24,667 nucleotides of DNA from a virus. The position numbers were made by a program, and so were the translations under genes. The notes beneath the pieces were generated by a model. It worked only from the letters and a program-made list of their open reading frames with translations. It ran no database searches and had not been told where the DNA came from. Where the stretch lies: the IMG/VR virus record IMGVR_UViG_3300021960_000481, positions 1 through 24,667 of that record; one strand, 5' to 3'. Positions 1 through 24,667 of the stretch are shown piece after piece (position 1 is the first letter of the stretch; each line of letters begins with the position of its first letter).

Positions 1-2
1 AA

Positions 3-53
3 AAAGTCTGGAACAAATACATTGAATGGCTTTTTAAAGACACAAGTAAATAA
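3..53 (+). CDS. C-terminal fragment of an upstream gene (partial)
   Basis: A reading frame open from the window edge ends KDTSK with TAA at 51-53. Only 16 residues are visible (aromatic and lysine rich), so nothing can be said about function. It is preferred over the other two frames because its stop overlaps the ATG of the next gene as TAATG, the coupling arrangement used repeatedly in this operon. Confidence 0.5.
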   Translation, partial: KVWNKYIEWLFKDTSK

Positions 54-178
54 TGGAAAAAATTTGTAATAAATGTCACCACCCATGTCACTGCGGAGAA
101 GATAATGATCTTCATGCAGATGAGTATGGTGTATGTACTTGTGAAAAATGTGAATGCAAACCAACTGAAGATACTTAA
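53..178 (+). CDS. cysteine-rich 41-residue protein, probable metal binding
   Basis: A 41-residue protein with eight cysteines in two clusters: CNKCHHPCHC near residues 5-14 and CTCEKCEC near residues 30-37, with an acidic linker between. Paired CxxC-type knuckles and nearby histidines suggest one or two zinc sites (inference). The start ATG overlaps the preceding stop (TAATG), and the next gene begins six bases after the stop. I do not recognise a named family. The density of cysteines and the coupling make a chance frame unlikely. Confidence 0.75.
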   Translation: MEKICNKCHHPCHCGEDNDLHADEYGVCTCEKCECKPTEDT

Positions 179-183
179 CCCTT

Positions 184-849
184 ATGAAAACCCTTATACT
201 TACACTACTAATTATCATATACTCAGCATTTGCTTTTGCAGATACTACACAAAATAATACATCAGGATCAAACACATCTATCACTGGTGGATACACTAGT
301 TCAGCTACAAATACATATCAAAGTGGTAGTTCTAATAATACTACAACTACAAATAATTCTACTTCGAATATGAAATCTGCACCACCAACAGCAGCTGCAC
401 CCAATGTTACTAACTCAGGTTCAGATGTTTGTCTTGCAGGTGCATCAGCAGGTATTCAAACTTTTGGTGTAGGTGTATCAGCAGGTAAATCATTTAGAGA
501 TAAGAACTGTGAAAGAATTAAATTATCTAGAGAAATGAATAGTCTAGGTATGAAAGTTGCAGCAGTTGCAATACTTTGTCAAGATGAAAGAGTCTTTTTT
601 GCTATGGAACAGGCAGGAACACCATGTCCATTTGAAGGTAAGATTGGTAAAGAAGCTAAAGCAGCTTGGAAGAAATATGATAAGTTAAGACCAGACTATG
701 AAACATATGTGCAGAATTTAAAAATTATAGAAAAGAAAAATAAAGAAGAAGAAAAACAAATTACAAAAGAAATGATAACTATGGATATTCATAAAGAGTC
801 AGAAGATAAGAAGACTAAACAAAAAATAGAATGGACTAATCCTAAATGA
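184..849 (+). CDS. secreted protein with Ser/Thr/Asn-rich N-terminal half
   Basis: A 221-residue protein. Residues 1-19 form a classical signal peptide (Lys, then a long Leu/Ile/Ala core, with probable cleavage after AFA before DTT). Residues 20-75 are low-complexity Ser/Thr/Asn. The middle (about 80-155) is compact and has four cysteines (DVCLAG, KNCER, ILCQDE, TPCPFE), compatible with disulfides in an exported protein. The tail from about 180 is highly charged Lys/Glu and probably helical. It sits between tiny membrane-protein genes at the end of a late-type operon. No family was recognised; a virion-associated or cell-envelope role is only a guess. Its stop overlaps the next ATG. Confidence 0.8.
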   Translation: MKTLILTLLIIIYSAFAFADTTQNNTSGSNTSITGGYTSSATNTYQSGSSNNTTTTNNSTSNMKSAPPTAAAPNVTNSGSDVCLAGASAGIQTFGVGVSAGKSFRDKNCERIKLSREMNSLGMKVAAVAILCQDERVFFAMEQAGTPCPFEGKIGKEAKAAWKKYDKLRPDYETYVQNLKIIEKKNKEEEKQITKEMITMDIHKESEDKKTKQKIEWTNPK

Positions 850-938
850 TAGATAAATTTATATATAAGTTTTTGGGTAAGATAGATAGTGCAACTTCTT
901 GGATAAATAAGTTATTAAAAAGTAAAAGTAAAAAATGA
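846..938 (+). CDS. 30-residue basic amphipathic peptide
   Basis: Starts in an ATGA overlap with the preceding stop and ends in an ATGA overlap with the next start, so it bridges two genes exactly. The peptide begins MIDKFIYKFLGKID and ends with a run of lysines and serines (LLKSKSKK), giving an amphipathic helix with a basic tail. Similar tiny MIDKF-type proteins are familiar to me from marine phages, but I know no function. Membrane-surface association is an inference from composition. Confidence 0.7.
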   Translation: MIDKFIYKFLGKIDSATSWINKLLKSKSKK

Positions 939-1123
939 ATAGAAAAACTAATACAGCTATGATTGCTTTGTTAGGCACTATACTTTTAGGTTTATCTACT
1001 TATGTATTAATAACAATTGTAGAACTTCAAGTTCATATAGGTATGCTTACTGAAGAAATAATGTCTATTGATAAACAAATAGGTAGAATATACAATCATA
1101 TGGATAGATTAACTAGTAAATGA
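935..1123 (+). CDS. small membrane protein with coiled-coil tail
   Basis: A 62-residue protein: a short basic N terminus (MNRKTNT), one transmembrane segment at about residues 8-30, then a heptad-like helix (about 31-60) rich in Ile, Met and Glu. The topology is N-in with an outer-facing helix, or the reverse. It resembles small accessory lysis or spanin-like proteins in shape only; no lipobox or holin signature is visible. It is coupled on both sides by ATGA overlaps. Confidence 0.75.
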   Translation: MNRKTNTAMIALLGTILLGLSTYVLITIVELQVHIGMLTEEIMSIDKQIGRIYNHMDRLTSK

Positions 1124-1221
1124 TTTGGTTAATAGGGATAATAATAGGAGTTGGTTATGCAATATATAGCATTAATAAGTTTGCTGATTACATTAATCCT
1201 TACAACTTCCATAAAAAGTGA
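1120..1221 (+). CDS. 33-residue membrane peptide overlapping the next gene
   Basis: Starts in an ATGA overlap with the preceding stop. Residues 1-17 (MIWLIGIIIGVGYAIYS) form a hydrophobic segment, followed by a short polar tail ending FHKK. It overlaps the signal-peptide region of the next gene (from 1157) by 65 bases in another frame, so one stretch of DNA encodes two hydrophobic segments. The coupling and clean membrane profile support it. Function unknown. Confidence 0.6.
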   Translation: MIWLIGIIIGVGYAIYSINKFADYINPYNFHKK

Positions 1222-2572
1222 AGAAGTTACTACAAATAATTTACTCAATCAAAACTTTGATTCAGGATCCTGGTCTGGTACCGCTGATGGTCGCCACGGG
1301 TCTGATGTTATTGCTGCTCACAATAATGAATATATCATATCAGACGATATAAGTTTAAGAAATGATGCAGGACTAACAGAGGATCAGATAAAGTATGGAT
1401 TTAGTGGAGATCATGAATTTCAATACTGGCATTGGAATGATTATGAATCTACTGTCCAATCGACTATAACAATAACAGGACAAAGTGGTGAAACAACGAC
1501 ACAAATACGAACTTACAACTCTACTGGCTGTGGCTATACTAACTGCGGTTCTTTCGACACTGGGTCTGACAGCTTTATTGTATCTAGAAATACTGAAACC
1601 GACTATAGTATCTCTGTACAGTATGATTTCTCAGATACTTCAAATGCTACAGGTCATTATGGTGTCGATCTCAAAGAGCCAAGCCTCACTATCACTTACG
1701 AATCTGAACCTATTTTCATAGAAGACTCTGTTGAACAGGAGATTATAGATTTGTTTGATGACTTCAAACCTGAAGACAATATTAAATTTGAAGATACAAA
1801 GTTTGAAGATAACTTTGTAGCACTACCTGAACCTGACTTTGCAATAGAAGAAGAGTTTGGTATGGAAGAACCAGAGTTTAAAGAAGAGCCATCATTTGAA
1901 GAGCCTATGGTTATGGAAATGCCAGAAGAACAAAAGCAAGAAGAACCTGAAATGGAACTTATGACGCAGCTATTTGTTGAGGAAAATGAGGATAAAGAAG
2001 ATATTGACAATTCTACGGATGAGGGTATAATAGAAGTAGTAGAGGAAGAATCTAAAGAAGAAGAAAAAACAACTTCTGAAATGATGCAAGAAGGTTTTGA
2101 AGATGAACAAACAGAAAATGAACAAGCAGAATCCGATAGCGAAACTACTCAAACTACCGATGCTACGAAAGAGAGTGATACTAAGCAAGAAAAAATTAAC
2201 TCGAGAAAAACTAAAACAGCAAATGCTAAGTCACAGTCAGAGTCTCTAGAGCTACAACAAGTTATGGATAAGATAGACGAGAAAGTAAAAGACATTGGTA
2301 AAAACTTAGAATTTAAAAACTTAATAAAAATTAAAGCTATGTCCAATAACGATATTATATTAGATACTTATAATGTACCTTTTTATAAACCAAAAGATAT
2401 TTACCTAGACCAGGTAAGTATTGCAGATAATAGAGATATATATTCTAATATAAATCTAGATAAATATGTAGCTAATGATCCTATATCTACTAAGGTAAAT
2501 AAAATAAATGAATTACAAAATGAAAGACAGCAATTGTTAATACAATTAGAGGTACTTAAAAATGAACTTTAA
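1157..2572 (+). CDS. large secreted acidic protein, possible adhesin-like
   Basis: About 471 residues. The ATG at 1157 is chosen because an AGGAG at 1146-1150 sits six bases upstream; the in-frame TTG at 1151 has no such site. Residues 1-23 are a signal peptide ending near IKSEE. Residues 25-180 are rich in Gly, Ser, Thr and aromatics with alternating beta-like patterns and a Cys pair (GCGYTNCG). Residues 185-330 are extremely Glu-rich with repeated EEP/EEPxFEE units. The C terminus (about 350-471) has heptad-like helices ending LQNERQQLLIQLEVLKNEL. An exported or virion-surface protein is inferred. No catalytic motif or named family was recognised. Confidence 0.8.
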   Translation: MQYIALISLLITLILTTSIKSEEVTTNNLLNQNFDSGSWSGTADGRHGSDVIAAHNNEYIISDDISLRNDAGLTEDQIKYGFSGDHEFQYWHWNDYESTVQSTITITGQSGETTTQIRTYNSTGCGYTNCGSFDTGSDSFIVSRNTETDYSISVQYDFSDTSNATGHYGVDLKEPSLTITYESEPIFIEDSVEQEIIDLFDDFKPEDNIKFEDTKFEDNFVALPEPDFAIEEEFGMEEPEFKEEPSFEEPMVMEMPEEQKQEEPEMELMTQLFVEENEDKEDIDNSTDEGIIEVVEEESKEEEKTTSEMMQEGFEDEQTENEQAESDSETTQTTDATKESDTKQEKINSRKTKTANAKSQSESLELQQVMDKIDEKVKDIGKNLEFKNLIKIKAMSNNDIILDTYNVPFYKPKDIYLDQVSIADNRDIYSNINLDKYVANDPISTKVNKINELQNERQQLLIQLEVLKNEL

Positions 2573-2717
2573 ATTTGACTTATTAAAATTAATAAAGCAG
2601 AAAAAATATAAAGACTCAGCACTAGCACAGCTAAGGCAGAGAAGTAAAACTTCTATAGCCAGACCAAAGGCAACAAAAAATATAACTTCAAAAGATCCAA
2701 GGATGCAGGGGATATAA
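2562..2717 (+). CDS. 51-residue basic protein of unknown function
   Basis: Starts inside the last codons of the preceding gene (11-base overlap) and ends two bases before the next ATG. The sequence is lysine and arginine rich (KLIKQKKYKDSALAQLRQRSK) with no cysteines or membrane segment. It fits the set of small basic proteins in this operon, which might bind DNA or the capsid interior (inference). No strong ribosome site is visible, so expression probably relies on coupling. Confidence 0.55.
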   Translation: MNFKFDLLKLIKQKKYKDSALAQLRQRSKTSIARPKATKNITSKDPRMQGI

Positions 2718-2718
2718 T

Positions 2719-3036
2719 ATGGATAAAATAAAAAATCAATTAGCAGGTGTAGCAGCTTTACTAGGTGTCATTGCCGCAATAGGTGGTGGCTTTGTAAAGT
2801 ATGGTGAAATAACAACTAAACTAGATGCATTAGAAAATGCAGGTGGTACAGATTGGTCTGCACAAATAGCTGTATTAGAAGAAAAAGTTACTGCTCTAGA
2901 AAATAAAGATCTATCACATACACATGATAATGAGCATAGCCATACTAAAATATTAGTAAACGAAAAAACACTTCAAGTATTACAAAATCAAATAGAGGAA
3001 TTAAAAATTAAATCTTCTAACCCGCTAGCAAACTAG
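2719..3036 (+). CDS. membrane-anchored coiled-coil protein with His-rich segment
   Basis: 105 residues with an AGGGG ribosome site. A hydrophobic Gly/Ala-rich segment (about residues 9-27, GVAALLGVIAAIGGGF) is followed by heptad-like helices (TTKLDALENA, AVLEEKVTALE), a short His cluster (DLSHTHDNEHSHTK) and a final coiled coil. The TM-plus-coiled-coil plan is common in small phage lysis or membrane proteins, but nothing here is diagnostic. The stop TAG overlaps the GTG start of the next gene (TAGTG). Confidence 0.75.
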   Translation: MDKIKNQLAGVAALLGVIAAIGGGFVKYGEITTKLDALENAGGTDWSAQIAVLEEKVTALENKDLSHTHDNEHSHTKILVNEKTLQVLQNQIEELKIKSSNPLAN

Positions 3037-3686
3037 TGTACCTTAATGCTAACATACCTATCATAGAGTGCTATGTTAGAGGTAATTATTTAAGAGATCA
3101 AAAAGATTCCTTTGATAAATACTTTGGGTGTGCTATATTTGGATTTAGTTCTATACCAAATCAAGTACCATTGTTTCATTTTATGATGGAAGATGGTGGG
3201 CTATGGTGGAGAGCACCTATATCAGCATTCTGTAAAGAGCCTAATGTAAAAGAGTTGCCACTTAATGAGTTAGTTATGTGGGATAGTTTTAGTTATAATG
3301 TAAGTGTTACTACGTTTTATGAATTATCAGGTAATAAAATGCAGTATATATCTAGACGTAAAGTAAAAAGAGTAGGCACATATTTATTTACTATAGATTG
3401 GGGGCCAGGAGATTATAACGAATTAAATTTTGGTTATGCAGAAAAACCAGACCAACACAAATGTGGCCATGTATTAGAATTAGATGATGGTAATTATGCA
3501 ATACAACCTAACAATAGATTAAGAGTATTTGATGCATCTATGGGCACAGATTTAGATAAGAAACCTCTTATTAATAGATTAGTTAATACTAGAAGATGGT
3601 CAGTTGAGACTAGTTCTAAATGGATAACTGATGAGCATGAGGAAGGCAGCTACGATTATCATTTTAAGGAGTTAAAAGATGAGTAA
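3036..3686 (+). CDS. conserved marine-phage protein of unknown function
   Basis: 216 residues, GTG start overlapping the preceding TAG. The sequence is compact and aromatic rich, with distinctive stretches GGLWWRAPISAFC, FSYNVSVTTF, DQHKCGHVLELDDGNYAIQPNNR and a C-terminal RRWSVE. I have an impression of close relatives in marine podovirus genomes, always unnamed. The globular beta-rich look and late position would suit a structural or virion-associated protein (inference). No catalytic motif or membrane segment was seen. It overlaps the next gene by eight bases. Confidence 0.85.
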   Translation: MYLNANIPIIECYVRGNYLRDQKDSFDKYFGCAIFGFSSIPNQVPLFHFMMEDGGLWWRAPISAFCKEPNVKELPLNELVMWDSFSYNVSVTTFYELSGNKMQYISRRKVKRVGTYLFTIDWGPGDYNELNFGYAEKPDQHKCGHVLELDDGNYAIQPNNRLRVFDASMGTDLDKKPLINRLVNTRRWSVETSSKWITDEHEEGSYDYHFKELKDE

Positions 3687-3861
3687 TAAAAGTACAGTAA
3701 ATAAAGCAGGAAACTATACACAACCTAATAAAAGAAAACAAATCTTTAATAGAATAAAAGCTGCAAATACCCATGGCACAGCCGCAGGTAAATGGTCAGC
3801 TAGAAAAGCACAAGCACTAGCTAAAGCATATAAGAAAGCAGGTGGTGGATATAAATCGTAA
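3679..3861 (+). CDS. small basic virion-type protein
   Basis: 60 residues, about a quarter Lys or Arg, with AAGGAG eight bases before the ATG. The motif GKWSARKAQALAKAYKKAGGGYKS at the C terminus matches a pattern I associate with small basic proteins of marine phages (N-terminal STVNKAGNYT, then WSARKAQ). A nucleic-acid or head-interior role is plausible but unproven. The stop overlaps the next ATG (TAATG). Confidence 0.8.
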   Translation: MSNKSTVNKAGNYTQPNKRKQIFNRIKAANTHGTAAGKWSARKAQALAKAYKKAGGGYKS

Positions 3862-4229
3862 TGCCATTTCTAAGTAAAAGTAAATTTTTAACTGAAAGTA
3901 AAACTATTACAAGTTTATTACCAAATGCAGATGCAGATTTAATTTATACTTGCCCTAATAATTATAGTGCTATTGTTAAATTTCTACATTTAAGTAGTGG
4001 TATAGCTAATAATAAAAAAGCATATATACAATTTTATCATGCTGATGATGGTACATATCATCATATTGTAAATGGACTCGCTATGGGTGCACATACAGCT
4101 ACTGATTTAGTAAGTGGTAGCCAGTTATATATGCATCAAGGTGATAAATTAATAGGTTATATAGAAGCAACAATGAGTTTGGATGTAACTGTTTCTTTAG
4201 AGGAATATTACGATCCATTGAGAGGATAA
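3861..4229 (+). CDS. possible head-decoration or fibre-type structural protein
   Basis: 122 residues with no signal peptide and a beta-rich alternating pattern throughout (NYSAIVKFLHLSSG, YIQFYHADDGTYHHIV, GDKLIGYIEATMSLDVTVSLEEYYDP). This resembles the short immunoglobulin-like or jelly-roll accessory proteins placed near phage structural genes. The assignment is an inference from pattern and neighbourhood only. TAATG coupling with the preceding basic protein suggests they are made together. Confidence 0.7.
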   Translation: MPFLSKSKFLTESKTITSLLPNADADLIYTCPNNYSAIVKFLHLSSGIANNKKAYIQFYHADDGTYHHIVNGLAMGAHTATDLVSGSQLYMHQGDKLIGYIEATMSLDVTVSLEEYYDPLRG

Positions 4230-4242
4230 AGGAGAATATATA

Positions 4243-4380
4243 ATGGTAGCAATAAAAGGAAAACAATACAAGTTAGACTTTAACAAAAATAAAAAGCTAG
4301 ACAAACAAGACTTTAAAATATTAGCAAAAATAAAAAAGAAAAATAAAAATGTCACTAACAAAAAGTCAAAGATCACTTAA
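4243..4380 (+). CDS. 45-residue protein with a single EF-hand-like loop
   Basis: A GGAG sits eight bases before the ATG. Residues 12-24 read DFNKNKKLDKQDF, matching the EF-hand calcium loop pattern D-x-N-x-N-x-x-[ILV]-D-x-x-[DE]-F, with Lys in place of the usual Gly at loop position 6. The rest is lysine rich. A single loop with a basic tail could bind Ca2+ (abundant in sea water) or be a relic of a dockerin-like repeat. Calcium binding is inferred, not shown. It overlaps the next gene by 32 bases. Confidence 0.65.
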   Translation: MVAIKGKQYKLDFNKNKKLDKQDFKILAKIKKKNKNVTNKKSKIT

Positions 4381-4597
4381 GGCTTGGGGCAAACAGAAAT
4401 GGAGAACCAAGTCTGGTAAAAAATCATCTGTAACAGGTGAAAGATACTTACCAGAGAAAGCAATAAAAGCATTATCTTCTTCTGAATATGCAGCTACAAC
4501 TGCTGCAAAGAAAGCGGGTAAAGCTAAAGGTAAACAGTTTGTTAAACAACCTAAGAATATTGCAAAGAAAGTAAAACAATATAGGAGTTTTGCATAA
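4349..4597 (+). CDS. basic Lys-rich phage protein, unknown function
   Basis: 82 residues. The N-terminal motif SLKAWGKQKWRTKSGKKS, followed by GERYLPEKAIKALSSSEYAATTAAKK, has the look of small conserved marine-phage proteins of unknown function. The C-terminal half is Lys/Ala rich. No good ribosome site precedes the ATG, and coupling with the overlapping EF-hand-like gene is likely. Its stop overlaps the next ATG (TAATG). A DNA-contacting virion role is speculative. Confidence 0.75.
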   Translation: MSLTKSQRSLKAWGKQKWRTKSGKKSSVTGERYLPEKAIKALSSSEYAATTAAKKAGKAKGKQFVKQPKNIAKKVKQYRSFA

Positions 4598-4857
4598 TGG
4601 CAGGAGCAGCTAAAACAAAAGCATGGACTAGAAAAGAAGGTCAGAATCCTAAGGGTGGCCTTAATCAAAAAGGTCGTGATTCTTATAACCGTGAGACTGG
4701 TGGTAATTTAAAAGCACCAAGTAAAAAGGTAGGCAACAAAAGGCGTGCCTCTTTTTGTGCTCGTATGCGTGGAATGAAAAAGAAACTTACTTCTAAGAAA
4801 ACTGCTAATGACCCTAACTCTAGAATTAATAAAGCATTAAGAGCCTGGAATTGTTAA
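4597..4857 (+). CDS. DUF6321-like basic protein
   Basis: 86 residues. The pattern AWTRKEGQNPKGGLNQKGRDSY, then LKAPSKK and RRASFCARMRGMKKKL with a C-terminal KALRAWNC, matches the family I recall as DUF6321, found in marine phages and viruses with no known function. The protein is strongly basic. Start by TAATG overlap; the next ATG follows the stop directly. The family name is from memory and should be confirmed by profile search. Confidence 0.75.
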   Translation: MAGAAKTKAWTRKEGQNPKGGLNQKGRDSYNRETGGNLKAPSKKVGNKRRASFCARMRGMKKKLTSKKTANDPNSRINKALRAWNC

Positions 4858-7263
4858 ATGGCACCACCATTACTTGCAATCCCTATAATTACAGCAGTAG
4901 GTAGATTTGCTGCACCCTACTTATCTAAAGAATTAAGTAAGCTAGGACTCAATAAGTTTGTTTCAACTTATGGTAAAGATGCATTTACTAGTTTAAATGA
5001 AACATTAGCTGCTGATACACCTATGGTTAAGGCAGATAGTGTACCGATGGTAAATCCTAATTTTGCATCTACTGATAGCGATGATGATGATCCTAATTTA
5101 CCAATGGTCAAAGACCCAAATCAATCCAACCAACCACAACAGGAACCCCCTGAAGATAAAGAGCCAAACATTGGCACAGAAGTAGCTACCGAAGCTGCGT
5201 TAGAAATATCTAAAAACTTATCCAAAGAAGACGACATTAAATCCCAAACACAAAAAGCACTAGAACCCAAAGTAGAATTTGGGCCACTAACAGAAACAGA
5301 AAAACAAACAGCACAGGCACTCATGGGTGATAAACCAGAGTTCTATTCTCGTGCTGTTGATGCTATTAAGAATGCTAAACAAAATAAATTTACTAAAGGT
5401 AAATGGAAAAGTATTGTACAGAGTAATTCTACTAAAGAAGAAATGGATTACCTAGGATTATCAGAGTATCTACAAGGTAACGAATCTATAACTAAACAAG
5501 ACTTATTGGATTTTGTAGAGCAAAAAAATATAGCAGATAAACTAAGTGTAGTTGAGGTACCATTAGAAGATCAATATGATTTTACAACTTTTTCACTTGG
5601 TGGTGCAGGTGGTAAAAGGGCTGTTAGTACTTTACCATATGACTATGCAGTTAATCCAACTGGACAAAAATTACAAGAAGGATACAAATCTACTGTAGAG
5701 CAATATGTTTTTCAAGTAGATGGGCCAGAGCAATGGTCAGCTGACCCTGATCATTTTGCTAAAGAATATGCAACTAATGCTATAGGACATGCTAGAGCAC
5801 AGACAGGATACTTTGATGCTGATGCTGTGGAAAAAAGATTAAATAAAAAAGAAGCTGATGGTGTAAAGTTAAGTAACGATGATAAAACTTTAAAAAATGC
5901 ATCTAGACAATTAGAAGATACTTTTATCATAGATGAAATACAATCTGATATGATACAAAAGATACAGCAAGAAGGAACTAAAGATGATTTTGTTATAATA
6001 AAAGGTAAAGATATTACTCAAGATTTTTTAAAAAAAAATTATCCTAACTATCTTGTTAAAAAAGAACCAGATGTATTATCTGGTCGTGGTATATTTGGAC
6101 AAATTGAAAATGATAGAGAAGGGCCAATAGCAGGATTAACAGATACAGAACCTACTAATAAAAAAATATTAGATGAAGCAAAAAATTTTGCTACTGAAAA
6201 TCAAAATGTTTTATATTCTGTAGATACAGGAAGAGATATAACAAATGAACGTGGTGTGCCTGAAGTTAGATTAATGGATAACAACTTTTATGTTTTTGAT
6301 AAAAATAATTTAGTTACTAAGGGTTCTTACAAAACAAAAGAGCAAGCACAAAAACAGGTAGATCTAAGAGGTTACAATCCATTACCTATAACTGAATCAA
6401 AAAAATATGTAGAGTTAATATTAAATGCTATGATAAAAAAAGCAGTAGAAAAAGATTTAGATAGTATAGGTATAACTAATGGTCAAATACAATTTGATAG
6501 ATATGAAGGTCAACCTATGGAAGATAAAGAAGGTTTAAAAAAATTTTATGATGAAATTGTATATAAACAATTAGAAAAAATTGCAGATAAATATAACGTA
6601 AAATTAGAAACAGTTGAACTTCCTGGTAAAGGTAAGTTAAAAGAATTTGATGATGTTGGTTTAAATGAACCTACAGAAGAATCAGATGCTTTAAATATAA
6701 CTCGTAGAACTCGAACTGCATTAAGAGATGGGTTTGTTTTGCGTAAAATTAGCTATAGTTCATTAGCAAATACAATTGAAAGTCTAAATCGTGGAACTGT
6801 AGAGGGAGATCCACTTCCTGACAATGCCACACTTCCAGATTATGCAAGCATATTTACTGAAACAGGTAGGGGTGCAGGAGATAGTATTTTAGATACACTT
6901 ATTGATGATAACCCAGATATAGAAAATGAAAAAAATTATTATATGTGGGTAAAACCAGATAGTGAAATAGATAAAGCAATAACAAAAGCTAATGCTGGTG
7001 AGTTAATGAACATAGCAAGAGTATGGAATAATAGAGATATTAATTTACAAATGCCTATATCATCAGTTATCCCTTCAGGTGGCACAGATATAAATAGTTA
7101 TAATTCTTATATATCTGAATACTTTAGTGGTGAAAACTTTAATATTAAATATCCTCATGAAATTATTAAAATGAAACTACCAAAGAAATTACAAAAAGAA
7201 ATACTAAGCAAGCCTATCAAACTAAGTAAAGCTAAACAGCAAACAGATAGATTATTTGCATAA
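4858..7263 (+). CDS. large polyvalent-protein-like phage protein
   Basis: 801 residues, the last gene of the plus-strand operon. The N terminus (1-25) is hydrophobic. Residues 50-150 are low-complexity Asp/Pro/Gln. About 181-222 (SIVQSNSTKEEMDYLGLSEYLQG with a following TKQDLLDFVE) matches a short domain I recall from large phage polyvalent proteins. A second recalled domain has GHARAQ at 310-315, IIDEIQSD at 357-364, ITNGQIQFDRYE at 539-550 and KKFYDEI at 561-567, like the EIQSDW / TxGxxQxxRY / FYD motifs of those proteins. Such proteins are often co-injected with phage DNA, so a virion-carried effector is plausible (inference). No complete known catalytic site was identified. Two terminators follow the stop. 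Confidence 0.85.
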   Translation: MAPPLLAIPIITAVGRFAAPYLSKELSKLGLNKFVSTYGKDAFTSLNETLAADTPMVKADSVPMVNPNFASTDSDDDDPNLPMVKDPNQSNQPQQEPPEDKEPNIGTEVATEAALEISKNLSKEDDIKSQTQKALEPKVEFGPLTETEKQTAQALMGDKPEFYSRAVDAIKNAKQNKFTKGKWKSIVQSNSTKEEMDYLGLSEYLQGNESITKQDLLDFVEQKNIADKLSVVEVPLEDQYDFTTFSLGGAGGKRAVSTLPYDYAVNPTGQKLQEGYKSTVEQYVFQVDGPEQWSADPDHFAKEYATNAIGHARAQTGYFDADAVEKRLNKKEADGVKLSNDDKTLKNASRQLEDTFIIDEIQSDMIQKIQQEGTKDDFVIIKGKDITQDFLKKNYPNYLVKKEPDVLSGRGIFGQIENDREGPIAGLTDTEPTNKKILDEAKNFATENQNVLYSVDTGRDITNERGVPEVRLMDNNFYVFDKNNLVTKGSYKTKEQAQKQVDLRGYNPLPITESKKYVELILNAMIKKAVEKDLDSIGITNGQIQFDRYEGQPMEDKEGLKKFYDEIVYKQLEKIADKYNVKLETVELPGKGKLKEFDDVGLNEPTEESDALNITRRTRTALRDGFVLRKISYSSLANTIESLNRGTVEGDPLPDNATLPDYASIFTETGRGAGDSILDTLIDDNPDIENEKNYYMWVKPDSEIDKAITKANAGELMNIARVWNNRDINLQMPISSVIPSGGTDINSYNSYISEYFSGENFNIKYPHEIIKMKLPKKLQKEILSKPIKLSKAKQQTDRLFA

Positions 7264-7288
7264 AAAAGGGGAGCCATAAAGACTCCCC
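7262..7288 (-). terminator. intrinsic terminator of the minus-strand operon
   Basis: On the minus strand the arms GGGGAG (7288-7283) and CTCCCC (7273-7268) enclose a short loop and are followed by six T (7267-7262). It lies just beyond the last minus-strand gene and ends leftward transcription. It starts inside the stop codon of the plus-strand 801-residue gene. Confidence 0.8.
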
Positions 7289-7313
7289 CGTAGCAAGGCA
7301 ACACGACTAATTT

Positions 7314-7346
7314 GGAACCTAAGTTATCTTGGGTTCCTTTTTTTTT
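7314..7346 (+). terminator. intrinsic terminator of the plus-strand operon
   Basis: Arms GGAACCTAAG (7314-7323) and CTTGGGTTCC (7328-7337) pair over ten positions (one G-U) with loop TTAT, followed by nine T at 7338-7346. It closes the plus-strand late operon and overlaps the 3' end of the leftward gene ending at 7324. Confidence 0.9.
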
Positions 7347-7488
7347 GGGCCTTACGATACAGTGAAGGATCACCCCATCGCTTAGTCCAAAACCAGTTAC
7401 TTAATTTACTAGCATAACCTTCTAACTTATCCATGATACAGTTATGCCAGAAGTAATATCTAAATTTTTTGTATAATCTGTTTAACAT
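7324..7488 (-). CDS. small basic protein at the end of the minus-strand operon
   Basis: About 54 residues from ATG at 7488 (MLNRLYKKF), or 65 from an ATG at 7521 (MQTLFVKN). Neither start has a well-spaced ribosome site, though AAGAAG directly precedes the inner one. The protein is rich in Tyr, Trp, Lys and Arg (NWFWTKRWGDPSLYRKAQKK). Its stop lies in the loop of the plus-strand terminator, so the two converging units overlap. It overlaps the preceding gene. Unknown function. Confidence 0.5.
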   Translation of the reverse strand: MLNRLYKKFRYYFWHNCIMDKLEGYASKLSNWFWTKRWGDPSLYRKAQKKRNPR

Positions 7489-7702
7489 CTTCTTGTAGTT
7501 TTTTACAAACAGAGTTTGCATGATTAATTATTGATGCACAAAGACTCGCATGAAATGGATGAGTCTTTAACGCTTCTCTAATCTTAGTAACAGGCTTTCC
7601 CCCATAGTCTATGACTACCATATTGTTTTTATTTAAACCAATCTTAAGTTCAAATAGTATTCCTGTATGTTTTAGTATCTCATCTTCTTTATTTTCTGTC
7701 AT
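7460..7702 (-). CDS. hypothetical protein, 80 residues
   Basis: A good AAGGAG site seven bases upstream supports the ATG at 7702, which lies inside the end of the preceding gene (14-base overlap). The sequence is mixed alpha/beta with no membrane segment; MVVIDYGGKPVTKIREALKTHPFHASLCASIINHA and a Lys/Gln helical end are its features. No family recognised. It belongs to a run of six short genes at the downstream end of the replication operon. Confidence 0.7.
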   Translation of the reverse strand: MTENKEDEILKHTGILFELKIGLNKNNMVVIDYGGKPVTKIREALKTHPFHASLCASIINHANSVCKKLQEDVKQIIQKI

Positions 7703-7895
7703 TGCTTTCTCCTTGTTTCACAAACTCTGCACTAATTCTAGGATCCAACGGACTTAACGAAGATAATTTACTCATGATATTAACTACTTCTCCGTATGGT
7801 CTAGTCATTAAATACCTCATAATATCCATTAGTTGTTCTGATGTTATCAGATATGTTTTCCCATTAACTTCTTGTTGTTTTTTTTCTTTACTCAT
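7689..7895 (-). CDS. hypothetical protein, 68 residues
   Basis: AGGGGA precedes the ATG by about five bases. The basic N terminus (MSKEKKQQ) is followed by KTYLITSEQLMDIMRYLMTRPYGEV, probably helical, and a polar C terminus. Soluble, with no cysteines. Unknown family. It overlaps the downstream gene by 14 bases. Confidence 0.7.
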   Translation of the reverse strand: MSKEKKQQEVNGKTYLITSEQLMDIMRYLMTRPYGEVVNIMSKLSSLSPLDPRISAEFVKQGESNDRK

Positions 7896-7905
7896 TGTTC
7901 CCCTC

Positions 7906-8118
7906 TTATTTATCAGTAAAATATTTATTGAGGGTTTGTATACTTTCTTCTGCTGAAGATATTTTATTTACCAGTTTATCCAACTCATCAATGAACTGTG
8001 GATGCTCACCAATACCAACAGCTGAATTAAGATAAACAAGTGCACTAGCATACGCATCTGCTATCTGTGCCTCGTATTTTTTTCTTAACGCATCTAACAT
8101 CAGTAACTTTGTATCCAT
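7906..8118 (-). CDS. hypothetical helical protein, 70 residues
   Basis: The ATG overlaps the preceding stop as TAATG and has AGAGGA upstream. The sequence is predicted mostly helical (LMLDALRKKYEAQIADAYASALVYL; FIDELDKLVNKISSAEESIQTLNKYF), like a small coiled-coil protein. No recognised family or catalytic residues. Confidence 0.7.
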   Translation of the reverse strand: MDTKLLMLDALRKKYEAQIADAYASALVYLNSAVGIGEHPQFIDELDKLVNKISSAEESIQTLNKYFTDK

Positions 8119-8306
8119 TAGTATCCTCTGTATTCATAAAATGTTTTTTCTATATAGTCTTCATCTAACAGGTAAGGATTACTACCATTTTTAAAATCAT
8201 GTAGTTCCCTTAGTTCATTAATAGTTTGAGATAATGTTTTATTTTCTTGTAAACATCCACAAACTAAATCTATAACTTCTATAAATGCTTGCTTTACTCT
8301 TGCCAT
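8118..8306 (-). CDS. hypothetical protein, 62 residues
   Basis: Strong AAGGAG eight bases before the ATG, within the end of the DUF3310 gene. Contains FIEVIDLVCGCLQENKTLSQTINELRELH, a helix with a CxC pair, and an acidic aromatic end (DEDYIEKTFYEYRGY). Unknown. Coupled to the next gene by TAATG. Confidence 0.7.
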   Translation of the reverse strand: MARVKQAFIEVIDLVCGCLQENKTLSQTINELRELHDFKNGSNPYLLDEDYIEKTFYEYRGY

Positions 8307-8599
8307 ATTTCAATCTCCTTTATTAATTTATCTAAATACCAACTTGCTTTTTTTAAATCCTGTAAAGGATTACCTTTAAATTTAAACCTCCCAACATACT
8401 TAATTATATTGCCCTTAAGGTATCCGACAAACTCATCATTAGTCATATAATCTTTTATGACTTCAATAGTTTCTCTGTTACCTTGTTTATAATGATTAGG
8501 ATGATTTACAGGATCATCATGATCAATAGTATAATTATCTTCTGATTCAAGAATATACTTATTTCCATTATAAATAATTTCTTTTTTAACGTCTGCCAT
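8294..8599 (-). CDS. DUF3310 family protein (T7 gp1.7-like, possible nucleotide kinase)
   Basis: 101 residues from the ATG at 8599, which has AGGAGA five bases upstream; an earlier in-frame ATG at 8626 lacks one. Residues 31 on read DPVNHPNHYKQG, then EVIKDYM, FVGYLKGNIIKYVGRF and GNPLQDLKKASWYLDKLI. This is the full signature of the DUF3310 family. From memory this family includes phage T7 gp1.7, an unusual nucleoside monophosphate kinase acting on dGMP and dTMP; whether this shorter member is active is unknown. Its place with replication genes fits a role in nucleotide supply. It overlaps the phosphoesterase gene by 14 bases. Confidence 0.9.
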   Translation of the reverse strand: MADVKKEIIYNGNKYILESEDNYTIDHDDPVNHPNHYKQGNRETIEVIKDYMTNDEFVGYLKGNIIKYVGRFKFKGNPLQDLKKASWYLDKLIKEIEIWQE

Positions 8600-9329
8600 A
8601 TTCTCTCCTAATAGTTTTAATATCAATAGTCTCTATATTATAGTTACCATCTTTAACTCCTCTTTTAACTACTAACCCACTCCACCATAGATGCTGAGTA
8701 TCTCTAGCAAAATGTTCTGGATGACTTAAATAACATCCTGCAGATAGCCCATGAATCTTTTTACCATTAGGTAAAGTAGATATAGCATAATCTAATAAAT
8801 GACTATGGCCTACTGTAGCAGAAACTTTGTGTTTTGTCAAGAGAGTTCTGCCAATATTTTCACCAGATATAGCTGACCCCATAATACCAGATGGGAAGTG
8901 ATGTGCATAATAAATACCATCAACAACTTTAAATTGTTTATATGGTATTTCTTGCCAACCATATTTCTTAAATTGTAAATCAGATATTTTCATAGTGCCA
9001 TCTAACTCTGGATTTTCTTCTACAAATCTATCTATTCTATCCTCATGATTACCATGTAGCATTATCTTTTTAAGTTTATGTTTTCCTAAACCTTTATTAA
9101 ACAAATGCAATGCTTCATGCGAATGCTCCATATCTTTCTGGTATCTTCTACCTTCAAAAGATTTCTTACCTCTGTCATATGTAGACAGAGAATCCATACT
9201 ACAAAAGTCACCCATGCATATTACATGTGTCGCTTTTATATCTGCGGCTAGTCTACCTGCCCACAGAAATCTATCATTGCTTGCTTTGGGTGTGCAATGC
9301 GGATCACCCATTACTAAATGTGTTGCCAT
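8586..9329 (-). CDS. calcineurin-like metallophosphoesterase
   Basis: 247 residues. The five-block metallophosphoesterase signature is present: GDPHC at 8-12 (DxH), MGDFCS at 40-45 (GDxx), LHGNHEDR at 91-98 (GNHE/D), AHHFP near 142, and GHSHLL near 174 (GHxH). These residues would bind two divalent metals for phosphate ester hydrolysis. Relatives in phages may act on nucleic acid ends, cyclic nucleotides or nucleotides; the substrate cannot be read here. AAGGAG lies eight bases before the ATG, which overlaps the preceding stop (TAATG). Length is typical for a single-domain enzyme. Confidence 0.93.
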   Translation of the reverse strand: MATHLVMGDPHCTPKASNDRFLWAGRLAADIKATHVICMGDFCSMDSLSTYDRGKKSFEGRRYQKDMEHSHEALHLFNKGLGKHKLKKIMLHGNHEDRIDRFVEENPELDGTMKISDLQFKKYGWQEIPYKQFKVVDGIYYAHHFPSGIMGSAISGENIGRTLLTKHKVSATVGHSHLLDYAISTLPNGKKIHGLSAGCYLSHPEHFARDTQHLWWSGLVVKRGVKDGNYNIETIDIKTIRREYGRR

Positions 9330-9664
9330 TAGTTTAACTCCTTTTCACGTTTGGCTTTTAACCATTCTATAAAATCAATAACATTATCTTCTTCGTCAAA
9401 CTCTGCTACTGCATTCATGCTTAGGTTAGATCTTTCGGGGTTTTTTTTATCTGCGGCAAATCCTTTTAATCCATAAACAAAAATAGATTGTGGATCTTGA
9501 GTTGCCATTTTTATCATGCCTCTAGCTATAGTAGAACATAATTCGTATTGCTCAGTGGTCATTTGAGATTTGCTATCCATCATAATACCACATGTAAATC
9601 CTTTTTCCCATGGGGAAATTAAAACTTTTATGCAATTCTTAAACGTATCTTTTTTCTTAGTCAT
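9329..9664 (-). CDS. hypothetical protein, 111 residues
   Basis: AAAGG precedes the ATG. Soluble, with two cysteines near the N terminus, a helical middle (TTEQYELCSTIARGMIKMATQDP) and an acidic stretch FDEEDNVIDFIEWLKAKREKE at the end. I recall similar unnamed proteins beside phosphoesterase or replication genes in marine phages, without function. Stop coupled to the phosphoesterase start. Confidence 0.75.
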   Translation of the reverse strand: MTKKKDTFKNCIKVLISPWEKGFTCGIMMDSKSQMTTEQYELCSTIARGMIKMATQDPQSIFVYGLKGFAADKKNPERSNLSMNAVAEFDEEDNVIDFIEWLKAKREKELN

Positions 9665-9839
9665 GCCAATACCTTTTTACGTTATCATTATTGTACTCTA
9701 ATACTTTGTGTTCGAATCCCCTTTTCATACTTTTTTTACCAAAGTACTCTGCTTTTTTCTCGTCATCAAACACAGTATTATTAAATAATCTATACTCATT
9801 ATCTTTTTTATTCTTAAACACTACAAAATACAAATGCAT
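9657..9839 (-). CDS. hypothetical protein, 60 residues
   Basis: Short alpha/beta protein (MHLYFVVFKNKKDNEYRLFNNTVFDDEKKAEYFGKK) with the look of a small WGR-like or ferredoxin-like fold, though nothing diagnostic. No strong ribosome site is visible. It overlaps the next gene by eight bases and lies 38 bases after the nuclease gene. Confidence 0.6.
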   Translation of the reverse strand: MHLYFVVFKNKKDNEYRLFNNTVFDDEKKAEYFGKKSMKRGFEHKVLEYNNDNVKRYWHD

Positions 9840-9877
9840 ATTAACACAGAGAGTAAGTAGAAAATAGACCCCTCAAA

Positions 9878-10777
9878 CTATTCCCCATTACTCTCCATGT
9901 CATCCTTCTTAGGATTGGTTACAGAAGTATACCAAACCCATTTAGGATTCTTTCCCTTGGATTGCTGTTGCGGTAAGTGTTGCAATCCATCTCCCCAACA
10001 TGGCACTTTGTATGGACAAAACGAACATACAGTGCCTAGCGTTCTGTTGCCTGTTGGTTTACCTCTGAAAGTTTCGGCTATGTCATCGAAACATTTCTGG
10101 AATTCTGTTTTATTTTTTAATGCGGTGTAATTATCTGCTGCAATTTTAATGTATTTATTCTTATGTTCATCTTGGAAATCTGGTGCTTCGCATACAGTCC
10201 ATTCACCTGTAGACTTATTGATAGCTATCCAACCACCGAAAGGCTTTCCCATACCTTCTGCGTAGAGAAAACCTTGCGATGCATAACCAAAGGAATCATT
10301 ATTAACTACTTCATTAAAGCCCCCCTTCTCACCAAACTTATGCTCAAAGGAATACGGTGACGCACTCTTAATATCCCAAATCTTGTTATCAATCTCAACA
10401 TCCAATCTTCCAGACATAGAGTCTTCTTTAAATTTATACTTAACTTCTTTTTGTTCACTATCAATTTTAACTCCTGCAGATTTTAAAACAAATATAGCTA
10501 AGGCCTCTATCAAATCTCCAAATGTATTTCTCATTTTATTATTATAAGGTTGTCCATCACCTTTAATACCTTTTGATTCCATTTGTAGTTGACAGAGTGG
10601 CCTACCTATATTCGACATTCTAGGTTCAAAACTATCCCTACGCTTTTCTGAGAACTGTCTACGCAAGGCACTTTTACATGCCTCGCCAAACTCCTCAACT
10701 AAATTCTCAGAAATAGCGACAGGATTGCTAGATACTTTATCAAGATATATTTTTACTTTATCTAGTATTGTATTCAT
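9878..10777 (-). CDS. Cas4/RecB-like PD-(D/E)XK nuclease with probable Fe-S cluster
   Basis: 299 residues. Nuclease motifs: E91 in GDLIEALAIF, D126 in SGRLDVEID, D135-I-K137 in WDIKSAS, and the QxxxY of motif IV at Q168/Y172 (YASQGFLY). Four cysteines are placed as in Cas4 and AddB type enzymes: C62 upstream of the core and C251, C254, C260 in CSFCPYKVPC near the end, expected to hold a 4Fe-4S cluster. It probably degrades host DNA or processes replication and recombination intermediates, the place held by gp6 or gp3 in T7-like phages. It starts by TAATG overlap with the acidic-tailed protein gene. There is no adjacent cas1/cas2 or CRISPR array, so it is not an adaptation gene. Confidence 0.9.
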   Translation of the reverse strand: MNTILDKVKIYLDKVSSNPVAISENLVEEFGEACKSALRRQFSEKRRDSFEPRMSNIGRPLCQLQMESKGIKGDGQPYNNKMRNTFGDLIEALAIFVLKSAGVKIDSEQKEVKYKFKEDSMSGRLDVEIDNKIWDIKSASPYSFEHKFGEKGGFNEVVNNDSFGYASQGFLYAEGMGKPFGGWIAINKSTGEWTVCEAPDFQDEHKNKYIKIAADNYTALKNKTEFQKCFDDIAETFRGKPTGNRTLGTVCSFCPYKVPCWGDGLQHLPQQQSKGKNPKWVWYTSVTNPKKDDMESNGE

Positions 10778-11634
10778 TAAGATGCCAATACTTCCTCTGG
10801 AAGTTTATCGTCCATCTCTTCCACAATTTTAGCGTCTTCACCATCTTGATCATTCGGTTTCTTTGATCTAGAATTTTTGTAAGCTGTAAGAACTTCATCG
10901 TTTTCTTTCTTAACAGCCTGTTGAAACACAGTTAGAGTGTCGCTATCTTCTTTTGTAAACTGCAATTCAGTACCAGACTTAGAGTCTAGTACAGGTACAT
11001 AAAAAGTATTACCACCTTTTTTCTGTCTTTCAGTATCAATAGATAACACTTGTTTAAGCATAACTTTACCACTATCTTTTAGTCTTTTGATAGCATTACT
11101 TACAGGTAAAAATGCTGTACCAGATACTCTGTACAATGTGGGTAGATTTTCTACCTTGTGCTTTTCACCATTAGATAAGACCCCATCAAAACTAACTAGA
11201 CCATACACTAATCTATAACATCTGATAGTTCTCTGTATCATTTGCTGATCTGGTGTAAGTGAGTCTCTGTCTTTGTACGGGACTTTACCACAATTAACTC
11301 CACCTAACATATCAATTGCTTCATCTTTGTGAGATGAAAAGATAACTGATCTGTTAACATATTCTGCTTTATCAGTATCATAATGCATGTATTGCATACC
11401 ACTAATAAATGGTCTGAAGTTAACTGGTTTACCATAAGCAACTTTACCTACAGTAGTATCAAACACAGAAAAATAACCAACTGGTATTTGATTACCATCG
11501 TCATCTTCTGGGCTTCTATTAATAGATAATCTAGGAATGCCATCACTACTAGATGTACCATCGTCTTGACCTATAGCTTTCATTATTTGCTCATCGGTCA
11601 TTTGGTTTATATTTATAAGTTCATTGTCTGACAT
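10777..11634 (-). CDS. possible phage ssDNA-binding protein (inferred)
   Basis: 285 residues behind an ideal ribosome site (AAGGAGGTG) and its own strong promoter at 11659-11687, so it is probably abundant. The central part is beta-rich (YFSVFDTTVGKVAYGKPVNF; TLYRVSGTAFLPVSNAI; NTFYVPVLDSKSG). The C terminus is acidic (DQDGEDAKIVEEMDDKLPEE), as in many phage SSBs. It lies between polymerase and nuclease genes, where T7-like phages keep their SSB. No conserved motif confirms this, and it ends LAS rather than in a terminal aromatic. The role is an inference from context, abundance signals and tail charge. Confidence 0.6.
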   Translation of the reverse strand: MSDNELININQMTDEQIMKAIGQDDGTSSSDGIPRLSINRSPEDDDGNQIPVGYFSVFDTTVGKVAYGKPVNFRPFISGMQYMHYDTDKAEYVNRSVIFSSHKDEAIDMLGGVNCGKVPYKDRDSLTPDQQMIQRTIRCYRLVYGLVSFDGVLSNGEKHKVENLPTLYRVSGTAFLPVSNAIKRLKDSGKVMLKQVLSIDTERQKKGGNTFYVPVLDSKSGTELQFTKEDSDTLTVFQQAVKKENDEVLTAYKNSRSKKPNDQDGEDAKIVEEMDDKLPEEVLAS

Positions 11635-11658
11635 TGAACACCTCCTTGTAAAAATTAA

Positions 11659-11687
11659 TGTATATCATATTTTATAGTAAATGTCAA
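11659..11687 (-). promoter_or_regulatory. sigma70-type promoter P(11.7) for the acidic-tailed protein gene
   Basis: Minus strand: -35 TTGACA (11687-11682), 17-nt spacer, -10 TATACA (11664-11659) preceded by TGA, an extended -10. The start would fall near 11652, a short distance before the AAGGAGGTG ribosome site. Confidence 0.75.
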
Positions 11688-11690
11688 GTA

Positions 11691-11789
11691 CTATTTTTTA
11701 TTTTTTTTCTTGTATGGTGGGTACACTAAGTCGCATACCCAAAAGAAAATAACAACTGCTAAGCAGGCAGATAGAAATATATCTAACAT
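11691..11789 (-). CDS. 32-residue membrane peptide
   Basis: GAGGAG eight bases before the ATG. Residues 3-24 (DIFLSACLAVVIFFWVCDLV) form one transmembrane segment; the C terminus is YPPYKKKNKK. It starts inside the end of the preceding gene (7-base overlap) and its stop lies just upstream of the promoter for the next gene. Function unknown. Confidence 0.65.
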   Translation of the reverse strand: MLDIFLSACLAVVIFFWVCDLVYPPYKKKNKK

Positions 11790-11992
11790 AAGCGTGTCTC
11801 CTCATCGGTTTGTATTACTTTGAATCCATCATACTCAGCATATTGCTTCCATGATGAATAGTCTTCATGATCTTTATTTAAATACAAAGTATCATAAGTT
11901 CCTTCGAAACTATTTACAAAGGCTTGATACTCATCGTAGACAGTAATGTCTGAATCATCATATTCATCTAAAGTTTCTAATGCCTCAATCAT
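11783..11992 (-). CDS. acidic hypothetical protein, 69 residues
   Basis: The start at 11992 is chosen because GGAGG lies six bases upstream and it follows the preceding stop directly; an earlier in-frame ATG at 12052 would overlap that gene by 59 bases. The protein is acidic and aromatic (ALETLDEYDDSDITVYDEYQAFV; DHEDYSSWKQYAEYDGF). Its DNA-mimic-like charge is notable, but no function can be assigned. Confidence 0.7.
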   Translation of the reverse strand: MIEALETLDEYDDSDITVYDEYQAFVNSFEGTYDTLYLNKDHEDYSSWKQYAEYDGFKVIQTDEETRLC

Positions 11993-11993
11993 A

Positions 11994-12200
11994 TTAGTCC
12001 TCCAATTTATAGGCTTTCGATTGTTCAAATAAAAAGTATTCGTATCCGTCATGCTCTTTATTTGCAGTCATCAACTCTGCGTATGCATTTGCACTATGCC
12101 TGTTAATGAATTGTTTTTCAAATATAAATTTATCTGAGTGATCAAACTTACCCATGATTATATATTTTCTAGTTTTATCTTCAGTATTATTTAAACTCAT
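11994..12200 (-). CDS. hypothetical protein, 68 residues
   Basis: The ATG overlaps the DNA polymerase stop as ATGA, and GGAGG lies upstream inside the polymerase gene. Small alpha/beta protein (KYIIMGKFDHSDKFIFEKQFINRHSANAYAELM). Unknown. A strong promoter motif in the polymerase 3' end (12230-12258) may add transcription of this gene and those downstream. Confidence 0.7.
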   Translation of the reverse strand: MSLNNTEDKTRKYIIMGKFDHSDKFIFEKQFINRHSANAYAELMTANKEHDGYEYFLFEQSKAYKLED

Positions 12201-14251
12201 ATGGTTATTACCTCCTTCATATCTAACCAGTTATATCCTATTTTTGTTTCTGTGTCAAGTGGAACATTGAAATCTATATTATAATATTCTTTCAATGAAT
12301 CAATAACACTACTTGTGCCCTGCTTGAATATTTTACCCATCACACTTTCTTCACCAGGATAAACATCAGCTACGATAGAATCGTGAACTGTATTTACGAG
12401 TAAACTTTTTACTTTCTGTTCCCTCATTAGATTGTGAATATTTATACACGCTAATGGAACAATATCTGCTGTTGCAAAACCTTGCACAGGATAATTTTTT
12501 ATTTGTGTACCATAACTAGAACCACCCCAAGGCATACGCTGAGCATATGGAAATGAGTATTGCCTACCTGTAGGTATTTGTATACATTTAAATTTAATAG
12601 CATGTGTTTGTAATTTATCATGCCATGCTTTTATGCCTTTATACTTTTCTAAAAACTTACGATAGTATTTCTTCTCGTCTTCAGTACCTGTTACACCCCC
12701 ATACAAAGGTTTAAATGTATGTGCTTTAGCATCTTGCCTTGATACTCCAATAATGTCTGCAGTGTATTGGTGCACATCAATATTATTTTTTATATCTTCC
12801 ATACCTTGTTTATCTTGTGCCATAAACACTGCAGTTCTAAATTCAAGCTGAGAGAAATCTATCTCCAATATTTTACCATTAGAGAATCTTGACTTAACAA
12901 CTTGCCTAATAGGAAATGTTTTTCCTCTAGGTTGATTCTGAAAATTAGGATCACGACTTGATAGTCTACCTGTTGCAGTTACTGCCTGCATAAATTTAGG
13001 ATGTAGCATACCTTGATCATCTGTGTGATCTTTAATACCAGAAATAAAAGTAGATAGATAAGTATCTATTGCATTGTATCTTACAATAGCATCTAAAAAT
13101 TCTCTAAGTTCTCCCTCAGATTCTGCTGAAAGTTTAGATAGAGTTACTTTATCTGTTCTAAATCCAGACTCTGATATATCATATACACTTCTAGGAACTT
13201 GATTAAACCCTGCAAGTTTAGCCATCTTGTGATATATAAATCCATCACCATCACAGTCAGAACATTTAGTATAATTTTTATATGGACTGCCATCTTTTTT
13301 TATTCTTTTAGTTACACCTTTACCATCACAAGGTATACATTTGCTTGCACTTGTTTTATATACAGGTGCAGTATTGTTTTTAACTAGAGATCTAAATTGA
13401 TTTAATGAAAACTGTGGTCTGCGTTTGTTTTTACCTGTTGATTTATCTACACCAACATTAAATATTTTGGCCCAATTATTTTTGTCTAAAGGTTTTTTAG
13501 AATAGATTAACCATGATAATTGTTCTGGACTAGATAAATTTATTTCTGTATCACCCATTTTATTATAGACAATCTTGCCTATCTTCTGCCTTAGATATTC
13601 TTTTTCTGCAGTGTACTCTGCATTTACTTTTTCTAAAACATTTAGATCAACATAGATACCATTACGTTCCATGTCAGATAATACAACTAAAAACTCACCC
13701 ATCATCTTAGCAGTCTTGACTAAATCTTTATTAGCAGGAAGTTTAAAGTCTTGCATCTGAGACTCAAATAATCTCTTGGTAATTGTTACATCATTTCTAC
13801 CATACTCCTCAACAAGATCAGCAGGTATGTTATCAAAAGATATACCACGATCCATGTATTCTTTTATACGATCATCCTTCATGCCTATCTTCCTGCGTTG
13901 GCAACACATTTGCAATGTCAAAGATTTTCTAACACCTTTGTTAAGTATATATTCACCTATCATAGTATCATAGACTTTACCAGTGTATTTAAAACCTGCC
14001 TCTAATAACCACATCAAATCAAATTTAAGATTGTGCCCTATCAATAAAGTAGTTTGGTCTAGCCTCTCTTGTATACTATCATAACATCCTTCACTAACTT
14101 TTTCAGAATGATAAGTGAAATAATATTCGCTACCAAACTTTGATTCTAACCCAACACTTACCAGTTTATTATCTGGGTGAAATGGTGATGGATCAAATCC
14201 ATTGTTTTTATTTTTTTGATATGTTGTTTCTACGTCAACTACTGTAATCAT
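12197..14251 (-). CDS. polA: family A DNA polymerase with proofreading domain and DnaJ-type zinc-finger insert
   Basis: 684 residues. The DEDDy 3'-5' exonuclease is intact: DVET (D6, E8), GHNLKFD (N74, D78), YGRND (Y150, D154). Polymerase motifs: A, IDFSQLEFR (D465, E470); B, RQDAKAHTFKPLYG (R505, K509, F513, Y517); C, VHDS (H623, D624), where Ser replaces the usual Glu of HDE. TATGRLSS and PNFQNQP also match. Between them, C305-x2-C308-DGKG and C330-x2-C333-DGDG form the DnaJ-like zinc module, recalled as distinctive of HMO-2011-type phages. Residue F513 corresponds to E. coli Pol I Phe762. This is the replicative polymerase. ATGA overlaps link it to the helicase before and the small gene after. 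Confidence 0.97.
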   Translation of the reverse strand: MITVVDVETTYQKNKNNGFDPSPFHPDNKLVSVGLESKFGSEYYFTYHSEKVSEGCYDSIQERLDQTTLLIGHNLKFDLMWLLEAGFKYTGKVYDTMIGEYILNKGVRKSLTLQMCCQRRKIGMKDDRIKEYMDRGISFDNIPADLVEEYGRNDVTITKRLFESQMQDFKLPANKDLVKTAKMMGEFLVVLSDMERNGIYVDLNVLEKVNAEYTAEKEYLRQKIGKIVYNKMGDTEINLSSPEQLSWLIYSKKPLDKNNWAKIFNVGVDKSTGKNKRRPQFSLNQFRSLVKNNTAPVYKTSASKCIPCDGKGVTKRIKKDGSPYKNYTKCSDCDGDGFIYHKMAKLAGFNQVPRSVYDISESGFRTDKVTLSKLSAESEGELREFLDAIVRYNAIDTYLSTFISGIKDHTDDQGMLHPKFMQAVTATGRLSSRDPNFQNQPRGKTFPIRQVVKSRFSNGKILEIDFSQLEFRTAVFMAQDKQGMEDIKNNIDVHQYTADIIGVSRQDAKAHTFKPLYGGVTGTEDEKKYYRKFLEKYKGIKAWHDKLQTHAIKFKCIQIPTGRQYSFPYAQRMPWGGSSYGTQIKNYPVQGFATADIVPLACINIHNLMREQKVKSLLVNTVHDSIVADVYPGEESVMGKIFKQGTSSVIDSLKEYYNIDFNVPLDTETKIGYNWLDMKEVITI
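12230..12258 (-). promoter_or_regulatory. sigma70-type promoter inside the polymerase 3' end
   Basis: Minus strand: -35 TTGACA (12258-12253), 17-nt spacer, -10 TATAAC (12235-12230). It lies within the last codons of the polymerase gene and would serve the two small genes downstream. The match is as good as the intergenic promoters, but overlap with coding sequence lowers confidence. Confidence 0.55.
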
Positions 14252-15462
14252 ACATCGTACCTACTTATCTCTCTATAAATTCTAGCATCAATAATTCCAT
14301 GATACCCATTTATTTTATTTTTAGAAATACATAATGATCTATCCATGTTCTCTTGACCATTTGTATCTGGTGCTTTACCTACACCAATAATTAAATCAGC
14401 CTCAGCTGCTTTACCAGTCCTAGAGTTTTCCATCATATTAAAATCCATATGTCTTTTATTATGTGCATCATTTGATGCTTGCGATATTGCAATGATAGCA
14501 CACTTTCTACGTTTTGCAATCTCTCTGGCACTAGTATATATTGCTCTGAGTTTTTCATCTGACCTTGCGTATATACCAGAAATATTTACTTTGTCAAGTT
14601 GATCAATGACAATAATATCTGGTTTATGTTTTTCACAATGCGAATCTATATCGTCCATTGTCCAATCAACAGTATCATAAAGTTGTATATTCTCTTTTAT
14701 TAAATCCCATTTACCATTTGCAATCTCTATGTTCTCAACTATTTCTTCTCTTGTCATTCCTGTATAACAGGATATGGCTCTCATCTGAGTTCTAACTGCA
14801 GGCTCTTCATTTATAAACGCATGAACTTTAGCACCTTGCTCAGCAAACCCATCTGGTGATGACACTAGACTAACCCAAAAAGCAGTCTTACCTGTCTCTG
14901 GTCTAGCAAACACAATCATTAAATTACCATCACCAATACCACCAACCTCGTCTCTAAGTGTAGATATACTGAACTTCCATTTAGTAGTATCAACTAACTG
15001 ATTCATAACTTCTCCAATATTATTGGATACAGATTGTACTTTCTCATCTGGGGTATTTGTCTTATGCTTTTCAATTATAGAAATAATATCATTAAAGTTT
15101 GCAGGCTTACCATTAAATATTTCTGTGGCTTCAACTGCTATCTTCTGTGCAGTCTCCCTTTCTACAAGAACTTTCATAATGTCTTTTGCTATCTCGTTAG
15201 ATGGTTCTTGTATATCTTTTAAGTCTTCAATTAATTCATTGAATTTTATTTTTGCTGCCCTAGTTAATGCAGGATTATACATCGTAGTATGCAATCCATA
15301 TAACTCATCTACTTTTATTGACTCCTCATACTCTGAGTGTGCTCGTTTGATTGTGTCAAACAAAGAACCCAAGTCACCCTCAAATACACTGCTTGATACT
15401 GAGCCTTTGTATTGGTCGTAAAAAGATTTATCTAACATCTTTTTTAGTATCTGCTTTTCCAT
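14248..15462 (-). CDS. DnaB/gp4-type RecA-fold replicative helicase
   Basis: 404 residues from ATG at 15462, which has GGGAG five bases upstream; an ATG at 15477 (five residues longer) overlaps the previous stop as TAATG and is possible. Residues 1-150 are helical. The ATPase core has Walker A ARPETGKT (186-193, Ala in place of the first Gly), Walker B DIIVIDQLD (282-290) and a sensor-like AIIAISQAS (322-330). C-terminal KNKINGYHGIIDARIYRE resembles the DnaB R-finger and end region. It would unwind DNA at the fork with the separate primase encoded just upstream, in contrast to the fused T7 gp4. Confidence 0.9.
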   Translation of the reverse strand: MEKQILKKMLDKSFYDQYKGSVSSSVFEGDLGSLFDTIKRAHSEYEESIKVDELYGLHTTMYNPALTRAAKIKFNELIEDLKDIQEPSNEIAKDIMKVLVERETAQKIAVEATEIFNGKPANFNDIISIIEKHKTNTPDEKVQSVSNNIGEVMNQLVDTTKWKFSISTLRDEVGGIGDGNLMIVFARPETGKTAFWVSLVSSPDGFAEQGAKVHAFINEEPAVRTQMRAISCYTGMTREEIVENIEIANGKWDLIKENIQLYDTVDWTMDDIDSHCEKHKPDIIVIDQLDKVNISGIYARSDEKLRAIYTSAREIAKRRKCAIIAISQASNDAHNKRHMDFNMMENSRTGKAAEADLIIGVGKAPDTNGQENMDRSLCISKNKINGYHGIIDARIYREISRYDV

Positions 15463-15476
15463 CGTGTCTCCCTTCA

Positions 15477-15647
15477 TTATCTTCTGTTGATTGCTTTTTG
15501 TACTTTTAGTTCGTTCTCTAGTATAACTGTAATTGTGTCAAGTTTGCTCTGATCTCTTTGGTTCCACTCTGCTTTGTTTATATCTATAATATCATACTTC
15601 CAGTTAGTCCAACTTTCAAGTATCTCTTTCATCATTTCTTCAGTCAT
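15477..15647 (-). CDS. 56-residue protein between primase and helicase
   Basis: AAGGAG about eight bases before ATG. It begins MTEEMMKEILESWTNWKYD and ends VQKAINRR, mostly helical and charged. It overlaps the primase 3' end by eight bases, and its TAA abuts the upstream helicase ATG as TAATG. Position suggests a small replication accessory, for example a helicase loader or primase partner, but this is only an inference. Confidence 0.7.
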   Translation of the reverse strand: MTEEMMKEILESWTNWKYDIIDINKAEWNQRDQSKLDTITVILENELKVQKAINRR

Positions 15648-16431
15648 AAAATATACTCCTTATCTCATCTGTTTTAAAATATTTTAAATCATCTTCCAAT
15701 GCTTTTACTTTTACATTTGTAAAACCTTTTGATCTTAACTCTTTTGCAATAGAGAAAGATTTAGTAGTTGCATCTCTATCTAGTGCAACATAAATATTTT
15801 TATACTGCATGATATGTGCAAGGTGTGTATCTGCTAGTGATGTACCCATCAAAGCAATACCAGTTAGTACACCAGATACTGCACATGCAGAGGCACAATC
15901 CTCTACAATAACTGCATCGTCACCCTCACCACAAATAAAAGGAACATGCTTATTACCGTACATAAACCATTTAGGATATGTGTCCTTATGTAATGCTCTG
16001 CCAACTGCACCTGCATATTCATTTGTATATTTATTTTTAACTACAAATACAACTCTATCTTGTGCTACATCATATTTTATATCTGCTCTGTTCATCATAA
16101 AAGAATCCCAACAGTTATTATTTCGTAAATATTTCATTGCTTTTTCATGAGAGAATGGTGACTTAAAACTTTCTGGTATGTTAAATACTGATAACTCTGA
16201 ATCATTCTTTTTATTTGAGAAAGTATTAGTAACATAGTCCATAGTTTTCTGACCCTCATGCTTTCCTTTTGCTTTACATGAAGCATGAAAACAATACCAA
16301 CCTATATTGTTACCAGTGGTATCAATAAGCATTGTGTTACTGTGATGACAGAATGGGCAATCAGTTCTCTCTTTGTGATCTTGTTTTAAATTTAGATTTT
16401 TAATAACTTCTAACTGTTGCTTATAATTCAA
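15640..16431 (-). CDS. DnaG/T7 gp4-type primase (zinc finger plus TOPRIM)
   Basis: 263 residues. The zinc ribbon has C25-x2-C28 (CPFCHH) and C47, C52 (WYCFHASC), as in T7 gp4 and DnaG. The TOPRIM domain has the catalytic Glu in AVIVEDCAS and the DxD-type ALDRDAT near residue 218. It synthesises RNA primers for the lagging strand. The start codon is TTG at 16431 with GAGGA upstream; the next in-frame ATG would remove the zinc ribbon, so the rare start is preferred. Helicase is encoded separately two genes downstream. It overlaps its upstream neighbour by 11 bases. Confidence 0.93.
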   Translation of the reverse strand: MNYKQQLEVIKNLNLKQDHKERTDCPFCHHSNTMLIDTTGNNIGWYCFHASCKAKGKHEGQKTMDYVTNTFSNKKNDSELSVFNIPESFKSPFSHEKAMKYLRNNNCWDSFMMNRADIKYDVAQDRVVFVVKNKYTNEYAGAVGRALHKDTYPKWFMYGNKHVPFICGEGDDAVIVEDCASACAVSGVLTGIALMGTSLADTHLAHIMQYKNIYVALDRDATTKSFSIAKELRSKGFTNVKVKALEDDLKYFKTDEIRSIFYD

Positions 16432-16627
16432 CTTGTACTTCCTCGTATGTTATTAAGTATCGATCTCGGCTAACAAAGTCGTTAGCTTCTACTTTCATTA
16501 AATTATTATTTAAATAATAAGCTACATTATTTTGTAGCTTTTCTAGTGTTGGCTCTTCCTCGAATGGTATTATTGCTACTGCTTCTATTCCTAGTCCTGC
16601 TAGTCTTACTTTGTATTTTTTCATCAT
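16421..16627 (-). CDS. hypothetical protein, 68 residues
   Basis: Start MMKKYKVRL at 16627 with AAGGGG just upstream. A beta-strand-rich N terminus (KYKVRLAGLGIEAVAIIPFEEEP) is followed by a helix and an acidic end (LITYEEVQVEL). It precedes the primase and contains its TTG start. Unknown family. Confidence 0.65.
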   Translation of the reverse strand: MMKKYKVRLAGLGIEAVAIIPFEEEPTLEKLQNNVAYYLNNNLMKVEANDFVSRDRYLITYEEVQVEL

Positions 16628-16712
16628 GATTCCCCTTATCATAGTTTACTTCATTTGTCAAGTCATCTTTTGATTTTTTATAAAATTTAGGATGTCGCCA
16701 AACAAACGTCAT
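16527..16712 (-). CDS. doubtful 61-residue frame overlapping the next gene
   Basis: The ATG forms an ATGA overlap with the preceding stop, and the first 28 residues (MTFVWRHPKFYKKSKDD onward) look protein-like and fill a 67-base gap with no other gene. The last half is in a different frame over the neighbouring gene and reads as low-quality Arg/Ser/Thr. It may be real, a decayed gene or chance. Confidence 0.3.
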   Translation of the reverse strand: MTFVWRHPKFYKKSKDDLTNEVNYDKGNHDEKIQSKTSRTRNRSSSNNTIRGRANTRKATK

Positions 16713-16891
16713 GTATTGAAGTACTCCACAATACTTTCATCCCACAAGTCAACTGCAAAAGATTTATCTTTTATTTTAAATGTGAATTTACTACCCTTGC
16801 CATCTAGGTACATAGATTTTTCAGTTACCTCGCCACCTAGTTGTTCAACAAGTATTCTAAATTTAAGTGCTAGTGTAAATGCGTCACTCAT
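16709..16891 (-). CDS. hypothetical protein, 60 residues
   Basis: ATGA overlap with the preceding stop, with GAGGA upstream. Small soluble alpha/beta protein (FTLALKFRILVEQLGGEVTEKSMYL; KFTFKIKDKSFAVDLWDE). No family recognised. Confidence 0.7.
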   Translation of the reverse strand: MSDAFTLALKFRILVEQLGGEVTEKSMYLDGKGSKFTFKIKDKSFAVDLWDESIVEYFNT

Positions 16892-17088
16892 TCGTCCTCA
16901 TCACTATTTAATGCATTACACAAACTTTCCATATCATTTGCATTAAAATTTATTTCTGTTATTTTTTGATCTTCACTAACAGTAGGCATTTCTTCTTCTA
17001 AAGATTTTTTTATGTGACCATAAATAATCTTCTCTTCACCTGTTGAAGAATTATACTCTGTTAATTTATATATTACTCTATCTGCCAT
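16888..17088 (-). CDS. acidic hypothetical protein, 66 residues
   Basis: AAGGAG nine bases before ATG. N-terminal beta hairpin-like VIYKLTEYNSSTGEEKIIYGHI, then an acidic helical end (ALNSDEDE). Unknown. It follows the GP88-like gene by two bases and is coupled to the next by ATGA. Confidence 0.7.
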   Translation of the reverse strand: MADRVIYKLTEYNSSTGEEKIIYGHIKKSLEEEMPTVSEDQKITEINFNANDMESLCNALNSDEDE

Positions 17089-17089
17089 A

Positions 17090-17725
17090 TTAATGCTCCT
17101 TGTAACTTACTTGTTTAACTGAACGACTCCAACATGCACGACAGCTACCACACTCACCATCTTGTTTATATGCAGGGCATTCTCTACCTACTGCAGGTTT
17201 ATCTTTGTGTACACCAGATGTCCACTTCCAAAACTTAGGTGGTGGGCTATCTACTTTAGTAGCTGACACACGCAAACATAAATTTTCTGGCACATCTTTT
17301 TCATCTAACTTATCTATGATTGAATACTCTCTAGTAGCTAGCCAATGTTTTATATGAGGTGTACCCTCGCATACTTCAAATATTTTCATAAGATGCGAGT
17401 AAGATTGTAAATCTCCAGAGTCAAACCAACGGTGAAAAAGCCTTGATTTATCTAGGTTTTTGTACTTTAATGTGATTAATTCTATCATGTAGTCTATCCA
17501 CTCATCACATTCAATAGCGTCATACCTCTTTTTGTATGCAAGTTTTACTACTGGAAATACATAACAACCTTTGTCTGCATAACATTTATTACAAATAGTA
17601 CCCTCTATCTTTGCTAATTTACTACCAGTAATACATTTACTAGTAGGTATGCCCCACGCAAATGAGGGCATCTTACTAGGATTAGATAGCTTACCTATCT
17701 TTGCTTCTATATCTTTTAGTTTCAT
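17090..17725 (-). CDS. GP88-like cysteine-rich phage protein
   Basis: 211 residues from ATG at 17725, which overlaps the preceding stop as ATGA, with AGGAG ten bases upstream. Key stretches: FAWGIPTSKCITG (23-34), GTICNKCYADKGCYVFP (42-58), FHRWFDSGDLQS (97-108), HWLATRE (127-133) and a C-terminal CxxxxxxxxCxxCxxC set (C183, C192, C195, C198). These match the phage family I recall as Gene product 88 (GP88), of unknown function. Two four-cysteine clusters suggest bound metal or Fe-S, and some GP88-type proteins look distantly radical-SAM-like to me (speculation). Confidence 0.85.
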   Translation of the reverse strand: MKLKDIEAKIGKLSNPSKMPSFAWGIPTSKCITGSKLAKIEGTICNKCYADKGCYVFPVVKLAYKKRYDAIECDEWIDYMIELITLKYKNLDKSRLFHRWFDSGDLQSYSHLMKIFEVCEGTPHIKHWLATREYSIIDKLDEKDVPENLCLRVSATKVDSPPPKFWKWTSGVHKDKPAVGRECPAYKQDGECGSCRACWSRSVKQVSYKEH

Positions 17726-17823
17726 ATAACTATTACTCCTAAAATAAAGCCAATGATAAACCAAACAATCTCTGTTCGGTAATACAATGACAATTGATTA
17801 ACTTTTTTTATTAATGCTTTCAT
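17722..17823 (-). CDS. 33-residue membrane peptide
   Basis: AAAGGA six bases before ATG, inside the end of the preceding gene; its stop overlaps the GP88-like start as ATGA. A basic N terminus (MKALIKKVNQ) is followed by a transmembrane segment IVWFIIGFILGVIVI that runs to the last residue, the plan of a small tail-anchored inner-membrane peptide. Function unknown. Confidence 0.65.
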   Translation of the reverse strand: MKALIKKVNQLSLYYRTEIVWFIIGFILGVIVI

Positions 17824-18073
17824 AATATCCTTTCTCAACTAAATATTTATATAGATTTTTACAAGTCTTAGGTGTCTTATCTCCTAGCTTGAAGTTACCT
17901 ATGACTGCCTTAGCAAATGAAGTATATCCAGTTACTCTGGGATTAGTCATAAGCATACCATGTTGTGCTTGCATTTTTAATGCTCTTAATAACATATTCT
18001 GTTGAAGTGTATAACCATCTTCAAACACAAACGTTCTTAAGTCGTGTTGGCTATTGCCTTTTATTACTGTCAT
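17798..18073 (-). CDS. hypothetical protein, 91 residues
   Basis: AAGGAG six bases before the ATG and its own promoter at 18099-18127. Mostly helical and soluble (YTLQQNMLLRALKMQAQHGM; TCKNLYKYLVEKGYYE), with a conserved-looking VTGYTSFAKAVIGNFKLG. A small DNA-binding or regulatory role is possible from its size and charge, but no motif shows it. Confidence 0.75.
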   Translation of the reverse strand: MTVIKGNSQHDLRTFVFEDGYTLQQNMLLRALKMQAQHGMLMTNPRVTGYTSFAKAVIGNFKLGDKTPKTCKNLYKYLVEKGYYESINKKS

Positions 18074-18098
18074 ATTTTCTCCTTGTGATTATCTATGT

Positions 18099-18127
18099 AT
18101 ATTACAACATAAATTCTGGTGTGTCAA
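18099..18127 (-). promoter_or_regulatory. sigma70-type promoter overlapping a gene end
   Basis: Minus strand: -35 TTGACA (18127-18122), 17-nt spacer, -10 TAATAT (18104-18099). It lies in the last codons of the 160-residue gene, whose TAA is part of the -10. It would drive the 91-residue gene, the membrane peptide, the GP88-like gene and probably the replication genes downstream. Confidence 0.75.
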
Positions 18128-18584
18128 CTAATGTGTACTTTGCGAAACGTTTTTTCTCACCAATATAATAGCTACGATATGATTGAATGTAGCTATCCTC
18201 TTTGTATTCATCTGGCATACAAAGTGGTGGTATGAGAAATGATTTGTATTGAAATTTATCTTTGACTTTGTCTGTAAGTTTTAAAAGATTATTAAGTATA
18301 CGACCTGTGCTATGTACTTTGTTGTTGTATCTGTGACGATACTGATTTAATAAATGCCCAAGTAAATCTAGTGACCATAAATAATTACCAAGTGAATCTC
18401 CAACCCATATTGTCATAGGGTGTTTTGCATAAGCAGGTTTGTATAAAGATTCTTCTTCCCCACAATGCCTTTGGTATGCAGTAGATAACATCTGACCTGT
18501 TTCTAATATCATCTTCACTACATGCTTATCACAATGATACCTTGCACATATCTCTGTGTCTCTGTGTAAATGAAATATATTCAT
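18102..18584 (-). CDS. conserved phage protein of unknown function (HCDKHVVKM family)
   Basis: 160 residues. N-terminal MNIFHLHRDTEICARYHCDKHVVKMILETGQMLSTA, then LYKPAYAKHPMTIWV, LHxLL-type helices, and a C-terminal PPLCMPDEYK with YRSYYIGEKKRFAKYT. I recall this family from large and small marine phages, always unnamed. Conserved Cys, His and Asp residues near the N terminus (C13, H17, C18, D19, H21) could be catalytic or metal binding. It starts by ATGA overlap and lacks its own ribosome site. Confidence 0.8.
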   Translation of the reverse strand: MNIFHLHRDTEICARYHCDKHVVKMILETGQMLSTAYQRHCGEEESLYKPAYAKHPMTIWVGDSLGNYLWSLDLLGHLLNQYRHRYNNKVHSTGRILNNLLKLTDKVKDKFQYKSFLIPPLCMPDEYKEDSYIQSYRSYYIGEKKRFAKYTLVDTPEFML

Positions 18585-18901
18585 AGTTTTAATTCTAATT
18601 TAAGTATTGCCCATTTGATTTCTTTGATAGTTATAATACCAGAATTATATCTTTCAGTCAATGTATTAAATAGTTTTCTTACATGGTCTCCAGTTGTACC
18701 TGCACAGTCACACCAAAAGTCAAATTGACCAGAATTAAACCAATCCTTAGCTACTTTCATATTCATTTCTTTATTAGAACTTCTAAGAAAAGAATCATTC
18801 AAACCAAATGCATCTTCAAAGTTAGTTTGAATAACTGCAAGTGCTAGTTTCTGTTCTGGCGTTTTATCTTTTACGTTTAAATTTCCTTTTATCCATTCCA
18901 T
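18581..18901 (-). CDS. hypothetical protein, 106 residues
   Basis: AGGGG eight bases before ATG. Helical soluble protein with FNSGQFDFWCDCAGTTGDHVRKLFNTL, where a CDC pair sits in an aromatic context. Unknown. The preceding small zinc-ribbon gene overlaps its start by 38 bases. Confidence 0.7.
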   Translation of the reverse strand: MEWIKGNLNVKDKTPEQKLALAVIQTNFEDAFGLNDSFLRSSNKEMNMKVAKDWFNSGQFDFWCDCAGTTGDHVRKLFNTLTERYNSGIITIKEIKWAILKLELKL

Positions 18902-19019
18902 AGTATATCCCCTGTTTTATTAACATGCAATCTGCACAATAATATTGTTTATTTTCTACTACTACTGCTTTCTTTTTACACTTATGACATAGCTTTGTAT
19001 CTGCGTCAACTTTACACAT
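18864..19019 (-). CDS. 51-residue zinc-ribbon protein
   Basis: Two CxxC knuckles 17 residues apart, CHKC (11-14) and CADC (28-31), flanked by lysine-rich segments (KCKKKAVVV) and a basic tail KRKFKRKR. This is the layout of a minimal zinc ribbon that may bind nucleic acid. Its last 38 bases overlap the next gene in another frame. The ribosome site is weak (AGAAAG), which lowers confidence. Confidence 0.6.
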   Translation of the reverse strand: MCKVDADTKLCHKCKKKAVVVENKQYYCADCMLIKQGIYYGMDKRKFKRKR

Positions 19020-19140
19020 ATTTTTTTCTTTCTGTTGCTTGATTTTTCTGTTGAAATATGTTATACTCCCTTGTCCATTGGGGGAGGCTAGTATATATAC
19101 TATACATATATACCCCTTAGGTTATAGTCGGGAGCATAAG
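19020..19140 (-). other. intergenic region with AT hairpins, no clear promoter
   Basis: A 121-base gap. On the minus strand it starts with a TTAT / CTCCC / TATAA small hairpin right after the stop, then GGGGTATATATG and the palindrome AGTATATATACT followed by CTCCCCC. Several TATA-like hexamers occur, but none has a -35 box at 16-18 bases. It may hold a processing or termination structure. Confidence 0.4.
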
Positions 19141-19350
19141 TCATTTAACTCTCACTTCTAAATACTGACCAGTAATCTTTACTCTATTATTTTTATCACT
19201 ATCACTATATTCCTCTTTGAATATTACATCAACACTTTCGGTAATTAATGCACCATTTCTATCTAATATTTTTACTTTAACATTTTGATTATTTCTATTA
19301 TCATTACCATGTATTTTTCTAAGTTCCCATATTAGTTCATGTATCTTCAT
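19141..19350 (-). CDS. hypothetical protein, 69 residues
   Basis: AAGGAG six bases before ATG, just downstream of a strong terminator. The sequence (LIWELRKIHGNDNRNNQNVKVKIL; VKITGQYLEVRVK) is a helix plus beta-rich small domain. It resembles phage proteins with an ELRKI...NxxVxI pattern that I recall as unnamed. Transcription presumably comes from read-through. Confidence 0.7.
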   Translation of the reverse strand: MKIHELIWELRKIHGNDNRNNQNVKVKILDRNGALITESVDVIFKEEYSDSDKNNRVKITGQYLEVRVK

Positions 19351-19372
19351 AATTTCTCCTTATTGTTATGAC

Positions 19373-19404
19373 AAAAAAAAGGCTAGGGGATTTCTCCCCT
19401 AACC
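19373..19404 (-). terminator. strong intrinsic terminator after the 337-residue gene
   Basis: Minus strand arms GGTTAGGGGA (19404-19395) and TCCCCTAGCC (19390-19381) enclose a GAAA tetraloop and are followed by eight T (19380-19373). It ends the transcript of the 337-residue gene 12 bases after its stop. Confidence 0.9.
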
Positions 19405-19415
19405 ATATTAGATTA

Positions 19416-20429
19416 TTACGCAACTGAAGACTGTTGGGCATTGTATAATATTCTTGCCTTAATCTTCTCCTCACGACTAGGTGCTTTCTTACCTATGTTC
19501 ATGATTGAATCAACTGCATCATCAATAGATATAACTAAGTCCATACCTATTTTATCTGCTAGTATTTCTGGTGCTATAACCCAACCAAATTGTTTAGCAA
19601 AGTCTTCTACCTGAGAAAACTTAGTCATAGTTTTGACTATCTCTTTGAAACGATCAACTCTAGCTACAACAATCTGTATCCAAGCAGTATGTTGCTTGAC
19701 TACTTCTTGCTTAGCATGGTGCATCATTTCAAATTTAGCAAACTCAAGATCAGTACAAGGTATTGCACGAGATCGGCAACCACCAGTTCCAATAATATGC
19801 AATTGGTACTTGTCTTCCCATTCTTGATATCTGTCTGGGCTACCACTTCTACCTTTCAAGAAATTCTCATTGTCATTTCTTGCAGTAGCTAGCCAAGGAT
19901 TGCTACGTCTGTCATACCTATCAGCACCTTTGTCGTAGGTAATGTCAGCTTCAATGTTACAGTCTGGATTTAATCCAACTGCTTTCATCTCATCACGATA
20001 CATAGCGTAGGCAAAAGTTTTACCACTATCCTGTGATCCAGAATAATACCTACGAGTATCCTTGCCACTATCAAAACCACCATCAAGATGATATGAGAAG
20101 TGTTTAGTTTTCTCAACCTCATCTCCATACTGGTCTACCTCTTTAACATCTTCAGCATTCATAAAGAAACAACTGTCTGTGCCTGTAGCATTAACAGTAT
20201 TATATTTCTTTTGAAGTCTTTGAAGTTCGGCAACATCATCAAGTTGATACTTTCTTTCTACTACCTCTTTCATGACTTTGAAAGATGAATCAATAGTATC
20301 GGTTGCATCAACCTTTGCTTTTTCATATGCAGACTTCTCGTCACATTCCATAGATTCACAATGTCTACGAAAGTCTAAGACCAAAGACTTACGTTTGCCT
20401 TGGTTAAGCCTTATTTCTTTTTTGTCCAT
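19416..20429 (-). CDS. 337-residue early protein of unknown function, probably abundant
   Basis: AAGGAG six bases before ATG. It is the only gene between two strong terminators and lies behind the promoter at 20492-20520, so it is a monocistronic unit. Hydrophilic: a charged helical N terminus (NQGKRKSLVLDFRRHCE; VMKEVVERKYQLDDVAELQRLQKKY), a central Asp/Arg/Gly-rich part (GGFDSGKDTRRYYSG; GADRYDRRSNPWLATARND) and a C-terminal helical part with WIQIVVARVDRFKEIVKTM. No signal, membrane segment or known active site. Codon use is less AT-extreme than its neighbours, as in a highly expressed gene. Function unknown; host takeover or DNA-binding roles are guesses. Confidence 0.85.
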   Translation of the reverse strand: MDKKEIRLNQGKRKSLVLDFRRHCESMECDEKSAYEKAKVDATDTIDSSFKVMKEVVERKYQLDDVAELQRLQKKYNTVNATGTDSCFFMNAEDVKEVDQYGDEVEKTKHFSYHLDGGFDSGKDTRRYYSGSQDSGKTFAYAMYRDEMKAVGLNPDCNIEADITYDKGADRYDRRSNPWLATARNDNENFLKGRSGSPDRYQEWEDKYQLHIIGTGGCRSRAIPCTDLEFAKFEMMHHAKQEVVKQHTAWIQIVVARVDRFKEIVKTMTKFSQVEDFAKQFGWVIAPEILADKIGMDLVISIDDAVDSIMNIGKKAPSREEKIKARILYNAQQSSVA

Positions 20430-20452
20430 GAGTACTCCTTTGTGTTATGGTT

Positions 20453-20488
20453 AAAAAAAAGACACCACCCAGATAACTGAGTGATGTC
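20453..20488 (-). terminator. terminator hairpin beginning at the start site of promoter 20492-20520
   Basis: Minus strand arms GACATCACTCAG (20488-20477) and CTGGGTGGTGTC (20472-20461) pair over 12 positions (two G-U), loop TTAT, then eight T (20460-20453). It terminates transcripts arriving from the 140-residue gene. Its 5' arm starts four bases below the -10 box. Confidence 0.85.
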
Positions 20489-20491
20489 TAT

Positions 20492-20520
20492 ATAGTACTA
20501 TATTATTACTGATGTGTCAA
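20492..20520 (-). promoter_or_regulatory. sigma70-type promoter overlapping a stop codon
   Basis: Minus strand: -35 TTGACA (20520-20515), 17-nt spacer, -10 TACTAT (20497-20492). The TAG stop of the upstream gene abuts the -35 box. Predicted start near 20485, inside the first arm of the terminator hairpin that follows. Confidence 0.65.
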
Positions 20521-20939
20521 CTAGCCAAGCCAAGAGTAACTGCTAGTTCTCTTGCTTGTGAGTCGGTTATTGTACGCCAACTATGGTCGGCATCTATTTG
20601 TTCTTGTGTTTGTGCTTGTTCTCTTGTGATACTATGATCAACACCTTTTAGTCTATTAACTAAATGGTATCTATCAGATATTTCTGATCTCCAATCATAT
20701 CTATACTCAACATACCAAGCGTCTTCAAGTGGTACTACTTGTCTATCTATTTCTCCAACAGCATTTAAACAAACAGTAGCATGATCACTAAACCATTGCT
20801 TACGACAAGACTCGCTACACCAATGCTCATAGTATCTGTTAGCTTTGTTAGACTGATAATACTTTGAACCTTTGTTACCACGAATTTGATTCGTGTTCTT
20901 TTTATCAGCACATTTTATATTCTGACACCACGTTGTCAT
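20517..20939 (-). CDS. zinc-finger-like hypothetical protein, 140 residues
   Basis: AAAGGAG six bases before ATG. The N terminus has C5-x4-C10 and later WCSESC (C41, C45), likely one zinc site of treble-clef or ribbon type, preceded by basic residues (KKNTNQIRGNKGSKYYQ). The C-terminal part is helical and polar (ITREQAQTQEQIDADHSWRTITDSQARELAVTLG). Unknown; DNA or RNA binding is plausible. It is flanked by promoter-hairpin modules on both sides. Confidence 0.75.
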   Translation of the reverse strand: MTTWCQNIKCADKKNTNQIRGNKGSKYYQSNKANRYYEHWCSESCRKQWFSDHATVCLNAVGEIDRQVVPLEDAWYVEYRYDWRSEISDRYHLVNRLKGVDHSITREQAQTQEQIDADHSWRTITDSQARELAVTLGLAS

Positions 20940-20959
20940 GTTTCTCCTTTGATTAAGTT

Positions 20960-20995
20960 AAAAAAAAGACGCTACCAAAATTAATTGATAGCGTC
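20960..20995 (-). terminator. terminator hairpin beginning at the start site of promoter 20999-21027
   Basis: Minus strand arms GACGCTATC (20995-20987) and GGTAGCGTC (20976-20968) pair over nine positions, followed by eight T (20967-20960). It ends the upstream two-gene unit and lies directly downstream of the next promoter's -10 box. Confidence 0.85.
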
Positions 20996-20998
20996 TAT

Positions 20999-21027
20999 AT
21001 ATTATAATATATATACTAATGTGTCAA
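20999..21027 (-). promoter_or_regulatory. sigma70-type promoter overlapping a stop codon
   Basis: Minus strand: -35 TTGACA (21027-21022) formed partly by the TGA stop of the 103-residue gene, 17-nt spacer, -10 TAATAT (21004-20999); a perfect TATAAT is also present at 15-nt spacing. Predicted start at 20992-20994, inside the hairpin arm. Confidence 0.7.
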
Positions 21028-21335
21028 GCCTTGACTTCAAAGGCTATATCACCATGTATAGTTTCTTTAGATACTTTTGATTGTTTAAAAGTATTTACAT
21101 ATTCATTAACACAATAAGTTGCTTTACTATTTAAAGGTTTCCCTTTTAGTTTAGCATTCTCATCATAATAAATATCAAACTCAAACACATCAGTAAGTCT
21201 ATTATCTATAGCCTTACTAACTTTAAGTTCATCTGCTTTGAGTAGATTAAGTATATTACTTATACTAGCACCACTCTCAAATGGGTGTTTCTCAACATCA
21301 CCATTTGCTTTCCACACTATAACTTTATAACTCAT
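21024..21335 (-). CDS. hypothetical protein, 103 residues
   Basis: AAGGAA before an ATG that overlaps the previous stop (TAATG). Alpha/beta protein (MSYKVIVWKANGDVEKHPF; ISNILNLLKADELKVSKAI; DVFEFDIYYDENAKLKGKPLN) with a ubiquitin-like strand-helix look and no known motif. It is the second gene of the unit with the structured leader. Confidence 0.75.
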   Translation of the reverse strand: MSYKVIVWKANGDVEKHPFESGASISNILNLLKADELKVSKAIDNRLTDVFEFDIYYDENAKLKGKPLNSKATYCVNEYVNTFKQSKVSKETIHGDIAFEVKA

Positions 21336-21772
21336 TATATTCCTTGTAGTACTTGGTTGATTGTATTTTCATCTGCACTCAGCAAGTCCTTAACATAATT
21401 GAATTTTACTTTTTCAAATTCAAATATTCTTACATTAGAATCTTCTGCTAAGTGGTTGATTTTGTAGACTTTTTTGCCTACACTAAACCACTTCAATCTA
21501 CTAACAGAAATGTTTCTAGGTTGTTTCTTTGCTAAGTCATGTGCAAGAATGTACTCATCTGGATCAGTAGTTCTTGCTTTACCTTTTCGTTTATACATGG
21601 TGCCATCTTGTTGCTTCCACGTCTCACGATTTTTTAGATCAAAACTTCCAACCCTATACGAGCCATCTTTTTTCATAAACCCTGCTCTAAACTTTTTAGC
21701 TTTAGTTAGGGTTAGCAATGTGTATAGATGATCAGAAACTTTGCCTATCTTTACGTCTGCATATATGTGCAT
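21335..21772 (-). CDS. hypothetical protein behind a long structured leader, 145 residues
   Basis: The ATG at 21772 is chosen because AAGGAG sits five bases upstream; the frame stays open to 21856, but that extension is hydrophobic and lies in the paired leader. The protein is basic in the middle (TKAKKFRAGFMKKDGSYRVGSFDL; YKRKGKARTTDPDEY) with PRNISVSRLKWFSVGKKVYKIN, which resembles small DNA- or RNA-binding beta proteins. An SH3-like or WYL-like fold is a guess. No family recognised. Confidence 0.75.
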   Translation of the reverse strand: MHIYADVKIGKVSDHLYTLLTLTKAKKFRAGFMKKDGSYRVGSFDLKNRETWKQQDGTMYKRKGKARTTDPDEYILAHDLAKKQPRNISVSRLKWFSVGKKVYKINHLAEDSNVRIFEFEKVKFNYVKDLLSADENTINQVLQGI

Positions 21773-21796
21773 AGTTTCTCCTTGTTGATTTATATT

Positions 21797-22037
21797 TTGG
21801 GTAAGTGTTGCTGACCAGTAAATAACAGCTGTTACATGTACTACAATATACATCACTCGGCACTTACCCCTGTAGTTTCATTTATTTAGACTCTAAAACT
21901 ACTAAGAAGTCTCCTTGATTGTAGCTTCTGGCAGGTCTCAACCAGAATTATCCTAACGTATCTTACTACGCCTATATCTTGCGATCTACGAAGACCAATG
22001 GGCATACAAAAAAGGATAGCCAACTCTCGCTGACTAT
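21797..22037 (-). ncRNA. candidate structured leader RNA or riboregulator
   Basis: About 240 gene-free bases between a strong promoter (22044-22072) and the ATG at 21772. By eye it has five stems: 22029-22037 with 22016-22024 (nine pairs, GAGA tetraloop); 21942-21947 with 21926-21931 (six); 21896-21902 with 21872-21878 (seven); an alternative 21892-21897 with 21885-21890; and a closing stem 21861-21869 with 21799-21807 (nine perfect). The last stem would bring the 3' end near the ribosome site. It matches no riboswitch I know. Energy and conservation are untested. Confidence 0.5.
22008..22037 (-). terminator. 5'-terminal hairpin with U tract, possible attenuator
   Basis: Minus strand ATAGTCAGC-GAGA-GTTGGCTAT (nine pairs with wobbles, GNRA loop) followed by CC and six T (22013-22008). 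It starts at the predicted transcription start, so transcripts could stop after about 30 bases, or the hairpin may protect the 5' end. Confidence 0.5.
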
Positions 22038-22043
22038 GAGTTT

Positions 22044-22072
22044 AATATATCAAATTTTTTTGGGAGTGTCAA
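22044..22072 (-). promoter_or_regulatory. sigma70-type promoter for the structured-leader unit
   Basis: Minus strand: -35 TTGACA (22072-22067), 17-nt spacer, -10 TATATT (22049-22044) preceded by TGA (extended -10). It lies directly after the preceding terminator. Confidence 0.8.
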
Positions 22073-22074
22073 GT

Positions 22075-22111
22075 AAAAAAATGGGATAGCGACTTTGTAA
22101 ATCGCTACCCC
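22075..22111 (-). terminator. intrinsic terminator
   Basis: Minus strand arms GGGGTAGCGA (22111-22102) and TCGCTATCCC (22092-22083), nine-base loop, then seven T (22081-22075). It closes the two-gene unit from 22591 and the short transcript from the internal promoter at 22174-22202. Confidence 0.85.
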
Positions 22112-22167
22112 ACATACTTACCAAAGAGTTTATGTTTAAAATATTATATCTACCAGTTAGATATAAC
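22075..22167 (-). ncRNA. candidate small RNA of about 93 bases
   Basis: A promoter with perfect TTGACA-17-TATGAT lies just upstream (22174-22202), inside the 3' end of the 70-residue gene, and a strong terminator lies just downstream, with no new gene between. The interval holds a perfect eight-pair hairpin (22159-22166 with 22144-22151), a 30-base linker and the terminator. A short stable RNA is the simplest product; expression is untested. Confidence 0.45.
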
Positions 22168-22362
22168 ACCTATATCATAACTCAATTTATATTTAGTGTC
22201 AAGTGTAGTGCAATATGTTAAACCCACATCATTTCTTTGCCAAACCTTTTCTTCAACAAACGTCTGGCAATGTTCATAATTTAAAAACACTTGGTCAAGC
22301 ACATAAAATCTACCTAATCTATTTTCTATATCAGAAAATATAAATAGTATTAACTCAATCAT
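22150..22362 (-). CDS. hypothetical protein, 70 residues
   Basis: The start at 22362 is inferred from the eight-base overlap with the preceding gene; the open frame runs further upstream, but only in that gene's shadow. No clear ribosome site. A helical start (MIELILFIFSDIENRLGRFYVLDQVFLNYEHCQTF) is followed by a polar C terminus with YCTTLDTKYKLSYD. Unknown. Confidence 0.6.
   Translation of the reverse strand: MIELILFIFSDIENRLGRFYVLDQVFLNYEHCQTFVEEKVWQRNDVGLTYCTTLDTKYKLSYDIGVISNW
22174..22202 (-). promoter_or_regulatory. sigma70-type promoter inside a gene 3' end
   Basis: Minus strand: -35 TTGACA (22202-22197), 17-nt spacer, -10 TATGAT (22179-22174). One of the best matches in the window. 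It is embedded in the last codons of the 70-residue gene, with a terminator about 65 bases beyond. Confidence 0.7.
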
Positions 22363-22591
22363 CTGTTGCTTGAAAATGTAAGTCTTGAGGCTCTGGCAAT
22401 GGCAAGGTTTCAGTGGTTTTCTCCCAGTCACCTTGTTCTTTCCACATATGGTTACAATGTATAGCATCACGAAGTTCCTTGTCTATTTCTGGACAAGGTT
22501 GTCCTTTGTTTTCTAGTAATGCTAGAATATTGATAGCCTTTTTTCTCAAAGACCTACGCCATTTCAATAGATGTGTGTCATCTGTTGCCAT
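22355..22591 (-). CDS. hypothetical protein, 78 residues
   Basis: AAGGAT seven bases before ATG. A basic helical N-terminal half (DDTHLLKWRRSLRKKAINILALLENKGQPCPEIDKELRDA) and an acidic C terminus with WKEQGDWEKTTETLPLPEP. Unknown family. First gene behind the promoter at 22631-22659. Confidence 0.7.
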   Translation of the reverse strand: MATDDTHLLKWRRSLRKKAINILALLENKGQPCPEIDKELRDAIHCNHMWKEQGDWEKTTETLPLPEPQDLHFQATDD

Positions 22592-22630
22592 AGGATATCC
22601 TTATAGTTGATTTATGTTTAAACATACCCC

Positions 22631-22659
22631 AACTTAACAAATATTTATTGATGTGTCAA
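22631..22659 (-). promoter_or_regulatory. sigma70-type promoter with weak -10
   Basis: Minus strand: -35 TTGACA (22659-22654), 17-nt spacer, -10 TAAGTT (22636-22631). A perfect 12-base palindrome ATGTTTAAACAT follows near the start site. No terminator separates it from the upstream gene. Confidence 0.55.
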
Positions 22660-22662
22660 GTG

Positions 22663-22944
22663 TTATCTTGATTTTCTTTTGATAATATAGTTTAAAAGTG
22701 TATTAGCTTTAATAGATTGCTCAATTCGTGGTGCTAAAAAGGAATCTCCATAGGTATTTGGTCTTATATTACACCTATTTATCCAGAATTTATCTCTGTC
22801 ATCAGCTTTTTTCTGACGTTTTTCTAGACCAAAAAAAGTTTTATCATTTATATGTGCTGACCATAAAGATATATGCACACTATTTATATCTAACCACTTT
22901 GCAAAATCTTTCATTGCATTTAGATTTAGTAATTTAATATTCAT
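22663..22944 (-). CDS. hypothetical protein, 93 residues
   Basis: The ATG overlaps the previous stop (ATGA), with GAGGGATC just upstream on the mRNA side. Basic soluble protein (MNIKLLNLNAMKDFAKWLDI; GLEKRQKKADDRDKFWINRCNIRP; NTLLNYIIKRKSR). No motif or family recognised. Confidence 0.7.
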   Translation of the reverse strand: MNIKLLNLNAMKDFAKWLDINSVHISLWSAHINDKTFFGLEKRQKKADDRDKFWINRCNIRPNTYGDSFLAPRIEQSIKANTLLNYIIKRKSR

Positions 22945-23108
22945 GAGGGATCGTTGTCTATTAGTTTGTGCACTTCATCAATCTTTAAATTTAATTGATG
23001 CAAGTCACCATAAACATCTGGTTTATCTAAGTATTTAGTTTTAAGTTTAATCATAATTTCATCAAACTTTTTTAACTTTAATTGTATCTGTCTAATTTTT
23101 GTAATCAT
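22941..23108 (-). CDS. 55-residue helical protein following a structured RNA
   Basis: Begins MITKIRQIQLKLKKFDEIMIKLKTKYL and ends EVHKLIDNDPS; strongly helical and coiled-coil-like. Its stop overlaps the next ATG (ATGA). No Shine-Dalgarno site precedes the start, so translation may depend on the structured RNA immediately upstream. Unknown function. Confidence 0.6.
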   Translation of the reverse strand: MITKIRQIQLKLKKFDEIMIKLKTKYLDKPDVYGDLHQLNLKIDEVHKLIDNDPS

Positions 23109-23309
23109 AATTTTATATACAGAGGCTCATGCGTTGGAGAACATATACACTTTGCCAAGCATATACATTTTACCGAACCAACGCACAGGTCTTTTGGACT
23201 CGTAGAGATATCTCACGAAATCCAGACAGTAGGTTTTATTGTTGCAACTACCTACTCCCGACACAGCTAGTCCAGTCTGAATTAAGTTCGCTTCGCTGTG
23301 TCTTTGTAC
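23109..23309 (-). ncRNA. candidate structured noncoding RNA, about 200 bases
   Basis: A gene-free stretch, visibly less AT-rich than its surroundings, directly downstream of a near-consensus promoter. Stems read by eye on the minus strand: GACACAGC (23302-23295) with GCTGTGTC (23267-23260), eight perfect pairs; AGTAGGT (23256-23250) with ACCTACT (23234-23228), seven perfect; TGGA (23224-23221) with TCCA (23198-23195) plus CGT/ACG around the ten-base palindrome GAGATATCTC (23214-23205); TGCGTTGG (23185-23178) with CCAACGCA (23137-23130), eight perfect, enclosing two copies of an 8-base TGTATATG repeat. No open frame fills it. It matches no tRNA, tmRNA or RNase P pattern I know. Function unknown. 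Confidence 0.6.
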
Positions 23310-23315
23310 ATTATC

Positions 23316-23344
23316 ATAATATCATATTGATATTCGTATGTCAA
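23316..23344 (-). promoter_or_regulatory. near-consensus promoter of the structured RNA
   Basis: Minus strand: -35 TTGACA (23344-23339), 17-nt spacer, -10 TATTAT (23321-23316) preceded by TGA (extended -10). Predicted start near 23309, just before the first long stem. Confidence 0.85.
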
Positions 23345-23349
23345 GCAAT

Positions 23350-23385
23350 AAAAAACCCCCAATGTGTCAAGCACAAAGGGGGTTT
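23350..23385 (-). terminator. intrinsic terminator with a TTGACA in its loop
   Basis: Minus strand arms AAACCCCC (23385-23378) and GGGGGTTT (23360-23353), an inner TGTG/CACA stem (23375-23372 with 23366-23363), then T run to 23350. It closes the two-gene unit upstream. The loop contains CTTGACAC, the same words as the promoters' -35 region, but no -10 box at proper spacing. Confidence 0.85.
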
Positions 23386-23413
23386 ATCTTATCTTAGAGG
23401 GAGATAAAAGTTT

Positions 23414-23731
23414 TTAATTTAAAGATTCATGTTTTATCCTTTCGTCTTTGTCAGACATAATACTATTAAATAAATTAATTACGTCTTGTTTTTCTTGATC
23501 GTCTTTGTACATAGACATCATTCTATTCCAAAACATTGCAAAGTATGTCATGAATACAAAGTCTTTCGGTGCAGGTATTCCATCAGATTCAAGGCTATTG
23601 AGTAAATCAATAATATCTTTAGATAAATTTTTATGTATTCTACTTTGAATAATAATAAATTGATCTTCTTCTTTATTATCTTTTTTACTTATAGCCTCTA
23701 AGTAATCACTAAGTTTATATGTTTTACCCAT
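23414..23731 (-). CDS. hypothetical helical protein, 105 residues
   Basis: AGAGGT about nine bases before ATG. Mostly helical and charged (LSDYLEAISKKDNKEEDQFIIIQSRIHKNLSKDIIDLLNSLESDG; FVFMTYFAMFWNRMMSMYKDD). The aromatic-Met stretch is an amphipathic or buried helix rather than a clear membrane segment. Unknown. Second gene of its unit. Confidence 0.75.
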   Translation of the reverse strand: MGKTYKLSDYLEAISKKDNKEEDQFIIIQSRIHKNLSKDIIDLLNSLESDGIPAPKDFVFMTYFAMFWNRMMSMYKDDQEKQDVINLFNSIMSDKDERIKHESLN

Positions 23732-23733
23732 AA

Positions 23734-23949
23734 TTAATTACCTCTCATTATAGATTTAAACTTAGACATATTAAACTCAGTAATATTATCAAGCCCACTA
23801 CTAGATTTAAATATATCCCTAGCCTCGTTAAGTTTTTTAGTATTTTCTAAGTGAAAGTTTTGTGCTTTATTCTTTACTACCACTTCACTATGTATAGCGT
23901 CACGCTTTTGTTTTTCTATACGTTCCATTGTTGCTATGTCAGTTGTCAT
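23734..23949 (-). CDS. hypothetical helical protein, 71 residues
   Basis: AAGGAG seven bases before ATG and a promoter just upstream (23980-24008). Charged, helical (MERIEKQKRDAIHSEVVVKNKAQNFHLENTKKLNEARDIFKS). No motif recognised. First gene of a two-gene early unit. Confidence 0.75.
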   Translation of the reverse strand: MTTDIATMERIEKQKRDAIHSEVVVKNKAQNFHLENTKKLNEARDIFKSSSGLDNITEFNMSKFKSIMRGN

Positions 23950-23979
23950 AAAGACTCCTTTGTTATTGGTTATGAATAC

Positions 23980-24008
23980 ATACTATCAAAGGTGTGACAA
24001 TGTGTCAA
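23980..24008 (-). promoter_or_regulatory. sigma70-type promoter
   Basis: Minus strand: -35 TTGACA (24008-24003), 17-nt spacer ending TGA, -10 TAGTAT (23985-23980). It lies directly after the preceding terminator and about 30 bases before the 71-residue gene. Confidence 0.7.
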
Positions 24009-24013
24009 GTAAT

Positions 24014-24048
24014 AAAAAAGCCCCTACCGATTTGCACCGATAGGGGCT
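24014..24048 (-). terminator. intrinsic terminator of the 25-residue peptide unit
   Basis: Minus strand arms AGCCCCTA (24048-24041) and TAGGGGCT (24026-24019), 14-base loop, then T run to 24014. It isolates a single tiny gene from the next unit. Confidence 0.85.
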
Positions 24049-24063
24049 ATACATTTTCATCAA

Positions 24064-24141
24064 TCATACACCCATTAACCCGATAAGACTTCCGAGCAAT
24101 AACCACATGATTGATACATACATTACTTGTTTCATAATCAT
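24064..24141 (-). CDS. 25-residue membrane peptide with its own promoter and terminator
   Basis: AAAGGA five bases before ATG (a second in-frame ATG lies two codons on). After MIMKQ the rest is one hydrophobic segment (VSIMWLLLGSLIGLMGV) ending at the last residue. Promoter at 24159-24187 and terminator at 24014-24048 make it a stand-alone unit, strong evidence for such a short gene. A small membrane effector of early infection is a reasonable guess. Confidence 0.65.
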   Translation of the reverse strand: MIMKQVMYVSIMWLLLGSLIGLMGV

Positions 24142-24158
24142 TTTTCCTTTCTGAAAAT

Positions 24159-24187
24159 ACATTATGCTATATCAAATTCTGTGTCAA
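24159..24187 (-). promoter_or_regulatory. sigma70-type promoter of the 25-residue peptide
   Basis: Minus strand: -35 TTGACA (24187-24182), 17-nt spacer, -10 TAATGT (24164-24159). Start expected near 24152, ten bases before the peptide ATG. Confidence 0.65.
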
Positions 24188-24200
24188 GTGGGAATATACA

Positions 24201-24226
24201 AGGGGGCTTACTAAAATTTGCCCCCT
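24201..24226 (-). terminator. terminator-like hairpin with weak U tract
   Basis: Minus strand arms AGGGGGC (24226-24220) and GCCCCCT (24207-24201), loop of 12. The following TGTATATT is only moderately T-rich. It lies at the end of the two-peptide unit and just before the next promoter. Confidence 0.6.
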
Positions 24227-24255
24227 CGCAACTTATAGGGAGATAAGATTTTGTG

Positions 24256-24339
24256 TTATATTGCTACTGATTTATAGAATAAATCTAGTAAGAAATAGCC
24301 TATAAATACAGTTGAAACCATTACCAATATTAATTTCAT
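24256..24339 (-). CDS. 27-residue membrane peptide
   Basis: The ATG overlaps the previous stop (ATGA). MKLILVMVSTVFIGYFLLDLFYKSVAI is a single membrane segment with little else. Second gene of the first unit behind the operator-promoter at 24516-24544. Confidence 0.6.
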   Translation of the reverse strand: MKLILVMVSTVFIGYFLLDLFYKSVAI

Positions 24340-24482
24340 TTTTTTATCTTCGGTTTTACTTTGTTAATACTTTTTAAATAGGCTTTGTTTTTATATTCAA
24401 TAAAATCTAGGTTTGATCTCATCAAAAATAGCCCAGTAAAAACTATTAAAGCAATACAAATTATAAAAATAAACATAAACAT
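24336..24482 (-). CDS. 48-residue membrane protein, first gene of the leftward early region
   Basis: GAGG seven bases before ATG. Residues 1-21 (MFMFIFIICIALIVFTGLFLM) are one transmembrane segment; the rest is a basic cytoplasmic tail (KSINKVKPKIKK). It lies 34 bases after the strong promoter at 24516-24544, so it may be the first protein made from this strand. Function unknown. Confidence 0.65.
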   Translation of the reverse strand: MFMFIFIICIALIVFTGLFLMRSNLDFIEYKNKAYLKSINKVKPKIKK

Positions 24483-24515
24483 TTTTAAACCTCGCTATTA
24501 ATTAATTATCTTATC

Positions 24516-24544
24516 AGTATATATGCAAATTTTGCATAGGTCAA
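24516..24544 (-). promoter_or_regulatory. strong leftward promoter with operator palindrome as its spacer
   Basis: Minus strand: -35 TTGACC (24544-24539), 17-nt spacer, -10 TATACT (24521-24516). The spacer (24522-24538) is an exact 17-bp palindrome, TATGCAAA-T-TTTGCATA. A bound dimer would cover both promoter boxes. It drives the two membrane peptides at the right end. Confidence 0.8.
24522..24538. promoter_or_regulatory. operator-like palindrome O1
   Basis: Eight-base perfect inverted repeat TATGCAAA / TTTGCATA around one central base, located exactly between the -35 and -10 boxes. This is the classic position of a repressor site. No repressor gene of known type was recognised in the window. 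Confidence 0.6.
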
Positions 24545-24552
24545 GTGTAAGC

Positions 24553-24584
24553 TATGCAGTTTTTAGATATGTTATTTTTGCATA
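24553..24584. promoter_or_regulatory. second spaced pair of TATGCA half-sites
   Basis: TATGCA at 24553-24558 and its inverse TGCATA at 24579-24584, 20 bases apart, share the half-site of the O1 palindrome. The second half-site overlaps the -35 box of the possible rightward promoter. Could be a lower-affinity operator; spacing is wide, so this is tentative. Confidence 0.35.
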
Positions 24585-24606
24585 CCCCATAAATAATATG
24601 TATAGA
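24578..24606 (+). promoter_or_regulatory. possible divergent rightward promoter
   Basis: Plus strand: -35 TTGCAT (24578-24583), 17-nt spacer, -10 TATAGA (24601-24606). Agreement is moderate and the region is very AT-rich, so chance is a real alternative. It would transcribe out of the window. Confidence 0.35.
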
Positions 24607-24667
24607 AATTATATATAATTATTATATCTATATTATATATATAAAATATATATCTATAAATATATTG
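24585..24667. other. extreme AT-rich tract at the window end
   Basis: Nearly pure A/T with repeated TATATAT and ATTATATAT words and very few G or C. It could be an easily melted replication-start region, a promoter-dense region or part of a genome end; the sequence does not decide. Confidence 0.5.

Follow-up and report, generated by a model that had tools for sequence, protein, structure and literature searches.

SAR11 are the most abundant bacteria of the ocean, and pelagiphages are their viruses. Among phage RNAs from other systems, the Put RNA of phage HK022 brings about processive antitermination as RNA only, from sites of about 70 nt with two stem-loops, and the pRNA of phage phi29 is 174 nt long. 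Comparative genomics has found structured RNA motifs in marine metagenomes and in Pelagibacter (PMC2864571, PMC2704228). For pelagiphages, our literature searches found no RNA of the kind described below. HTVC033P, an HMO-2011-type phage of subgroup IX, ranks among the most abundant known pelagiphages of ocean viromes (PMC9038755).

The DNA analyzed here, hereafter the window, has 24,667 nt and comes from IMG/VR, where it is a linear virus record (IMGVR_UViG_3300021960_000481). Its closest isolate is HTVC033P, to which several blocks making up 29% of its length are related (megablast), and judged by its sequence the window is a fragment of an HMO-2011-type pelagiphage. A preliminary description had pointed to a near-consensus promoter followed by a multi-stem RNA, which proves correct: a structured RNA lies at 23114..23312, corresponding to positions 1-200 of the covariance model and with its 5' end presumed at about 23312-23309, and belongs to a family of HMO-2011-type pelagiphage RNAs, each about 200 nt long, whose five helices are conserved and covary. 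No strand had been given; the promoter and all family members show that the RNA is encoded on the minus strand, as are the genes that flank it. The stretch is also less AT-rich than its surroundings, as had been noticed, with a GC content of 41% compared with about 25-31% in its neighbors. Like the motifs from marine metagenomes and Pelagibacter (PMC2864571, PMC2704228), this RNA shows covariation, is intergenic, has no assigned function and comes from the same habitat; unlike them, it has no matching model in Rfam 15, and the text of the Pelagibacter paper makes no mention of phage.

A covariance model was seeded with IMG/VR contigs, both close and divergent, that have a neighboring gene in common, and DNA-pattern scans together with model searches led to 16 distinct aligned copies, including that of the window, and to partial copies in L117, L166, L257 and L254 (relatives carry L numbers throughout). 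All homologs come from one viral collection and the exact patterns used favor conserved motifs, so the set provides no estimate of prevalence. Each contig that was searched whole holds one convincing copy. The window RNA scores 224.6 bits and 205.2 bits against models R1 and R2, respectively, its sequence being part of the input to both. By the tests available, the RNA matches no described family. None of the 4227 models of Rfam 15 matched at or above its gathering threshold in the window or in 19 relative loci, and a permissive Rfam search of the region returned sub-threshold matches only, mostly to the neighboring terminator. ARAGORN found 0 tRNA or tmRNA genes, in line with the earlier view that this is not a tRNA, a tmRNA or a known riboswitch. 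With the RNA and three relatives as BLASTN queries, a set of 50,697 phage records yielded nothing credible and no RNA-bearing isolate, and a whole-genome pattern scan produced 41 matches, none of which fitted the model. The covariance model had no match in 385 alphaproteobacterial genomes, a search run under stricter filters and without a positive control, and when applied to HTVC033P, HTVC023P, HTVC104P and CRP-345 it revealed no copy within the first 50 kb; weak matches of 14-17 bits in HTVC033P (inside its tail fiber gene) and HTVC104P were dismissed as noise.

Covariation is the decisive evidence for a structured RNA family, with compensatory changes beyond chance. In the 16-sequence alignment, which was fitted to the covariance model and so leans in its favor, standard pairs fill 88.9% of pair cells and both sides have changed in 41 of 57 pairs (138 cells). 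The column-shuffle control reached 71.6% standard pairs, 24 pairs and 46 cells, with 0 of 500 shuffles attaining the observed values, and sliding the partners by 1-3 columns lowered pairing to 36-45%. The same fold emerges from four sequences aligned independently with MAFFT, with compensated changes in eight pairs. Folding energy alone is weak and merely suggestive by comparison. The window RNA folds at -65 kcal/mol (z = -4.5) and none of 200 shuffled sequences folds as well, so that the preliminary description's expectation was borne out. Nevertheless, the z-score discriminates poorly in this window and was rejected as sole proof: 200-nt tiles of the window have a mean z of -1.1 (sd 1.5), a few of them at -4 or below, and the z-scores of true relatives run from -0.2 to -4, several reaching only -0.2 to -2. 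Chance folding, or a coding gene misread as an RNA, might be suggested by those near-zero scores and by two ORFs in the window (92 aa antisense, 45 aa sense). The probability of this is negligible, and covariation far above both controls refutes it; in addition, every frame is interrupted by a stop in at least one member, and in the absence of a common stop-free frame the RNA is therefore not a protein-coding gene, as the preliminary description had held.

The RNA, 199 nt in the window, folds into a multibranched structure in which P1 closes the ends around the hairpins P2-P5 (all minus strand). The separate stems described earlier are all present, and P1 is an addition to them. P1 pairs AUGUACA (23305..23311) with UGUAUAU (23115..23121) and is the least secure helix, with 79% of cells paired in the 16-sequence alignment. 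The P2 hairpin (23260..23302; stem 23302-23295/23267-23260) has 8/8 pairs in the window between GACACAGC and GCUGUGUC, and all eight show both-side changes in the same alignment. P3 (23225..23259; stem 23259-23251/23233-23225) is built on GUAGG/CCUAC plus flanks, with 95% of its cells paired, and its loop presents the palindrome GUUGCAAC at 23248-23241, which is kept in every full-length copy except L248. A kissing dimer through this palindrome is possible, although the palindrome is broken in L248. P4 (23195..23224), with GAGAUAUCUC at its tip, appears in the window fold and in the alignment, and 6/7 basal and 3/3 apical pairs have changed on both sides. P5 (23128..23187) is a long hairpin with a GGCA apical loop and the base GCGUUGG/CCAACGC, fully paired (7/7), and shows both-side changes in 7/10 basal and 11/12 upper pairs. 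Loop and stem lengths differ among members. Two linkers are conserved and unpaired: AGCC between P5 and P1 (23124..23127), and CCURUG between P4 and P5, which reads UCURUG in most closer relatives of the window and CCUUGG in L261. Candidate pseudoknots in the 16-member alignment, such as J5/1 GCCU with a P3 strand, were complementarities either invariant or poorly supported, and none is claimed.

The RNA has a predicted promoter of its own, recognized by sequence only, at 23316..23344 on the minus strand (-35 TTGACA at 23344-23339, a 17-nt spacer and -10 TATTAT at 23321-23316; 11/12 consensus matches), and begins 3 nt past it. Every member with upstream sequence has TTGAC, 18 nt and TAnnnn, the last of these lying 3-4 nt ahead of the RNA; in L035, TTGACT-17-TATAAA can be read directly, an automatic script having chosen a different hexamer pair. 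Upstream, a terminator-like hairpin with a U tract (AACCCCC...GGGGGUUUUUU; 23350..23386, minus strand) ends the preceding gene, and it also stands just ahead of the RNA site in HTVC033P and L005; the automatic terminator scan misses it because its loop is too long. Further terminators lie downstream in the window at 22113-22081 and 22037-22016. Terminator and promoter are in places fused, in that a U tract is followed after a few bases by the -35 element of the next TTGACA promoter, as at 22113-22044 and 23386-23316 on the minus strand, an arrangement that recurs across the window and its relatives. Directly 3' of P1, most members have no terminator of their own and run into a small ORF. In L145, a terminator lies about 110 nt downstream of the RNA, and only ORFs of at most 25 aa start between them; this contig also has a promoter-like site 3' of the RNA and another terminator upstream of the RNA promoter.

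The RNA invariably opens a predicted transcript and is always co-directional with the downstream genes, which may be early or late genes, and these genes vary. In the window, a 55-aa ORF with no named function (22941..23108, minus strand) follows immediately, preceded by UAUAUAAAAUUAUG; it has no Shine-Dalgarno sequence, as the preliminary description had remarked, and protein-family searches gave no names for the small neighboring genes. A 29-aa membrane peptide of the MKDFYLLLIYFAIMFVLSYLLAWYNGYLI type is directly 3' of the RNA in L013, L012, L049, L117 and L261, whereas other small ORFs lie between the two in L137, L157, L164, L254, L255, L256, L257, L259 and L260; in seven contexts the peptide begins 15-430 nt after the RNA. 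An ATG about 5-10 nt past P1, likewise with no Shine-Dalgarno sequence, occurs in the window, L013, L012, L049 and L117, and L157-type downstream genes carry a GGAG site of their own. In L013 the unit apparently consists of the RNA and the peptide, closed by a terminator. L248 has the next promoter, read as TTGACA-17-TATAAA, immediately after the RNA, and in L035 the RNA is followed by another RNA-like element and, beyond it, by a promoter, with no sizeable gene between; in L145 and L248, too, the next promoter or terminator is reached with no sizeable ORF on the way.

The same locus can lose or exchange the RNA. The HTVC033P gp05-gp08 region has homologous neighbor genes, including the 55-aa ORF (gp08), and the same preceding terminator, but gp06 and gp07 occupy the place of the RNA. 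In L005, the 55-aa ORF comes almost immediately after the terminator and there is no RNA, and L258 and L264 retain the promoter and the 29-aa peptide and lack the RNA. L049 and L263 are 92-94% identical on both flanks and fully different from RNA position 9 to the start of the peptide. The unrelated insert of L263 (1030-1210, plus strand) likewise folds (z = -2.7), with no fit to the covariance model; it ends with a 12-pair hairpin, CCCUCUAG/CUAGAGGG, and has the same promoter and peptide flank as L049. The RNA is thus an accessory cassette, absent from close relatives, found in varying contexts and swapped in one near-identical phage.

What the RNA does can be argued from this distribution. 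The preliminary description had left a choice between a stand-alone phage RNA and a leader that controls translation. With about even confidence, we favor an accessory RNA gene, probably trans-acting, over a leader for one gene; the downstream gene varies or is missing, and the RNA is lost or swapped while promoter and gene stay. Host RNA polymerase would produce a short transcript that begins with the RNA and whose 3' end may arise by processing past P1 or at the unit's terminator, as in L145. The functional product would be the compact closed fold. It would act in trans, and most likely its conserved unpaired motifs (the P3 loop and the CCURUG and AGCC linkers) would bind a protein or an RNA of the host; the small genes 3' of the RNA would be mostly passengers. 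A trans-acting RNA is preferred over a cis element because the L145 and L248 units contain no sizeable ORF, and because the locus swaps whole RNAs, as accessory host-interaction genes are swapped. Against a free trans-acting RNA, most members would need processing, the constant 5' position and co-direction are what a cis element would show, and the 29-aa peptide is often close by. It is a tentative further step to suggest that the RNA serves SAR11 viruses in host takeover or counter-defense, perhaps by serving a host factor as decoy or scaffold, and that the locus is an exchangeable one at which unrelated structured RNAs follow the same promoter in different phages. A leader such as a riboswitch, thermosensor or translational operator for the adjoining gene could be envisaged where P1 might hide the nearby start codons that lack a Shine-Dalgarno sequence, and the recurrent peptide would be its natural target. 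We nevertheless consider it unlikely: a leader for a single gene does not fit because the downstream genes are variable or, in L035, L145 and L248, missing, and the RNA precedes no one gene or functional gene set. Moreover, L157-type genes have a ribosome site of their own, and both the peptide (L258, L264) and the 55-aa ORF (L005, HTVC033P) occur without the RNA.

A role in transcription in cis is a rather doubtful prospect, if a better one than the leader. Like Put, the RNA is folded, comes right after a phage promoter, would act as RNA and has variable downstream genes; its nascent fold might bind its own RNA polymerase and cause terminator read-through or altered pausing. The start of the RNA at the predicted transcription start in every member, the downstream genes that are not fixed and always co-directional, and the terminators downstream in the window, L145 and L013 would all suit such an element, and the constant 5' position and missing terminator keep it alive. 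It is hard to reconcile with a single copy per contig rather than one at each main promoter, with the L013 unit of apparently only RNA and peptide, with the next promoter following at once in L248 and L145, and with close relatives that have the same terminators and lack the RNA. Unlike Put, with its two stem-loops, the RNA has five helices over about 200 nt, and its read-through is putative. It would be more improbable still that the structure merely protects or insulates the 5' end of early phage mRNAs with no specific partner. Its position, its replacement by another folded sequence in L263 and its variable loop and stem lengths would be expected of such an end; the conserved unpaired motifs and the fixed five-helix layout exceed what it needs. 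A packaging or virion RNA is very improbable, although, as in phi29 pRNA, a similar length, an own promoter and a multibranched junction fold are found, and the palindromic loop could allow self-association. The contigs encode a terminase large subunit, but the RNA has no fixed location relative to it or link to packaging genes, matches no Rfam model, and is absent from close relatives that share terminase and structural genes, and because of this absence a packaging role does not fit. At most, the RNA works like known kinds, namely phage non-coding RNAs or a Put-like element.

Most small genes and intergenic stretches of the HTVC033P group are unexplained, and a covarying RNA family gives a concrete handle on them, in the form of a covariance model, a promoter, a predicted 5' end, the RNA-less alleles of L258 and L264 and the swap between L049 and L263. 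With the natural alleles and the swap, a trans role, a cis role and a leader role can each be tested separately.

Several other elements accompany the RNA. A protein of about 350 aa is encoded near it in L248 (4686-5717), L035 (2798-3853, minus strand) and L164 (3881-4945), the L248 copy having no Pfam or PHROGs match. In some phages, a second folded, conserved intergenic element of about 110 nt, with no Rfam match, lies behind the RNA (L012 3221-3340, plus strand; L035 4788-4678, L117 8221-8110 and L254 6826-6715, minus strand); letters in its inner stem are swapped with complementarity kept (GUUCC/GGAAC vs ACACC/GGUGU). The 29-aa peptide, with a single membrane helix, is mostly but not exclusively found behind the RNA (L013 797; L049 1294; L117 8329 and L157 6131, minus strand; L164 2981, plus strand), with RNA-less occurrences near 5174 in L258 and near 527 in L264 (both minus strand) and a weak, unannotated 46% match in HTVC103P (10806-10889). 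Past the peptide in L257 (440-520, plus strand), a long hairpin-bounded element, GAGATAGTAGG...CCTACTATCTCG, is possibly another structured RNA.
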